DNA from: Phycisphaerales bacterium
GTDB taxonomy: Bacteria; Planctomycetota; Phycisphaerae; Phycisphaerales; SM1A02
Assembly: GCA_009692045.1 (NCBI GenBank)
Contig: SIAA01000003.1
Span: 1 to 64,000, forward strand
Reading direction: 5' to 3'
DNA length: 64,000 bases
The position numbers and the translations under genes are program-made. Position 1 is the stretch's first letter, and each line of letters begins with the position of its first letter. Below are positions 1-64,000 of the stretch, one piece after another. The notes beneath the pieces are model-generated. The model did no database searches. It saw only the letters and a program-made list of their open reading frames with translations, and had not been told where the DNA came from.

Positions 1-13
1 CGCCCAGACATGC

Positions 14-1228
14 ATGGGCGCTATCACATTGGGGCAGTTGGCGCTGGCAGCCGGGGCATCTGCGCCCGGCGCGCACTCCCAATCAGCGAGCGACCGAGTC
101 GCGGGGGTCGCACCGGCACTGCGTGCCCGCATTATGGCGATGAGTCCGCTGCCAAGCGCCCCTCCTGATCTCACCAACAAGTTTGCTGACGATTCTGCTG
201 CGGCGGAACTGGGACAGATGTTTTTCTTTGAACAGAGGTTTTCCTCTAACGGTGCGGTGTCGTGCGCCTCCTGCCATGATCCTGATCGTGGCTTCGCCGA
301 TGGAAGACCGCTTGCCCAAGGGCTCCAAGTCGGAACTCGACATACACCATCGGTGATTGACTCGGCCTTCCAGAGATGGCTTACTTGGGACGGCCGTGCC
401 GATTCGCTGTGGGCTCAGGCACTGCATCCCTTCGAGAATCAAGCAGAGATGGGGTCGACGCGCGCGCAGATGATCGAGGTGATCAGGGCAGACCCCGTTC
501 TGACTGGGCGCTACACCGCTATCTTCGGCCAACTTCCTCCGAGCGGTGACACTCAGGCAATCGATACTGCATTTGCCAACATCGGCAAGAGCCTTGCCGC
601 CTACGAGCGCAGACTGATCAGCCTCCCTTCAGCCTTCGACAGATTCGTTGTCGCGCTTGGCGATGAGTCAGGGGCCCCAGACTCGAGCCACTATCCGGAG
701 GCGGCGCTCCGTGGTTTGCTTCTATTCGTCGGCAAGGCCGGTTGCCATCAATGTCACTATGGTCCGGCGCTTAGCGATGGAGAGTTTCATCGGCTGGGTC
801 TGGCGGATGGGACCGGCCAATCCCTGAAGGATCGCGGTCGGCTCGATGGTGTTGCCAAGGTGAAGGCAGATCCCTTCAACGCCGCAGGAAAGTTCAGTGA
901 TGCTCCCCAGGGACCACGCGCGGCACTGGTGCGCTCGCTGCTTGAGGATCCTGATTTGTTCGGACGAATGCGGACGCCATCGCTGCGGGCTGCTGTCCGC
1001 ACCCCTCCCTACATGCATGATGGAAGATTCGCGACACTCGAGGATGTCGTGCGGTTTTATTCAACTCTTGATGGCGCGGTGCTGGATCACCATGGAGAGA
1101 CGGTGCTGACCCCGCTTTCTCTCTCCGAGAGTGAGATATCAGACATTGCCGAGTTTTTACGCAGTGTTGATGGCGGCCCCATCTCTCCCCATCTCTGTGG
1201 GAGAGTTATGCCGATAATCCCACCATAG
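14..1228 (+). CDS. Di-heme cytochrome c peroxidase (CcpA/MauG family), probably 5'-partial
   Basis: Predicted periplasmic or secreted di-heme c-type cytochrome that would reduce peroxide with electrons from a small donor, or act as a MauG-like oxidase. Two heme-attachment motifs are visible, CASCH at residues 84-88 and CHQCH at 244-248, about 160 residues apart as in the two-domain bacterial peroxidases. The C-terminal segment RTPSLR...PPYMHDG (about 320-338) is the usual family motif before the end of the second domain. The reading frame is open to the left edge of the window, and the first 20 residues are hydrophobic but lack a basic n-region, so the true start and signal peptide probably lie outside. 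It is one of three di-heme peroxidase-type proteins here. The physiological substrate is unknown. Confidence 0.85.
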   Translation: MGAITLGQLALAAGASAPGAHSQSASDRVAGVAPALRARIMAMSPLPSAPPDLTNKFADDSAAAELGQMFFFEQRFSSNGAVSCASCHDPDRGFADGRPLAQGLQVGTRHTPSVIDSAFQRWLTWDGRADSLWAQALHPFENQAEMGSTRAQMIEVIRADPVLTGRYTAIFGQLPPSGDTQAIDTAFANIGKSLAAYERRLISLPSAFDRFVVALGDESGAPDSSHYPEAALRGLLLFVGKAGCHQCHYGPALSDGEFHRLGLADGTGQSLKDRGRLDGVAKVKADPFNAAGKFSDAPQGPRAALVRSLLEDPDLFGRMRTPSLRAAVRTPPYMHDGRFATLEDVVRFYSTLDGAVLDHHGETVLTPLSLSESEISDIAEFLRSVDGGPISPHLCGRVMPIIPP

Positions 1229-1235
1229 TTAGTGA

Positions 1236-1270
1236 TCAGCCATTGGCTGACGCACGCCACGGGCTAGACT
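1236..1270 (+). promoter_or_regulatory. Stem-loop and tentative sigma70-like promoter before the choice-of-anchor gene
   Basis: TCAGCC (1236-1241) and GGCTGA (1245-1250) form a perfect 6-bp stem with a 3-nt loop just after the peroxidase stop. There is no T-run behind it, so it is not a typical intrinsic terminator. Overlapping it, TTGGCT (1243-1248) and TAGACT (1265-1270) are 16 nt apart and could be -35/-10 elements for the next gene. Both readings are tentative. Confidence 0.3.
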
Positions 1271-1348
1271 GGTATCGACACCCATTCGAACCTGATTCCT
1301 GATTCATCTCGCAATGTCCTCAATCGTGAGCCACCCCTGAGATCCTCC

Positions 1349-3577
1349 ATGCGAACCCTGCTTGCGCTGACCGTCTGCCTCTGTGCCGCCCTCCCAGTGT
1401 TTGCGCATGAGGATGATCCCAAGGCGCGCGACTGGGAACCGCCATTCATCGGTCCCGTATGGCACTTCGGCGATGATGGTCTCGCTGGCAGCACTTTCAA
1501 CTCCAGTGGCATGACTCTGATGTCGTGGTTCCCCATCAACAACTTTGACATTGCGGGGCAGGTCAACTCCAGCGGCAACGACTGCTGGGGATATCGATCG
1601 AGCCTCGGTCGGGAGTACGCCATCATCGGGCTGTCCAACGGCACCGGATTTGTAGATGTCACCAATCCCGCGGCCGCGACCATCGTTCGGTTCATTCCCG
1701 GTCCCAACAGTTTGTGGCGCAATGTCAAAACTTACCTGACCTACTGCTATGCAGTCAGCGAGGGTGGCGGCGGCATCCAAGTTTTCGATCTCGCCCAGAT
1801 TGACGCCGGACAGGTGACTGAGCTGCCCAGCGTCACCACGGGCGGCGGGCTCTCAACCCACACGATGATCATCAATACCACAACTGGCTATCTGTACCGC
1901 ATGGGCGGTGGCAGCAGCGGTATCCGCATTTACAACCTCAACCCCAGTCCGGCGGTGCCTGCCTATGTAGGGGCTTGGAGTGATCGCTACATTCACGATG
2001 GAGTTGTTTATAGTTACACCAGCGGGCCCTACGCGGGCAAAGAGATCTTCTTCGCGTGCGGAGGTTCCAATGGCGGGCAGACCAATACGGGCATGGACAT
2101 CATCGATGTGACCAACAAGGCGGCCTTGGTCAACATGTCGCGCTTCACATACTCGAGTGCTGCCTACTGTCACCAGGTCTGGCTCACTGAGGATCGTCAA
2201 TATGCCTACATCAACGACGAAATCGACGAGGCCAACTTTGGGCTCTACTCGGTAGGCCGCATCGTGAGTGTCGGCAATCTCTCTGCTCCTACTCTGGCAG
2301 GCACCTACAACACGGGCGTGAACACCGTTGATCACAACTTGTATGTGAAGGGCACCACCCTTTTCTGCAGTAACTACAAGAGTGGCATCCGCATCTTTGA
2401 TCTTGCCAACCCAACATCACCGCAGCAAAACGCTTGGTTCGATACCTATCCAACCGATGACTCCGGCGGCTACGCCGGACTCTGGTCCAACTATCCCTAC
2501 TTCCCCAGTGGCACCATCATCGGCAGCGATCTGCAACGCGGCCTCTTTGTCTGGCGTATGGGCGAGCCCGGGGGCTCTATCGCTTTTGCCGGAGGAAGTC
2601 CGCCCGCATTTGTGACTCCGCAGGGAGCGGTCATCGGCGTTACTGTCACGCCAGCGGCGGGGGCAACGACGGTTGCGGTGGTACTCACCTTCGATGACGG
2701 CTCGGCATCGCAAGACATTTCCATGCAGCAGATCGGCGCCGAGTGGCGCGGTACATTGCCCACGCTCGCTTGCGGAAGCTCGCTTTCATTCGCTGTAACT
2801 GCCAGTTTCAACACCGGTATCCCCGTACGCAGTCCTGCCGCTGGCCTTTACTCGGCCATTGCGGCGCTGGGAGAAGTTGCCTCATTCAATGATGCCATGG
2901 AAACCAACACGGGGTGGCAGGTCGGGGCCCCGACTGATACCGCGATCTCGGGTATCTGGGTTCGGGTCGATCCCAATGGCACGACGGCGCAGCCTGAAAA
3001 CGATCACTCCGACCCCGGCACAATGGCTTGGGTGACTGGTCAGGGTGTGGCCGGTGGGGGAGCAGGATCTGCAGATGTCGACGGAGGGGCAACTTCACTT
3101 ACCAGTCCACTGATGAATGCCGCAGGTCTCAGCGATGCCACACTCGTTTACTGGCGCTGGTACTCCAACAATCTCGGTGGCGCCCCCAATACCGACTCCA
3201 TGCCTGTGCTCATCTCTGGAGACGGCGGCAAGGTCTGGGTGCAGTTGGAAGATGTCACTATCAATACCGGCGCCTGGATTGAGAAGCGGTGGCTCATCTC
3301 CGATTATGTGACGCCCAGCGACATGGTGCAGGTGCGATTCGTAGCGCGGGACACCGGGACGGGGTCACTAGTCGAAGCAGGCGTCGATGATGTTCGCATC
3401 ATTGGTTACCAATGTCCTGCCGCAGTTCCCGGAGATCTCGACGGCGATGGCGTGGTCAGCGGCGGTGATCTGGCTGTGCTGCTCGGGCAGTGGGGCTCAG
3501 CGGGCAGTGGCGACTTCGACCAGAGCGGTGCCGTCGATGGCAGTGATCTCGCCTATCTACTGGCGCACTGGAGCTAG
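1349..3577 (+). CDS. Secreted choice-of-anchor B family protein (LVIVD-type propeller) with dockerin-like tail
   Basis: Exported protein of 742 residues. It has a Sec signal peptide (about 1-20, ending VFA-HE). Residues about 20-400 resemble the choice-of-anchor B family: repeated LVIVD-like blades such as FVDVTNP, IDVTNK and IRIFDLANP. An Ig-like segment follows (about 430-500), then a jelly-roll-like domain starting FNDAMETNTGW (about 515-690), then two EF-hand/dockerin-like repeats (DLDGDGVVSGGDLAVLLGQWG and a second copy). The last three modules also end the FG-GAP protein at 49558-52071. The stop codon shares a CTAG tetranucleotide with the stop of the convergent glycosyltransferase. The ligand or enzymatic role is unknown; surface attachment through the tail is inferred. 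Confidence 0.8.
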   Translation: MRTLLALTVCLCAALPVFAHEDDPKARDWEPPFIGPVWHFGDDGLAGSTFNSSGMTLMSWFPINNFDIAGQVNSSGNDCWGYRSSLGREYAIIGLSNGTGFVDVTNPAAATIVRFIPGPNSLWRNVKTYLTYCYAVSEGGGGIQVFDLAQIDAGQVTELPSVTTGGGLSTHTMIINTTTGYLYRMGGGSSGIRIYNLNPSPAVPAYVGAWSDRYIHDGVVYSYTSGPYAGKEIFFACGGSNGGQTNTGMDIIDVTNKAALVNMSRFTYSSAAYCHQVWLTEDRQYAYINDEIDEANFGLYSVGRIVSVGNLSAPTLAGTYNTGVNTVDHNLYVKGTTLFCSNYKSGIRIFDLANPTSPQQNAWFDTYPTDDSGGYAGLWSNYPYFPSGTIIGSDLQRGLFVWRMGEPGGSIAFAGGSPPAFVTPQGAVIGVTVTPAAGATTVAVVLTFDDGSASQDISMQQIGAEWRGTLPTLACGSSLSFAVTASFNTGIPVRSPAAGLYSAIAALGEVASFNDAMETNTGWQVGAPTDTAISGIWVRVDPNGTTAQPENDHSDPGTMAWVTGQGVAGGGAGSADVDGGATSLTSPLMNAAGLSDATLVYWRWYSNNLGGAPNTDSMPVLISGDGGKVWVQLEDVTINTGAWIEKRWLISDYVTPSDMVQVRFVARDTGTGSLVEAGVDDVRIIGYQCPAAVPGDLDGDGVVSGGDLAVLLGQWGSAGSGDFDQSGAVDGSDLAYLLAHWS

Positions 3578-5253
3578 TGGGGCGCGAGCGAGCGCACCGG
3601 GCGCACGGCTTCGATAGCGCGGTGGTAGGTCTGCAGGCAGCGCTGGGCCGCACCGTCCCAGTTGATGCCGCGAATCTCAAATAATCCGTGATCACGCAAA
3701 GTGTTCCGCAGAGGCGGATGACGGAGTACCGCCACGATCTTGTTGGCGATGTCGTCGACATCCCAGAAGTCGACCTTGAGCGCATTCGTCAGCACCTCGC
3801 TCACCCCGCTGCTTCGGCTGATGATCACCGGAACTCGATGGGCGATGGCCTCCAGCGGCGCGATTCCGAAGGGCTCGCTCACGCTGGGCATCACATATAC
3901 ATCGGCCATGGAGAACATGCGAGGGATGTCCTGCCCGCGCAGGAATCCTGTGAAGGTCATACGGCTGCCGATGCCGAGAGCTGCTGCCATCTCGATCATG
4001 TGCGTGGCCTGATCACCACTGCCGGCGACGATAAACCGTACATCCTTCATCACCTCAAGCACCCGCTTGGCGGCGCGCACGAAGTACTCGGGGCCTTTTT
4101 GCAGGGTGATCCGGCCGAAGTAGAGAACGATCTTCTCGTTTCGCTCGATGCGGGTGTGGCCGAATGCGGATGGGTCGAGGTCTACTCCGTTGTAAACGAC
4201 ATCGATCTTGTCAGGCGAGATGCCATAGCGGTTGAGGCAAAGATTCTTGGTCAGCATGCTCACCGAGATGCAGCGCACCGCAGCGTGCATGCCGCGACGC
4301 TCGATGTTGTAAACCGGTTGATTTACGCTCTCTCCCGAGCGATCGAACTCGGTTGAGTGCACATGGACCACCAGCGGCTTGCCGGTGAGTCGCGCCAAGG
4401 CGATACCTGCTGGATAGGTGAGCCAATCGTGGGCATGGACAACATCGAACTCGAGGTGGCGCGCGGCGGCGACGCAGAACTGAGCGTAGCGGTCTGCCTG
4501 ATCAAGAAGATTGCCGGCGTAGTCGGCGCCCACAGGGGCAAAGTGAAAACACTGCTCAGGAATGTCATGACCCTCAACTTCAGGTAGCGCCTCATCGAGT
4601 GCTGCCTCGACCGCGTTTTGCCAGTGCAACTCGCCGGAGGTTGGCGCAGCGGTCTCGGCGACATCGTCGCCTTCGAAGAGCAGGCTGCGAGGGGAATCGG
4701 TCTGCAAAAGTTTCTGGCCTTGGCGGCTCCACCCTCTACTGCGCTTGGAGCCCGCGAGGGCGTACGAACCAGAAGGAGTGCCATCGGCGCCGAGCGCCAT
4801 GAATCCGACTCGCGGGGGAGTTCCTGCCGCCAGTAATGCTGCCGCCGCCAAGGAGTCGCTCTCGATCCCGACTGAGGTGTTCGCTTCCGCAAGACTCGCC
4901 CCTCGCAAGGCAGTCTGGCTGAAATAATCGCGGGGAGTGGGGCGCAGAACGGGCGCCTCGCCAGCTTTCGGGGCGAGGCGTATAGGTTGGCGTACTCGAA
5001 TGGAGCGCCGAGCATCATCGGCGGCCCACGGGGTTGAGCCACCCTGAGCGCCAGTAGTCGGGATGTTGTTTACCTCGGGGCTGATTAGCGTGACATGAGA
5101 GGAGTGGGAGGCATCGATAGGCTTGGGCAGCACAAAGGTGACAGGCACGCCTTGGCGATCGAGCGCTTTGGTCAGTCCGTAACAGGCGGTTCCTAGCCCA
5201 CCGCTAATGAACGGTGGGAACTCCCAGCCAAGCATGAGAACTCGAGGAGTCAC
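3574..5253 (-). CDS. GT-B glycosyltransferase (glycogen synthase/GT4-GT5-like) with large internal insertion
   Basis: Predicted cytoplasmic retaining glycosyltransferase using a nucleotide sugar. The N-terminus carries GWEFPPFISGGLGTA (9-23), the glycine-rich donor/acceptor loop of starch/glycogen synthase-like enzymes. FDVVHAHDW (269-277) is typical of the family. R381 and K386 (GRITLQKG) and the E-x7-E motif EPFGIAPLE (460-468) mark the C-terminal nucleotide-sugar site. Residues about 60-225 are a low-complexity Ala/Ser/Gly-rich insertion absent from typical members. It starts with GTG and overlaps the upstream 150-residue gene by 4 nt (GTGA), so the two form an operon. Acceptor and product are not predictable; glycogen synthase is one possibility. 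Confidence 0.85.
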   Translation of the reverse strand: MTPRVLMLGWEFPPFISGGLGTACYGLTKALDRQGVPVTFVLPKPIDASHSSHVTLISPEVNNIPTTGAQGGSTPWAADDARRSIRVRQPIRLAPKAGEAPVLRPTPRDYFSQTALRGASLAEANTSVGIESDSLAAAALLAAGTPPRVGFMALGADGTPSGSYALAGSKRSRGWSRQGQKLLQTDSPRSLLFEGDDVAETAAPTSGELHWQNAVEAALDEALPEVEGHDIPEQCFHFAPVGADYAGNLLDQADRYAQFCVAAARHLEFDVVHAHDWLTYPAGIALARLTGKPLVVHVHSTEFDRSGESVNQPVYNIERRGMHAAVRCISVSMLTKNLCLNRYGISPDKIDVVYNGVDLDPSAFGHTRIERNEKIVLYFGRITLQKGPEYFVRAAKRVLEVMKDVRFIVAGSGDQATHMIEMAAALGIGSRMTFTGFLRGQDIPRMFSMADVYVMPSVSEPFGIAPLEAIAHRVPVIISRSSGVSEVLTNALKVDFWDVDDIANKIVAVLRHPPLRNTLRDHGLFEIRGINWDGAAQRCLQTYHRAIEAVRPVRSLAPH

Positions 5254-5702
5254 GGAGCCTCGCCAAGTTCGGCCATGTCACCCAAGAGTCGGAACGCCGC
5301 CTCGAAGCCGAGCAGTAAATCGAGGGCGCGGCGTTCGTCAGCGGAAGCATCACCGGAGGCAGGAAGATCGTGCTCGAAGACATACTCCCTCTCATCATTG
5401 CGGAAGTGCCTGATCTTTCCCGCCAGGGGTGCCGCCCCCAACTCGCACAGTTCTTCAGAGACCAGTTCCTCCATCGACTCTCCCAAGTGCAGCAGGTCCG
5501 TTTCGATGGACTCGCTCAGCCAGCGGTCGCTGGTCGCGAGCGCGACTCTGAATCCGCCAGTCGGTAGGAGATGGACTCGGTAGGTTGCCAGAGCAGCGGA
5601 GTGCAGTGCGCCGCAGTGCAGGCAATCGTTGCGAATCTCCGCCGCGCCAAATACGCCGCGCGCCGTCGCCTCCTCACAGAGTCTCTGCAGTAGTTGGGAC
5701 AT
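5250..5702 (-). CDS. Conserved-looking small protein of unknown function, coupled to glycosyltransferase
   Basis: A 150-residue soluble protein with no signal peptide or membrane segment; I do not recognise the family. It has a CLHC pair (C27, C30), then a mixed alpha/beta region with an acidic helical stretch (about 70-95) and an acidic C-terminus. The fold could be of the secretion-chaperone/YbjN kind, but that is a guess. It reads straight into the glycosyltransferase with a GTGA overlap, so a role with that enzyme is likely. Its start lies 52 nt from the divergent prmC start, and the gap contains a repeated TCGGGT motif. Confidence 0.7.
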   Translation of the reverse strand: MSQLLQRLCEEATARGVFGAAEIRNDCLHCGALHSAALATYRVHLLPTGGFRVALATSDRWLSESIETDLLHLGESMEELVSEELCELGAAPLAGKIRHFRNDEREYVFEHDLPASGDASADERRALDLLLGFEAAFRLLGDMAELGEAP

Positions 5703-5703
5703 G

Positions 5704-5754
5704 TCGGGTTGGTTATACCCGATAGTCGGGTAGGTACGCCGTTAGGATCGGGTA
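5704..5754. promoter_or_regulatory. Candidate operator: phased TCGGGT repeats between prmC and the glycosyltransferase operon
   Basis: TCGGGT occurs in direct orientation at 5704, 5726 and 5748, exactly 22 nt apart each time. An inverted copy, TACCCGA, at 5716-5722 forms with TCGGGTA at 5726-5732 a perfect 7-bp inverted repeat with a 3-nt spacer. All lie in the 52-nt gap between two divergent starts. About two helical turns between copies suits side-by-side binding of a dimeric regulator. No regulator is identified. Confidence 0.45.
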
Positions 5755-6675
5755 ATGAGCGATGAGGCTTGGACTACTCGGCGCCTGCGCGATTGGATGC
5801 GCCAGTGGCTGCGAAGTCGCCAAGTTGACAGCCCACACGCCTGCGTCGATCTTCTTCTTGGATTCGTCCTGAAGCAGGAGCGGGTAAATCTCTATACAGA
5901 TTCTGAACGGCCGGCATCGGCCGAGGAACTCACACAACTGCGAGACTTGGTAGCGCGGGCAGGGCGACATGAGCCCGTGCAGTATCTCGTAGGCAGCTGC
6001 GGCTTCTACACCCACACCTTCGAAGTGAACTCGTCGACATTGATCCCCAGACCCTGCACCGAAGCACTCGTTGCCGAAGCTGTTCGCCACCTGCGAAGTG
6101 AGCCAGGAGATTGGCGCGTACTCGACATCGGAACTGGAACAGGCTGCATCGCCATTTCGATTGCCGCGGCATTTGCTCCTACCCGCAAGACTCCCTCCGA
6201 GGTGGCGCCAGTTCCCTGCAGCGTTCGCTGCGTTGCCAGCGATATCGCCGAAGATGCGTTGCAGCTGGCGGCGCGCAATGCTCAGACCAACGACGCGGCT
6301 GAGTTGATCGAGTTTCGTCTGGGCGACTTGTATGGACCGTGTGCCGGTAGGAATGAAGAGTCATCCTTCCGAGTCATCTGTTCCAATCCTCCTTACATCA
6401 GTGATGCCCAGTGGGTTGATGTGCCGGCAAATGTGCGCGATTGGGAGCCCTCTCGTGCCTTGCGGGGCGGCGCTGACGGGCTGCGATTCGTGGAACCGAT
6501 CATCAGAGAGTCGCCCCAGTGGTTGAGCCTCGGCGGATGCCTGTTGGTAGAGATTGCCTTCGATCAGGCGGATGCCGCCCTGGCCATCGCCGAGCGCACC
6601 AGCGGGCTTCGAGATGCCGAGGTACTTCGCGATGATGAGGGACTTGATCGCGTGCTCCGCGCGTTTCGCCAGTGA
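5755..6675 (+). CDS. prmC: Peptide chain release factor N5-glutamine methyltransferase
   Basis: SAM-dependent enzyme that methylates the glutamine of the GGQ motif in RF1/RF2 in the cytoplasm, improving termination. The N-terminal helical domain (about 1-100) is followed by the SAM-binding motif VLDIGTGTGCIA (122-133) and the catalytic SNPPYI motif (210-215) that holds the substrate glutamine. At 306 residues it has the usual length. It is transcribed alone, divergently from the glycosyltransferase pair. prfA, its frequent neighbour elsewhere, is not in this window. Confidence 0.92.
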   Translation: MSDEAWTTRRLRDWMRQWLRSRQVDSPHACVDLLLGFVLKQERVNLYTDSERPASAEELTQLRDLVARAGRHEPVQYLVGSCGFYTHTFEVNSSTLIPRPCTEALVAEAVRHLRSEPGDWRVLDIGTGTGCIAISIAAAFAPTRKTPSEVAPVPCSVRCVASDIAEDALQLAARNAQTNDAAELIEFRLGDLYGPCAGRNEESSFRVICSNPPYISDAQWVDVPANVRDWEPSRALRGGADGLRFVEPIIRESPQWLSLGGCLLVEIAFDQADAALAIAERTSGLRDAEVLRDDEGLDRVLRAFRQ

Positions 6676-6711
6676 GCTGCACCAAGAAGTTCGCGCAGGT
6701 TTGCTGCTGGA

Positions 6712-8169
6712 TCAGCGCGGCGCCAGAGCTCGCCGAACCTCCTCGAAGAGCTGCTCCGCCTGGAAGGGCTTGAAGAGCACGCAGGAGAGGCCCTCCTGAC
6801 TGGAGCGCACGATGGAGTGGTTCGGGTCGTAGCCGAATCCCGTCATGAGGATCACCGTGGTGTTGGCCGAGCAGGCCTTGGTTCCGCGAAAAACATCGTA
6901 GCCATTGTGGTCGGGCAGGCGGATGTCGGAGATCACTAGGTCGAAGGGTCGGCCCTCATGCGTTGAACGGGTGACGATTTCGAGAGCACTGGTGCCATCA
7001 CCGCACGATTCAGCCAGCGCTCCGCAATCCTGCAAGAGCGCCTGAATGGTCTCGCGCACGCTGGCATCATCATCAACCACCAGCACGCGTTTGCCTGAGA
7101 CGATGGGATCCTTGGCGCCATCGACGACGACGCGGTCGATTCCCAGAACGGTGCGCGGGCCAGCCGTTGCCGTCTTCAATCGAGTCTCCAGAGAGACCAG
7201 AGCGTTTTCCAATGACTCGTGCCCGGTGAGACGACCGGCGGCAACATCAGTAGCTGCGTTTCGCACTCGCTGCAGCGGGATTGCCACCTCATCGCGCACC
7301 ATTCCGGAGATGCGCTCGCTCGTGGTGTATCGCTCCACGATGAGCATGTCGAGAATGTTGAGGGCCATGGCCACATAGCGGCCATATGTCTCCAGCGCCA
7401 ACCGATGCTCCTCGGTGAAGCGATCCTTCTCCATGCTCTCGACATTCAGGACGCCGATGACGCGCTCCTGGAGGAGCAGGGGAACCGTGAGAGCGCTGCG
7501 GGCGCCGGGAAGTCCATTGCGATAGTAGGGATCGTTGTCAGGATTGTTGCAGACATAGCTCTCGCCTGTCGAAGCGACGAGACCACAAACTCCATTGCCA
7601 TGGGGACGGGCGAAGATCGCTTCGCCGATTCGCAGTGGTTCGATGCCACGGCCGATCACCAGTTCCAGCTGCGCGGTTTGTCGATTGCGTAACCGAACCT
7701 CAAAGGCTGACTCGGAGAACACGCGCTCCATGGTGTCCACGACCTTGCGCTCGAGCAAGGCGAGCCGTTCTCCCACATTCAGTGGATTGACAATCTGAGC
7801 ATCGAGGTCAAGAAGCTCGCCACCAGCTGCATCCACAGAATCAATGAACTGGGTAAACCGTTGGCGGAGCGCGCAGTCGAAGAAGACACCGAGAGCGCGG
7901 TCCTCGCCCAGCACTACGATTTCAACCTCCCAGGAGGAGTCGGCGTGCGAGACTCGCTTGCGTCTCCGCGTCAGAGTGGCGCGCTCCTTGATGGCATCGC
8001 GACAGGCATCGGCGAAGATGCGCATAGCCGCGGGATCCTTGCCCGCGAGCCGCTCTGTCATCCACAGAATTTCGCCCGTCGCATCCACCAACGCCACCCC
8101 ATCACCAATCGCCTCGATAAGAGATGCGGGGTCGTAGGCGAGTTTGGATGGCAGTTTGGAAGCGCTCAC
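6712..8169 (-). CDS. PAS-GAF-receiver signalling protein
   Basis: Cytoplasmic signalling protein. I choose the GTG at 8169 (485 residues), because the frame further upstream runs through the neighbouring ABC gene and looks non-coding. A PAS-like sensor (about 10-110, with LVDATGEILWM), a GAF domain (about 130-275) and a short helical linker (285-340) are followed by a receiver domain (360-485). The receiver has the acidic triad D366-D368, phospho-acceptor D415 (VISD), T443 and K467. There is no histidine-kinase catalytic domain and no output DNA-binding domain, so the partner kinase must be encoded elsewhere. It faces the ABC operon divergently across about 75 nt. Confidence 0.8.
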   Translation of the reverse strand: MSASKLPSKLAYDPASLIEAIGDGVALVDATGEILWMTERLAGKDPAAMRIFADACRDAIKERATLTRRRKRVSHADSSWEVEIVVLGEDRALGVFFDCALRQRFTQFIDSVDAAGGELLDLDAQIVNPLNVGERLALLERKVVDTMERVFSESAFEVRLRNRQTAQLELVIGRGIEPLRIGEAIFARPHGNGVCGLVASTGESYVCNNPDNDPYYRNGLPGARSALTVPLLLQERVIGVLNVESMEKDRFTEEHRLALETYGRYVAMALNILDMLIVERYTTSERISGMVRDEVAIPLQRVRNAATDVAAGRLTGHESLENALVSLETRLKTATAGPRTVLGIDRVVVDGAKDPIVSGKRVLVVDDDASVRETIQALLQDCGALAESCGDGTSALEIVTRSTHEGRPFDLVISDIRLPDHNGYDVFRGTKACSANTTVILMTGFGYDPNHSIVRSSQEGLSCVLFKPFQAEQLFEEVRRALAPR

Positions 8170-8245
8170 GGCTCGGCGTGGGGAGTTTACGTCCGAATGG
8201 GGTCGGAGCCAATCCAAGTTAGAATGATCCTCAAGCAGATTGCCC

Positions 8246-9205
8246 ATGATCGTCGTCGACTCGGTGACCAAGTGCTTCGGCCCGATCAGGGCGCTCTCCA
8301 AGCTGTCGTTTTCCGTACCCACCGGTGCCGTGTGCGGCTTCCTCGGGCCCAATGGCGCCGGCAAGACCACCATGCTGCGGATCTTGGCGGGTGCGATCGA
8401 GCCGGATTCAGGCGCCTGCCTGCTTACCGGCGCGTCATCTGATCCGGCCGGCGTGGGATACCTGCCCGAGGGGGCGCCGCTTCCGGGTGATATGACAGTA
8501 GCGGAGCATCTTCTCATGCGCTGCCGAATGTATGGCATCGATCGCCGCTCCAGAGCGAGCGCTATAGATGAAGTGATGGTGGCCTGTGATCTGCGCGAGG
8601 TCCGATGTCGACTGATCGCCAACCTCAGCCGAGGATTTCGGCAACGCGCCGGGCTAGCATCAGTCTTGGTTCACTCGCCCCGATTCCTACTGCTGGACGA
8701 GCCCTCATCCGGTCTTGACCCCGGTCAGGCGGCGCAGTTTCGCAATGTGTTGGCGCGGCTGACCGGCAAGTGCACGGTGCTGCTCTCGAGTCACAACTTG
8801 GAAGAGGTAGAGCAGACCTGTAGCCACGGGGTGTTCGTGCGGGGCGGAACTCTAGTGACGCAGGGCGGGCTGGATGAGCTTCGCGCCAAGGGTGCACTTC
8901 TGCGCCACATAATCGTTGAGGCAGATCACATCGATGTCAGCGCCCTGACGCAAATGCGCGGCGTGAGGCTGGTGACGACCGAGGCGACTGATGGGGGTTG
9001 GGTTCGCGCCCGAGTCGAGTTGGGTGAGCAGGCCGAGGACCTGGAGCAGCGCATCGGCATCCTCCTACGGGATCGGCAATCTGTGGTGCGGCGACTGGAA
9101 GTACACCGCGCACCCTTGAGCGAGCTTTTTGCCTCGCTCATGGCAGCGGGTGCGCAAGAGGGACACGAGCGGCCCCGCGCGAGCGCCCGAGCAGGTGCGC
9201 CGTGA
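8246..9205 (+). CDS. ABC-2 type transporter ATP-binding subunit (GldA/NatA-like)
   Basis: ATPase subunit of a membrane ABC system. Walker A is GPNGAGKTT (34-42), the signature is the variant NLSRGFRQR, and Walker B is FLLLDEPSSGLDP, followed by the switch SSHNLEE. I prefer the ATG at 8246 over an in-frame TTG two codons upstream. The C-terminal 80 residues form the extra domain common in GldA-type ATPases. It overlaps the permease gene by 4 nt (GTGA). In Bacteroidota GldA-GldF-GldG belongs to gliding; in other phyla such sets have unknown cargo, so no motility claim is made. Confidence 0.88.
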   Translation: MIVVDSVTKCFGPIRALSKLSFSVPTGAVCGFLGPNGAGKTTMLRILAGAIEPDSGACLLTGASSDPAGVGYLPEGAPLPGDMTVAEHLLMRCRMYGIDRRSRASAIDEVMVACDLREVRCRLIANLSRGFRQRAGLASVLVHSPRFLLLDEPSSGLDPGQAAQFRNVLARLTGKCTVLLSSHNLEEVEQTCSHGVFVRGGTLVTQGGLDELRAKGALLRHIIVEADHIDVSALTQMRGVRLVTTEATDGGWVRARVELGEQAEDLEQRIGILLRDRQSVVRRLEVHRAPLSELFASLMAAGAQEGHERPRASARAGAP

Positions 9206-11973
9206 TCAATCGCGTGCGAGCCATTTATCAGCGCGAGTGTGCTGCCATGTTCCTTACTCCGTTGGCGTGGAGCGCTGCGGCGCTTGTTGGACTGGCGGCA
9301 GGATTGGCCTTCGTGCAGACAGGACTGGAACCGGGTGTGCCCGCCACGCTGGGTCCGATGATGCGCGTGCTTGGGTGGGCGCTCCTGTTCACCGCTCCCG
9401 CACTGGCACTGCGCGCCACGACCGAGGAGAGGCGTTCGGGCTACTGGGAGGTCCTCGTGACCGGCCCAGCAACGCAAATCGAGTCCGCAATGGCGCGCCT
9501 CCTCGCCTTGGCGGTTGCTTGCGCTTTGCTGGTGGCGCCAAGTCTGCTCGTGGGAACTTTGGCGCTAGAGACGGTCAGCCGCCCTGACATTGGCGAAGTT
9601 GGCTGCGGCGGAGTTGGATTGTGGCTGGCTGGAATGGCATTCGCTTCGAGTGCTCTGGCGGCGGGTGCGCTCTCCACCAGCTCAGTAGTCGCCTACTTGG
9701 CCATGGTGTTTGGCTGGCTGATAGTGGCAGGCGCGGCACGTGTCCTGCCGGCCGCTCTCGATGCCAGGTATGCCGATTGGGTTTTCGCCGCCGATCCCTT
9801 CCGAAGGCTCGACAACTTTCTCGTGGGCATTCTCGACACCGCTGATGTGCTTTACTTTGTGGCCCTGATCGGCCTGTTCGTGGCGATTTCTGTGGCGGCA
9901 CTGAAGAGCGAGGCAGAGAGGCAGTCGCGCTGGGGCTTCGCTCGGGTGTTGGCGTGGACTCGTCCACTTCTGTTCGCCACCGCGTGCCTAGTAATAGCGG
10001 TTGCGGTGGCAACTCTCGCGCGCGCTGAACCACTGCGAGGCACAGTTGATGCCACTAAGTCGCGTATGTACTCGCTCTCGCCTTCCACCATTGGGCTGCT
10101 GCGCTCGCTGCAAGGGGAGTGGTCGGTCACTCTCTTGGTGGATCGTTCTGGTGCTGATGCCGTGACCGTTGCTCAGGCCGAAGAGGTGGTGCGGGAACTA
10201 TCGCAAGCGATGAGCTCCGACACTCTGCTCCCCACGGCTGCCTCGCTGCGAGCTCGAACCATAGATGCTGCAGACCCAACTCAGGCGGAGGAGTTCGCAC
10301 GCTGGTTAGAGGCGCTCGAGTCTCACTCTCGTCCAACCGTGGTGCAGTACGAGGAGGTACTTGATGACTCCATGGAGTCGTTTATCGCGCTCAGGGATTT
10401 CGCGCGCGCCGAACTTCCCGGTCTGGACCTGCTATCGGCAGCTCTGAGCGAGGGCACCCCGGATCGCCGTCAGGTCGACGCGCTGCGGAGCGCCTACCGT
10501 CAACTCCTAGATGCTGCCGAGAAGTTTCAGGCTTCGGTGCGGGAGCTGCGCACAAGCACCGGTGAGAGGCCATTCGCGGATCTGGCGCAGGCGGCCTCGG
10601 TGATGGCGGCCAATGACGGGTATTGGTCGGCGCAGCTGGGGGAAGTGTCTTCTTGGTTTGCTGGGAAAATTAGCGACTCCGGCGCCGCTGGGGCACTTCG
10701 CTCTGCGGCTGGGGACATGGGCCGACGATCCGAAGCCGTTGCCATTGACTTGCGCAGGGTGCAGGACAATCTCGATCGACTGCCAAAGCTGGAACTGGCG
10801 GCCGTGACCCGAGCGATCGCTGCCGGCGATGCCGCTGTGATCGAGTCGCCTCTGGGATTGGCCGTTGTTCCCGGATGGCAACTGTTGCCCCGCGGCGGTG
10901 ACGAAGGAGATGTTGTTCGCTTTGATAGGCGGTTTCGCGGAGAGCAGGCGCTCGCAGCGGCGATACGGGCGCTGGTCGATCCTGTGACGCCGCGGGCGGT
11001 AATCGTGCATTCGTCAGCCACATCAATTGTGAGACCCGTCAGTGCTGGCAGTGATCTCTCGGGAGTAGTTGATGCTCTGCGCCTCGCGCGATGGGAGGTA
11101 ATGGAATGGATGGTGGGGGGTGGCAGCTCGAAGCCCGCGTCGAGCGGCGCGCCGACAATCTGGATCATCGTCCAACCCACTCGAGCGACTCTGGAGTTGT
11201 CCGAGGCAGATCGTGCCTTGATTGCCGCGACGCAAACGCTCATTGATGATGGAGAGGGAGTCTTACTCTCGGTGGGACCGAGCCTGCTTCCCATGGCGGG
11301 TAGGCAGGACCCCTGGGCGCAACTGGCCGATAGAGTTGGCGCGCGCGCCCACACTGACCTGCTGATCATTGATGAGATTCCCGTGAGCGAGGGCCGAACT
11401 GAACGCAGATCAGCCTCAGTTTCGGGCGCTATCGCCGCGGCAGGTGGGGCGATAGCAGCGATGCTCGCGGATCAGCAGTTTTCCTTTGGCAACTGCGTGC
11501 CCATAGATGGCACTGCGTTGGTGGAGGCGCGACCTATGCCCGGGCGAGTGATGTTGGCGGACTGGCGCAAACTTGGAGAGACCAAGGAGACAGGCACGGG
11601 AGAGGTACTCAAGAGCAGCGTTGCGGTTGCAGTCGCGAGCGAGAATAGACGGGGCGGCAAGACGCGCGCGCGCGCCATCGTGGTGGGTAGCCCAGACTGG
11701 CTGACGAGCGCGCATCTGAGCAAGTCGGCGTTTGCCGGAAGTCGAGAGATGCTGGTGGCGCCCGGCAATCGGCAGTTGCTGCTGGCGGCGAGCGCTTGGC
11801 TGGCCGGGCTCGATGATCGAGTGGCTTCAGTCAATGCAGCAAGTGATGTACCCCGGGTCGGGGCGATGAGCACTGGTGCCCGCATGGCATGGATGGGCGG
11901 TTCAGTGTTGGGTATGCCGCTGCTCTTGCTGTTTAGCGGAGTGATCATCTGGGTCAGAAGGAATCGGCGATGA
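9202..11973 (+). CDS. GldF-GldG-like ABC permease fused to auxiliary periplasmic domain
   Basis: A 923-residue membrane protein. The N-terminal part (about 1-230) has roughly six membrane helices of an ABC-2 permease. A further helix (about 250-275) leads to a large extracytoplasmic part that begins with the Gld_ABC-auxiliary signature TKSRMYSLSP, then a helical stretch and an alpha/beta region. A final membrane helix (about 895-918) ends in basic residues. It therefore combines the GldF and GldG roles in one chain, and probably pairs with the ATPase upstream and the DUF4340 protein downstream. The start is GTG at 9202, overlapping the ATPase stop. Substrate unknown. Confidence 0.82.
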   Translation: MINRVRAIYQRECAAMFLTPLAWSAAALVGLAAGLAFVQTGLEPGVPATLGPMMRVLGWALLFTAPALALRATTEERRSGYWEVLVTGPATQIESAMARLLALAVACALLVAPSLLVGTLALETVSRPDIGEVGCGGVGLWLAGMAFASSALAAGALSTSSVVAYLAMVFGWLIVAGAARVLPAALDARYADWVFAADPFRRLDNFLVGILDTADVLYFVALIGLFVAISVAALKSEAERQSRWGFARVLAWTRPLLFATACLVIAVAVATLARAEPLRGTVDATKSRMYSLSPSTIGLLRSLQGEWSVTLLVDRSGADAVTVAQAEEVVRELSQAMSSDTLLPTAASLRARTIDAADPTQAEEFARWLEALESHSRPTVVQYEEVLDDSMESFIALRDFARAELPGLDLLSAALSEGTPDRRQVDALRSAYRQLLDAAEKFQASVRELRTSTGERPFADLAQAASVMAANDGYWSAQLGEVSSWFAGKISDSGAAGALRSAAGDMGRRSEAVAIDLRRVQDNLDRLPKLELAAVTRAIAAGDAAVIESPLGLAVVPGWQLLPRGGDEGDVVRFDRRFRGEQALAAAIRALVDPVTPRAVIVHSSATSIVRPVSAGSDLSGVVDALRLARWEVMEWMVGGGSSKPASSGAPTIWIIVQPTRATLELSEADRALIAATQTLIDDGEGVLLSVGPSLLPMAGRQDPWAQLADRVGARAHTDLLIIDEIPVSEGRTERRSASVSGAIAAAGGAIAAMLADQQFSFGNCVPIDGTALVEARPMPGRVMLADWRKLGETKETGTGEVLKSSVAVAVASENRRGGKTRARAIVVGSPDWLTSAHLSKSAFAGSREMLVAPGNRQLLLAASAWLAGLDDRVASVNAASDVPRVGAMSTGARMAWMGGSVLGMPLLLLFSGVIIWVRRNRR

Positions 11974-12014
11974 GTCTGGCAATACCACTGAACTTTGTGG
12001 AGAGCGATTCTTGA
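11970..12014 (+). other. 14-codon coupling ORF between permease and DUF4340 gene
   Basis: The permease stop overlaps an ATG (ATGA at 11970-11973). This opens a 14-codon frame whose TGA at 12012-12014 overlaps the TTG start of the next gene (TTGA at 12011-12014). It may pass ribosomes to the weak TTG start. No function is assigned to the peptide, and chance cannot be excluded. Confidence 0.3.
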
Positions 12015-13477
12015 GCTGGCGCGCAGTACTTCTGGCATGGGCAGCGGCACTATTCACCGTGCTTGCCGCGTGGCTGGTGATCACTCGATCGGGAGTGGTG
12101 CCCGGCTTGACCCCGCTCTTCAGTGCGGGCGAGCCCGGCGCAGACTCCATCAACAAAGTTGAGATCGATCGGGGCGGTGGCGAACTGTTCGAGTTTGTCC
12201 GCAAGGATGGAGGTTGGGCTCAGTCCGCGCCCTTCGAGTGCGCGGTCGATGCGCTTGCGATCCGTAGCGTCATTGACTCTGCGCTCGGTCTCGTCTCGAG
12301 TCGCAGCCTGGGGATTTCTGCCCTCGGAGACAGCGGGATCAAGGCTGAGGTCTACGGTCTCTCGGCCGGTTGTCCATCGATGAGCATGACCAGCAACTCG
12401 GGCACCGTGCGCTTGGAGCTGGGTCGGCGCGCGCCTGCGGGTCGGGCATGGGTTCGGGTCAGCGGTAGAGGAGTCGCGGAGAGTGTCACGGCGCGGCTCC
12501 ACGATGTGGTGCTGGAGGACGATCCTCGGCAGTGGCGGCAGATGCAGCTGTTTCCCTCTGTTGGTATGGAGGCTGACCGCATCGATGTTGGCGCGCAGGA
12601 CTCCAAGAGCGGGAGTCTGATCGAGGTGGCGCTGGAGCGAACTGGTTCGGGGTGGCGGCTCAGCAAACCGGTTTCCGCGAGAGCGGACAGCGAAGCCGTG
12701 CAGGCATTGATAATGGCACTGGGTCGCGCTCGCGCCGTGGGAGTTATTGCAGACAGTCCCGATGATCTGGCTGCCTACGGCCTTTCATCTCCGGTGGCAC
12801 GCATCGCCGTTTCCCGCACGCTGAGGCAGGCCAGACCAGATGGAACAGTTGAGTCGAGAGAGGTTATTGAGAGTGTGCAAGTGGGTCAACAAATCGTGGC
12901 GGGGCTTCCCGAGCGGTATGCCATGCGCGTGGGCATTCCCAGCGTGCTGGAGATTGACGGCACAACGGTGGCGAGCCTGTTGCCTGATGTCATACCGCTG
13001 ATTGATGCTCGGGCGTGCGCCGTGGCGCCTGTTGATGTTGCCGCGATCATTGTGGCGCCCATCGGGGGAGCGGAACATTCATTCACTCTCCGTAGGCAGG
13101 GAGCCCAGTGGCTGTGCGAACTCTCAGTGTCAGGTGCGCCTCCATCGGGTTCGCCGCCTGAGGTCGCTGAGGTGCCCGCAGCGCCTGCGGTTGCCCCGGC
13201 AGCGCCGACCGTCTTGAATGAACGCGTCGACCGACTCCTCACCACACTGTGCTTGACGCGCGCTGGTGAAATCGCGCTGCAATCAATGCCAGGCGACCTC
13301 GTCGTGGGAGAAATCCGCCTGATGGGGTTTGATGGGCGAGAACTGGCGCGCATTGTCGTCGGTCACGAGCAGAAGGATGCGGGGAAGTGGGCGCTCAGCG
13401 AGGGAGATGGTGTGCTGCGAGTATTCCCGGCCAGCCTCGGTCTCAGTCTTGATTCGGGCTCCTTTGCCGGCAAGTGA
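12011..13477 (+). CDS. DUF4340 domain-containing membrane-anchored protein
   Basis: A 488-residue protein with an N-terminal signal anchor (about 5-25) and a long extracytoplasmic part. The repeated pattern of short beta segments (RVDV/VEIDRGGG, AYGLSSPVARI, VQVGQQI) is that of DUF4340 proteins, which usually follow Gld-type ABC permease fusions. That neighbourhood is present here, so it is likely an auxiliary subunit of the transporter. There is a Pro/Ala-rich linker at about 380-400. The start is TTG, the only start codon available ahead of the signal anchor. Molecular role unknown. Confidence 0.8.
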   Translation: MSWRAVLLAWAAALFTVLAAWLVITRSGVVPGLTPLFSAGEPGADSINKVEIDRGGGELFEFVRKDGGWAQSAPFECAVDALAIRSVIDSALGLVSSRSLGISALGDSGIKAEVYGLSAGCPSMSMTSNSGTVRLELGRRAPAGRAWVRVSGRGVAESVTARLHDVVLEDDPRQWRQMQLFPSVGMEADRIDVGAQDSKSGSLIEVALERTGSGWRLSKPVSARADSEAVQALIMALGRARAVGVIADSPDDLAAYGLSSPVARIAVSRTLRQARPDGTVESREVIESVQVGQQIVAGLPERYAMRVGIPSVLEIDGTTVASLLPDVIPLIDARACAVAPVDVAAIIVAPIGGAEHSFTLRRQGAQWLCELSVSGAPPSGSPPEVAEVPAAPAVAPAAPTVLNERVDRLLTTLCLTRAGEIALQSMPGDLVVGEIRLMGFDGRELARIVVGHEQKDAGKWALSEGDGVLRVFPASLGLSLDSGSFAGK

Positions 13478-13485
13478 TACCTGAC

Positions 13486-14634
13486 TCACGCGGGATCAGG
13501 CATTCGAAATCTCTGCACTAGATCGATGCCGCGTTTTCGCGAGTCCACACATCGACTCAGGCCATGTGCCGACGGATCGGGCGCCATCCGTATCGACTGC
13601 GGTGGCACATTCAGACGACTCGCTGCCCGGGGCGAGGTGAACACCAGCGCCTCGTTCACTAGCCTTGCTTGCAACAGTTGCAGCAGCAGACCGGGGCCGC
13701 TCTCAACCATGACCGTTGCGACTGCGTGTTGCTTGGAGAGGTGAGCGAGCAGTTGCCGCAGCCCTGCGGCGCCCGACGCAACTGTGATGAGTTCAGCTCC
13801 GCGGCGAACGAGCGACTCTGCCTCGCGTCTCTTGTGGGAATCATGCAGCTGGTTGGTTGCCACGAGGAGTGGCGCTTCCTCAATGCCACGCAGAAGTGCG
13901 CAGTCGCTGGGCAAGTCGAGGTGAGGATCCCACACCACTCGGCGCGCTATCTGCCGGCGACTCAGGGAGCGAGCCGTAAGCCGAGGATTGTCGGCAACGA
14001 CAGTGCCAATCCCAGTAATGATCGCTCCGACTCGGCCTCTCTCGCGATGCACGAAGGCGCGGCTGCTGGCACAGGAAATCCAACGATCGTTGTGGGAGTA
14101 GCGATCCATGCGACCATCGCTGGTGTGGGCCCACTTGACCAACACCCAGGGAAGCCCAGTTTGCAATCGATGCAGGAATGGTGCGATCAGGTCCCGTGCT
14201 CTCTGCGCGTACTCCTGCGCATCGTTCCCGGCTCCGTCTGAAACCGGGCAAGATTGTTGAACCTCAACACCTGCCTCGCGCAGACATGCCGCACCACCTC
14301 GTGCCGCAGGATGAGGGTCCGAACACGCGTAAATCACGCGGGTGATTCCCGCAGCTATCAGGGCCTGCGAGCAGGGGGCAGTCCGTCCTCGGTGATTGCA
14401 AGGCTCCAGAGTGACGATGGCGGTCCCGCCCCGAGCGGCGGCTCCGGCACGCTCCAGAGCCATGACTTCGGCGTGGGCGCAACCGGCGCGGCGGTGGTAA
14501 CCCCAGCCGACCGGCGAATCGTTCTCATCAAGAATGATGCATCCCACCAACGGATTCGGCTCCGCGAGTCCATGACCTCGCACCGCCAGTCGACAGGCGT
14601 GTGCCATGTGGAGATGCAAGAGTGAGTCACTCAC
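13486..14634 (-). CDS. ribD: Bifunctional riboflavin biosynthesis deaminase/reductase
   Basis: Cytoplasmic two-domain enzyme that deaminates diaminohydroxyphosphoribosylaminopyrimidine and then reduces the ribosyl side chain with NADPH, early in riboflavin synthesis. The deaminase half has the zinc site HAE (54-56) and PCNHRGRTAPC (78-88, zinc cysteines C79 and C88), with NPLVG ahead of it. The reductase half starts near VLVKWAHTSDGRM (about 163) and includes GIGTVVADNPRLT. The length of 382 residues is normal. The start is GTG at 14634. Other rib genes are not nearby. It may be co-transcribed behind dsbD, 10 nt upstream on the same strand. Confidence 0.93.
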   Translation of the reverse strand: MSDSLLHLHMAHACRLAVRGHGLAEPNPLVGCIILDENDSPVGWGYHRRAGCAHAEVMALERAGAAARGGTAIVTLEPCNHRGRTAPCSQALIAAGITRVIYACSDPHPAARGGAACLREAGVEVQQSCPVSDGAGNDAQEYAQRARDLIAPFLHRLQTGLPWVLVKWAHTSDGRMDRYSHNDRWISCASSRAFVHRERGRVGAIITGIGTVVADNPRLTARSLSRRQIARRVVWDPHLDLPSDCALLRGIEEAPLLVATNQLHDSHKRREAESLVRRGAELITVASGAAGLRQLLAHLSKQHAVATVMVESGPGLLLQLLQARLVNEALVFTSPRAASRLNVPPQSIRMAPDPSAHGLSRCVDSRKRGIDLVQRFRMPDPA

Positions 14635-14644
14635 CGAATCAATG

Positions 14645-16531
14645 CTAGTTCCGCGCTCGAGAGAGAGCGTCTAGAACCTGAGCGGGCGTGTAAGCATCGG
14701 CCTTGAACACTTCGACCCCGTTGGTGTCAATGATCACCAGCAAGGGAATGGTGATGCGTCCGGCGGCAGCCAGTCTGGCACTTCTGTCGGGCAGGCCCTT
14801 GGTGAGGTCAACCTTGAAGGGAACTACACCATCTGCCTGAAGTGCCTGCGCCACCGCATCGGTATGCAGCACGGTCGCTTCGAGGAACTTGCAGTTTCCG
14901 CACCACTCTGCGGTGAAGTCGAGTACCACCACCTTGTGGGCCTGCAGAGCCTCGGCTTCGCGCTCGGTGGTCCAGTGCACCCAATCAACGGGCTCGTAGG
15001 TGGCGATGAAGCCGAGACCGATGCTCATGGCACAAATGATCACGCCCACCGAGGTGAATACCACTTTGTTCAGGGGAGTGCGCGCTATCCAGAGTGTTCG
15101 CCACGCCATCCAAGCGCCGGCGCTGGCGGCGATGGTGGCAATCACCCACCAATGAATGGCACTAGCTTCTTCGAGGTAGCCGTTGATGCCACTGCCAATG
15201 AAGTAGACCGCCCCGGCTAGGAGAAGCAATCCCATCACTTGTTTGACTACTTCGCTGGCGGCTCCGGCGCGGGGCATGCGAGAAACGAGAGTGGGGAACG
15301 CCGCAAGAACTACGTAGGGTGTGGCCATTCCCAGTCCGATTGCCCCGAATACGCTCAGGATTGTCAGGGCCGATCCACTGCTAGCGGCCCAGCCCGCGGC
15401 GGTTCCCATGAAGGGCGCGGTACACGGAGTGGACAGCACGGCGGTCATCACGCCAAAGAGAAACGAACCTCCATAGGTGTCGTGTTTGGGTTCGATGGCT
15501 TGAATCCAGTTGGGGAGCCGCATGGAGAAGAATCCCGCCATGCCGATGGCCATGATGGCGATGAAGATTCCCATGACGATAGGAAAGGGGCGGTACTGAA
15601 ACAGGGCGTTCGCCGTGTCGAATCCGGTCACGGTGACGATCAGTGACCCCAACAGAAGCCAGAAGGCGATCACGCCCGTGCCCATAGCCAATCCCAAGTT
15701 CAGGCAGCGCGATCGATTCCCCGCGGATCGGGCCAGACCCATGATCTTGAGCGGGATCAGGGGAAGCACGCAGGGGGTGAAGTTGAGGAGCGCACCCCCG
15801 ATGGCCGCGACAAGCATTAGCAGCAGCAGACCGACGCCCGACGAGTCGATGTTGAACTTCCAGCCGAGAATGTCGAAGGGCACATCGGCATCGGGGGCTT
15901 CTCCCTCGTGGATGCGGGAGTACACCCCCACATCGAACTTGGCGAACGAGTCGGCGGTCGCACCCGTGGTAGCGCTGCGGTCGACCGTAATCGACAGAGG
16001 GAGTTCGACCGATGCCGGGGCCTTGCAGGTCGAGTCATCACAGGCCTGGAACTCAACTCTTATGGTGCAGGTAGCAATGCCGGTTGCGTCCGCTGCCAAC
16101 GACGCGGGGATATAGATGAGGGGCGATCCCTCGAATACCGCGAACACCCGCTTGCCCTCACCGAAGTCCGCCTCGACTCGGTGAAACTCGGGCCACTGGG
16201 CAAAGTTGAGATTGAGGGTCATCTGCGAGGGCGCGCCCACGATCGATACCACGGTGCGGACACCATCAGCGAAACCATCCACATCAGCAGGGAGCGCGCG
16301 GTCATCAGTCCAGATATGCCAACCCTTTTGGATACGAAGTTGAATCGCCAGAGGGACATCAGCGCCCGGTGGCGCGGCAGATGTTGAAACGATCAGCTCG
16401 GCCTCGACCACATCGCGCGAATCGAAGTAGGAGCCCCTTCCCTGCTGATTTGCGGGGGCAGCACCGGCAAGGCAGAGACTTAGCACTGCGGCAAGCCAAG
16501 CACAGATTCTGCGCGGCGAGGGGGATTTCAT
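14645..16531 (-). CDS. dsbD: Thiol:disulfide interchange protein (DsbD-type)
   Basis: Inner-membrane reductant conduit that carries electrons from cytosolic thioredoxin to periplasmic acceptors such as cytochrome c maturation proteins. There is a signal peptide (1-27) and an N-terminal DsbD alpha-like domain with a cysteine pair (C164, C169). Eight or so membrane helices carry C254 (FTPCVLP) and C370 (LSTPCTAP), the CcdA-type redox pair. The C-terminal thioredoxin domain has EWCGNC (C544, C547). I start at the ATG at 16531, three codons inside the longest frame, because KSPSPRR makes a good n-region. Its presence suits the many c-type cytochromes here, which need cysteine reduction outside the cytoplasm. 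Confidence 0.93.
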   Translation of the reverse strand: MKSPSPRRICAWLAAVLSLCLAGAAPANQQGRGSYFDSRDVVEAELIVSTSAAPPGADVPLAIQLRIQKGWHIWTDDRALPADVDGFADGVRTVVSIVGAPSQMTLNLNFAQWPEFHRVEADFGEGKRVFAVFEGSPLIYIPASLAADATGIATCTIRVEFQACDDSTCKAPASVELPLSITVDRSATTGATADSFAKFDVGVYSRIHEGEAPDADVPFDILGWKFNIDSSGVGLLLLMLVAAIGGALLNFTPCVLPLIPLKIMGLARSAGNRSRCLNLGLAMGTGVIAFWLLLGSLIVTVTGFDTANALFQYRPFPIVMGIFIAIMAIGMAGFFSMRLPNWIQAIEPKHDTYGGSFLFGVMTAVLSTPCTAPFMGTAAGWAASSGSALTILSVFGAIGLGMATPYVVLAAFPTLVSRMPRAGAASEVVKQVMGLLLLAGAVYFIGSGINGYLEEASAIHWWVIATIAASAGAWMAWRTLWIARTPLNKVVFTSVGVIICAMSIGLGFIATYEPVDWVHWTTEREAEALQAHKVVVLDFTAEWCGNCKFLEATVLHTDAVAQALQADGVVPFKVDLTKGLPDRSARLAAAGRITIPLLVIIDTNGVEVFKADAYTPAQVLDALSRARN

Positions 16532-16577
16532 CGGTAGCACGCCATCATTCTACGAGGCATTGTTAGAGAGTTTTGCA

Positions 16578-16606
16578 GCGACAGGATGAACAGAATCTGC
16601 TAGTAT
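16578..16606 (+). promoter_or_regulatory. Candidate nusA-operon promoter with extended -10
   Basis: GCGACA (16578-16583) is followed after 17 nt by TAGTAT (16601-16606), preceded by TGC to give an extended -10-like TGCTAGTAT. This would start the transcript near 16613, just ahead of the structured leader. It is assigned by eye from consensus. Confidence 0.4.
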
Positions 16607-16676
16607 CCACGACTCGGCGGTTTGCCGAAATCGTTCCGGCAGATGGCCTGTCGGATGTGTCCGTCCGTCCCCCTCT

Positions 16677-16960
16677 GACTTGGAAGACCAATATGAGACT
16701 CAAGAACTCGCAGTCCAAGTCAATCCCAGACCTTCTATGACGCGCGTCTGCGTCATCCTCGGTTGGGATTCATCCGCCGTAGCGGCACGGGTCGCTACCC
16801 AAGGCAGGAGTGTTTCGATGCGGTAACCACCGCAGCGAACCTGATGTTCTGCCTTGAGCCACTGTTCTTTAGTGGCGCGAGTGCAGAAGGGATCAGACGG
16901 GCCACGACCGCTTCATTAGCGACCGTGGCTTGCTTGTTTCATGCGGCAGAACTTGCCGCA
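16677..16960 (+). ncRNA. Highly structured RNA leader upstream of nusA
   Basis: The 519 nt between dsbD and nusA hold no convincing gene but many perfect stems. These are: GACTTGGA/TCCAAGTC (16677-16684 with 16714-16721); AATCCC/GGGATT (16722-16727 with 16765-16770) enclosing ATGACGC/GCGTCAT (16737-16743 with 16750-16756); CAAGGCAG/CTGCCTTG (16800-16807 with 16849-16856) enclosing GCGGT-AACC-ACCGC (16820-16833); GCCACT/AGTGGC (16858-16876); GCCACG-AC-CGCT-TCATT-AGCG-AC-CGTGGC (16901-16929); TGCGGCA/TGCCGCA (16942-16960). An A/C-rich unstructured stretch then leads to nusA. I see no tRNA T-loop, tmRNA, RNase P or SRP RNA core. It may be a cis-acting leader or a separate small RNA. Confidence 0.55.
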
Positions 16961-17059
16961 GGTTTCGCTCCGCTGACTCGCGCCTCGCCTATTTGTCTCT
17001 GCCTCAAAAAACTAAACAACCAAACAACTAATCAACCTCGCAATCACAAGGAACCAGAC

Positions 17060-18379
17060 ATGAACTCAGAAACACTCCGCATCATCGATTCCATCGCCCG
17101 CGAGCGCAACATCGATCGGCTGGTGCTCATTCAGGACTTGGAGCAGGCCATGTGCAGCGCTGCTCGCAAGCACTTTGACAGTCTTGATCTGGAGGAGTTC
17201 GGTTGTGAAATGGATCGTCTGAGTGGCCGCATCGTGCTCTGGCGTAATCTGGAGGATGGCGGTCGGGAGGAGATTCCCCTGGAGCGCTTGGGGCGAATCC
17301 CCGCGCAGACCGCAAAGCAGGTGATGATTCAGCGCTTCCGTGAGGATGAGCGCGCCAGCCTGCTCGAGGAGTACTCGAAGCGGCAAGGTGAGTTGGTCAC
17401 GGGCGCTGCCCAGCGTTACGAGGGCAACGCGCTAATCGTTCAAATCGAAAGAGCCGAGGGATTCATGCCGCGCAGCGAGCAGATTCCTGGCGAGCAGTTT
17501 CAGCCCGGTGATCGGGTGCGTTGCCTTCTGCTCGATGTTCGAGATGCAGGGCATCAGGTGAAAATCGTGCTCTCTCGCGCCCACCCCGACTTCATCCGGC
17601 GCCTATTCGAAGCCGAGGTGCCTGAGGTCTCGGAGCGAACCATTGAGATCAAGGCCATGGCTCGCGAGCCCGGATTTCGCACCAAGCTGGCTGTATCCAG
17701 CGTTGACTCCAAAGTTGATGCTGTGGGCGCCTGTGTTGGTGTCAGAGGCAGTCGAATCCGCAACATCGTCGATGAACTCGGGGGCGAGAAAATTGACATC
17801 GTGAGATGGAACGAGTCCAGTCAGGTGCTCATCGCCAATGCCCTCAAGCCGGCGGAAGTGCAGGAGGTCAGCCTCTGTTTCGAACTGGGTCGAGCCACCA
17901 TCATCGTGCGCGATGATCAACTCTCGCTTGCGATCGGCAAGCGCGGGCAGAATGTTCGGTTGGCAGCGCGGCTCACCGGCTGGGATGTTGACATTCTGAC
18001 GCCGCCGGAGTTTGAGCGCGGACTCGAGGTTCTTGAATCAACCGTGCGGACGGTCACCGGTGTGACTGATGAGATGCTCGATCGTATGGGAGCTCTGGGA
18101 ATCATCAGCGTCTTCGATGTGGAAGAGGTCGGAGAGCCAGTCCTGGTTCAGGAACTGGGCATGACCCAGGAGATGGCGGTTGAGGTCGTAACTACCTGCA
18201 TGGAACGCGCCAAGACTCAGGCTGAGGAAATGGAGAAGGCTCGAGCGGAGCAGGCTGCTTCCGCAGAGGGCATGCGGGCCGATGCTGTTCTCGGTCGCAT
18301 GCGTGATGGGGCAGCCGTTGAAACTGATGCGGCCTCCGAGGCTGCTGCGGACACGATTCTTGGCGGGGGTAACAACTAG
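17060..18379 (+). CDS. nusA: Transcription termination/antitermination factor NusA
   Basis: RNA polymerase-binding factor for pausing, termination and antitermination. I use the ATG at 17060 (439 residues), which gives the classical N-terminus beginning MNSETLRIIDSIARE and has AAGGA ahead of it. The longer open frame to 16763 is low-quality and lies over the RNA leader. The order is N-terminal RNAP-binding domain (about 1-120), S1 (about 130-200), two KH domains (about 200-340, with the second KH core LAIGKRGQNVRLA) and a short helix-hairpin-helix-like segment with an acidic, Ala/Glu-rich tail. rimP, which precedes nusA in many bacteria, is not found directly upstream. Confidence 0.95.
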   Translation: MNSETLRIIDSIARERNIDRLVLIQDLEQAMCSAARKHFDSLDLEEFGCEMDRLSGRIVLWRNLEDGGREEIPLERLGRIPAQTAKQVMIQRFREDERASLLEEYSKRQGELVTGAAQRYEGNALIVQIERAEGFMPRSEQIPGEQFQPGDRVRCLLLDVRDAGHQVKIVLSRAHPDFIRRLFEAEVPEVSERTIEIKAMAREPGFRTKLAVSSVDSKVDAVGACVGVRGSRIRNIVDELGGEKIDIVRWNESSQVLIANALKPAEVQEVSLCFELGRATIIVRDDQLSLAIGKRGQNVRLAARLTGWDVDILTPPEFERGLEVLESTVRTVTGVTDEMLDRMGALGIISVFDVEEVGEPVLVQELGMTQEMAVEVVTTCMERAKTQAEEMEKARAEQAASAEGMRADAVLGRMRDGAAVETDAASEAAADTILGGGNN

Positions 18380-18415
18380 TGCAAATCAACAACTGCAACC
18401 GACTCGATCCCACTA

Positions 18416-21361
18416 ATGGAGACCAGTTTGGCGACTAAGAAACCGCGAATCTCACAGCTTGCCAAGGACCTTGGAGTCAACTTCAAGGACATCCTGGCGA
18501 AGTGCCGCGCCGAAGGAGTAGAGGAAGTATCCGAGAGCACCACTCATCAGGCGACTATCAGCGCCGGACTGGCCGCCACCATCCGGGATTGGTTCAGTAC
18601 AGGTTCGGTCAGCACGGCCGTTGAGACTGCGGAAAAGATAGATATCGAGCAGGCCAAGGCACGCGCAGAGAAGCCCGCAAAGAAGGCAAAGAAGAAGTCG
18701 ACCACGGATGCTGAGACTGACAAAGAAGTTCACGCGCCGGTGGCCGTTGCGCCTTCGCCCATCATCGTAGATGCCCCAACAGCCTCGGCAGTACTGCCGC
18801 CGCCCGCCGCTGAAAAATCTGTGTCGACAACCCCGGCCCATTCGGTGACAGGTGTGAGTCCAGCCAGAGCAACTGCAAAAGCAGCCGCGTCCATCGCTCC
18901 GGCACCAAGGGTGTCGATTCCAGCGCCATTGACCGGAGCGGCTGCCTCATCCGCTGCCGCATCTGCGACTTCAGCACCAGTCTCTGCGCCGAGCGCTAAG
19001 GTTTCTCATGATCGGCCCGACTCCCATGCATCGGATCACGGCGGATCAAGTTCGGAGATCGGCCGCGTCCCCCACAGACGACCTCTGATTCAGCCCCATC
19101 ATGTGGCTCCGCCGGTAATGAACAAACCAGTGAGACCCGCTATTGTGGCGCCTGCGGGCGAGCGTCTCGTCAAACCGGAGAAGACTCGAGTCAGCGGCCC
19201 TAATGTCATTCGCATCGAACATCCCGAGCCGGTGCGGGAGCCACGGCGGTCACCACCCGGAGCAGGACCGAGTTTTGGAACCGGATTGCCGCCCCGCGGT
19301 GGTGGTGCGGGAGTCAGCCGATCACCCGTCGTTGGACGGGACTCAGATCGCTCTCGTGGCGGAGTCAGGCCTGGGGTAGCCGGTAGGGGTGGAACAGCCC
19401 GCCCAGGGAAGCCTGAAGAAGCTGGTCGGAGTGAACCGTGGCGACCCACAGACATTGCTGAACGCGACACTCGACTTGCCCATTCGGGTGGATACTTCAG
19501 GATTCATCGCAGCGGCGGTGGCAAACGAGGCGGAGCGACAACCGCTCGACCTGCCGTTACCAAGGCGACGGGTCCGGTCCGAATCTCCGCGCCATTCACG
19601 GTGAAGGAGTTGAGCGCTGCGACTGGAGTGAAGGCGGGTGAGATTCTGGGGAAGTTGCTGCTCGCGGGCGCACCTACCACGATCAACAGTGTGATCGATC
19701 CAGCAATGGCAACTGAGGTGATGGCGAAGCTGCGGGTGGAGATCGAGGTCGCCGCAGAGCAGACCGGCGCCGCTGCCGTCGAGATGCGGCGCAACAGTCG
19801 CGCTAGAACCGATGAGCGGCCGCGATCACCAGTGGTGACTATCCTCGGTCATGTCGATCATGGCAAGACAAGTCTTCTTGATCGCATTCGCAATGCCAAT
19901 GTTGCCCAAGGCGAGGCAGGCGGCATCACTCAGGCAACCAGCGCTTTCAGCGTGCAGGTCAAGGTCGCAGGCACCGATCGACGAGTCACATTTATTGATA
20001 CCCCTGGGCATGAGGCATTCACGGCCATGCGAGCCCGCGGTGCCCGTGTGACTGACATCGTTGTTCTGGTAGTCGCCGCGGACGATGGTGTGATGCCGCA
20101 GACCGTTGAGAGCATCAAGCACGCCAAGGCCGCGGGAGTCCCCATTGTTGTGGCGTTGAACAAGATCGACAAGCCTGAGGCAACGGAGGCCAATCTGCAG
20201 CGGATCTTTGGGCAACTTGCCGAGCACGAGCTCACTCCTACAGACTGGTCGGGCAAGACTGAACTGGCGCGTACCAGTGCCACCAAGGGCATCGGGATCG
20301 AAAACCTCTTGGAGATCCTAGCTCTCGAAGCAGAGGTTCTCGCTCTGAAGGGGGACTTCGCGGGGTCTGCACAGGGGACAGTTCTGGAAGCTGAACTGGT
20401 TGAGGGGCGAGGCGCGGTAGCTCGAGTCTTGGTGCAGGAAGGGGTGCTCCGCAAAGGTGACTTTGTCGCCATCGGTCGCGCATTCGGCCGAGTACGCGAC
20501 ATCGTCGACGATCGCGGTAATCGAGTTCTCGAGGCAGGACCCTCGACTCCGGTGGCAATCTCCGGACTCGACGCGCTGCCCGATGCCGGTGACGAATTCA
20601 CGGTGGTGGAGGATCTCCGCACGGCGGAGAAGGCAGCCATGGAGATTCGCCAGACTGAGCGCCAGCGGGAACTAGCCACACCGAAGATCACCCTCGACAA
20701 TATCTTCGAGCACCTTGGCAAGAGCAAGCAGAAGAGCCTGCCCGTGGTCGTGAAGGCCGATGTGCAGGGCTCGGTGGAAACGCTGCGATCGCTACTGCCG
20801 GGGATCAAGAATGGCGATATCTCACTCTCCGTCAAGCACTGTGCCGTGGGTGGCATCAACGAAAGCGATGTTCAACTTGCCGCGGCAACGGGAGCCATCG
20901 TGGTGGGATTCAATGTCACGACTATGTCCAAGGCACGCGCCCTGGCTGAGCAGAAAAAAGTTGACATCCGCCTCTACGAGGTGATCTACCACCTGACCGA
21001 AGATCTGGAGAAAGCGGTTGCCGGCTTGCTCGAGCCCGAAATCAGGCTGGAAGTGCTGGGACACGCGGAAGTCCGAGCGGTGTTCCGCATCTCCAAGGTG
21101 GGCGCCATCGCGGGTTGCTACATCACTGATGGCGTTGTGGAGCGCAACGCGCAGATTCGTGTTACTCGCGCGGGAATCGTGATCGAGAAGGACCGGCGGC
21201 TGGAGCAGCTCAAGCGCTTCAAGGACGATGCCAAGGAAGTTCGTACTGGTATGGAGTGCGGCATGAAGATTGCCGGTTACGACAACATTCGCGAGGGTGA
21301 TGTCCTGGAGTGCTATAAGTCAACCGTGGTGCCTCGTAGCGGATCGAAGTCTGATGCGTAG
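18416..21361 (+). CDS. infB: Translation initiation factor IF-2
   Basis: GTPase that places initiator tRNA on the ribosome. It has an N-terminal IF2_N domain (about 5-55), then about 280 residues of low-complexity Ala/Pro/Arg/Gly-rich linker. A second IF2_N-like segment (about 390-450) is followed by the G domain with GHVDHGKTS, DTPGHEAF and NKID, then domains II-IV. At 981 residues it is a long form. The ATG at 18416 opens the frame, but TTG at 18428 gives the usual M-A-T-K-K start and has GGAG 6 nt ahead of it, so it may be the real start. It lies 36 nt after nusA and overlaps rbfA by 8 nt. Confidence 0.96.
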   Translation: METSLATKKPRISQLAKDLGVNFKDILAKCRAEGVEEVSESTTHQATISAGLAATIRDWFSTGSVSTAVETAEKIDIEQAKARAEKPAKKAKKKSTTDAETDKEVHAPVAVAPSPIIVDAPTASAVLPPPAAEKSVSTTPAHSVTGVSPARATAKAAASIAPAPRVSIPAPLTGAAASSAAASATSAPVSAPSAKVSHDRPDSHASDHGGSSSEIGRVPHRRPLIQPHHVAPPVMNKPVRPAIVAPAGERLVKPEKTRVSGPNVIRIEHPEPVREPRRSPPGAGPSFGTGLPPRGGGAGVSRSPVVGRDSDRSRGGVRPGVAGRGGTARPGKPEEAGRSEPWRPTDIAERDTRLAHSGGYFRIHRSGGGKRGGATTARPAVTKATGPVRISAPFTVKELSAATGVKAGEILGKLLLAGAPTTINSVIDPAMATEVMAKLRVEIEVAAEQTGAAAVEMRRNSRARTDERPRSPVVTILGHVDHGKTSLLDRIRNANVAQGEAGGITQATSAFSVQVKVAGTDRRVTFIDTPGHEAFTAMRARGARVTDIVVLVVAADDGVMPQTVESIKHAKAAGVPIVVALNKIDKPEATEANLQRIFGQLAEHELTPTDWSGKTELARTSATKGIGIENLLEILALEAEVLALKGDFAGSAQGTVLEAELVEGRGAVARVLVQEGVLRKGDFVAIGRAFGRVRDIVDDRGNRVLEAGPSTPVAISGLDALPDAGDEFTVVEDLRTAEKAAMEIRQTERQRELATPKITLDNIFEHLGKSKQKSLPVVVKADVQGSVETLRSLLPGIKNGDISLSVKHCAVGGINESDVQLAAATGAIVVGFNVTTMSKARALAEQKKVDIRLYEVIYHLTEDLEKAVAGLLEPEIRLEVLGHAEVRAVFRISKVGAIAGCYITDGVVERNAQIRVTRAGIVIEKDRRLEQLKRFKDDAKEVRTGMECGMKIAGYDNIREGDVLECYKSTVVPRSGSKSDA

Positions 21362-21752
21362 GCGAACCCCCGACGATGTATTGGGGGCCGAGTCGCGGGA
21401 TCGAGGACCGAGTCCCCGGCCGCTGCAGATTGCCTCGGTGGTCATGCGAGCCGTGCAAGGGCGATTGCTGCGCGGTCTCGGTGATCCTCGATTGCAGGGC
21501 ATGGTCTCCATCGTCGGAGTAGACATGTCGGCTGATCTCGCAAGGGCTACTGTGCGAGTCAGCGTGTTTCCTGCCGATCGGGGCCCACTCTCACTGAGCG
21601 CACTGCGCAGCGCCGCCAGTGTGTTCCGCGGAGTGCTGCGTGATGACACGAGTCTGCGCCGCCCTCCCGAATTGGTATTCGTCCTGGATGAGTCGCTCAA
21701 GAGACAGGCTGCCATCGAAGATGCTGCGCGTCAAACAGAGGAAACAGAATGA
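21354..21752 (+). CDS. rbfA: Ribosome-binding factor A
   Basis: Small 132-residue 30S maturation factor. It has the KH-like RbfA pattern (QIASVVMRAVQGRLLRGLGDPR, then VSIVGVDMSADLARATVRVSVF) and the C-terminal RRPPELVFVLDESLKR. The ATG at 21354 overlaps the end of infB by 8 nt, which fits the infB-rbfA order found in most bacteria. The next gene starts in an ATGA overlap. Confidence 0.92.
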   Translation: MRRRTPDDVLGAESRDRGPSPRPLQIASVVMRAVQGRLLRGLGDPRLQGMVSIVGVDMSADLARATVRVSVFPADRGPLSLSALRSAASVFRGVLRDDTSLRRPPELVFVLDESLKRQAAIEDAARQTEETE

Positions 21753-22474
21753 AAAAATCCCACCCCAATCCCACCAAACTGAACGGGATCGTGCGAGCTC
21801 ATGCCGGCAGCAAGCAGGATGATCCCAATGCTCAGGATCCGGTCGCGCTGCTGGTTCACTCCTTCCTGATCGCTGATGCCTCTACCAGCGCTGCCGAGGC
21901 AGCCATGCAGAGGATTCGCACCGGAACCGTTGATTTCAACGATCTGCGCGTCTCTCTCGTCAACGAGATTGTCGCCATGATCGGCGCCGATTACCCCTTT
22001 GCCCAAGAGAGGTCCTCGGCACTGCGGCGGGTTCTCTACGACATCTATAGACGCCAGCACAAGATGTCACTGGATCATCTCATGGGCAAACCCAAGCGAG
22101 AGATTCGCGACTATGTGACCCGATTGGATGGCATGAGCTCTTATGTAGCGGCCCGGGTTCTGCTGCTCTGCTACGAGATTCATTCGGTTCCGGTGGATCT
22201 GGCCATTTACACGCTGCTGGTAGAGAGAGGTGTACTTCCCAAGGAGACATCTCTGCAGGAAGCTGGTGACAAGGTCAGTCATATTGTCAAGGCGGAGAAT
22301 GCCCGCAGTACCCACTTCGCCCTCGTTGCCGCTGCCGATGAACGCCATGCTGCCGCTGCTCGCAAGGGCGCCAAGTCGGGTGCCGCTGCCAAGGCGACCA
22401 AGGTCGGCACTGCCACCGGCTCGGGCAAGACCGTGAAGGCGGCGGGCGGAAAAACTGCCAAAGCCAAGAGCTGA
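21749..22474 (+). CDS. HhH-GPD-like protein (degenerate endonuclease III fold) with histone-like Lys/Ala tail
   Basis: A 241-residue protein in the rbfA-yebC interval. Residues about 70-195 resemble the endonuclease III/MutY helix-hairpin-helix fold: LDGMSSYVAARVLLL (126-140) aligns with the family LPGVGRKTA hairpin, and VPVD150 with the catalytic aspartate region. The lyase lysine position is tyrosine (Y132), and no four-cysteine iron-sulfur cluster follows. Residues about 197-241 are a Lys/Ala/Gly-rich tail like histone H1 or bacterial HU tails, suggesting nucleic-acid binding. It overlaps rbfA by ATGA and sits 9 nt before yebC, so it is tied to translation/transcription genes. It may be a monofunctional glycosylase or a catalytically dead RNA/DNA binder. 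Confidence 0.65.
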   Translation: MKKSHPNPTKLNGIVRAHAGSKQDDPNAQDPVALLVHSFLIADASTSAAEAAMQRIRTGTVDFNDLRVSLVNEIVAMIGADYPFAQERSSALRRVLYDIYRRQHKMSLDHLMGKPKREIRDYVTRLDGMSSYVAARVLLLCYEIHSVPVDLAIYTLLVERGVLPKETSLQEAGDKVSHIVKAENARSTHFALVAAADERHAAAARKGAKSGAAAKATKVGTATGSGKTVKAAGGKTAKAKS

Positions 22475-22483
22475 GGTGACCAC

Positions 22484-23212
22484 ATGGCTGGGCACAGCGC
22501 TTGGAAAAACATCAAGCATCGCAAGGCTGCGGTCGATGCCAAGCGGGGCAAGGTCTGGAGCAAGTTGTCCCGCGCCATCATCGTTGCCGCCAAGAGCGGC
22601 GGCGGAGACATTCGCTATAACGCCACCTTGCGGCTAGCCGTCGATGATGCCAAGGCTGGCAACATGCCCCGGGACACCATCGAGAAGGCGGTCAAGAAGG
22701 GAACGGGCGAGGGTTCGACGGAGCAATACGAGTTTGTCCGCTACGAGGGCTACGCAGCGGGCGGGGTCGCGGTAATTGCGGAGTCTCTAGTGGCGAACCC
22801 CAATAAGACCGCGGCTGATATCCGCATGATCTTTGACAAAAACGGGGGCAATCTCGGGGTTCCTGGATCGGTCTCCTATGCGTTCATCCAACGGGCGGTG
22901 CTGCTGATCGATGGCACGGTTGCGGCGGCTGAGCGAGTAATGGAGTTGGCACTGGCTGCTGGCGCCGATGATGTCGAGGATCTGGACGGCGGGTTTCGCG
23001 TCCTCGGTGCGCCGACTCAGCTCATTCATCTGCGCGACGCCTTCACGGCAGGGTCAGTTGCCTTCGAGAGCGCTCAGGTAGAGTGGCTGCCGACCGCCAC
23101 GGTCTCGGTAGGTGTCGAGGCAATGGCCGCTGTGCATAGGCTCATTGACGCTCTAGAGGAACATGACGATGTGCAAAAGGTATTCACCAGCGCCGAGGCT
23201 TCTGTTGCGTAG
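22484..23212 (+). CDS. yebC: YebC/PmpR-family protein
   Basis: A 242-residue cytoplasmic protein of the YebC family, members of which act as DNA-binding regulators or help ribosomes through proline stretches. The N-terminus MAGHSAWKNIKHRK and the segment NMPRDTIEKAVKKGTGEG are hallmark sequences. The length is standard. It overlaps the following lipoprotein gene by 50 nt in another frame. Confidence 0.94.
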   Translation: MAGHSAWKNIKHRKAAVDAKRGKVWSKLSRAIIVAAKSGGGDIRYNATLRLAVDDAKAGNMPRDTIEKAVKKGTGEGSTEQYEFVRYEGYAAGGVAVIAESLVANPNKTAADIRMIFDKNGGNLGVPGSVSYAFIQRAVLLIDGTVAAAERVMELALAAGADDVEDLDGGFRVLGAPTQLIHLRDAFTAGSVAFESAQVEWLPTATVSVGVEAMAAVHRLIDALEEHDDVQKVFTSAEASVA

Positions 23213-23705
23213 TCGTGTGCCGCTTTTAATAGGCGCAGTGGTCTCGATGCTCCTCGGCGGATGTGCGGGGAAACTGCGGCGCGACTATCCGGGTGCCAAC
23301 CCCGACAATGTGTGGAAGGCCATGCAGGGAGCCGCCGAACATCCTGTGTACACCGATTGGAATGTCACGGAGAATGGGGTGTGGGCCGACAAAGAGGGGC
23401 TGCGCATCGAGATATTTCGCGAGTTGAAGCGGGAGGTGCGCGAGCCGGGACTCAAGCCGCGCCGCGAGGAACAGGATTGGGCGCTCTCACTGCGGCTGGT
23501 GCAGCGCGGCAGCGGGCCCGCAGTCGAGGTGGAGTCCCGCACCATTGAATCAGCGGGGCGCTTTCGCGTGGCCACTGATCACATCTTCAATGAGATTGAA
23601 CTTCGATTGGCACAGTTCCCTAGCAGTGCCGAGGCCGCAGCCGCAGCCAGCACTGGATCATCCACGACATCGACCGACAAGCCGGCGCCACTGGAAGCGC
23701 CGTGA
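23163..23705 (+). CDS. Putative lipoprotein, last gene of nusA operon
   Basis: A 180-residue protein with a lipoprotein signal: basic n-region, a hydrophobic stretch (about 21-31) and lipobox LLGGC with C34. The mature part is an alpha/beta domain of about 110 residues, then an Ala/Ser/Thr-rich tail. I do not recognise the family. Its start (ATG at 23163, or 23169) lies 50 nt inside yebC, so it is translated from the same message. Confidence 0.72.
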   Translation: MTMCKRYSPAPRLLLRSRVPLLIGAVVSMLLGGCAGKLRRDYPGANPDNVWKAMQGAAEHPVYTDWNVTENGVWADKEGLRIEIFRELKREVREPGLKPRREEQDWALSLRLVQRGSGPAVEVESRTIESAGRFRVATDHIFNEIELRLAQFPSSAEAAAAASTGSSTTSTDKPAPLEAP

Positions 23706-23736
23706 CGCAGAGGTCGTGGCTATTACCAACCCAGCC

Positions 23737-25719
23737 CTAAAGTTTTGTAGGCGCGGGACGCGCTGTCTGCAACAGCACCATCTCCCGGTAGCGCCCGCTT
23801 CGTTCCATAAGCTCGTCGTGGGTGCCGGTCTCCACGATTCGCCCTTGCTCTAGCACCACTATCAGATCGGCATGACGAACCGTGCTGAGCCGATGGGCGA
23901 TCACGAATGTAGTTCTGCCCCGCATCAGTTGCTGCAAGCTATCCTGAATCAGAATCTCGCTCTCTGTGTCGAGGTTGCTGGTTGCCTCATCCAATATCAG
24001 AATGCGGGGATCGGCCAGCAGGGCGCGGGCAATGGCTAGGCGCTGCCTCTGTCCGCCGCTTAGGCGCACACCGCGCTCGCCGATGAGAGTGTCGTAAGAA
24101 TCCGGCAGTACTTCGATGAAAGGTGCGGCATTGGCGCCCTGTGCCGCAGCGCGGATGGCGGCTGGGGTAGCGGAGCGATTGGCGTAGCCGATGTTCTGGG
24201 CGATGGTGCCGTCAAAGAGAAACACATCCTGTTCCACTATGCCGAGGAGTTGTCTGAAGTCGCGCAGCCGAGCTTCGCGCAGATCGAGCCCATCCAGCAG
24301 GATCGCGCCCTGGCAGGGGTCGAAGAAGCGCGCAATCAGATTGCAGAGCGTGGTCTTTCCCGATCCGCTGGGGCCAACCAGAGCTACGGTTGCTCCGGCG
24401 CGCGCCGTGAAGTTGATGTTCTGGAGAACCGGGGTATCGCCCCCGGGGTAGGTGAAGGAGAGGTCGCGTACTTCGAGGAGGCCTTCTGTCTCCAGTCGAT
24501 TCAAGGGACGGGCGTGCTCGCGATCGGGAAGCTCACTGGGCTCTTGCAGCAGGTCGAGGACGCGGTCGAGTCCGGCAAGGTTTGTCTGAAGTGCCGTAGC
24601 ACTCTGCGCCAACGCCTCAATGGGGGCAAGCATCATCACCAGATAGGTGAGAAACATCACCAGATCGCCAGGGGTGATCTTGTCGGCCAAAACCTGAGAT
24701 CCGCCATACCAGAGCAGAGCCGCAGTCGCCGTCGGTACCAGCAGCGCCCACACAAACTCGACACCTCGCGCCCACCACCAAGTTCGAAGTTCCTGCCGGG
24801 CCATGAGGTGATTACCCACGGCATAACGCGACTGCTCCCCCGTGCTGCGGGCGAATCCTCGCACCACGCGCATGCCCGAGAAAACTTCGGTGGCATGGGC
24901 ATCAACCCCGTCGCGCTGGGTGCGAATGTCTCGGTACATCGGCCGGAGCCGACCGATCCAGGTGCGATGTGAGTACCAGACTGCTGGGATCAACATCAGT
25001 GACCCCAGCAAGAGCCGCCAGTCTGTAATGGCCAGCACCGCTAGGCTGCCCACCAGCTGAATGATCGCTCGCCACGGGTTATAGAGCAGGCTGAATACGA
25101 GTTCGCCAGCACTCTGCCCATCTTCACGGAGCATGGAGACCACGCCGCCCGCCCGCATGCGCTGCACCCGGTCGAGCGGCAGCCGAATGGCCTGATCAAA
25201 CACCCGCCGTTTGAGGTCCACTTGCATCCGCTTCGCGGTGCGGGTCGCCAGCCAGCGACCCACCGTGCCCAGCAGGGCGGCTGCCACGGAAATCAGGAGC
25301 AGCCCCAGCGCGAGCCCCGCCAGAAGTTGCGCCGGACTAGGGGACTCAAGAGCTCCGCCTGGCAGCCAGGCCCGCACGCGCTCCGAGAGGGGCTTGCCCG
25401 CGAACACATTGTCGATGGCAAACTTTGTTGCCACCGGAGGTATTAGTGAGATCGTTGTGGCAACACTGAGCGCTCCGAGGGCGATGATCATCGGTCGGGT
25501 GTTGGGTCTAAGGAGCGAGGCGAATGCCCGCAACAGCTCGATTGCGGTGCGCTGGCGAGAGAGTGGGCGCTCGGCGCCGTGATGAGTGAGGTGGATACCC
25601 TCGGTCCGAGCTCGCTGCCGATCCAGTTGGTAGCGATCTAGGTAGCGGCGAAACCTCTGTTTGCTGGAGCGAGCATGCATAGGCGAAGGTCTGAAGGATA
25701 GCCTCGCCATCGATGGCAC
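23737..25719 (-). CDS. ABC exporter, fused permease-ATPase (MsbA-like)
   Basis: Inner-membrane half-transporter expected to work as a homodimer. It has six membrane helices (about 75-350) and a C-terminal ATPase with Walker A GPSGSGKTT, signature LSGGQRQRLAIARAL, Walker B ILILDEATSNLD and H-loop IAHRLST. The basic N-terminal 70 residues are unusual. The start may be 25719 or the internal ATG at 25680. It follows trpB by 20 nt. A lipid substrate is possible given pssA and the AsmA-like gene upstream in the same run, but the sequence does not decide it. Confidence 0.9.
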   Translation of the reverse strand: MPSMARLSFRPSPMHARSSKQRFRRYLDRYQLDRQRARTEGIHLTHHGAERPLSRQRTAIELLRAFASLLRPNTRPMIIALGALSVATTISLIPPVATKFAIDNVFAGKPLSERVRAWLPGGALESPSPAQLLAGLALGLLLISVAAALLGTVGRWLATRTAKRMQVDLKRRVFDQAIRLPLDRVQRMRAGGVVSMLREDGQSAGELVFSLLYNPWRAIIQLVGSLAVLAITDWRLLLGSLMLIPAVWYSHRTWIGRLRPMYRDIRTQRDGVDAHATEVFSGMRVVRGFARSTGEQSRYAVGNHLMARQELRTWWWARGVEFVWALLVPTATAALLWYGGSQVLADKITPGDLVMFLTYLVMMLAPIEALAQSATALQTNLAGLDRVLDLLQEPSELPDREHARPLNRLETEGLLEVRDLSFTYPGGDTPVLQNINFTARAGATVALVGPSGSGKTTLCNLIARFFDPCQGAILLDGLDLREARLRDFRQLLGIVEQDVFLFDGTIAQNIGYANRSATPAAIRAAAQGANAAPFIEVLPDSYDTLIGERGVRLSGGQRQRLAIARALLADPRILILDEATSNLDTESEILIQDSLQQLMRGRTTFVIAHRLSTVRHADLIVVLEQGRIVETGTHDELMERSGRYREMVLLQTARPAPTKL

Positions 25720-25739
25720 ACCCTGCCGGTAGTAGTCCT

Positions 25740-26969
25740 TCAGGCGAGCAATCGAACTACTTCGGAGATGTCCTTGTCGCCTCGGCCGCTGATGTTGATG
25801 ATCACCAGCTTGTTGCGTGGCATGGAAGAGATTGCCGCGAGCGCACCATGCACCGCATGGGAACTCTCGAGAGCAGGGATGATCCCCTCAAGTTGTGCCA
25901 GTAGTTGAAATGCTTCGAGCGCCTGCGCATCGGAGCAGGTGGCGTAGCGAACTCGCTTGCTATCTCTCCACATCGCATGTTCCGGACCGACTCCGGGGTA
26001 ATCAAGCCCGGCACTACAGGAGTGGACATCAGCGGTCTGCCCCTCCGGCGACTGCAGCACATAGGAGAAGGAGCCATGCAGGATGCCTGGGGAGCCAAGA
26101 GTGAGAGTGGCGGCATGGTCTCCGAGTGTGTTCGAGCGGCCGCCTGCTTCGATGCCCAGTAACTCCACCGAGGCATCGTCAACGAAGGGGGCGAAGATGC
26201 CGACGGCGTTGCTGCCGCCGCCAATGCAGGCGACTATCAGATCGGGGAGTGATCCCGCTTGAGCGAGGCACTGAGTACGGCACTCCCGTCCGATCACAGA
26301 CTGGAAGTAGCGAACGATCAGCGGGAAGGGATGGGGGCCGACTACGGAGCCAAGTACATAGTGGGTGTCACCTACGCTCGACATCCAATCGCGCATCGCC
26401 TCATTGGTGGCATCCTTCAGCGTCCGTGACCCGGTAGTGACCTCATGCACTTTCGCGCCGAGCATGCGCATGCGAAACACATTGAGCGATTGTCGGCGCA
26501 TGTCCTCGGCACCCATATAGACCTCGCAGGGAATCCCAAGTTTGGCGCAAGCGGTTGCAGTCGCCACGCCATGTTGTCCCGCGCCCGTCTCCGCGATGAT
26601 TCGCTGCTTGCCCATGCGCTTTGCCAGCAGCACCTGACCAATGGTGTTGTTGATCTTGTGGGCGCCCGTGTGAGCCAAATCCTCTCGCTTGAGCCAGATT
26701 CGAGCGCCGCTTCTGGCCGATAGATTCGCGGCAAATGTGAGACAGGTGGGGCGCCCGGCAAAGGTCTTGAGCAGTCCTTCGAGTTCACTCACAAAACTGG
26801 GATCCGCCACAGCCCGCTGGAAAGCATCCAGCAACTCATCGAGCGCGAACACCAGAGTTTCAGGCACATACCGTCCGCCGTATGCACCGAATCGACCCTG
26901 GGCAAAACTCGAATCAGCCTGTCCTACAGGTGCAGATCGATTCGCTAGGTTGTCCCTTGGCGCGACCAT
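25740..26969 (-). CDS. trpB: Tryptophan synthase beta chain
   Basis: PLP enzyme condensing indole with serine. The N-terminal [15 protein letters not shown] (26-40), the PLP lysine K105 in HTGAHKINN, and the phosphate-binding GGGSNAVG confirm the TrpB1 type. At 409 residues it is normal. trpA and other trp genes are not adjacent; the gene starts 2 nt after pssA, an odd partnership. Active complex formation would need trpA from elsewhere. Confidence 0.95.
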
Positions 26970-26971
26970 GC

Positions 26972-27889
26972 TCAGGCTTCGTTACTCTTATTGACGGCAG
27001 CAAGTGTCGACCGCCGGGGAAAAGCGCTCCACACCTTCCCGAGTGGCCCGCTCAGCGCGTAGAAAGTGAACAGCAGGGCTGTCGTCTCCTGGAACCAGAA
27101 GGGAAGAAACGCTAGGGGGAGGATCACTCTTATCAGCCAGCCGAAATCGCGCTTGCCGCGGAACCATCGATTGAATGCATGGGCGTAGCGGAGGCGGGAG
27201 ACCATGGCCAGCGCGCACAGAATGGTGACGAGTGGAATCAACAGCGAGGAACTCCGGCCGAAGCCATCCGGTGCATCGTTGCCGTAAGTGATCACCAGCA
27301 GGTGCTGGTGCAGCAGGGTGAGACTCGCCACGGCACCCGCGGCTCCCGGAGTGGGAAGTCCTCGGAAGTATCGGTGATCCTGGGCGGCGGTGGAGGTGAC
27401 CTCCACATTGAAGCGAGCAAGCCGCAGCGCAGCGCAGCAGATGTAGATCGCGGCGATGGCCCACATGAGTTTGGCGTAAATGTTGTCGGCATCGGGGCCG
27501 AGGATGCCGGTGTAGTGCTCGCCCCCGTAGTAAGAACTGACGAGGCGCAGCATCATGAATGCCGGCGCCGCGCCAAAGGTAACCATGTCGGCCATCGAGT
27601 CCAGCTGCGCGCCAAAGCCGCTCGCCGACTTGGTCAATCGGGCTGCCAGGCCATCGATGCCATCGAAGAACATTCCCAGAAAAACAAGGGAGCCAGCGAT
27701 CGTGAGCGTGCTCCAGCCAAGAAACGCGCTTGGTCCAATGGGCTTGGCGGCATAGTGGATCGCGGCAAACCCGCACACTAGGTTTCCCAGAGTGAACAAA
27801 GTGGGGATGACCGCAACGGCGCGCAGTCGGCGCGGTTTCTGGCGACCAAACTGAGGCGATGGGTTGTCGCTGCTTGTTGACTGCGGCAT
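26972..27889 (-). CDS. pssA: CDP-diacylglycerol-serine O-phosphatidyltransferase
   Basis: Membrane enzyme making phosphatidylserine. The CDP-alcohol phosphotransferase signature DG-x2-AR-x8-G-x3-D-x3-D is complete in DGLAARLTK...GAQLDSMAD. Several membrane helices follow. I start at the ATG at 27889 (305 residues), because the longer frame overlaps the upstream gene with low-quality sequence. A phosphatidylserine decarboxylase gene is not adjacent. It is part of the minus-strand run AsmA-like, LOG fusion, pssA, trpB, ABC exporter. Confidence 0.92.
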
Positions 27890-27908
27890 CTGTGGGTCGA
27901 GGCTGATA

Positions 27909-29786
27909 TTAGTTGGCGGGAGGGAAGATCGTGTCGGGGATGGCGGGCAGGAACAGAAGGACAGTGCGTCGGGCATCCTCGGTTGCGGTACTCGCACCGG
28001 ACGCGAAGAGCCACTCACCCATGGTGATGGGAAGTTCGCCCGGAGGTCCCGCACCCTCGGCAGCGGCCGCTCGTCCAGTGATCAAGAGTCCTTCACCACG
28101 ATTGAGGGTCAGTCCAATCCGGCAGCCGGGAACCGGTGTGCCGCGCATGGCGCCGGCGGTGGTTGACTCCAGTTTCACTGGGGCGCTGCCCTCCAGCACG
28201 GTTGCGGCTACCTCGAGGTCCACGACTCCACCGTTTTCAACGGGAAGCGTCCAGCCCCGAAACACCAGGCGCACCACGCCGGGACCGATGCTCGCAGGTC
28301 TGCCATCCACCAGCATCACCTCGTTCCCCGCGGCAACCCGCTGAAACGCTTCGCGCCAGTAGGGGGTTTGCCCGTGCCAAACCCGCACATCTGTGTAGGA
28401 GCCATTGAAGGATGCCAGCAGTTCGTCCAAGCTGGCTACGGAAATGCTCTTGGCCACCAAACCGTTGCGACGCAACTGCGATTGGGTGTTGGCGTCCGAT
28501 GCGAGAGGATCTGCCAATGTCGCCAGAGCTCGATCAATCGACTCCGCATGATCAGGGACCGACCACAAAACCAACTCGATCCCCTCGCTCTGGCGAAGAG
28601 CGGAACTTGCCGCTTGCACAGAGATCGGATCGGGAGTCGCACTCGCAGTCACGCTCTCGGCAGCCTCACAAGCGGAGAGCGCGCCCGAGGCTGCAAGCAG
28701 GAACAAGAGCAGGGTGGTAGCGGACTTTGCGGCAGTGTCATTGAGCCGATTAATCAACTGTCTGAGCATGCCATGATTGCGCCGCGATGACTGATAGACG
28801 AGCCGAGGTAGATCCTCGAGTTCTCCCTCCTGAGGAAGGGCGGAGCACTGCACAAAGGTCCCGCTAGCGCAAAGAGGGGCGAAGTCGCGGCGAATGTCGG
28901 TCAGTTCGGCTTCGCTCATCGAGCTCTGCATGCGAATCACGAACGAGTCGCCTACGAAGCGGCTGGAGTGAAATCGCCTGTAGAAGTGGGTCACGCGCTG
29001 CACCGCATCGGACGGACTAGCGGCGATCTCCACCAACGACATGTCCTCGGCACTGATGAAGCCGTCCCTCAGCAGATGCTTCTCAGTGTGTTCTTTCCAT
29101 GCCTGCCAAAAACCCCGGGGAGAGCCGGCAGAATCCGCGCCCTCCACCAGCACGATGGGGATGGGCGCGGCGCGACCCGTCTGCACCAGAGTCAGCGCTT
29201 CGAAGAGTTCGTCCATGGTGCCGAAGCCGCCGGGGAACACGGCCACAGCATCGGCGTGCGAGAGAAACATCAGCTTGCGGGTGAAGAAGTAGCGAAACTC
29301 CACCAGCTTGGGATCACCGAGGATTATGTCATTGGCCCGCGCCTCGGTGGGTAGGCGAATGGCCAAGCCGAAACAGGCGTCTCGACCGGCATCTTCCAGC
29401 GCCGCCTGCATGATCCCGCCAGCGGCTCCCGTGGTGACCATCCATCCTGCTGAAGCCATATCGCGGCCGAACTCACGCGCAGCGGTGTAGTCGGCGTGGT
29501 CAGTCGGGGTTCGGGCCGATCCGAAAACGCTCACCTTCAGTGTGCCGCGCCAGCGGTTGAACATGCGATATGCCGTGCGCATCTCTCGCAGCGTCGTACG
29601 CACCAACCGCAGTTGCCCGGTGTCGGCGCCATCCACCTCAAGATGAAGTGCGCTGGCAACCATCTCCTCAACGAGGCGAACCCTCGCGGGCTGAGAAACG
29701 CGGCCGTCGCCGCTGAGTGCCTGAGTTACAAACGATTGGATGGCATGCCGTAGAGCGAGGGATGAATCAGGGTTGGGAGTTGTCAA
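27909..29786 (-). CDS. LOG-family (lysine decarboxylase-like fold) protein fused in frame to a lipoprotein-like module
   Basis: Residues about 80-280 are a LOG/TIGR00730 domain with signature PGGFGTMDE (185-193) and an upstream glycine loop (GAAGGIMQAAL). Such proteins are nucleotide-monophosphate phosphoribohydrolases. After about residue 335 the frame continues into a typical lipoprotein signal: a hydrophobic run (about 355-370) and lipobox LSAC with C373. About 250 residues of unrecognised extracytoplasmic-looking sequence follow. An internal ATG at 28769 (residue 340) could start the second part separately. The first codon is TTG at 29786. Either a real cytosol-to-exterior fusion or two products from one frame; the sequence cannot decide. 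Confidence 0.75.
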   Translation of the reverse strand: MTTPNPDSSLALRHAIQSFVTQALSGDGRVSQPARVRLVEEMVASALHLEVDGADTGQLRLVRTTLREMRTAYRMFNRWRGTLKVSVFGSARTPTDHADYTAAREFGRDMASAGWMVTTGAAGGIMQAALEDAGRDACFGLAIRLPTEARANDIILGDPKLVEFRYFFTRKLMFLSHADAVAVFPGGFGTMDELFEALTLVQTGRAAPIPIVLVEGADSAGSPRGFWQAWKEHTEKHLLRDGFISAEDMSLVEIAASPSDAVQRVTHFYRRFHSSRFVGDSFVIRMQSSMSEAELTDIRRDFAPLCASGTFVQCSALPQEGELEDLPRLVYQSSRRNHGMLRQLINRLNDTAAKSATTLLLFLLAASGALSACEAAESVTASATPDPISVQAASSALRQSEGIELVLWSVPDHAESIDRALATLADPLASDANTQSQLRRNGLVAKSISVASLDELLASFNGSYTDVRVWHGQTPYWREAFQRVAAGNEVMLVDGRPASIGPGVVRLVFRGWTLPVENGGVVDLEVAATVLEGSAPVKLESTTAGAMRGTPVPGCRIGLTLNRGEGLLITGRAAAAEGAGPPGELPITMGEWLFASGASTATEDARRTVLLFLPAIPDTIFPPAN

Positions 29787-29808
29787 ATGGGCCTTGCGGG
29801 CATGGCGT

Positions 29809-32800
29809 TCAACTGCCTGCCTTCGATTCGATGGAAATGTCAGGAAGTGTTGGTGGAGCAGTCAGGTCTGGCAGTGGTGCCAGCCGTACTGTGGGACTCT
29901 GTAGCGTACCGCTCAAGTCGAGTTTGTAGATGGCATCGCTGAGTGTGCCCACGAAATCGCTGAGGATGGGTACGGTTCCCCGAGCACGGAGGCGCATGGC
30001 GAACTCGCCGCTCGTCAGGGACATATCCCCATCTCCCATCACGCGCAATGAGTTGCTGGAGAGATTGAAGGTGTCGAAGTGCAGGATGTCATCGTGAATG
30101 GAGAAGTCGAACTCGCCGCTATCGAGCGAGCCGCCCAGGGGCAGTGTGAGCTGCGAAATCTGGGCGAATCCCAGGAGGAAACTGGAGCGCGCCAACTCGG
30201 CGTCATGGATGACAATCTGTCCCCGTCCCTCGCGCACCGGTGTGCCGTCAGTCTGCAGGAGACGATCCAGAAAGATTCGCCCATCAACTGTTCCCGAGTC
30301 GGCGGTGTCACCGGAGAATCCTGGCAGGCAAAGTCCAAGCGGCACTTCGCTGATGGAGATATCGGCGGCATAAACGGCTGGGGAGTCAAGGGAGATCGCT
30401 GCAAAGCAGCAGATGCGCCCGCTCCCTAGTCGCGCCTCGGGAATCTCCACCTGCAGTTCGCCCACGCCGAGCGGTTTCGTGATCATGCAAGTCACATCCG
30501 TCATCGGCAGCCCGCGCGCGCTGATGGAGCAGGCTTGGAGATTCATCACCAGACTCGAGGAAACACTCGTCACCTGCGCGGCGAATGATCCCTCCGCTGC
30601 TAGGTCGCTGAGCGCGAAGCCTGGCTCCAGGGAGCCACCTAGGATTGAAACCTCGCCGGCGACATTGAGGGGAGAACCGCCGCCAGCGCTGCTCACACGG
30701 AGCATGGGGATGGAGAGCTGATCGCTCCACTGTAGCTTCACCGATGCGAGTGCCAGCTCGACGGCATCGGGCGTCGCTCCCAGAAGCGCACTGAACGGCC
30801 CGATGGTGTTCATGCTCATCAGGATGTCCAGAGATGGTTGGGCAGTCTCAGTCGAGAGCCATCCGTCAGCGCTGAATGACCCGCCTAGGATCGAGCCATT
30901 GAGATCTCGGAGCGTTATGAGGTCGTTGTGTATCTCTAGACGGCTGTGCGGGGCAAACACCGCATCAAACTGATTCTCACCCTCTCCCAGTTGCAAGGTA
31001 TGAGGGCTGGCCTGCAAGTAGAACTGTGACTCAGCGCCAGAGGAGGATGAAAACGAGGCGTCGAATGAGCCTTGCGGCTCGAACTGGTCGTAGAGCTCTA
31101 CCGCGTCGAGTGCTCCCAGCTGCACGAGCGTCTCCCTCATGGCAGGGCTCTCCAGCCGCCCCAATGCGATTGTGCCCAGCATCTGAAGCGAGTCGCTGGA
31201 GAGTCCATAAGCACCCTCCAAGCAAAGTGAACTGGTGAATGGGCCGCCATCGCAGCTCAGGTCGCAGGCAAAGCCATCAGCCAGAACTCGGTCGTTTTCG
31301 ATGACGATGCGGCCCCCTGTGGGGACGAGCGATACCGCGCCGGTCGGGAAACGGAAATCGACCTGATGAGGAGTGATTTCCATGCGGGTAAGGATGTCCT
31401 CGCCAATCCCGTCGCAGGTGAGGTGTGCAGCAAATGATCCCCGAGGATTCCAGCGTTTCCACAGGGCATCCGCGGCAGCTCTTCCCGGATGCGGCGCCAG
31501 GTTGATCAGATACTCCTCAAGTTCCAAGTTGTGAAACTCGGCGCGAAGCAGCCAACTGCGGCGGGCAAACTCGTGATCCGCCTCGGCGTGGATCGTGCCA
31601 TCTCTTCGTCGTCCGTCAAATGAAGTCAGATGCACCCCCTGGGAATCGACACTAATGTTGATTAGGCAGTCGGCAAGGGTGAATCCCTCAGGCCAGAATA
31701 GGGCGGTAGCACCCAATGGCTGCAAGACCTCCGGGTGAGGCGATACCCGTGCCCCGCTCAGTTCGCAGTCGACGGCGAACTGCACCTCCTCATTGCTGTT
31801 GGCGAACACGCGGCCTTGACAGTCGCCGCTGCCATGAACACCGAACTGTCTGAGAATCAGACCACCTCGAGAGAGTTCCGTCCCTGGCCAACCCGCAGGG
31901 CAATTCTTGTCATCGGGAGGAATCGCATGTTCCAATCGCTCGTCGATGCGCACCCCCTCTACTTGAAAGCCGATCTCGGGAAGGAAGGCGCGTCCCTTCT
32001 CTCGGCGGGGCGTATCAATGCGTCCCCATACTGTTCCGCTGCCACCGTCAAGGGTGCTGATTCGCAGGCCGGGAGGGGGAAACTCCACGGCGTCCTCACC
32101 AATCACAATGGTGCCCTCGGTCACTCGCAGCGGTAGCGGAAATGGTTGCAGCAGAACCGACGCCGAATGGATGTCGATGTGCCCGCTCACAACTACTTCG
32201 GCGTCATCGATGGGGGGACGCCGAACATTCAGGGTGAATCCGCCGCGACCACCAACTTCGAAGGCGCCCTCATCCACGATGCGTCGATTGCGTCCGCACT
32301 CCTGAGCGAGAGTGGCGATCTGGGCCGGGTTGCTCTGGGGATCGAGGCTGGCGCTCTCGATCGTGCGCATCAGATCGACTACCCGCGCGGTTGCCGCAGT
32401 CACCTCATCCCCGTTGAAAGTGAGTCCGGCGTCATGGAGCCGCGCCGCCGCCGCTCTATCGAAGACCGTGTCGAAGATGACCCGAGTAGGCGCGGGAAGG
32501 GCCTTGATGAGAGCATCGTCCACCGGCGCGTCGTCGCTAGAGATAGTCAAGTCCACGCTGGGTGCCGCTCCAAGATTGCCGACCTCTCCCACGATCAGGA
32601 TGTTGGCATCATCGGAGCCGAGCCCACGGAGATACTCCACATGGGCGTCGTCTCCCGCGAACTTGAGATGGGCCTGAATCTGACGCAGTGGATAGGGAAA
32701 CGCCGAGAGCGTTCCCGCACCGCGATTGATGATCATGGTTGCTTGAGTGATCACTGGCGATGGACCGAGCGAACCGTCCGCGAGACGCAGGGGGGTGCCG

Positions 32801-34077
32801 CGTGTGGCCGACGCGTCGAACTCAATCGACCAGTCAACAATGCCAAACCCCCGCAACAGATTGCCGGCAGCGCGCGGCAGTTCGATGGCTGCGGCGCGTC
32901 CATCGGGAAGGGACTCAAACTTCGGAATGCGCATATGCAACTCAAGAGGGGAGATCAACAGCGCGCGTTCCAGCCAAGCATTGCGAGTCTCCCACGCAAA
33001 GAGCGTGGGGTCGGCAGCAGTGAAGTCAACCGAGAGCTCGGCGACGATTGGTAGGGGCACGACAGAGCCGTCCGTGCTTGTGCTGCCAAACTCTCCCACT
33101 AGCCGTTCTACCTGCGCCTTCGCGCCATTGATGGTTGCCAAGGCTGAGGTGATGCGAACTCGAGGTGCTCCCCGAGCTTCTCGAAGCTGAGCCCGCTCGA
33201 AGCGAACCCACTCGTCGCCGAGGCCGACATCAGGAAGCGTGACCTCCACATTCTGCAACTCGATCCGCGCGGAGATAGAAGTGCCCTTAGACCAACTGAT
33301 CTGGGCCAGCGGAATGCGGCCAACGGGGTCGAGCTGGCGAATCATGGCGCGGGATGCCGCGGGAAGGAGTCGAATGAACCCCCGTTCCCACTCCAGATCA
33401 TGCAGTCTGATGTCGAACCCCATGTTCAGTTGATCCAACCAGCCATCAACTCGCGCCGGTCGACCTGGGCTGGACACAGCGATGGTTGTGCGACCATCTG
33501 CACCCTCCTTCACTGAGGCTGAAAGCGGGAGCTCGCCTAACAACCGCACCTCGCCGCCCTCTAGGGCACTCATGCGCAGGACGGCGTTAGTGACCTCGAT
33601 CATTTCCACGCGGATGGGCTGGGGCGCCGATGCGGTTGGGGCATCCCAGCCCTCTAGGTGGCGAAGAGACTGGAGATTGAGCCGCCCCGACTCCTGAGTG
33701 TTCTCAACAATATTCAGCTTCACGCCATCCACCCTTACTTCTCTCAGCCGAAGTGCGCCGAAGAGCAGTCGCCACGGTGAAAACGAGATGTCCGCCGTCT
33801 TCACGGCGGCAACTTCATGGGCACCCTCGGGCCAACCGGTCACTTGAAGCGATGCGTCTTCGAGCCGCACCTGCCCGAGGCCCCTCCAACTCAATGACCC
33901 GATGCGCAGGTCTCCTCCCAGCGCATTCGAAAGCCGCGATTCGAGGATTGCTCGGGGAATCCGGCCTTCTAGGACAATGAGGGCGCTGATGATCAGCACT
34001 AGGACCGCTCCCACGAGCAGCCGAATCCGCCGTTTGCCTCTCCTCGAGTGCTGTTTCACGAGACTTGGTTCGCTCAT
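29809..34077 (-). CDS. Giant AsmA/TamB-like envelope protein
   Basis: A 1422-residue protein with a basic cytoplasmic start, one membrane helix (about 19-41) and then a long beta-rich extracytoplasmic region. The segment after the helix (RAILESRLSNALGGDLRIGSLSWRG) is the AsmA/DUF-type start, and the C-terminus (DGDMSLTSGEFAMRLRARGTVP) matches the AsmA-like C-terminal region. Proteins of this bridge-like family are linked to lipid transport between inner and outer membranes. Lying upstream of pssA and an ABC exporter supports an envelope-lipid role, which is inference. Confidence 0.75.
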   Translation of the reverse strand: MSEPSLVKQHSRRGKRRIRLLVGAVLVLIISALIVLEGRIPRAILESRLSNALGGDLRIGSLSWRGLGQVRLEDASLQVTGWPEGAHEVAAVKTADISFSPWRLLFGALRLREVRVDGVKLNIVENTQESGRLNLQSLRHLEGWDAPTASAPQPIRVEMIEVTNAVLRMSALEGGEVRLLGELPLSASVKEGADGRTTIAVSSPGRPARVDGWLDQLNMGFDIRLHDLEWERGFIRLLPAASRAMIRQLDPVGRIPLAQISWSKGTSISARIELQNVEVTLPDVGLGDEWVRFERAQLREARGAPRVRITSALATINGAKAQVERLVGEFGSTSTDGSVVPLPIVAELSVDFTAADPTLFAWETRNAWLERALLISPLELHMRIPKFESLPDGRAAAIELPRAAGNLLRGFGIVDWSIEFDASATRGTPLRLADGSLGPSPVITQATMIINRGAGTLSAFPYPLRQIQAHLKFAGDDAHVEYLRGLGSDDANILIVGEVGNLGAAPSVDLTISSDDAPVDDALIKALPAPTRVIFDTVFDRAAAARLHDAGLTFNGDEVTAATARVVDLMRTIESASLDPQSNPAQIATLAQECGRNRRIVDEGAFEVGGRGGFTLNVRRPPIDDAEVVVSGHIDIHSASVLLQPFPLPLRVTEGTIVIGEDAVEFPPPGLRISTLDGGSGTVWGRIDTPRREKGRAFLPEIGFQVEGVRIDERLEHAIPPDDKNCPAGWPGTELSRGGLILRQFGVHGSGDCQGRVFANSNEEVQFAVDCELSGARVSPHPEVLQPLGATALFWPEGFTLADCLINISVDSQGVHLTSFDGRRRDGTIHAEADHEFARRSWLLRAEFHNLELEEYLINLAPHPGRAAADALWKRWNPRGSFAAHLTCDGIGEDILTRMEITPHQVDFRFPTGAVSLVPTGGRIVIENDRVLADGFACDLSCDGGPFTSSLCLEGAYGLSSDSLQMLGTIALGRLESPAMRETLVQLGALDAVELYDQFEPQGSFDASFSSSSGAESQFYLQASPHTLQLGEGENQFDAVFAPHSRLEIHNDLITLRDLNGSILGGSFSADGWLSTETAQPSLDILMSMNTIGPFSALLGATPDAVELALASVKLQWSDQLSIPMLRVSSAGGGSPLNVAGEVSILGGSLEPGFALSDLAAEGSFAAQVTSVSSSLVMNLQACSISARGLPMTDVTCMITKPLGVGELQVEIPEARLGSGRICCFAAISLDSPAVYAADISISEVPLGLCLPGFSGDTADSGTVDGRIFLDRLLQTDGTPVREGRGQIVIHDAELARSSFLLGFAQISQLTLPLGGSLDSGEFDFSIHDDILHFDTFNLSSNSLRVMGDGDMSLTSGEFAMRLRARGTVPILSDFVGTLSDAIYKLDLSGTLQSPTVRLAPLPDLTAPPTLPDISIESKAGS

Positions 34078-34133
34078 GGGCTTGCAACCGCCGATTGTAG
34101 TGCTGCTGCCTCGGCGACCGTACTCTTACGGGA

Positions 34134-34385
34134 ATGATTGCAGAATCGATCCTCACCGCTCCTGTTGCCCTCGTGGCGATGCTGGTATTGCTAATGGCGA
34201 TTCTGCTCGCGGTTCCTTTGGCACTTTGGAGTCGGCGCGCCGCGCGTACCGGATCCGGCGCTGGTGAGGAGTTCTGCGGCAGCCGCGGTGCGAGGGAGTC
34301 TGATTCCGCCCCGGACCCCTGGGTCGAGGCGGGCAGGCGCGTGCGAGTTCCCGCGCGGCCCGAAGAGGGGGAGGACCGAAGTTGA
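34134..34385 (+). CDS. Small single-span membrane protein
   Basis: An 83-residue protein with one strong membrane helix (about 9-32) followed by RR and a hydrophilic, charged cytoplasmic-type tail. The TGA stop overlaps the TTG start of the SDR gene (TTGA at 34382-34385), which argues that it is translated. No family recognised. It starts 56 nt from the divergent AsmA-like gene. Confidence 0.55.
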   Translation: MIAESILTAPVALVAMLVLLMAILLAVPLALWSRRAARTGSGAGEEFCGSRGARESDSAPDPWVEAGRRVRVPARPEEGEDRS

Positions 34386-35125
34386 GAGCGGTGATTACGG
34401 GTGCCTCGGCGCGTGTGGGGCGGGCATGTGCTTTGGAGTTGGCCAGGAACGGATTCGACCTAGTCATCACCTGCGAATGCGATGAGCGCGGACTGTCCGA
34501 GACGGCAGCGCTGTGCCTGCATGCCGCGCGGGAGGCGGGGCACACCATCGGCATCGAGCAGCTCAAGGTTGATTTTACTGACGCAGCGCAACTCGAAGCG
34601 TTGGGCGCGCACTTGGCGAGCATTGAGCTTGACGCTCTGGTGCACAACGCCTCGGTGTACTTCGAGTCTGACATCTCGTGCGTGGATGCCGCGGCCGCGG
34701 GGCGCGCCATGGCGGTGAATGCAATCGCGCCATTGATTCTGACTTCGCGGTGTGCCGCATCGCTGCAACGAAGTGTGCTCCCGGGTGGGGCCGCCGTCAT
34801 CTGCATGTGCGACATTCACGCCATGGGTAGACCGCGGCGCAGATTCAGCGCCTACTCCATGAGCAAGGCCGCACTTGGGGAAATGGTGCGGTCGCTTGCT
34901 CTTGACCTGGCACCTCGAGTGCGGGTGATGGGGATCGCGCCGGGGGTAGTGGCCTGGAATGAGATCGAGTCACAGGCCGATCGCGAGGCATACACGCGCC
35001 GGATTCCCCTCGGGCGCGCGGGCACACCAGAGGATGTTGCCAAGGCAATGAGGTGGCTGATTCTGGAGGCTCACTACTTCACGGGGCAGGTGCTGGTGCT
35101 TGATGGCGGTCGGTCGCTGCAGTGA
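34382..35125 (+). CDS. Short-chain dehydrogenase, pteridine reductase (FolM/PTR1)-like
   Basis: A 247-residue NADPH-type oxidoreductase. The cofactor loop is TGASARVG (6-13), with HNAS at 88-91 and catalytic Y158-x3-K162 in AYSMSK. An aspartate (D144 in CMCDIHAMG) replaces the usual SDR serine, and NAIAPLIL is present, both typical of pteridine reductases. It may reduce dihydrofolate or dihydrobiopterin. TTG start coupled to the small membrane protein. Confidence 0.82.
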   Translation: MRAVITGASARVGRACALELARNGFDLVITCECDERGLSETAALCLHAAREAGHTIGIEQLKVDFTDAAQLEALGAHLASIELDALVHNASVYFESDISCVDAAAAGRAMAVNAIAPLILTSRCAASLQRSVLPGGAAVICMCDIHAMGRPRRRFSAYSMSKAALGEMVRSLALDLAPRVRVMGIAPGVVAWNEIESQADREAYTRRIPLGRAGTPEDVAKAMRWLILEAHYFTGQVLVLDGGRSLQ

Positions 35126-36104
35126 TCTCTTGAGATACTTGGGCAACTTCCGCCGGAGTCGCGCCCGCGAGCTCGGCTGCATCTAACCAGTTGAGAGCGC
35201 GAGCAAGGTCGTTGGCCGCAATCCAAGCGCGCGCTGCATGCAGGGCGCCCGAGGGCGGGCCTTTGGCGGCGTGAACCTCCCATGCTTGTGCCGCTTCGAC
35301 TGGATTGCCCACTGCGGTATGAGCGGCTGCCAGTTCCCACGCCGTCGCCTCGAGCGCGCGATCGAGGCGACTTAGCCCGCCTAGGAGCTCCAGCACCTCT
35401 TGATGACGGCTCAGAGAGCGCAGAGCCTTGGATTCGGCGATGCGGAGAGAAACTGAAGTCGGATCGAGTCGCCTTGCTTCTCTAGCAAGATCGAGCGCCC
35501 GGTCGCAGTGTCCACTCATCCGCGACTCCTCACTCAGTGCTGCCAGTGGCCACGGTGAGTCGGGTGCAAGTTGGGCAGCAACCGAGAGGCGTTCACGAGC
35601 GGCATCAAGTCGGTTGGATTGCAGCAGAGCTAGCCCCTCAAACAGAGGGAACTGGGGATTGGTGGGATCGGCACGGGCGGCCTGTCCGAATCTTTCGATG
35701 GCCTCAGGGGTGTAGCCAAGTTGGCCGGCGATGACTCCGGTTGCGTGAAGGATGGGTGCCCATGTCGGCGCCAGTCGGCAGGTGATTCGATAGCTGTCAA
35801 GCGCCTTCTGGAGCGCGACCTTGCGCCCAGATTCGTCGGAGGCTGAAGCCGCAGCCAGCGCCCATGATCGAGCTAGCAACTCCCATGCCTGATGATCCGT
35901 GGGGTGAAGTTCCGTGAGGCGCTCGGCGAGGCTGCATGCTTGAGCGACCTCACCCGTTGCCAAGAACTTCTCGGCGGCGCGGGCCGAATCTGCGAAGCTC
36001 ACGAAGGCAGCCGGGGCGGTGCCGGCCGGCCTAGGGTTGGTCGCACTGTCATCGCAGGCGGGCAACAGGAGCAGGGTGAGAGATAGGTAGAATCGCTTGT
36101 TCAT
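35079..36104 (-). CDS. TPR-repeat lipoprotein
   Basis: A 341-residue protein. Starting at the ATG at 36104 gives NKRF then a hydrophobic run and lipobox LLPAC with C17, a convincing lipoprotein signal. The mature part is almost all tetratricopeptide repeats (for example HPTDHQAWELLARSWALA and ADPTNPQFPLFEGLALLQ). It probably scaffolds protein complexes at the membrane. The C-terminus overlaps the convergent SDR by 47 nt. The start codon shares CATG with the start of divergent valS. Confidence 0.8.
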   Translation of the reverse strand: MNKRFYLSLTLLLLPACDDSATNPRPAGTAPAAFVSFADSARAAEKFLATGEVAQACSLAERLTELHPTDHQAWELLARSWALAAASASDESGRKVALQKALDSYRITCRLAPTWAPILHATGVIAGQLGYTPEAIERFGQAARADPTNPQFPLFEGLALLQSNRLDAARERLSVAAQLAPDSPWPLAALSEESRMSGHCDRALDLAREARRLDPTSVSLRIAESKALRSLSRHQEVLELLGGLSRLDRALEATAWELAAAHTAVGNPVEAAQAWEVHAAKGPPSGALHAARAWIAANDLARALNWLDAAELAGATPAEVAQVSQEITAATDRHQAPAPAP

Positions 36105-39100
36105 GTCAGATGCAGCAGACCAATCCGCGCCCACAGTCCTCGCAGCGGCTCGCGGCGTTGATGCAACGCTCGCTCGATCCTATACGCCGGCGGACCACGA
36201 AAAATCAGTTTGGGAGCGCTGGGAGAGGTCGGCGGCCTTTCACGCGGAGGGCGGAGGCGCTGGTGATCCCTATTGTGTCTTGATTCCGCCCCCCAATGTG
36301 ACGGCCGCGTTGCACCTCGGGCATGCTCTCAACAACACGCTTCAAGATGTCTTGATTCGCTGCCACCGCATGCGCGGCTGCAACACGCTGTGGATGCCGG
36401 GGACTGATCATGCGGGCATCGCCACGCAGACGGTGGTGGAAAGGCGGCTGCAACAGCAGCGAAAGCGGCGCACCGATTTCACCCGAGATGAGTTCATTGC
36501 CATCGTGCAGGAATGGAAGGATGAGTATGCCGCGACGATTCTTTCCCAGTTGCAGGCGATGGGATGTTCGTGCGACTTTGCCCGCACCCGATTCACCATG
36601 GACTCAGTCTGCACCCAAGCCGTGCGCGAGGCCTTCTTTCGGTTGTTCGCCGATGGCTTGATCTACCGGGGCAAACGACTGGTCAACTGGGACCCCGTTT
36701 CGCAGACTGCTCTCGCCGATGACGAGGTGGAGATGGAGCCGGTTGATTCTCACATGTGGTATCTGCGCTATCCCCTGACGGATGGGAGCGGCCATGTGAC
36801 GGTGGCGACGACTCGCCCTGAGACCATGCTGGGTGACACGGCCGTTGCCGTGAATCCGCGCGATCCGCGCGCCGCGAAGTTGCGCGGCAAGAGTGTGCGC
36901 CTACCGCTGGTTGATCGCGTCATCCCCATCGTTGAAGATGATTTTGTGGTGATGCCTGTCGAGTTCGGCGGGGATCCCGGTGATGCCAAGGCGGCGATTG
37001 CCAGCGGATTCCTCAAGGTGACACCTGCCCATGACCCCAACGATTGGGACATCGGGATCAGGCACCACCTTCAGGTGATCAATGTGCTGGCGCCAGATGG
37101 ATCGATCAGCGATCGACACGGCTGGAGTGATGTCTCTCCCGTTGCCAGCAAGTTGGTGGGGCTCTCCCGCGAAGCAGCACGTACTGCCGTGGTCGCATGG
37201 TTCAAGTCCCAGGGACTGCTCGAGGAGTGCAGGCCCTATCGTCACAGCGTTGGCCACAGTTACCGCAGTCATGTACCCATTGAGCCCTACTTGAGCGACC
37301 AGTGGTATGTCCGCGTCACCGATGCGCGAATGCGAGGTAGCGCTCTCGATGCCATGGCCCCGGATCAGCGGGAAGGTAACGAGCATCAGAGTCAGCCCGC
37401 AAGACCGGGTGACGGAGGTCTCAGGTTTTTCCCCTCCCGCTATGCCCGGTCATATCAGCAGTGGCATGAGGGAATCCGAGACTGGTGCATCTCGCGGCAA
37501 CTCTGGTGGGGACACCGGATTCCGGTATGGCACAAGCGGGTGCAACTCACTGCGGCCAATCGAGTCGAGACTCTTCAAGCATGGGGATTCGACGAGATGG
37601 TCAAGGAGGGAGCATCGTGCGGTCGCGCGGTTCTGCTGGTCCGCACTGATACGGCCGTTGCCCATGCCTTGCTCGAAAACCCGCTGCGGGTGATAACGGG
37701 CGACCTGGAGACGGAGTACGACATCTATGTCTGCGCTCGCACCGATGCCGATGGCGCCGCTTTGGAGCGCCACGGATTCGCTCGCGATTCTGATGTGCTC
37801 GACACTTGGTTCTCCAGCGCGCTCTGGCCGCTGTCCACCATGGGATGGCCGCAGCCCTCCCCAGATATGGCTGGGTTGCTGGACTCATTCAATCCCTCCT
37901 CAGTTCTCTCAACTGCTCGGGAGATCATCACTCTTTGGGTATCGCGCATGGTGATGTTCAACCGCTATTTTCGCGGGGGAGCATTGCCGTTCAAGGAGGT
38001 GTTCATCCACTGTGTGGTTCAGGATGGCTTCGGCCAGAAGATGTCGAAGTCGCTGGGTAACGGGGTCGACCCGCGCGACATCATCGCCACTCATGGAGCC
38101 GATGCCCTTAGGTTCGTCATGGCACAGATCAGCACCGACACGCAGGATGTCCGCCTGAGTGTTGATCTTCTCTGCCCCCACACCGGCGTCACCTTTGCAC
38201 CCAAGACCATCAAGACCAGCACTGGGCATGAGGTGGCAGCGCCGGTGCAGGACTCGCCCTCTGATCCCCGCCTGAAGATGGCCACCGTGTACGGGGTGAT
38301 GAGTGGGCTTGCCACACCGAGCGCCGAGTGTCCGCTCGCTCGCAACACCTCGAGTCGATTCGACATCGGACGAAACTTTGCCAATAAGGTCTGGAACGCC
38401 TCTCGATTCGCGCTCTCGCAGTGCGCCGCGCCGCGGGACGCATGCCTTCAGTCTCAGTCGCCTCAGCGCTTGCTTGACCGCTGGATGGTTTCGCGTGTGG
38501 CTCGCGCGGTGCGAGACACCGACGAATCAATAGCGAATTATCGATTCAATGAGTATGCCCAGACTGCCTACGAACTCGTATGGCGCGATTTGTGCGATTG
38601 GTATCTCGAGGCCGCCAAGGCCACGATTCGCACTGATCCGCTGCAGCAGCAGGTTCTGCGAAGCGTGCTCGATGCCTCACTTCGATTGCTCCACCCTCTC
38701 ATGCCGTTCGTGACCGAGGCTCTGTGGCAAGCACTGCCGCAGGCGGGGGAGGCGGGTATCGCCGGTCTGCGTCTGCCGTCCGCTGATCTGCTGGCGAGGG
38801 CGCAGTGGCCACGCCCAGAGTCGAGTTGTGTTGATGAGCAAGCCGAGAGTGACTTCGCCAAGATCCAGTCATTGGTGGAGGTGATTCGCAACTTGCGCGG
38901 TGAGCGCAAGGTCGAGCCTCGAAGAAAAATCGTACTCCATGTGTCAGACTCGCTTGCTGCCATCGTGCACTCGGGTCAGGGCATATTGGAAGTGCTGGCG
39001 GGAATCGGCGAGGTGCGAAGCGCGGCGGAGGGGCTGCCCGCAGATGCGCTCGCCTTCAATGCAGCGGCGGGGGAGGGATGGGTGAGTGCTCTGGTGGATG

Positions 39101-40392
39101 CCGTAGATGCCGGCGTCGAAAGGGAGCGCCTAGAGCGAGTCCTACTCGAGCGCGAGAGGGTCGCCGCCGGCTATCGCACCAAACTTGGTAATGCGGGCTA
39201 CTTGAGTAAGGCCAAGCCAGATGTGGTGGAACAGACACGCGGGTTGCTTTCACAGACAGAGACTGAGATCGCTGCGACACGGCGCGCCCTGAAGTCATTG
39301 GGCGCTGTTCTTGCACTCGCGCTTGTGCCCGCGCTGTGGTTGGGCGGCGCTATGGCGCTCTCCGGATGCGGTCCTGAGCCAACCCGGATCGATCCCACGA
39401 GATCGACTCTCTTGAGGAGTTCTCCGGAGAATCCCCTGTCGACGGGCGAATTTGAGGCGCAGCGCTCCGGTCGACATGGTGAACGGATTGAGCCCTGGAA
39501 CATGGGGGCGATCCGCGGTGAGGTCATGGAGACTGAGTCCTATCGCATTCGCAGCACACTAAGAGATCCCTATCTTCGCGATGTGCTGCCCGACTTCATG
39601 GAGCACGCTCTCAATCACTACCGCAGTGGTCTGGCACCGCTTCCCGCCCCCACTCGAATGCTGGAGACTTGGGTGTTTGGTTCGCGGGATGAGTGGGCGG
39701 CGTACACCAAGTCTCGTCTCATGGGCGATGCCGCGCCGTATCTGAGCCTCGGTCGCGGTGGGTACACCACACAGAGCCACGCGATTCTCTATGACATTGG
39801 GCCGGTCGACACACTGTCTATCGCCTCTCACGAGGGATGGCATCAGTACTCGCAGACTGTGCTGCGAGACACGCTCCCATCATGGCTGGAGGAGGGCATC
39901 GCCTGCTTTATGGAGGGCTACCGAATTCGCAGCCAGGAGGAATCTGCTCTGTTCATTCCTTGGCGAAACTTGGAACGGTTTGGCGAGCTGAGGGGTGCGG
40001 TGCGCCGCGAGAAACTGATTCCGCTTGAGTCCCTGATTTCCCGGCAGCCGCAAGACTTCTTGGCGGAGTCACGCGATGGATTGCTCACCTACTACGCACA
40101 GGTGTGGGCGCTGGTCCACTATCTCAATGAGGGGGAGCAGGGGAAGTATCGAACGGGGCTCACTCGCATTCTTGCGGACGCCGAAGCGGGGACACTCGGA
40201 AAGAAACTCGCGAGTGAGTCCAGCCGCTCTGGGGTGTCAGTGGATCGCGCGGCAGTATCGGTCTACTTCAGCCATGACTTCCCCGCATTTACCAGCGGCT
40301 ACGAGGAGTTCGTCCGGCGAGCCACAGTTCGTGGCGCTGGCGACGCAGTATGGCATGGCAGAAGCCCTCTCGCCGAGGAGTCACTCAAGTAG
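36103..40392 (+). CDS. valS: Valyl-tRNA synthetase fused in frame to a lipoprotein-type HExxH metallopeptidase domain
   Basis: Residues about 25-1065 are a complete class I ValRS: HLGH at 71-74 (HIGH motif), KMSKS at 646-650, an anticodon-binding domain (with RWMVSRVARAVRDTDE) and the C-terminal coiled coil (about 1000-1060). There is no stop codon. Sequence RRALKS leads into a hydrophobic stretch (about 1067-1085) and lipobox LSGC with C1089. A 340-residue domain follows with HEGWH at 1243-1247 and WLEEGIA at 1261-1267, the zinc-binding pattern of gluzincin peptidases (peptidase MA-like/DUF1570). The ATG at 36103 is the only start before the first domain, apart from a TTG two codons upstream. 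A membrane-tethered ValRS, or a second product from an internal start, are both possible. Confidence 0.88.
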   Translation: MSDAADQSAPTVLAAARGVDATLARSYTPADHEKSVWERWERSAAFHAEGGGAGDPYCVLIPPPNVTAALHLGHALNNTLQDVLIRCHRMRGCNTLWMPGTDHAGIATQTVVERRLQQQRKRRTDFTRDEFIAIVQEWKDEYAATILSQLQAMGCSCDFARTRFTMDSVCTQAVREAFFRLFADGLIYRGKRLVNWDPVSQTALADDEVEMEPVDSHMWYLRYPLTDGSGHVTVATTRPETMLGDTAVAVNPRDPRAAKLRGKSVRLPLVDRVIPIVEDDFVVMPVEFGGDPGDAKAAIASGFLKVTPAHDPNDWDIGIRHHLQVINVLAPDGSISDRHGWSDVSPVASKLVGLSREAARTAVVAWFKSQGLLEECRPYRHSVGHSYRSHVPIEPYLSDQWYVRVTDARMRGSALDAMAPDQREGNEHQSQPARPGDGGLRFFPSRYARSYQQWHEGIRDWCISRQLWWGHRIPVWHKRVQLTAANRVETLQAWGFDEMVKEGASCGRAVLLVRTDTAVAHALLENPLRVITGDLETEYDIYVCARTDADGAALERHGFARDSDVLDTWFSSALWPLSTMGWPQPSPDMAGLLDSFNPSSVLSTAREIITLWVSRMVMFNRYFRGGALPFKEVFIHCVVQDGFGQKMSKSLGNGVDPRDIIATHGADALRFVMAQISTDTQDVRLSVDLLCPHTGVTFAPKTIKTSTGHEVAAPVQDSPSDPRLKMATVYGVMSGLATPSAECPLARNTSSRFDIGRNFANKVWNASRFALSQCAAPRDACLQSQSPQRLLDRWMVSRVARAVRDTDESIANYRFNEYAQTAYELVWRDLCDWYLEAAKATIRTDPLQQQVLRSVLDASLRLLHPLMPFVTEALWQALPQAGEAGIAGLRLPSADLLARAQWPRPESSCVDEQAESDFAKIQSLVEVIRNLRGERKVEPRRKIVLHVSDSLAAIVHSGQGILEVLAGIGEVRSAAEGLPADALAFNAAAGEGWVSALVDAVDAGVERERLERVLLERERVAAGYRTKLGNAGYLSKAKPDVVEQTRGLLSQTETEIAATRRALKSLGAVLALALVPALWLGGAMALSGCGPEPTRIDPTRSTLLRSSPENPLSTGEFEAQRSGRHGERIEPWNMGAIRGEVMETESYRIRSTLRDPYLRDVLPDFMEHALNHYRSGLAPLPAPTRMLETWVFGSRDEWAAYTKSRLMGDAAPYLSLGRGGYTTQSHAILYDIGPVDTLSIASHEGWHQYSQTVLRDTLPSWLEEGIACFMEGYRIRSQEESALFIPWRNLERFGELRGAVRREKLIPLESLISRQPQDFLAESRDGLLTYYAQVWALVHYLNEGEQGKYRTGLTRILADAEAGTLGKKLASESSRSGVSVDRAAVSVYFSHDFPAFTSGYEEFVRRATVRGAGDAVWHGRSPLAEESLK

Positions 40393-40403
40393 AATCACCG
40401 TCG

Positions 40404-40802
40404 ATGCACCTGAAGCGAGATGATCATGTTCATGGCCCCCCGATTGTCCCGGTGATATTTGTCCTTGAGGACGCCGAAGGCCTTACCGGTACCAGTCAGA
40501 AGAAATGGGAACTGATGGGCGGAGAGGGCGAGAGTCTCCTAGAGCTCGCCATGGACAATGGGATCAACATCGAGCACGCCTGCGGTGGAGTCTGCGCCTG
40601 CTCAACCTGCCATATCCACATTGAAACGGGGATGAGGGAGGTGACTGCCGCCACCGAGGCTGAGGAGGATCGTGTCGAAGAGGCTCCCGGGCTGCAGCGA
40701 AACAGCCGCCTCGCATGTCAATGCGAGATCGTTGGCAAGGGTCCCATCACAATTCGTGTTCCTGCCTGGAACAGAAATGCCGTGAAAGAGGTGCCGCACT
40801 AG
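40404..40802 (+). CDS. fdx: Adrenodoxin-type [2Fe-2S] ferredoxin (Isc-type)
   Basis: A 132-residue ferredoxin. The cluster ligands C60-x5-C66-x2-C69-x35-C105 fit the adrenodoxin/Isc ferredoxin spacing, with ACGGVCACSTCH around the first three. Extra cysteines C64 and C107 are present. It would supply electrons for iron-sulfur cluster assembly. The ATG at 40404 lies 11 nt after the valS frame, and iscX follows, so an Isc role is likely although iscS/iscU/hscBA are not here. Confidence 0.9.
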   Translation: MHLKRDDHVHGPPIVPVIFVLEDAEGLTGTSQKKWELMGGEGESLLELAMDNGINIEHACGGVCACSTCHIHIETGMREVTAATEAEEDRVEEAPGLQRNSRLACQCEIVGKGPITIRVPAWNRNAVKEVPH

Positions 40803-40858
40803 CGGCGAGTGGTCGGATTGAACTGCCATTGGGCGCTTGGATCAGTAAGGAACCACCA

Positions 40859-41071
40859 TTGTCAAGTGAGCCCATCAGCTGGTTGGATGTGGATCGCATC
40901 GGCGAGGAGTTGCAGTTGACCCATCCGCAGATGAAGCCCGCGGAGGTCTCTTTCCCCACCCTGCGAGCGTTGGTGGAGGCCCTACCGGGATTCATGCAGC
41001 AACCAGGTCATCCCTGCAACGAGCGCATTCTCGAGGCCATCCAACAGTCGTGGATCGATGAGCACGACTAG
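40859..41071 (+). CDS. iscX: Iron-sulfur assembly adaptor IscX
   Basis: A 70-residue acidic protein. SWLDVDRIGEEL, then PAEVSFPTLRALVEALPGF, and the ending NERILEAIQQSWIDEHD follow the IscX pattern closely. IscX binds IscS and tunes cluster assembly in Proteobacteria. I choose TTG at 40859, preceded by AAGGA at good spacing; the longer frame upstream overlaps fdx and does not match the family. Confidence 0.85.
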   Translation: MSSEPISWLDVDRIGEELQLTHPQMKPAEVSFPTLRALVEALPGFMQQPGHPCNERILEAIQQSWIDEHD

Positions 41072-41109
41072 TCGCAGTGGAGTGTTGGGTCTGACCTACA
41101 CTCGAGCAC

Positions 41110-44100
41110 ATGAGTAGATTCGAGCGAGTCAGGCGCGCCGTCACCATCATCCTGGCAGCGGCCGCTGCTTTTGGATTTCTGTGGTATGCCAATCGGGAAG
41201 GCGCCAAAGTTCGCGCCGAGCGCGAGGCGCGTGAAGCCGCTCAGGCTGAAGCTGAGTTGGTGGCACCGGAGGCTCTGATCAAACTTCTTGATGAGGGCGC
41301 AGGCTTGATGGGGCGATTCGAGTTCGCAGCCGCGCATGGGGCGTTTTCCCGGGCCTGCATAGAGTTCCCCGATTCGCGGGATGCCAGCCTGAATCAAGCC
41401 ATCGCCTTGTTGAATCAGACCTCTCCCGGTGCCCAGGAACAGGCACTGACAAGTCTGGAAAAAATAATCAGTGCTGATCCTGAGGAGGCGCGAGCACGGT
41501 ATTGCGCGGCGATGGCGCTTCTCTATCTGGGCCAGCACGGCGCAGCACTGGAGCAACTGGAGAGAGTTGCTTTGCAACATCCCAGTGACGCTCATGTCGC
41601 GTTCTTCACCGGGCAGGCGCTGGAACTGGCAGATCAACCAGAACGCGCTGCGGCTCAGTACGGGCGAGCTCGCGAGCTTGACCCGTGGCTTCGAAGCGCG
41701 GTTCTGGGTCAGCAGCGCTGCGCTTCCCAGTTGGGAGACGAGGCCAAGTCTGACGAGCTCGTGCAGCTCTTTGATCGGCTCGCGCAGGATCCGCGCTCAC
41801 AACTGGCCGAGTTCAAGTACACGCGCATGGGTTCGCTAGCGCGAGTCGCAATGCCGAGCGCGCCGATTCCGGTTCGCACTCTGGCGGGGCCTCCCTTTGC
41901 GCTCACAGAGCGATTCCCGGCAGAGTTCGCCGTTGATCTTCCTTGGTCGAGAGCGGTGGGGATCGCATCCACCACCGCGGCAGACTTCAATGGTGATGGT
42001 GTCCTGGATGTGTTCATCGCTCGCGCACTCGAGCGCGGGTCCCGCAATGCAGTTCTCGCGGGAACCAGGGCGGGCTCATTCGAACTTGATCAGGCCCATC
42101 CACTCGCCGGGATTGACGGTGTGCAGTGCGCGCTATGGGGTGACATAGACAACGATGGACTCATGGATGTGTTTCTGGGGCGCGAGGGTGCCGACTCTCT
42201 CATGCGGCAGTCGCCGCCGGGCTCTTGGACTGATGTGGCGGCTCTGGCAGGAGTGCAGGGACCGGAATCGCTCAATGACGATCTGAGTGCCGGCGAGTTG
42301 GCGAAGCCGGAGGAGTGGCTGCAGTCCGCACGATTGATGATGCCCGAAGAGTTGGATCGAGCCGGGCAGACTGTCGACGGCGCACTAGCCGACATCGATC
42401 ATGATGGTGATCTCGATCTGTTGGCGATATATCACCTTGCCAAGCCGCGCATGTTCATGAATCTCGGAAATGGGTCCTTTCAAGCTCTCGATGAGTCGAG
42501 CGGATTTCAGCCCGCTCGCGCGCTGCGAATCGTGAACCTCGGAGGCAGTGGCAGTCAGACCCTGCGAGTGTTTGAGGATGCGGCGACTGGTTGCGCACTC
42601 GCTGATGTTGACGGAGACCGCGATCTCGATGTATTCATCTTCAGAGGGGAGTACACCGAAGTGTGGGTCAATGATCTCCTGTGGAAGTGGCGGCGCGATC
42701 CCCGCCACGCGCCCATTGAAGTGTTATCTCTGCAGACGCTGCTTCCTCTGGGTCCTCCGCTAGATGGAGCCCAACGATATGTGGCGCTGCTGCGTATGCC
42801 AGCTGCTCGCGATGCCAACCCGCCGGTCTGGGCGGTGGTTATCGAAGCCGACGCCAAGTCCACCCGTGAAGTGTGGCGCAAGCAGGCCGCGGGCTCGGCG
42901 CAGCTGGCAGTGTGCGATGTCGATGGATCGGGAGAAGCATCGGTTCTCATCGGGGGAACCAGACGGCCTATCGAGGTCATCGATGCCAAGACGGGCGCGA
43001 CTAGGCAGGAGATAGTTCCCGATGGCATGGCGGCTCGATTCGCCCCGATAGTGCGGGGAATGAAGGGCCCCGAGTTAGTGGTCCTCTCGGGACTTGATTG
43101 CAAACCGCAGTTGGTGCCCGTGGGAGATCGAGGCAACTTTGTGACGGCCTCCTTCTCGGGTCGCACCGATCCCTCCCAGAGCATGCGCAGTAATGGCAGC
43201 GGCATTGGAACTTCGGTGATGGCACGGGTTGGTTCGGCGTGGGTCGACGGCAACACCCTGCGCGCCTGCAACGGGCCCGGTCAGTCGCTTCAGCCAATCG
43301 CGCTAGGGATCGGCGCCGCTACCCGGATCGAGTTTCTCAATATTGATTGGTCAGACGGCGTGACGCAAACGGAACTCGGACTAGAAGCGGGGGTCCATCA
43401 CACAGTCGTAGAGACGCAGCGGCAGCTCTCCTCGTGCCCGTTGGTGTTTGCCTTCGACGGCGACAACTATGCGTTTGTTACCGATTGTCTCGGAGTAGGT
43501 GGGATCGGTTATCTGGCAACAGTTGCCACCACCCCTTCGGGGCTCGAGCCGGTCTATGCGCCCCCGAGACCGTGGGAGCGAGTGTTGATTCCGGCGGGGG
43601 TACTGACACCGCACAACGGGATGTTCGAGATTCGTTTGTGTGAGCCGATGGAAGAGGCACTCTATCTGGACTCAGCGCAACTGCTGGCCTACGACTTGCC
43701 CTCGGGGTGGTCGTTGGCACTGGATGAACGGATGGGGATTTCTGATCCTCAGCCCACAGGCAGGGCGATTGCCTACAGGAATCTGATGCTGCCTTCGGGT
43801 GCCACCAATGGAAGTGGAACATCAGTCTTGAAAGAGCTGACGAAGGTGGATGGTCTTCCCGTGTCGAGTCCTGCGACCGATCCCCGCTTCATCGGCCGTC
43901 TGATGTCGCCGCTCATTCTTGAGTTCACCTTCGCGCAGGCGATTGCCGATGCCAACACCACTTCCTCCCCGGCGGCATCAACACCGCCTAGTGAAGGTCC
44001 CGTTCTGCTCATCGATGGCTGGGTTGAATATCCGTATGGGCAGACCAACTTCGCCATGTGGCAGGCGCGGGCGTTGCCACGACCCTTCTCGCTGGAGGCG

Positions 44101-44718
44101 CTCAATCCTGCCACAAATGAGTGGCAGATGATTGCTCCCGACTGGGGATATCCAGCGGGCATGACTCGGCAGTGTGCTTTGAAACTCCCCTCAATTCCCG
44201 AGGGCTGCCGCGCGCTGCGGCTCAGTACCGAGCAGGAGATCTATGTCGACCGGATAGCGATCGTGCAAGAGGAGATGCTGGCAGTGGAGCCGATTGCCAT
44301 GGAGGTCTCAAAGTGCTCCGTGGCATCCTGCGGATATCCCCAGCGCATCCCGGCTCTGCATAAGCGGGCGCAGTTTGACTACTCGCGGCGTGATCCGCTG
44401 TGGGATTGCCGGACACAGCCGGGTTGGTACACCGACCTTGGTGATTGCACTCCCTTGGTAGGGCAGATCGACGATGCCGTGGCCGTCATCGGGCCCGGGG
44501 AGGAGATTCAGCTTCAGTTTCAGGGCGCGCTGCCTCCACTTGAAGCCGGCAAGACTCGAACCTTCGTGCTTGAAGTCAATGGTTGGTGTAAGGACATGGA
44601 TTTATTCACCGGTACTGGCGCGACTCTGGCACCGCCGCCTGCACGAGCAGGGGCGCCGAGTGCGGCGGCCGAATCTCTGATGAGTCAGTTCAACACTCGA
44701 TACGCCGGCGGAAGATGA
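41110..44718 (+). CDS. Membrane-anchored TPR plus FG-GAP/UnbV repeat protein
   Basis: A 1202-residue exported protein. One membrane anchor (about 9-27) and a charged helix are followed by TPR repeats (about 50-235). FG-GAP/VCBS repeats follow with calcium-loop motifs DFNGDGVLDVF, DIDNDGLMDVF and DIDHDGDLDLL, then an ASPIC/UnbV-type end (WSDGVTQTELGLEAG). A further C-terminal region of about 420 residues with cysteines is unrecognised. It joins in one chain the TPR and CRTAC1 modules that occur as separate overlapping genes further on. It leads the surface/redox gene block. Confidence 0.8.
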   Translation: MSRFERVRRAVTIILAAAAAFGFLWYANREGAKVRAEREAREAAQAEAELVAPEALIKLLDEGAGLMGRFEFAAAHGAFSRACIEFPDSRDASLNQAIALLNQTSPGAQEQALTSLEKIISADPEEARARYCAAMALLYLGQHGAALEQLERVALQHPSDAHVAFFTGQALELADQPERAAAQYGRARELDPWLRSAVLGQQRCASQLGDEAKSDELVQLFDRLAQDPRSQLAEFKYTRMGSLARVAMPSAPIPVRTLAGPPFALTERFPAEFAVDLPWSRAVGIASTTAADFNGDGVLDVFIARALERGSRNAVLAGTRAGSFELDQAHPLAGIDGVQCALWGDIDNDGLMDVFLGREGADSLMRQSPPGSWTDVAALAGVQGPESLNDDLSAGELAKPEEWLQSARLMMPEELDRAGQTVDGALADIDHDGDLDLLAIYHLAKPRMFMNLGNGSFQALDESSGFQPARALRIVNLGGSGSQTLRVFEDAATGCALADVDGDRDLDVFIFRGEYTEVWVNDLLWKWRRDPRHAPIEVLSLQTLLPLGPPLDGAQRYVALLRMPAARDANPPVWAVVIEADAKSTREVWRKQAAGSAQLAVCDVDGSGEASVLIGGTRRPIEVIDAKTGATRQEIVPDGMAARFAPIVRGMKGPELVVLSGLDCKPQLVPVGDRGNFVTASFSGRTDPSQSMRSNGSGIGTSVMARVGSAWVDGNTLRACNGPGQSLQPIALGIGAATRIEFLNIDWSDGVTQTELGLEAGVHHTVVETQRQLSSCPLVFAFDGDNYAFVTDCLGVGGIGYLATVATTPSGLEPVYAPPRPWERVLIPAGVLTPHNGMFEIRLCEPMEEALYLDSAQLLAYDLPSGWSLALDERMGISDPQPTGRAIAYRNLMLPSGATNGSGTSVLKELTKVDGLPVSSPATDPRFIGRLMSPLILEFTFAQAIADANTTSSPAASTPPSEGPVLLIDGWVEYPYGQTNFAMWQARALPRPFSLEALNPATNEWQMIAPDWGYPAGMTRQCALKLPSIPEGCRALRLSTEQEIYVDRIAIVQEEMLAVEPIAMEVSKCSVASCGYPQRIPALHKRAQFDYSRRDPLWDCRTQPGWYTDLGDCTPLVGQIDDAVAVIGPGEEIQLQFQGALPPLEAGKTRTFVLEVNGWCKDMDLFTGTGATLAPPPARAGAPSAAAESLMSQFNTRYAGGR

Positions 44719-44764
44719 ACCCAGTCGCGCCCTTGCGGTAGATCTCCTCCTAGAATCAGAGCCC

Positions 44765-47623
44765 GTGAGCGCACCATCCCGCGTCTATAAGCCAGCCGTT
44801 GGGCCGCGCCTGCGCCGTGTACTCGGCGTCGTGTTCTTGCTGTTCGCCGTCTTGTCTGTCAACAGCGTTTACTTGGCTTCAGTCACCTTCGCCCAGTGGC
44901 GCAGCGGCACTCAGTTGCAAGGGAGTTTTTACCTGTGGATGTTTCTCGCTCACCTAGTGCTAGGGTTGGGCATCATCCTTCCGGTCGTTGTATTCGGAGT
45001 GCTTCACCTGCGGACCGCGTGGGGTCGCCCCAACAAGCGGGCGGTTCGAGCCGGATTGGCGCTGTTCACCGTGGCGCTGATCCTGTTGGCGAGCGGCATT
45101 GCCCTCACGCGCGTTGAAATCTCTGGCATTGAGGTGGGGTTTCGCACCCCAGTTGCGCGCGAGGTCGTCTACTGGATTCACGCGCTCTTACCTCTGGTTG
45201 CGGTGTGGTTGTTCATCCTGCACCGATTGGCTGGCCGCCGCATTAGATGGTCGACGGGAGCGTGGTGGAGTGGCGCCGCGCTGGCTCTCACTGGGCTGGC
45301 GCTGGCGCTTCATGCCCGTGATGCGGCGGCGGATCGCCCCACTCCCAAGGCGGGTGATGAGTACTTTGAGCCATCTTTGGCGCGTACTCGTACCGGCGCC
45401 TTTGTGCCCGCGAGCAGCCTCATGATGAATGACTATTGCCTTGAGTGCCACAAGGATGCCTACCAGAGTTGGTCGCACTCCATGCACGCTCTGAGTTCAT
45501 TCAACAATCCTCTCTATGCCTTCAGCGTGCGCGAGACTCGGCGCAAGGCCTTTGAACGCGAAGGTGACGTACATGACGCGCGCTTCTGCGCGGGCTGTCA
45601 CGATCCCGTTCCTTTCTTCTCGGGAGCTTTCGAGGACAAACGCTTCGATGACCCTGCCTATGACCTCGCGGGGGATCCGCTGGCTTCTGCCGGACTCACC
45701 TGCAACAGTTGCCACTCCATCATCGCGGCGGAAGGCGTGCGCGGTAACGCGGCCTACACCATTGAGGAGAGCCCGCAGTACCCCTTTACATTTTCCACCA
45801 GCCCGCTGCTGGCCTGGGCCAATCGGCAACTGGTGAAAGCCAAGCCGCAGTTCCACAAGAACACTTACCTGAAGCCAGAGGTGCACAAGGGTTCGGAGTT
45901 CTGCTCGGCTTGCCACAAGGTGTTTCTGCCCACAGACCTCAACGACTACAAGTGGTTGCGCGGTCAGGATCACTATGACTCCTTCCGCCTCTCGGGAGTC
46001 AGCGGGCATGGCATTCAGGCCTGGTATTGGCCCGAGAAGGCCAAGCCCGACTGTAACAGCTGCCACATGGAGGCTCTGCCCAGCACCGACTTCGGCTCCA
46101 AGGAGCGGGGCGGGATCATGACGATGCTGAACCACCAGTTCCCCTCCGCCAACACAGCCATCCCGCTGCTGGCGGATGTCGCTGACCCGGACACAGCCAT
46201 CGATGCGTGTGTGGCATTCAACGAGGGTGTTGTCCGAGTTGACATCGTGGCGCTCCGTGAGGGCGCGCAGATCGATGGCAAGATGAGTGCGCCGCTGCGG
46301 CCTTCGGTGCCGGTTCTGCAGCCGGGTGGCACCTACCTCCTCGATGTCGTCACGCGCAATGTAAAGGTCGGTCACGCGCTCACTCAAGGCACGGCGGATA
46401 GCAACGAGTTGTGGCTCGATGTGACCTTCGAGAGCCTGAGCGTCGAGGATGCCGAGGTCATCGGTCGAAGCGGTGCCTTCGGCCCCGACAATGAGGTCGA
46501 TCCATGGGCGAAGTTCCTCAACATCTTCATGCTGGATCGAAATGGCAATCGCATCGATCGCCGCAATCCCGAGGACATCTTTGTCCCTCTCTACGATTAT
46601 CAGGTGCCCCCGGGCGCTGCTGATGTGACGCGCTACCGCCTGACGGTGCCCAGCGAGGGTGCAAGCCAAGTTCGCGTGAGCGTTGCCCTGCGCTATCGCA
46701 AGTTCGACACCACATTCCTCAAGCACGCTCTCGGAGCAGAGACGGTCAACAACCTTCCCGTAATGACTCTGGCTCGGGATGAGGTGTCATTCTGGGTGGG
46801 CGCGGAGGGATTGTCGGCGGCCTCTGCCGACTTTGCCAACACCACTCCTAAGACCCCGACATGGGAGCGCCTGAGTGACTATGGGATCGGATTGTTCCGA
46901 CTAGGCGACTCCGGTTCGCGCAAGGGTGACTTGCGCGGAGCCGAGGAGGTGTTTCGCCAAGTCGAGAAGTTGGGGCAAGGCGCAGGCTCGCTCGGGCTCG
47001 CTCGCGTCTATCTGAAGGAGGGCCGAGTTGATGATGCGGCGCGTGCTCTGAACTCGGCGATGTCGCTCCAAGCAACTCCCTGGAGCGCGACCTACTTCAT
47101 TGCTAAAGTTGATTGGCTCAATGGCCGACTGGAAGAAGCACTAGTCGGGTTGGAGCGGGTTCGCAGTACAGACTTCGCTGAGGGGCGGGCGCGCGGATTT
47201 GATTTCTCCATGGATGATCGATTGCTTCTGGAGATTGCTCAGTTGCGCTTCGACATCGCCCGCAAGGTGCGTTCCGAGGCGCCCGCAGCTGCAACCGATC
47301 ACCTGGCGCGCGCGCAGCGCGAGTGTGAGGCGGCGCTGGCGCTCGACCCCGAAAGTGTCGGGGCGTGGCACACTCTGGCCCTGGTCGCCGATGATCTTGG
47401 CAACAAAGAGCTCGCAGAACGAGCCCGTTCGCAGCATGCTCGTTACAAGCCCGACGAGAATGCGCGCGATCGGGCGGTGAACATGGCGCGCATGAAGTAC
47501 CCAGCAGCAGATCATGCGGCAGAGCCGATGGCAGTCTTCGACCTGCAGCGGCCCGGTGCTCCCCGCGGTGATGTCGAGCCCTTTGCCATCGGGCCCGCCG
47601 AATCACGCAAGGTGGGCCAATGA
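44765..47623 (+). CDS. Membrane multiheme cytochrome: b-type-like helices, five c hemes and TPR tail
   Basis: A 952-residue protein in three parts. Residues 20-185 form about five membrane helices with histidines H63, H81, H139 and H153 (the last two 14 apart on one helix), suggesting b-heme ligation. Five CxxCH motifs follow, at 225-229, 275-279, 313-317, 380-384 and 430-434, in a cytochrome c554-like domain. After a beta-rich region, TPR repeats occupy about 690-920. It is expected to move electrons from the membrane quinone pool to outside acceptors, which is inference. It starts with GTG and overlaps the CRTAC1 gene by ATGA. Confidence 0.85.
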   Translation: MSAPSRVYKPAVGPRLRRVLGVVFLLFAVLSVNSVYLASVTFAQWRSGTQLQGSFYLWMFLAHLVLGLGIILPVVVFGVLHLRTAWGRPNKRAVRAGLALFTVALILLASGIALTRVEISGIEVGFRTPVAREVVYWIHALLPLVAVWLFILHRLAGRRIRWSTGAWWSGAALALTGLALALHARDAAADRPTPKAGDEYFEPSLARTRTGAFVPASSLMMNDYCLECHKDAYQSWSHSMHALSSFNNPLYAFSVRETRRKAFEREGDVHDARFCAGCHDPVPFFSGAFEDKRFDDPAYDLAGDPLASAGLTCNSCHSIIAAEGVRGNAAYTIEESPQYPFTFSTSPLLAWANRQLVKAKPQFHKNTYLKPEVHKGSEFCSACHKVFLPTDLNDYKWLRGQDHYDSFRLSGVSGHGIQAWYWPEKAKPDCNSCHMEALPSTDFGSKERGGIMTMLNHQFPSANTAIPLLADVADPDTAIDACVAFNEGVVRVDIVALREGAQIDGKMSAPLRPSVPVLQPGGTYLLDVVTRNVKVGHALTQGTADSNELWLDVTFESLSVEDAEVIGRSGAFGPDNEVDPWAKFLNIFMLDRNGNRIDRRNPEDIFVPLYDYQVPPGAADVTRYRLTVPSEGASQVRVSVALRYRKFDTTFLKHALGAETVNNLPVMTLARDEVSFWVGAEGLSAASADFANTTPKTPTWERLSDYGIGLFRLGDSGSRKGDLRGAEEVFRQVEKLGQGAGSLGLARVYLKEGRVDDAARALNSAMSLQATPWSATYFIAKVDWLNGRLEEALVGLERVRSTDFAEGRARGFDFSMDDRLLLEIAQLRFDIARKVRSEAPAAATDHLARAQRECEAALALDPESVGAWHTLALVADDLGNKELAERARSQHARYKPDENARDRAVNMARMKYPAADHAAEPMAVFDLQRPGAPRGDVEPFAIGPAESRKVGQ

Positions 47624-49509
47624 GTAGTGATGACCCGGATGATGTGCCGCTGACTGACTCGATAATCGCGCGCGCGTGGTGGTGGAGCTTGCTGGTTGTG
47701 GCGGTGCTCGGGGTCGCTGCCGCTGGGGTCGTGCTCTTCGTTCGACGAGCACCGCCAGCCGCGCCTAGCCCCTCGGGCGCACCGATTGCTCTGCCAGGTC
47801 CCCCGCAACTTCAAGCGCCTAGTGCTCCTCACTTCACTGATGTTGCCCAGAGCAGCGGTGTTTGCTTCACCCACACCACGGGTGCTCAGGGCGACAAACT
47901 GCTGCCGGAAACAATGGGCGGCGGCGTGGCTCTCACCGACCTTGACTCGGATGGCGATGCTGACATCGTGCTGATCGATGGCTGCGAGTTCGATGGGCCA
48001 GCGTTCTCTGCACCACCCAAGGGTCGTGGACCGGTTCAAGTATTCCAGAACCTCGGCAACATGAAGTTCGTCGCCGTGCCCGAGGCGGTTGCTGCTGATT
48101 CACCCATGTATGGCATGGGGGTGGCGGCGGCCGACTATGACGGCGACGGCCGCGTTGACCTCTTCGTCACCGGCGTGGGCGAGGATCGTCTCTACCGAAA
48201 TGTCAGCGAGGGCGGGTTGATTCGACTTCATGAGGCCACGGCTGAGTCAGGAATCGCAGGCGATGGAGCATGGTCGACTTCGGCTGGATTCTTCGATGCC
48301 GACCGCGACGGCGATCTTGATCTTCTTGTGGCTCGATATGTGCGCTGGAGTCCCGCGATCGACAGAGTGGTCGATTTCCGGCTCGATGGAGTTGGTCGCG
48401 CCTACGGACCGCCGACCGGGTTCGGAGGATCGCAGCTGAGCTATTGGCTAAACAATGGTGGGGTGTTTCATGAATCCACCGCTGAGTCAGGATTCACTGT
48501 CAGCAACGGCAGTAGCGGCGAACCCGTGGGCAAGGCTCTTGGGCTGCTCTTTGAGGACCCTGATAGAGACGGCGACCTGGATGTCTTTGTAGCCAATGAC
48601 ACGGTTCCCAAGTTCGTCTTTGAGAACACGGGCAGCGGCATCTTCCGCGAGGTCGGCACCACTTCAGGCTTCGCCTTCGATCGAAACGGCGCCGCCACAG
48701 GAGCAATGGGAATCGACGCCGCCACACTCCACCAGAGTGACGACTTGGCGATCGCGGTAGGTAATTTCGCCAATGAACCAAGTTCCCTTTATGTCTCCCG
48801 TGGCTTGAACATCCGCTTCAGTGACGATGCCACAGTTGCAGGGCTCGCTGCCGCGACCAGACCGGTGTTGACCTTCGGGCTGTTGTTTCTGGATGCCGAT
48901 CTCGATGGCGACCTCGATCTCTATCAGGCCAACGGGCATATCGAGAGCGAGATCAACCGAGTGCAATCGAGTCAGTCCTACGAGCAGCCCGGGCAGTTGT
49001 TCTTGAATCAAACGGAGCAAATGGAGGCGGCAAGTAAGGGAGAGTCCTCACAACTCTTGTCATCATCCTCGCCGTTATTCGTGCAGGCAACGCCGGATAA
49101 AGTCGGCGACTTGGCTCTACCGGCAGTTGGTCGCGGCGCGGCCAGTGCTGATCTCGATCACGATGGTGATGTTGACATCGTGCGCACACAGGTCGGCGGC
49201 AGCGTTGCCGTTCTCCGCAATGATGTTCTGCCCGATCAATCCAGACACTGGTTGCGAGTGCGGCTAATCGGAAAGGCACCCAACACCGGCGCCATCGGCA
49301 GCCGCATCGACCTCATTGCCTGCGGCAAATCGCAGCGCCGCCTCGTGAGCGGGACTCGAAGCTATCTCTCGCAGGTCGAACTGGCAGTCAACTTCGGACT
49401 GGGCAGCTGTGATCAGGTGGAAACGCTCACCATTACTTGGCCGAGTGGCTCAATAGAGGTCGTACCAGTCGAGGGAATCGACAGCGAGATAGTGGTATCC
49501 GAGCGGTAA
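47620..49509 (+). CDS. CRTAC1-family FG-GAP/ASPIC-UnbV protein
   Basis: A 629-residue exported protein with an N-terminal membrane anchor (about 20-42). FG-GAP repeats form a seven-bladed propeller (DLDSDGDADIV, DYDGDGRVDLF, DADRDGDLDLL, DPDRDGDLDVF and DADLDGDLDLY). A complete ASPIC/UnbV domain closes it (NTGAIGSRIDL, ending VETLTITWPSGS). No enzymatic activity is known for the family in bacteria. It is translationally coupled to the multiheme cytochrome-TPR gene, which makes the two products likely partners. Confidence 0.88.
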   Translation: MSSDDPDDVPLTDSIIARAWWWSLLVVAVLGVAAAGVVLFVRRAPPAAPSPSGAPIALPGPPQLQAPSAPHFTDVAQSSGVCFTHTTGAQGDKLLPETMGGGVALTDLDSDGDADIVLIDGCEFDGPAFSAPPKGRGPVQVFQNLGNMKFVAVPEAVAADSPMYGMGVAAADYDGDGRVDLFVTGVGEDRLYRNVSEGGLIRLHEATAESGIAGDGAWSTSAGFFDADRDGDLDLLVARYVRWSPAIDRVVDFRLDGVGRAYGPPTGFGGSQLSYWLNNGGVFHESTAESGFTVSNGSSGEPVGKALGLLFEDPDRDGDLDVFVANDTVPKFVFENTGSGIFREVGTTSGFAFDRNGAATGAMGIDAATLHQSDDLAIAVGNFANEPSSLYVSRGLNIRFSDDATVAGLAAATRPVLTFGLLFLDADLDGDLDLYQANGHIESEINRVQSSQSYEQPGQLFLNQTEQMEAASKGESSQLLSSSSPLFVQATPDKVGDLALPAVGRGAASADLDHDGDVDIVRTQVGGSVAVLRNDVLPDQSRHWLRVRLIGKAPNTGAIGSRIDLIACGKSQRRLVSGTRSYLSQVELAVNFGLGSCDQVETLTITWPSGSIEVVPVEGIDSEIVVSER

Positions 49510-49557
49510 GAGGCGGGGGCATCCAACCGAAGAACTGCAGTGCTGAGACTCCGATCC

Positions 49558-52071
49558 TCAGGGGCAGTTGCCCCATGCTCCTAGAAGGGCTGCCAGATCG
49601 CTTCCATCAACGACGCCGCTTCCATCCAGATCTGCGGCACCCGAGGCACCCCATGCGCCGAGCAGGGCACCAAGATCTGAACCGGTGATGACCGAGTCGC
49701 CGTCGAGATCAGCGGGGCATGCAGCCGGGCAGAGCGCTCGCTTGACTACAACATCATCGATAGCAGCCTCGGTTACCGAGTTGTTGCTTGGATCGCTCAC
49801 GACGAAGCGCACACGCATGGTCTGGCCGGGCGGCGCGATGGCAGCAACCTGCACGGATCGGCTCACCCACGCTCCGGCGTTGCTGCTGACAGTCTCGACT
49901 GTATTCCATGGGCCGCTGTCCATTTGAATCTGAACAATCAGGGCATCGGCTTCCGCAGGAATCAGGGCATCGTTGCAGAAGAACCACCGAGCGTATTCCA
50001 GTGTGGCATCCAAACCGTTGATCGCGACTGGCGCGCTGGTAAGCGTCGTGGGACCGAAGTCAAGATCGCTGCTACTGGATGACGTGCCGGCGGGTGCGGG
50101 GTAAGTCACCCAACACTTGGTACCAACCACCGAGTTGTCATTCGCTGGCTCAGCCTCCGCAGTGCCATTGGTCGTGCCGGTCGGATCAGCAACTGCCCAT
50201 GCACCGACAGTCAGCGATGGGTCATTTGTCACGGTCCACGCGGTGGTGGCACCCTCCATATCGTCGCTGAAGGCGACCACCTGCCCGAGCACCGCAACGG
50301 CCGAGAAGTAGGTCGCCGGAGCAGGTCCCGATGGCAAGGTGTAGAGAGTTGCCCCGCCGTTAGTCAACTGACCGCTCACATACCAGTCAAGTGTCTGACC
50401 GCAGTTGCAGGCCGGGAGTGTGCCGGTGAAGGCGGTAGCGGATTGCTGCGTCATGTTGCCGCTGCTCCAAGCACCGCCGCCAACTCGCGAGTAAATCTTG
50501 GCGCTGCCGACGACGACGGATCCACCGCCGATTAGTGCGGCATTGACGGCGATGGGCGTGGCCTGCCCGGGAGTAAGCACGGCTGGAGCGCCGTTGGGCA
50601 GACTCCATGTGAGGTTGATCGGTGGTGTGTTTATGAACACCTTGAGGCCGTAGCAGCCACCAGTGACAACATCGAGCCAGCCGTCGCCGTTGATGTCGAA
50701 TGCGGCGGCGTCGTAGAGTGAGTTGAGGTCAGCCTGAGGGATGGGGAAGCCGATCTCATCGAGAAGAGTGGTCGTCACGCCGGTGTTTCGGTAGAACTTC
50801 GTGCGCCGACCGGATGAGGGGCAGAAGGGACCGAGATCGCTATCGACATCGCAGATGATGACATCCTTCTTGCCGTCATTGTCAAAGTCAGCGATGGTGA
50901 TGGTGTTACCGAACTCCCCGACGCTGTCGGCAATGACAGAGATGGAGAAATTCGCCTGCCCGTCAGTGCCGTTACCAGTATTGATGCAGTACCGATCCTG
51001 ACCATCGTCGGCAATGACAAAGTCGAGCTTGCCATCTCCGGTGAGATCAGCCACATTCATGCCGTAGGGGGCGAGTCCGGGATAAATGCTGTCAGGGCCG
51101 TTCCACTGAGCGCCCACTCCGCCTGCGGAGGTCTTGTTCCAGATAATCGCGGCATCCTGACCGCCTGTCAGGGTGCTCACGCGAATCACATCCATCAGTC
51201 CGTCAGAGTTGAAATCTCCGGCCATGCACATGTTGCCGAACGCACTGGCAAGTTGGGTCGTGGTCATGCGAGTGCTACCAGAATCGGTGAAATGGCCGGG
51301 GTTTGCCAGACCAGAGTTGATGAGCAGCTTGTTGTTGTAATCGAGGGATGCGGACTCGCCCGGGCTCTGCTGACACTCGCCAGTATCAGCAGTGCTGCCG
51401 TTGGAGTTCAAGTCGATGCAGATGGTGCCGCTGGTCTCGGGAGTGTCGTAATCCACGAAGTACAGATCGGCGAATCCGTCGCCGGTGAAGTCGCCCACAG
51501 CGAGGTCACAGAAGCGTGGATTGGCAGTGCTGCCACTGGCGGCGGTGAGTACCGGAATGCGGGCATCTTCCAAGCGGAATCCCTGCCACTGGCCCCCAGC
51601 GTTGTTGCGGAGATTCATATAGACGCGAGGCTGTCCGAGAATGGCGTTCACCTGATCGCTCATGGTGGTGGCAGTGACGAGATCGAGCCAGCCGTCGTTG
51701 TCGACATCGACGGCCTCGACATCGCGGTCGTTACAAGGATCCATCATGGCGGAGTACCCCGCCGTATCTGATGCCGTGCCGTACTCAGTGGTGCGATCGG
51801 TGAGAACTCCACCCTCGTTCATAAGAATCAGGTCGCGGAAACCTCCCTGGATCGACCCGGGAAACTTTCGCATGACGATGAGATCGGTATCGCCGTCCTT
51901 GTCGAAGTCAGCCCATGCGAAGTCTTTTTCGAGATTGTCATTCACCACCAATGCCGGGGATGCCACCAGACGCGTTGATGTCTGATTGGAGAAAGTAACC
52001 CACTGAGCAGAGGCGCTCACCGCAGTTATAGCGATCGAAGTTGCAGCCAGAGCGATGTGTCGAATCATCAT
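49558..52071 (-). CDS. Secreted FG-GAP/VCBS repeat protein with Ig, jelly-roll and dockerin-like tail
   Basis: An 837-residue protein with a signal peptide (about 1-22, ending SASA-QW) and a large FG-GAP propeller (DFDKDGDTDLI, DVDNDGWLDLV, DFNSDGLMDVI, DFDNDGKKDVI). An Ig-like segment (FTGTLPACNCGQTLDWYV), a jelly-roll domain (FSDDMEG...), and two EF-hand/dockerin-like repeats ending LLGAWGNCP follow. The last three modules match those of the protein at 1349-3577. The start is one of two adjacent ATGs (52071 or 52068). It lies behind the DHOR gene on the same strand, 95 nt away. Confidence 0.83.
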   Translation of the reverse strand: MMIRHIALAATSIAITAVSASAQWVTFSNQTSTRLVASPALVVNDNLEKDFAWADFDKDGDTDLIVMRKFPGSIQGGFRDLILMNEGGVLTDRTTEYGTASDTAGYSAMMDPCNDRDVEAVDVDNDGWLDLVTATTMSDQVNAILGQPRVYMNLRNNAGGQWQGFRLEDARIPVLTAASGSTANPRFCDLAVGDFTGDGFADLYFVDYDTPETSGTICIDLNSNGSTADTGECQQSPGESASLDYNNKLLINSGLANPGHFTDSGSTRMTTTQLASAFGNMCMAGDFNSDGLMDVIRVSTLTGGQDAAIIWNKTSAGGVGAQWNGPDSIYPGLAPYGMNVADLTGDGKLDFVIADDGQDRYCINTGNGTDGQANFSISVIADSVGEFGNTITIADFDNDGKKDVIICDVDSDLGPFCPSSGRRTKFYRNTGVTTTLLDEIGFPIPQADLNSLYDAAAFDINGDGWLDVVTGGCYGLKVFINTPPINLTWSLPNGAPAVLTPGQATPIAVNAALIGGGSVVVGSAKIYSRVGGGAWSSGNMTQQSATAFTGTLPACNCGQTLDWYVSGQLTNGGATLYTLPSGPAPATYFSAVAVLGQVVAFSDDMEGATTAWTVTNDPSLTVGAWAVADPTGTTNGTAEAEPANDNSVVGTKCWVTYPAPAGTSSSSSDLDFGPTTLTSAPVAINGLDATLEYARWFFCNDALIPAEADALIVQIQMDSGPWNTVETVSSNAGAWVSRSVQVAAIAPPGQTMRVRFVVSDPSNNSVTEAAIDDVVVKRALCPAACPADLDGDSVITGSDLGALLGAWGASGAADLDGSGVVDGSDLAALLGAWGNCP

Positions 52072-52166
52072 GCGAGTGTCTCCAATGTCAGTCACAGGGC
52101 GAGAGTGGGAGATTGTGCCTTCGAGTCAGAAGATTAGTTTAGTCCAAAGTTTACCGAGCCTGCGGA

Positions 52167-53822
52167 TCAGTTGCACGGCCCCCAGGCGGCTAGCAGCAGA
52201 GCCAGATCGACAGCGTCGACTGCCCCGTTTCCGTCGATGTCGCCGATGCCACTTTGGCCCCAGCTAGCCATGAGAATTCCTAGGTCAATGCCATCTTTTG
52301 TCCCGTCGCCGTTCAAGTCTCCCATGCAGATCTCGCAGGAGTCAGGGATGCCGTTGAAGTTGTTGTCGGTAGCCAAGCCCAGAACGATTTCAAAGACATC
52401 GGAGAGGCCGTTGTCATTGCAATCGCCGTTAGCGCTCTCATAAGCGGTCTCAAAGATGACGATGTCAAGGGTATCAACATTTCCATCCTGATCGAAGTCC
52501 GCGACAGAACAGTTCTCATCAGGACTGCTCAGGCCTAGAGCAAAGCAATCACGAAGAGCGGGAAGATCATTGAAGTTGACATGGGAGTCTCCGTCAAGAT
52601 CGAACTCGATCCGACCAAGCGAACCAAGAAAGTCGATGACCTGCTGCTGTGATGCAGGCGAGAGCGCGCTGAATGAAGCCGAACTTGCTGCGCCCTCACC
52701 ATAGGGCCCATGCTTGCTGATGGCAGTGCGCAATCGCAGATTCATGTCGGAGCCGGATGCCGAGCCGTTATGCAACATGGGATCTCGCGTGCGGAGGTTC
52801 CAAAGCACCGGAGTGCGGAACTCACCCTCGCTGGCATCGCCCTGTTGGATGCCGTCGGCGAGAAGCCCCATGTCATGGAGTAGAAAGTCGGAGTACGGGC
52901 GAATGGTCTTACCGGCGATTGCGGTCTCGAGACTGGAGTCCGAGCTTGTCGCCCACTGGGCGACATGGCACTTGTTGCAGCCGATTTGATTGAATAGCAG
53001 CTCGCCCGTCATTCCCGACTTGGGAGTCTGAGGAGGCTGAGAGAGATAGCGCTGGAAGTGAGTTACCCGGTCGATGAAGGCGAATCCATTGGCATCTTCG
53101 ATGTCTTCCGGATCAGAGACCGTGTCGCACTGCGCCAGCAGAGCGTAGTTGCCGTTGGGGGGATTCTCATTAGGTACGAGTCGATTGGTAAGTCCCATCT
53201 CGTTGCGCGAGGCATCACCTGAGAAGGTGAGCGTGGTGGCAACCTGTGCCTTCCAGCCGAATCGTCCGGCGCGCGTGATCCCAGGAGCCTCGAGTGCCTC
53301 CACCCAGTGGACGCGGCCACTGATGCCATCGCTGTTGGAGTCATTGGGATCCTGATTGGCCGCGATCTGTAAATCGGGAATCGCTTCGATCAAGCCGAAC
53401 GCCATGGAGCTGTTGGTTACGCGGATGGCATTCACGGTCGCATCGGCGGGGATGTTCTCCTTGCATCCCTCGCTGATGCCAAACGCTTGTGCGAGCGACT
53501 GTACTTCGCCGGGGTACAAGACAAACTCACCCTTGATGTCGTTGCCGAAGTGGGAAACCGAGATGGTGCCCCAGCCACCCAGAGGATTGGCATGACAGGA
53601 CATGCAGCCGGGCTTGTTGAAGATTGGCCCGAGCCCCTCTTGCTCGGTGATGGGATGCTGGAACAGCAGACGGCCAGCTTCGAATAGTGCCAACTGCTCA
53701 TTGGTGAGACCCCGCAGCGGCTCACCAGCTCGCGGCTGCAACTCTGTGCCCATGGAGAAAGCACTGCTGACGAACACGAGTGCTACGCTGATCACAAGTT
53801 GGTTGCAGAGCATTGGAGTCAT
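52167..53822 (-). CDS. Di-heme oxidoreductase (DHOR/DUF1111-type peroxidase) with dockerin-like tail
   Basis: A 551-residue exported c-type cytochrome with a signal peptide (about 1-24). It has heme motifs CMSCH (73-77) and CNKCH (282-286) and the DUF1111 features FIDRVTHFQRYL and RTPVLWNL...MLHNG. The first 400 residues are the putative peroxidase. The rest carries several EF-hand-like loops, the last pair ending LLLAAWGPCN. Surface attachment is inferred from the tail. It is divergent from the TPR-lipoprotein/CRTAC1 pair. Confidence 0.87.
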   Translation of the reverse strand: MTPMLCNQLVISVALVFVSSAFSMGTELQPRAGEPLRGLTNEQLALFEAGRLLFQHPITEQEGLGPIFNKPGCMSCHANPLGGWGTISVSHFGNDIKGEFVLYPGEVQSLAQAFGISEGCKENIPADATVNAIRVTNSSMAFGLIEAIPDLQIAANQDPNDSNSDGISGRVHWVEALEAPGITRAGRFGWKAQVATTLTFSGDASRNEMGLTNRLVPNENPPNGNYALLAQCDTVSDPEDIEDANGFAFIDRVTHFQRYLSQPPQTPKSGMTGELLFNQIGCNKCHVAQWATSSDSSLETAIAGKTIRPYSDFLLHDMGLLADGIQQGDASEGEFRTPVLWNLRTRDPMLHNGSASGSDMNLRLRTAISKHGPYGEGAASSASFSALSPASQQQVIDFLGSLGRIEFDLDGDSHVNFNDLPALRDCFALGLSSPDENCSVADFDQDGNVDTLDIVIFETAYESANGDCNDNGLSDVFEIVLGLATDNNFNGIPDSCEICMGDLNGDGTKDGIDLGILMASWGQSGIGDIDGNGAVDAVDLALLLAAWGPCN

Positions 53823-54059
53823 GTCAGTTCCGGTATGTAACTCTCGACGGTCTGGCCCTAGGCAAGGGTGGGAATCGGCAAAAAGGAAGTTATTTATTGG
53901 TCAGTATTGATGGCGCGAGCGGCACTTCAAATGTAGCCCCTATGCCGAACAAGGGAAACAGCATCCACCATCAATACAAAGGATTCTGCGAACTACCTTC
54001 GATTTTTGTGGACTATCATCACCACAACCATGGGCGTGAAGGATATCGGACCAAGCAAC

Positions 54060-54953
54060 ATGACGGTATCCGCCCCATCGCATACGCCACTTGCGGCAAT
54101 CGTGGCACTCGCAGTGGCTTGCCACTCGGTTGCGCTGAATTTAGGTTGCGAGGCCGCGCGTTCGGCCGCACCGCCCGCAGTTCCTGAGGCCGCCGACCCC
54201 GTGACGGACGCGGCCTTCGATCAACCTACGAGCATCGTCTCCCTTGAAGATGTCGCTAGTGCGCTGCCTCTGGTTCCAACAGGGGGAGAGGATCGGTTGC
54301 GCGTCGGTCGTGCTTTGTTGAACTCATCTCATTTCGCCGATGCAGAACTGGTGATGACAGCACTGGGCCGCGACTTCCCGGCCGATGCGCGGATTGAGTT
54401 TCTGCTTGGCCTGAGCATTCACAAGCAACAGCGTTACGGTCGAGCGCGTGAGTGTTACTTGCACGCGAAGTCCATGGAGGGGGAGTTCCCCGAACGGATG
54501 CATCTTGAGCACTTTCTTGGCTGGGCCGAGTACCACCTGGGAAACATGCAGCCCGCGGCGGATGCCTTCGCCGAACATGTGCGGCGTGCCGCTGACGCCG
54601 ATGACTCTTGGTTTGGACTGGGTGCCGCGCAGTTGGAGCTCGACGCCGTAGACGAATCGGAGCGAAGCCTCAAGCGTGCGCTCGAGGTCTGCGATGGCAA
54701 GAATCCCATAGACCTTCGTCAGCGAGCCAAGATCGTGGCGCGACTTGGTGACATTGCACTTCGGCGCGACCGCCTCGGCGATGCGGCGCAGATGTACGCC
54801 CAGGCCGTGGAAATGTGGCCCGATCACTACGAAGTCTGGGAACGGCTCGCCCGAGTCAGGTCGGAACTCTCACTGCCGCAGGAGGCGGAAGCCGCCAGAG
54901 CCAGTGCCGAAGCCGCACGCCAGCGCCTCGGACGATCGGCAACCGTGCCATGA
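54060..54953 (+). CDS. TPR-repeat lipoprotein coupled to CRTAC1 gene
   Basis: A 297-residue protein with an N-terminal hydrophobic stretch and a possible lipobox (LAVAC, C21; a second cysteine at 30). Five or more TPR repeats follow (FLLGLSIHKQQRYGRAREC, FLGWAEYHLGNMQPAADAF and others). Starting instead at the ATG at 54030 would add a lysine-containing n-region. It ends in an ATGA overlap with the CRTAC1 gene. The 237 nt ahead of it, towards the divergent DHOR gene, are relatively AT-rich and should hold both promoters. Confidence 0.78.
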   Translation: MTVSAPSHTPLAAIVALAVACHSVALNLGCEAARSAAPPAVPEAADPVTDAAFDQPTSIVSLEDVASALPLVPTGGEDRLRVGRALLNSSHFADAELVMTALGRDFPADARIEFLLGLSIHKQQRYGRARECYLHAKSMEGEFPERMHLEHFLGWAEYHLGNMQPAADAFAEHVRRAADADDSWFGLGAAQLELDAVDESERSLKRALEVCDGKNPIDLRQRAKIVARLGDIALRRDRLGDAAQMYAQAVEMWPDHYEVWERLARVRSELSLPQEAEAARASAEAARQRLGRSATVP

Positions 54954-56638
54954 CATGCGGCGGCTTGCTGTGGGCGTTCACATGGGGAGGTCTGGGGTTG
55001 ATGCAAGCTGTACCCGCGGCTTCTCCAGCGCCACAGTCGTCAGCAATCCACTTCAGCGATGTCACGACAGGCAGCGGGCTGCACATGACGATGACAAGCG
55101 GCGCCACCCCATCAACCCAGATTCTCGAAGTCAAAGGTGGAGGTCTCGGGCTCCTCGATGCCGATCAGGATGGCGATCTGGACTTGTTCATTCCCAACGG
55201 CGCCACACTCGTTGATCCGGAGCACGGGCCGGGTGCTCGGTTGTTTGAGAACCTAGGTGGAATGCGTTTCCGAGATGTCACGGCGCAGAGCGGCATCGCC
55301 CACCGGCGTTGGTCATTCGGGTCGGCCGTGGCTGACTTCGATAACGATGGTTTAGACGACATTTACATTTCCTGCTTCGGCCCAGATGTCCTCCTGCGCG
55401 GCCGCGGCTCGATGCGGTTCGAGGATGTCACGGCCAGCAGTGGACTCGGCAGGGACACCGACTGGAGTACTTCGGCGGCGTTCGGCGATCTCGATGGTGA
55501 TGGCGATCTGGATCTTTATGTCACCAACTATCTGGAGTTTGATCCGACCCATCCGCCCGGTCCCAGTTTCGTCAAGGGTGTGACGGTGATGAGCGGGCCG
55601 AGGGGCATGCGCGCCCAGCGCGATCGGCTCCACGAGAATCTGGGCAATGGTCAGTTCGCCGATCGATCTTCCGAGAGCGGCGTTGCTGCCCTGTCGACTG
55701 GCTACGGCTTGAACTGCGCGATCCTGGATTTCACCGGAGATGGTGCGGCGGACATCTTTGTCGCCAACGATTCCTCCCCCAACTTTCTATGGCGCGCAGA
55801 GGGCAACATGAGGTTCACTGACCAGGGCAAGTCGATGGGAGTCGCGACCAACTTGGACGGACTCGAGCAGGCCGCCATGGGAGTCGCCATCTCTGATATT
55901 GATGGCAATGCCCGTCCGGATATCTACATCAGCGTGTTCTCCAATGACTCCAACACTCTGCAGCTCAATCGAGATGGCAGAACCTTTGCCGACCGAACGG
56001 CTCAGTTCGGCGCAGGCGCGGACAGCCGCACTCTCTGCGGCTGGGCGGCCCAGTTCGCTGATTTGGATCACGATGCTGATGAGGACATCATCGTCTTCAA
56101 TGGTCATGTCTATCCCCAAGCCACGATGGCGGCGATGGACAGCGAGTACCGAGAGCCTGCGCTTCTGCTGCGGCGGGATGGGGCGCGGTTTCACAAAGCG
56201 CAAGGCGGGGATGCACTTGCAGTTCCCCACTGTGATCGATCCGCGGTCTGGGGTGATCTCGATGGCGATGGCGATCTCGATGCGGTGGTTGCAGAACTGA
56301 ATGGCCCACTGCGGCTGCTGCGCAATGATCATGACAGCGCGAATGACTGGTTGATGGTCGGTCTCAACGACTCGCGAGCAGAATCAAAGAATCGCCACGG
56401 ACTTGGATCGATGATTGAGCTGGAGCAGGCCGGAGTAACTCAGCGTCGCTGGCTGTACGGCGGCGGGCCATTTCAGTCGAATGCCGTAGCCGAGGCCCAC
56501 TTTGGAGTTTCTCCCGGCACTCCGTGCAAGGTGATCGTGCGCTGGCCTGATGGCACCGTGCAGGAAACCACCGGCGTCGCCGCTGGCAGCAGAGTCGTCA
56601 TTCAGCGCTCGGATTCACTTCCGAGCATGAGCGAGTAA
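54950..56638 (+). CDS. CRTAC1-family FG-GAP/ASPIC-UnbV protein (second copy)
   Basis: A 562-residue exported protein with a signal peptide (about 1-24). FG-GAP repeats (DADQDGDLDLF, DFDNDGLDDIY, DLDGDGDLDLY, DFTGDGAADIF, DLDHDADEDII, DLDGDGDLDAV) are followed by an ASPIC/UnbV domain ending VIVRWPDGT. The architecture is as in the copy at 47620. It is coupled by ATGA to the TPR lipoprotein, repeating the TPR-CRTAC1 pairing. Function unknown. Confidence 0.88.
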   Translation: MTCGGLLWAFTWGGLGLMQAVPAASPAPQSSAIHFSDVTTGSGLHMTMTSGATPSTQILEVKGGGLGLLDADQDGDLDLFIPNGATLVDPEHGPGARLFENLGGMRFRDVTAQSGIAHRRWSFGSAVADFDNDGLDDIYISCFGPDVLLRGRGSMRFEDVTASSGLGRDTDWSTSAAFGDLDGDGDLDLYVTNYLEFDPTHPPGPSFVKGVTVMSGPRGMRAQRDRLHENLGNGQFADRSSESGVAALSTGYGLNCAILDFTGDGAADIFVANDSSPNFLWRAEGNMRFTDQGKSMGVATNLDGLEQAAMGVAISDIDGNARPDIYISVFSNDSNTLQLNRDGRTFADRTAQFGAGADSRTLCGWAAQFADLDHDADEDIIVFNGHVYPQATMAAMDSEYREPALLLRRDGARFHKAQGGDALAVPHCDRSAVWGDLDGDGDLDAVVAELNGPLRLLRNDHDSANDWLMVGLNDSRAESKNRHGLGSMIELEQAGVTQRRWLYGGGPFQSNAVAEAHFGVSPGTPCKVIVRWPDGTVQETTGVAAGSRVVIQRSDSLPSMSE

Positions 56639-56660
56639 CGCTATTCGATACTCGTTCCGA

Positions 56661-59339
56661 TCACGGGCAGATTCCCCAGCCTCCCAGCAGGGTGGCCAGA
56701 TCGCTTCCATCGACCACTCCCGAGCAGTCCAGGTCGCCGGCACCGGTGGAACCCCAGTGAGAGAGCAGCACTGCTAGATCGGAACCAGCAACCAGTCCAT
56801 CGCTGTCGAGGTCTGGGCAACCGCTGCCGCCGCTAGGAACGCTGGATGGGTTTGCGGGGTCCGCACACTGGTCCAGTTCATCACGGTCATAGAAGCCATC
56901 ACCATCGCGATCGAGAGCGGTGCGCGCGCCCGTGCCGTTGGGCACGAGTGTGTACAGGAACGGACTCGCAGCGGTCGCCTGCGCGTCGAGCTGGGCAATG
57001 GTGCGCACCTCGCTCAGGCGATCGGATTGCATCGCGGTGCCGCTAGTAAGCAGAAAGCTCCTGGGCTCACCGGCGTAGTTGCCGCGAGCCACCAGTTGCG
57101 CCGAGCCCGCCTGGGCAATCGTCAGCAGAGTGGCGCGCCGCGCCGTTTGATCGCTGCCCGCGCCGCCCATGGTTGCCTGTGCGCCGACACTAGCGTGCGT
57201 CCCAGTGTCGAAGCACATCATGAACGCCGCCACATCGCGGCGCTGCTGGTTTCCGGCCGCGCCGCTGGCGAAGTTGAACACCGACAGCGAGAAGAACTTG
57301 AACAAAGTGTCTGTCGCGCCATCGTGAACGAAGCCGAACCCGGAGTTGTTGCTCTGGCTGGTCTTGTCCATGCCGGACTTTTCATAGATGTTGCGCAGTT
57401 GCGGCACCTTCATCGACTGCGCCTCCTGCAGGAGCGACGCCGAGATGATCGTTCCCTGGCCGCCCGTCGGCAGGGTGTGACAGTCGGAACACTGTACGAA
57501 GTCGAGGTTGCCGGTGGTGTAAAGGGTGAAGCCTGTGTTCGGGTTGCCCGAGCCGCCGCCGCCGGAACCCAGGTCGATGATGCTGGGCATGGTTCCGTTG
57601 AGGATGCGATTCGGATTCGGCGGGAAGGCGATCGATGCGAGATAAGCCTGCAGGCGCGTCATCTCCTTGGTGGTGAAAGGCGAGTCCCCACCCAGCAGGC
57701 TGACAGTCGCATGGGCGAACTGGCTCAGATCGGCGCGATCGCCCCGCCAGTGGAATGGTTCCAGACCGCCTAGGCCGACCAGCGTCTGAGTGTTCATCGG
57801 CCCCTTCATCGGGTGAAAATCCTCGCAGGTACCTACCGGCAAGCCGAGGTTGCACGATTCCTGATTGTCGACCATGACACCCTGTGGGTCGCCCAGGTCC
57901 CAAGAAAGTCGGTCCAGCCGTCCATCAATATGGCAACTGCCGCAGGACGCCTGGCCGAGGCCGCTGGCGATGTGGGTGTCGAAGAGAAACGGCCGGCCCA
58001 CGCGCACCACTGTTGGTGTCGGGTCGAAGAAACTCTCGCGCTCGACTTCGGCAAGTGTCTGTTGATCCAGCACCGAAATGGTCGACTCGAAGCGGTTGAG
58101 CACATAAATGCGGTTGTTGGCGGCATCGCTCACCACACCGGTCGGTCCCTCGCCCACGCTGACCAGCCCGCTGCGGTTCATGGTGGCGGCATCGAACACC
58201 GCCAGGTTGTCAGACCCCATGCCGGTGACGAACACCCGTGCGCCATCGGACGAGTACGCCACGCCCCGCGGGTCGCCCAGTGACAGTTCGCGCTGCGCCA
58301 TGGGAATGCTCGCCGTGGCGTAGCTCAGGTGCTGATTCAGATCGCGGCGCAGGATTGGCGTACTGCTGGCCGAACTGAATGTCGCCCCCTCAACGCGGGT
58401 GAAGATCCCTTTCACATTGGACTCAAAGCGGATCTCGTTCTTGGCCTCGGTGCCCACCACCACCGCACTGCCATCGGCGCGGGATGCCAGCGCCATGTTG
58501 GCGGTGAGAAACCCCTTCTTGTAAGTAACAGCCAGCGAGTTGGCATCGATCTGGGCGATGTCGTTGCCGTGCAAGCCCCAGGTGACGGCGGCCGACCAGT
58601 CCTTGTCGTTGATGTCCCGCCAAGTGCCGTTGGCGGCCTTACGCACAATGATGCTGCTGTCCGGAGCACTGGGCAGGTCCGCGGCGATAGGCGGATTGAA
58701 GGCGGTGCCCGAGTTGGGCGGGGGGTTCGGGTCGCCCGGATATGGATTCACCGAGGAGGCGACGACTGTCTCGGGGATAGCCGTGGTGTCGTTACCCGCT
58801 TCAAAGATCGCGCACCAGACCCGTGTTCCGTCGGTGGCCAGCGCCCGCGGCTCCTCGCCGGCAATGGCGACCGTGGTGGGTGCGGCTGAGAGCAGCGCCG
58901 GATTGAATACCTCGATGCGGTTGCGTTGCGATACCGAAACGAAGGCCCGCTGCGGTGAGCCGGCAAAGACCACATCGGCCGGTTCATCACCGGTGAGGAG
59001 AGTCGCCTTCACCTTGAGGGTGGCCAGATCGATGACCGTCACCGAGTCGGAGAGATGATTGACGACCCAGGCTTCCGAGTTCCCGCGCGCGCGCACCGAG
59101 ATCGGCTCTAGGCCGACGCCGATGCTTCCCACCTTGTGCAGACCAGCAGCGTCTGCCGCGTAGACTTCGAGCCGGTTGTCTGGCGTGTTGGTTTGCAGCA
59201 GCCAAGTCGCTCCCGAGGCAACCGTGACCACTTCAAGCGGGTGTACCTGAGGCGACTCGAAGTTCACAAAGGTGGTCTGCGCGGCGGCATAGGGCAGCCA
59301 CGCGAGGAGCGCAAAAGCGGGGATGAGGATTTGTCGCAT
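56661..59339 (-). CDS. Secreted YVTN-propeller/di-heme peroxidase fusion with dockerin-like tail
   Basis: An 892-residue protein starting at the ATG at 59339, with a signal peptide (1-20, ending AAA-QT). Residues about 25-440 are a YVTN/YncE-type beta-propeller (DSVTVIDLATLKVKATL, DNLAVFDAATMN, STISVLDQQTL). A cytochrome c peroxidase-like region has heme motifs CGSCH (466-470) and CSDCH (617-621). Two EF-hand/dockerin-like repeats end LLGGWGICP. It is the third peroxidase-type cytochrome here and the second with this tail. Convergent with the CRTAC1 gene. Confidence 0.86.
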   Translation of the reverse strand: MRQILIPAFALLAWLPYAAAQTTFVNFESPQVHPLEVVTVASGATWLLQTNTPDNRLEVYAADAAGLHKVGSIGVGLEPISVRARGNSEAWVVNHLSDSVTVIDLATLKVKATLLTGDEPADVVFAGSPQRAFVSVSQRNRIEVFNPALLSAAPTTVAIAGEEPRALATDGTRVWCAIFEAGNDTTAIPETVVASSVNPYPGDPNPPPNSGTAFNPPIAADLPSAPDSSIIVRKAANGTWRDINDKDWSAAVTWGLHGNDIAQIDANSLAVTYKKGFLTANMALASRADGSAVVVGTEAKNEIRFESNVKGIFTRVEGATFSSASSTPILRRDLNQHLSYATASIPMAQRELSLGDPRGVAYSSDGARVFVTGMGSDNLAVFDAATMNRSGLVSVGEGPTGVVSDAANNRIYVLNRFESTISVLDQQTLAEVERESFFDPTPTVVRVGRPFLFDTHIASGLGQASCGSCHIDGRLDRLSWDLGDPQGVMVDNQESCNLGLPVGTCEDFHPMKGPMNTQTLVGLGGLEPFHWRGDRADLSQFAHATVSLLGGDSPFTTKEMTRLQAYLASIAFPPNPNRILNGTMPSIIDLGSGGGGSGNPNTGFTLYTTGNLDFVQCSDCHTLPTGGQGTIISASLLQEAQSMKVPQLRNIYEKSGMDKTSQSNNSGFGFVHDGATDTLFKFFSLSVFNFASGAAGNQQRRDVAAFMMCFDTGTHASVGAQATMGGAGSDQTARRATLLTIAQAGSAQLVARGNYAGEPRSFLLTSGTAMQSDRLSEVRTIAQLDAQATAASPFLYTLVPNGTGARTALDRDGDGFYDRDELDQCADPANPSSVPSGGSGCPDLDSDGLVAGSDLAVLLSHWGSTGAGDLDCSGVVDGSDLATLLGGWGICP

Positions 59340-59399
59340 GAACAAAATATTAAGCCTGCCCTTTGGAGATACAAGGCTTTTTGGAGCTTTTGTTGGCAG

Positions 59400-60845
59400 T
59401 TAGAGCAGGGGGCTGAGAAGCCCTGCCGCGTTTTCGATGAGCCGCTTGGCGAGGGGACGCCGCCGCCATGCTGCCCCTGAGAGCTGCGTGCTGCTTGCGA
59501 TGTAGCCAGCCTGCAACTTTCTAAGCGCGTGCGCAAACGGGTTGTCGTAAACCACCAAGGAAGCCTCGAAGTTCAGGTCGAAGGATCGCCTGTCCAAGTT
59601 CGCGCTGGTGACCAACGAGAGTTGCCGATCGACAGTCACCGTCTTGGCGTGCAGCAGTCCTTTCTCAAACTCAAAGATCTTCACATTGCTGCTGAGAAGC
59701 ACCTCGTAATAGGCGCGGCTGGCGAGCGCAACCAGTCGGCTGTTGTTGCGCTTGGGAATCACCAGTGTTACCGAGACCCCGCTCTTGGCTGCCACGCACA
59801 TCGCCATGACCGTTTCGATGTTGGGTACGAAGTAAGGCGTGGTGAGGACGACCTCCTGCCGCGCTACTCGCAACATCCCTTGCACCAGTTGCGTAGTGGA
59901 CTCGTTGTCAAAGTTGGGGCCACTGGCGACGAACTGAGCGGCGGCGCCCTCGCCAGTCGCACAGAGTGGCGGGTGCAAGTTCATCAACTCCCGCAGGTCC
60001 TCCCCCGTCTCGAAGTACCAATCTTCCAAGAACACCAACTGCACCTCGCGCACTACCGGCCCCTCTGCTCGAACCATGCAATCAACCCAGGGAGCGAACT
60101 TGGGATCAGGGGCGAAGGAAGCACTGGCAATGTTCATGCTGCCCACATGAGCGATGCGTCCGTCAACGATGAGGAGCTTGCGGTGATTGCGCAGGTCGAG
60201 TCTGGTGAAGATAATGCGCCACAGGCCCACGGGCAGCGCCCGTGTAACTCGGACACCAGCAGCCATCATCGTGTGGCACAACTTCCCGCGGAGAAACCTG
60301 CGGGATCCGACATCATCGCAGAGCACTCGAACCTTCACGCCGCGTTTGGCGGCAGCGATCAAAGCATCAGCTACGGCGCGGCCCGACTCGTCATCAAGAA
60401 ATATGTAGGTGAGTAGATGCACATGAGCGGAGGCAGAGTCGATGTCGGCAACCATGCGAGCGATGGCTGAGTCGGTGTCCCCGCAGATGTCCAGAGCATT
60501 CCCTCTTGTGGCTTTGCTGTGAGAGGCAGAGGTGGCGATCTGACAGACCGCCCGATCGAGTTGATCCATCTTGATCTCGATGGCATCGGGATCGCGGTGC
60601 CCGTGATGCGCCTCAATGTCTAGAGCAGCCAGAACCTCGGCATGTCGTTTCCTGCGCATCCATCCCAGGCGCGGCTCGCCAAACATGGCGAAGGCGAGCA
60701 AACTTCCCGCGGGCATGAGAAGGAGAAACAGAACCCAAGCCGTGGCCACGGCGGGGCGGTTTCCTTTGCGGATCAGAACATAACAAGCCACCAAGAGGCG
60801 GGTGATTGCCTCGATACCGAAGATGGTCGGATAGAGGTAATCCAA
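59400..60845 (-). CDS. cls: Cardiolipin synthase (phospholipase D family)
   Basis: A 481-residue membrane enzyme joining two phosphatidylglycerols. Two N-terminal membrane helices (about 5-25 and 34-55) precede two HKD motifs, H221-K223-D228 in NHRKLLIVDG and H399-K401-D406 in LHAKTVTVD. The length is standard. The first codon is TTG at 60845. It is 18 nt from the end of greA, possibly in one transcript. Confidence 0.92.
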   Translation of the reverse strand: MDYLYPTIFGIEAITRLLVACYVLIRKGNRPAVATAWVLFLLLMPAGSLLAFAMFGEPRLGWMRRKRHAEVLAALDIEAHHGHRDPDAIEIKMDQLDRAVCQIATSASHSKATRGNALDICGDTDSAIARMVADIDSASAHVHLLTYIFLDDESGRAVADALIAAAKRGVKVRVLCDDVGSRRFLRGKLCHTMMAAGVRVTRALPVGLWRIIFTRLDLRNHRKLLIVDGRIAHVGSMNIASASFAPDPKFAPWVDCMVRAEGPVVREVQLVFLEDWYFETGEDLRELMNLHPPLCATGEGAAAQFVASGPNFDNESTTQLVQGMLRVARQEVVLTTPYFVPNIETVMAMCVAAKSGVSVTLVIPKRNNSRLVALASRAYYEVLLSSNVKIFEFEKGLLHAKTVTVDRQLSLVTSANLDRRSFDLNFEASLVVYDNPFAHALRKLQAGYIASSTQLSGAAWRRRPLAKRLIENAAGLLSPLL

Positions 60846-60863
60846 GATGGGGCTCGGTCAGAG

Positions 60864-61334
60864 CTAGGAGCAGATTTCAATCACGGTCAGGCGGCGATCG
60901 CCCTTGGGTAGGGCAACTCGCACGGTATCGCCGATGCGAGTCTTCATTAGCGCCTGCCCCATGGGGCTGGTCGCTGTCACCTCGCGTGCCACGGACTCGT
61001 CGGCATCATCCGAGTAGCCCGTCACCAACTTGAGTACTTCCTCCCGGCCGGAGGCTTCGTCCCGGACTTTGATTACGGCCCCGATGAACACGATGTCCTT
61101 CGGGAGGTCGTTACTGCCCAGAATCTGGCAGGTGCGTAGCTTCTCCTCGATGTCGCGGATTCGAGCATCGTTGTGCGACTTGTCCTCGCGGGAAGCGTGG
61201 TAATCCGCGTTCTCGCGCAGATCGCCCTGAGCCCGAGCCTCAGCAATGCGAGTGATCAGAACCTTGTCCAGTGCTCTCAACTCCTGGAGCCGAGCATGGA
61301 GCCTTTCGCTATCAGCCTTGGTGATGAATTCCAT
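60864..61334 (-). CDS. greA: Transcription elongation factor GreA
   Basis: A 156-residue factor that rescues backtracked RNA polymerase. It has an N-terminal coiled coil whose tip GDLRENADYHASRED carries the acidic residues acting in RNA cleavage, and a C-terminal FKBP-like domain (SPMGQALMKTRIGDTVRV). I start at the ATG at 61334, which gives EFITKADSERL; the longer frame upstream does not match the family. Confidence 0.93.
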   Translation of the reverse strand: MEFITKADSERLHARLQELRALDKVLITRIAEARAQGDLRENADYHASREDKSHNDARIRDIEEKLRTCQILGSNDLPKDIVFIGAVIKVRDEASGREEVLKLVTGYSDDADESVAREVTATSPMGQALMKTRIGDTVRVALPKGDRRLTVIEICS

Positions 61335-61347
61335 AGACAGGTGAACG

Positions 61348-61947
61348 CTATCCCTCACTGGGCACGGGCGCAAGGTTTCGCAGTGTGGATGCGGCGACCC
61401 CCGCAACTAGCAGCACGGCGGCCAGTGCCCATGTTTCCGCAGTCCCCGGGGCGGCGGCGGCAGCATGCGCTGCTCCGCTCAGCAGGCAGAGGAACATGGC
61501 GAGTGCCCGCTCCCATCCCAGGCGTGATCCTCGCGCCCAAGCAAGGAGTCCGCAGATACAGGCGGCGTGAGCGAGGAGCATGGCATCGAGACTGGCGACC
61601 TCGGCAACAGTCCATGAGGAAATCAGGCGCAGCGGCCAGAGAACCAGCTGCAGCAAACACGCCACCGTGAGGAGGTCAAGCAGGCTTGATCGAACCGGTG
61701 TCGGGCAGGGAGCCTCGCTCAATCGCAGCAGTGGCCAGGCCACTATCAGTCCCGTGGCACAGAGCACAACTGTTCGCAGTACCGCTGGGTGGTAGGAGTT
61801 CAGGCTCGGCTCAATGGGCGCAGACACTCCGATGCCGAACGCTATGGAGGCGCCCAGCCAAAGTGCACCCCAGGAAACGAGATCGCGCGGAACCATATCA
61901 TTCACCTCAGATAGATCAGCGTATGCCAACGCAGTCGGTTCTGACAT
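61348..61947 (-). CDS. Multi-span membrane protein of unknown function
   Basis: A 199-residue protein starting at the ATG at 61947, 32 nt inside the end of ftsQ. About five or six membrane helices occupy residues 25-190. No family is recognised. Tight packing between ftsQ and greA supports translation. A role in envelope biogenesis is possible from its neighbours only. Confidence 0.65.
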   Translation of the reverse strand: MSEPTALAYADLSEVNDMVPRDLVSWGALWLGASIAFGIGVSAPIEPSLNSYHPAVLRTVVLCATGLIVAWPLLRLSEAPCPTPVRSSLLDLLTVACLLQLVLWPLRLISSWTVAEVASLDAMLLAHAACICGLLAWARGSRLGWERALAMFLCLLSGAAHAAAAAPGTAETWALAAVLLVAGVAASTLRNLAPVPSEG

Positions 61948-62749
61948 CGAGTGACCCTGTGCATTCGCCGTCGACCTTGCCGAAGGACGAATCGAAGTAC
62001 TGGAGGTATCGCAGCTTTTGTACCGCTGCGACCTCAGCAGGGGTCTCTTCTCCGGGAGGATGTCCCCATTCAATGGTGCAGCCACCTCTGGTCTTCATCC
62101 TCAGTTGCCCATCCTCGGCATATCCGCCGACCTCAATGGACTCGATTTGAGAACGCCATCTTTGCGTGTCGATCATTCGCGCCAGTTCCAAGCCGGCCGC
62201 GAGATCAGCACCGATCCATCTGGTTCCGGCATGATCGGGTCGAGGCTCGCGACAACCACGGATGCGGGGAAAGGCCGGGCCGGAATCGGCGGCATAGGTT
62301 CGCGGTAGGAGTCTGCCGTCAGCAGCTATCAGGTGCTCGCCATCCGAATCACACACCAGAGCGAAGGGCGCCGCGAATAGGGCATCTACCGTGAGTTCGC
62401 CCACGCTGGCCCGGCGTACCTGGCTTACGGAGAAGAACCAACCACTATCCATCAGCGCCTTCTGGGCTCTAGCCAACGCCTGACGATCGCCGGGATCAGG
62501 GCCAGCCTCGGCTGCCGCGAGCTCCGAGAGCAGTCGAATGTCGCTCTCACCGAGCCAGGCAGGGGCGCGGGTAAAGGCGACGCGCACGGCTCCCACAGTA
62601 CTGGCGCCGCTAGCGTGAGCCGCCTTGCGCAGTTTGGGAAGGACTACGGTTGCAAAGAGGGCGAGCCCCAGAATGAGTGCCCCAGCGCCGATCGCGGTGG
62701 AAATGTGATGCCATGACATCCCCTGCGAGCTCGATTGCTGCTTGGCCAT
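61916..62749 (-). CDS. ftsQ: FtsQ/DivIB-like cell division protein
   Basis: A 277-residue bitopic protein with a short cytoplasmic N-terminus, a membrane helix (about 16-36) and a POTRA-like and beta region. ALARAQKALMDSGWFFSVSQVRR followed by ELTVDALFAAPFALV and LIAADGRLLP fits the FtsQ pattern. Its position directly after ddl (10 nt), which follows murB, is the classic dcw order murB-ddl-ftsQ. Sequence similarity is weak, so the context carries much of the call. Confidence 0.72.
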   Translation of the reverse strand: MAKQQSSSQGMSWHHISTAIGAGALILGLALFATVVLPKLRKAAHASGASTVGAVRVAFTRAPAWLGESDIRLLSELAAAEAGPDPGDRQALARAQKALMDSGWFFSVSQVRRASVGELTVDALFAAPFALVCDSDGEHLIAADGRLLPRTYAADSGPAFPRIRGCREPRPDHAGTRWIGADLAAGLELARMIDTQRWRSQIESIEVGGYAEDGQLRMKTRGGCTIEWGHPPGEETPAEVAAVQKLRYLQYFDSSFGKVDGECTGSLDVRTDCVGIR

Positions 62750-62759
62750 TCGTGCCTAG

Positions 62760-63710
62760 TTATTCGGCTCGAAGCGCCGGTGAGGGAGAAATATCCGCCA
62801 AGCCTCTGTCGCGCGCGCGCCGAGCGAGACCGGCGGTTGCCAGAGAGGCGCAAACCTCTTCGAAGCTGATACCGACGTGACTGGCGGCCTTGGGGATGAG
62901 GCTGTGATCAGTCATCCCGGGCATGGTGTTGATCTCGAGAAACCACGGACCTCGCTCATCAACCATGAAGTCGACGCGGGCGATGTCACGGCACCCGATG
63001 GCGTCAAACACCTGGAGTGCCCAGGCCGATGCCGCAGCCGTGTGTTCGGGGTCAATGTCAGAGTCGAACAGATACTTGGTGTCATCGCGGTTGTACTTTG
63101 CTTCGTAGTCGTAGAAGTCGACGCTAGGAACGATTTCAATGATGGGGAGTACCTGGCGATGGAGAATCCCCACGGTTATCTCACGACCCTTGATAAACCG
63201 CTCGGCGAGAAGCCGAGGTCGGCCCTTCAGCAGCTCCAGACAGGCCTGATGGCCAGTGACCTGGTCATGACAGATTCGCATGTCGACACTCGAACCGTCG
63301 TCCACCGGCTTGAGCACGAATGGCGGTTCCAGGTCCAGATCAGCGGGGGAGGTGACAATCCGCGAGGGCGGCGTGCGCACTCCGATGCGCTGTGCATACA
63401 TCTTGGAGGCAGCCTTATCCATGGCTAGGCGCGCCGACTTGGAGCGGCAACCGACAAAGGGTCTACCCTCCGCCTCGAGAATCTCCTGCAGCGGGCCCCC
63501 CTCCCCCCACGGACCGTGGAGGACGGGGAAGGCCACATCAAACTGCATCTGGGCCAAGTCCTCGTTGGTGATGCGGCCGATCAGCCGAGACTCGACCTCC
63601 CACCCACCGGCGCGCACGAGAGCCTCGGCAACGCGGGTACCGGAGCGAATGCTTACCTCGCGCTCAGCATCGGGGCCGCCCATCAGAACTAGAACCTTTG
63701 GATTGCTCAT
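62760..63710 (-). CDS. ddl: D-alanine--D-alanine ligase
   Basis: A 316-residue cytoplasmic ATP-grasp enzyme making the D-Ala-D-Ala end of peptidoglycan stem peptides. It has an N-terminal VLVLMGGPDAEREVS, a central KPVDDGSSVDM and the metal-binding EINTMPGMTDHSL. The ATG at 63710 forms an ATGA overlap with the end of murB. Confidence 0.95.
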   Translation of the reverse strand: MSNPKVLVLMGGPDAEREVSIRSGTRVAEALVRAGGWEVESRLIGRITNEDLAQMQFDVAFPVLHGPWGEGGPLQEILEAEGRPFVGCRSKSARLAMDKAASKMYAQRIGVRTPPSRIVTSPADLDLEPPFVLKPVDDGSSVDMRICHDQVTGHQACLELLKGRPRLLAERFIKGREITVGILHRQVLPIIEIVPSVDFYDYEAKYNRDDTKYLFDSDIDPEHTAAASAWALQVFDAIGCRDIARVDFMVDERGPWFLEINTMPGMTDHSLIPKAASHVGISFEEVCASLATAGLARRARDRGLADISPSPALRAE

Positions 63711-64000
63711 GAGTGATCTCGGGGCTTTGTCCAAAACACAACTTCGCGTTCAAGAGAGATGCCGCAGTGCGCCTTGACGCGGTGCTGCACCAGTTCGGCA
63801 AGTGCGCGCACATCTCTTGCGTGACCCTCCTTGACCACCGTGATGAAGTTGCCATGGCAGTCGCTGACCTCGGCTGACCCCAGCACCGTGCCCTTGAGGC
63901 CCGCGCGATCAATGAGCATGCCGGCGCTTACTCGCTGGTTCGTCTGGGGATCGACGGGGTTTCTGAACATGCAACCAGCCGAGTTGTCCTTCAGAGGCTG
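63707..64000 (-). CDS. murB: UDP-N-acetylenolpyruvoylglucosamine reductase, C-terminal part
   Basis: Only the C-terminal 97 codons are in the window; the gene runs off the right edge. NSAGCMFRNP, AGMLIDRAGLKG and the following SAEVSDCHGNFI are the usual MurB C-terminal motifs, including the region of the proton-donating Ser/Cys (SAGC) and the final ELVQHRV segment. The enzyme reduces the enolpyruvyl group to make UDP-MurNAc. It overlaps ddl by 4 nt. Confidence 0.9.
   Translation of the reverse strand, partial: QPLKDNSAGCMFRNPVDPQTNQRVSAGMLIDRAGLKGTVLGSAEVSDCHGNFITVVKEGHARDVRALAELVQHRVKAHCGISLEREVVFWTKPRDHS

Follow-up and report, generated by a model that had tools for sequence, protein, structure and literature searches.

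What is the densely structured stretch at positions 16607-17059, directly ahead of nusA, in the window analysed here (the whole stretch of DNA, 64,000 nucleotides)? An initial annotation had read it as an RNA leader regulating nusA or, alternatively, as a separate small RNA, and had counted translation within the stretch as evidence against its proposal. We addressed this question by combining folding, searches for known RNAs and a comparison with the corresponding regions of related genomes.

The region upstream of nusA-infB

The stretch falls within the intergenic region 16541-17059, which separates a divergent DsbD-like gene from nusA, with infB downstream:

14645-16540, minus strand: DsbD-like thiol:disulfide gene, divergent from nusA
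17060-18379, plus strand: nusA, 79-83% identical to the nusA of the closest other genera in the family
18416-21361, plus strand: infB (translation initiation factor IF2), an ORF of 981 aa named from its sequence and its position in the operon

The divergent dsbD-nusA order is retained in most of the closest genomes. With nusA lying directly 3' of the intergenic region, the operon does not begin with rimP, and RimP_N gave no match in the whole assembly (95% complete), as compared to matches in 10 of 14 control genomes; RimP may have been lost, or be very divergent, in the lineage of this assembly. A rimP remnant was considered as the source of the stretch and rejected, RimP_N being absent from the assembly and the frames being short and devoid of protein conservation.

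The stems described for 16607-17059 are present, and they form a structure beyond chance: the minimum free energy of the stretch was -172.3 kcal/mol, versus -144.8 +/- 6.0 kcal/mol for dinucleotide shuffles (z -4.6, 0/100). The core, 16640-16965, reached a z of -5.9 against dinucleotide shuffles, and the mean z over 20 leaders of the order was -4.2, indicating that this stability is general. A scan against Rfam 15 yielded no family at the gathering threshold in the window, with matches at E<=5 in the stretch at chance level only, and nothing credible up to E 0.5 in the leaders of 20 relatives. ARAGORN detected neither tRNA nor tmRNA in the window, and RNase P RNA was rejected as an identity, as it sits elsewhere in the genome. 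Given the shuffle z-scores, the Rfam and ARAGORN negatives and the separate location of RNase P RNA, the structure is real and is not a known RNA, as the initial annotation had proposed.

A DNA search with the leader among 100 relatives returned only short chance matches, besides a 29-nt piece before nusA in one genome, and leaders were therefore gathered via the NusA protein. The resulting set comprised 190 nusA upstream regions, counted by genome and hence without phylogenetic independence (many of the genomes being MAGs): 110 from the same family (f1), 40 from five other families of Phycisphaerales (f2-f6), 20 from other orders of the class and 20 from other classes of the phylum. The spacing between leader elements was too variable for a single whole-leader alignment. 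Compared element by element, the leaders share a layout that recurs across the order Phycisphaerales, and the following order of elements is well supported by this comparison: a promoter-like box, a 5' hairpin, uORF1, an overlapping uORF2, a Shine-Dalgarno sequence (SD) with a Met-X-stop minigene, a terminator-like hairpin and nusA. In the window, these and the associated pairings are assigned as follows:

16601-16606, plus strand: putative -10 box TAGTAT in an extended -10 context (TGCTAGTAT), from the sequence and from relatives
16636-16654, plus strand: predicted 5' hairpin CCGGCAG-ATGGC-CTGTCGG, near the transcript start
16661-16665, plus strand: CCGTC, 5' arm of the putative long-range helix P1, upstream of uORF1
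16693-16740, plus strand: uORF1, 15 aa (MRLKNSQSKSIPDLL, then stop), its TGA overlapping the uORF2 start (ATGA)
16737-16826, plus strand: uORF2, 29 aa (MTRVCVILGWDSSAVAARVATQGRSVSMR, then stop), ending with the minigene in the same frame
16737-16756, plus strand: predicted hairpin ATGACGC-GCGTCT-GCGTCAT, pairing the uORF2 start codon
16806-16810, plus strand: AGGAG, Shine-Dalgarno sequence of the minigene by its sequence, 7 nt before the ATG
16814-16839, plus strand: predicted hairpin TTCG-A-TGCGGT-AACC-ACCGCA-G-CGAA, with codon 2 and the stop of the minigene in its 5' arm and loop
16818-16826, plus strand: two-codon ORF (minigene) ATG CGG TAA, in frame with uORF2 (leader L033)
16896-16900, plus strand: GACGG, 3' arm of P1, sharing bases with the foot of the terminator stem
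16898-16932, plus strand: terminator-like hairpin CGGGCCACG..CGTGGCTTG (16898-16939 with its tail)
16930-16939, plus strand: U-rich tail TTGCTTGTTT, after the hairpin

The short reading frames, as well as the nature of the best stem as a conserved terminator, had gone unnoticed in the initial annotation. With two short overlapping frames and a conserved SD-ATG-NNN-stop inside the structured region, the objection from translation applies in part: judging by these frames, the stretch is probably translated in some of its length. The proposal of a regulatory leader of nusA stands, in view of the order-wide layout and of the covariation described below, but not that of an element made of RNA alone.

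A two-codon ORF ahead of the terminator

In the 330 nt upstream of nusA, 58 of the 150 leaders of the order carry the strict form of the minigene (GGAG-N3..10-ATG-NNN-stop), where dinucleotide shuffles predict 0.55, and 96/150 carry a loose form, admitting other SD cores and GTG or TTG starts, where 4.1 are predicted. Both forms were nearly absent from the controls, i.e., the reverse strand of the 150 leaders (strict 0, loose 2) and the region 500-800 nt upstream (n=110; strict 0, loose 2). Moreover, among SD-preceded ATG frames, 68 of 114 in the order had exactly two codons, versus none of 23 on the reverse strand, and a second set of 71 GTDB loci, in part the same as the first, contained 35 strict matches versus 0 on the reverse strand. 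Beyond the order, the strict minigene was present in 5 of 20 leaders from other orders of the class, a few leaders there having SD-ATG-stop, and the 20 leaders from other classes of the phylum gave no two-codon matches. A whole-genome count of the pattern with a TGA stop gave 42 occurrences (about one per 52 kb with both strands counted), and 16 for the pattern read backwards, so that chance would not be expected to place a match in any given leader. Many leaders lack the strict form, some genera having SD-TTG/CTG-stop or no recognised SD.

Variants were also seen at the place of the two-codon ORF. Two leaders from other orders of the class (L233 and L234) carry an SD followed by ATG-TAG, with the start directly before the stop, and some leaders of genus g39 (f1) carry SD-TTG-TAA or SD-CTG-TAG. 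Hairpins similar to that at 16814-16839 were recognised by eye at the minigene in many leaders of the order.

The minigene is tied to the frame upstream of it. In f1 and in many f2-f6 leaders, uORF2 is in frame with the minigene, and the open run of this frame upstream has a median length of 57.5 codons, versus 26 and 29 for the other two frames, so that uORF2 and the minigene usually share frame and stop. In one f2 leader (L164), the uORF2 stop instead overlaps the start of the minigene as ATGA.

The terminator-like hairpin and a proposed control of readthrough

The hairpin at 16901-16929 has 10 bp around a symmetric AC/AC loop (GCCACG-AC-CGCT-TCATT-AGCG-AC-CGTGGC), exactly as first described, and is contained in the larger hairpin 16898-16932, whose stem ends in G-U pairs in the window and whose U tract is interrupted there. 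When 23 such hairpins from f1, f2, f5 and f6 were aligned, RNAalifold returned a stem of 11 pairs, 9 of which were changed on both sides. Paired cells made up 93.3% of this alignment, versus 34-44% for slid registers, a percentage favoured by the selection of the 23 by eye as hairpins; the covariation score was 0.585 versus 0.26 in shuffles. More broadly, a scan rewarding T-rich tails picked out a candidate hairpin with CA[CT]G or GTGGG in the 5' arm from 147 of 170 leaders; a minority of these candidates are clearly not the terminator. The 12 nt after the hairpin held a mean of 5.7 T versus a background of 2.5, the mean being biased upward by this preference of the scan.

The stem motif in the order is GG[GA][CT]CA[CT]G..CGTGGCC, with GGGCC..GGCTT in the window. 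Other orders of the class have GTGGG..CCCAC and a T-run, closer still to the GGGc..gCCC of the rimP-leader, and terminators resembling the latter also precede nusA in some other classes of the phylum. In the comparison of the upstream regions, the 16901-16929 stem belongs to a conserved hairpin resembling an intrinsic terminator, an attenuator of the rimP-leader kind.

The covarying substitutions for which the initial annotation would have searched relatives were found in this stem and, in addition, in helix P1. In an ungapped test over 17 genus groups, P1 arms paired better within genomes (mean score 19.0) than across genera (16.1 +/- 0.67), with a fraction of permutations as good of 0.00025, and arms are exchanged among genera as matching pairs (CCGTCTCGG/CCGAGACGG, CCGTGCC/GGCACGG and CCGGTCTGCG/CGCAGGCCGG). 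This signal was clear in the ungapped test but weak in a gapped test of duplex energy. In the window P1 amounts to 5 bp (CCGTC/GACGG), pairs no better than across genera and is insufficient alone.

The reading we prefer, and in which we place about even confidence, takes the stretch for a 5' leader on the nusA-infB mRNA that acts as a translation-coupled transcription attenuator, with readthrough set jointly by NusA and by ribosomes occupying the minigene. Ribosomes would load at uORF1 or straight onto the strong SD, would terminate at the minigene stop and could re-initiate there, since the SD and ATG sit just before that stop. The minigene would thereby serve as a parking place for ribosomes, with an occupancy depending on initiation (through IF2, the infB product) and on recycling. 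This occupancy, with NusA on the terminator, would set the number of polymerases reading through, resulting in feedback on NusA and IF2. We infer the switch itself, the use of the minigene by ribosomes and the effect of its occupancy on termination; NusA as the protein acting on the terminator is suggested by analogy with B. subtilis, where NusA autoregulates by leader attenuation (as summarised in PMC12288461), and with the rimP-leader (PMC2965389).

How a ribosome at the minigene might reach the terminator is constrained by the following results. The minigene stop lies 24-106 nt upstream of the terminator (median 53), so that even the minimum of 24 nt is too far for direct occlusion by a ribosome on the minigene. 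No antiterminator was found in the 69 leaders in which a ribosome footprint was masked at the minigene, the masking shifting the computed terminator probability in 8 of them (3 down, 5 up), and a thermodynamic switch by ribosome masking was rejected, its effect being inconsistent in direction. Complementarity between the minigene and a terminator arm (ATGGCC and GGCCA), noted by eye in some f6 leaders, was not general and was likewise set aside.

Given this distance and the inconsistent masking, the main rival is a plain attenuator of the rimP-leader type, in which stimulation of the terminator by NusA alone would repress the nusA operon, while the uORFs and minigene would only keep ribosomes on the long leader as a guard against Rho or RNases and would have no say in termination. 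We regard this as quite possible, if short of probable. The rimP-leader is described as the most ubiquitous attenuator before rimP-nusA-infB, with a highly conserved stem motif, GGGc(...)gCCC (Naville and Gautheret 2010, PMC2965389). Our leader resembles it in having an intrinsic terminator with a G-rich 5' arm, a C-rich 3' arm and a U stretch ahead of nusA-infB, in lacking a visible antiterminator, a trait also noted for rimP-leaders, and in NusA being the suspected regulator (PMC2965389). The terminator in the leader of the B. subtilis nusA operon provides a precedent, and terminators precede nusA outside the order as well, with the two-codon ORF scarcer there or missing. On the other hand, protecting the transcript does not obviously need a two-codon ORF behind an SD, in the frame of uORF2 and across six families. 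The leader also departs from the rimP-leader in that rimP is absent and in that the terminator comes after two overlapping uORFs, a minigene of the form SD-Met-X-stop and the long-range helix P1, while no larger conserved element is reported for the general form of the rimP-leader (PMC2965389); the passage on B. subtilis in PMC12288461 makes no mention of uORFs or a minigene.

At the 5' end, transcription probably starts at about 16613. Many leaders of the family have a GCTAnAAT-type box at the corresponding position, and relatives show, by eye, a hairpin with different arms at the place of 16636-16654. A consensus scanner found no sigma-70 promoter and no terminator in the stretch, so that both assignments rest on the relatives. 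The box, the high structure and the terminator would delimit a unit of ~330 nt, as expected of a self-contained small RNA gene, promoter and terminator included, lying before nusA by chance. We consider this second option of the initial annotation improbable: a search for the leader stretch in this genome gave no second copy and no significant match elsewhere, its position before nusA is retained across the order, and no clear promoter was seen in the sequence between the terminator and nusA.

The upstream frames and the meaning of the minigene

The overlapping uORF1 is present in most near f1 genera, and the ATGACGC..GCGTC(C)AT hairpin, which in f1 coincides with the overlap of the uORF1 stop and uORF2 start, is kept in most near relatives. 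Within genera, indels were multiples of three in 23/31 cases in uORF1 and 25/40 in uORF2, versus 16/138 in the flanks (pairwise counts, not independent of one another); of the 15 exceptions in uORF2, 13 belong to genus g45, whose frames are uncertain, and g39b accounts for the remaining 2. Substitutions were spread evenly over the codon positions (423/462/453 in uORF2 and 280/285/232 in uORF1). As indels mostly keep the frame and substitutions show no codon-position bias, the frames seem to be preserved and the peptides free to vary, suggesting selection for translation rather than for a peptide. Within families f5 (L167, L174, L181) and f4 (L163, L165, L168), the uORF1 and uORF2 peptides are recognisably similar (e.g., MERKxLHAVxPVG... 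and MHxWE..SAW), unlike in f1.

The retention of the uORF frames would also fit small proteins acting in trans, but the even substitutions and the great differences in peptides between genera make this very unlikely. Equally remote is an arrest peptide, i.e., a uORF2 nascent chain ending in E-x-x-M-x that stalls at its own stop codon: many f1 leaders do end in E..M-x-stop, but in L164 the GAG of the SD is out of the minigene frame, indicating that the SD and not a Glu codon is kept there.

This brings us back to the translation-coupled attenuator and, more specifically, to the order-wide two-codon ORF as a parking site, on which ribosomes arriving from uORF2 or from the cytosol would cycle over SD-Met-X-stop, their occupancy, dependent on IF2 and recycling, deciding termination. 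We put this specific version forward tentatively, as a rather doubtful one.

Parts of such an arrangement are known from other systems. The vmlR leader of B. subtilis combines an SD and a three-codon uORF (Met-Ile-Asn) in a stem-loop with a NusA-stimulated terminator (PMC9226507). Our leader likewise has an SD and a tiny uORF in a stem-loop, then a terminator, a likeness of sequence and conservation, NusA stimulation being known for vmlR. The vmlR leader differs in being antibiotic-induced, in controlling a resistance factor, in having three codons and no uORF relay, and in using an antiterminator and anti-antiterminator; footprint masking in the 69 leaders disclosed no mutually exclusive antiterminator that a ribosome would free. 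Two-codon mini-ORFs regulate neighbouring genes in cis at axe-txe, in EHEC LEE1 and at B. subtilis ycbK (PMC8708949), and like these the nusA leader has an SD, a start, one codon and a stop in or near the leader of a gene. However, the known cases are single loci that affect how the next gene is translated or how stable its mRNA is, rather than preceding a terminator, and order-wide conservation is unreported for them (PMC8708949). The layout as a whole seems to be undescribed: a search of the open-access literature on NusA leaders, minigenes and planctomycete leaders gave no account of it.

Ahead of nusA-infB, attenuation is very widespread among bacteria, though the input that it senses is unclear. 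The attenuator proposed here is of an already known kind, and the surprising part is the conserved two-codon ORF. A strongly conserved Met-X-stop ORF before the terminator offers a concrete candidate for the input, namely ribosome initiation or recycling, which can be tested by point mutations. In the literature consulted, natural regulatory two-codon ORFs are described from few loci; conservation in six families would make this leader a good natural model for minigenes and ribosome re-initiation. If the parking-site reading is true, the cell would gauge its capacity for translation initiation via a dipeptide ORF and feed the result back on IF2 and NusA together.
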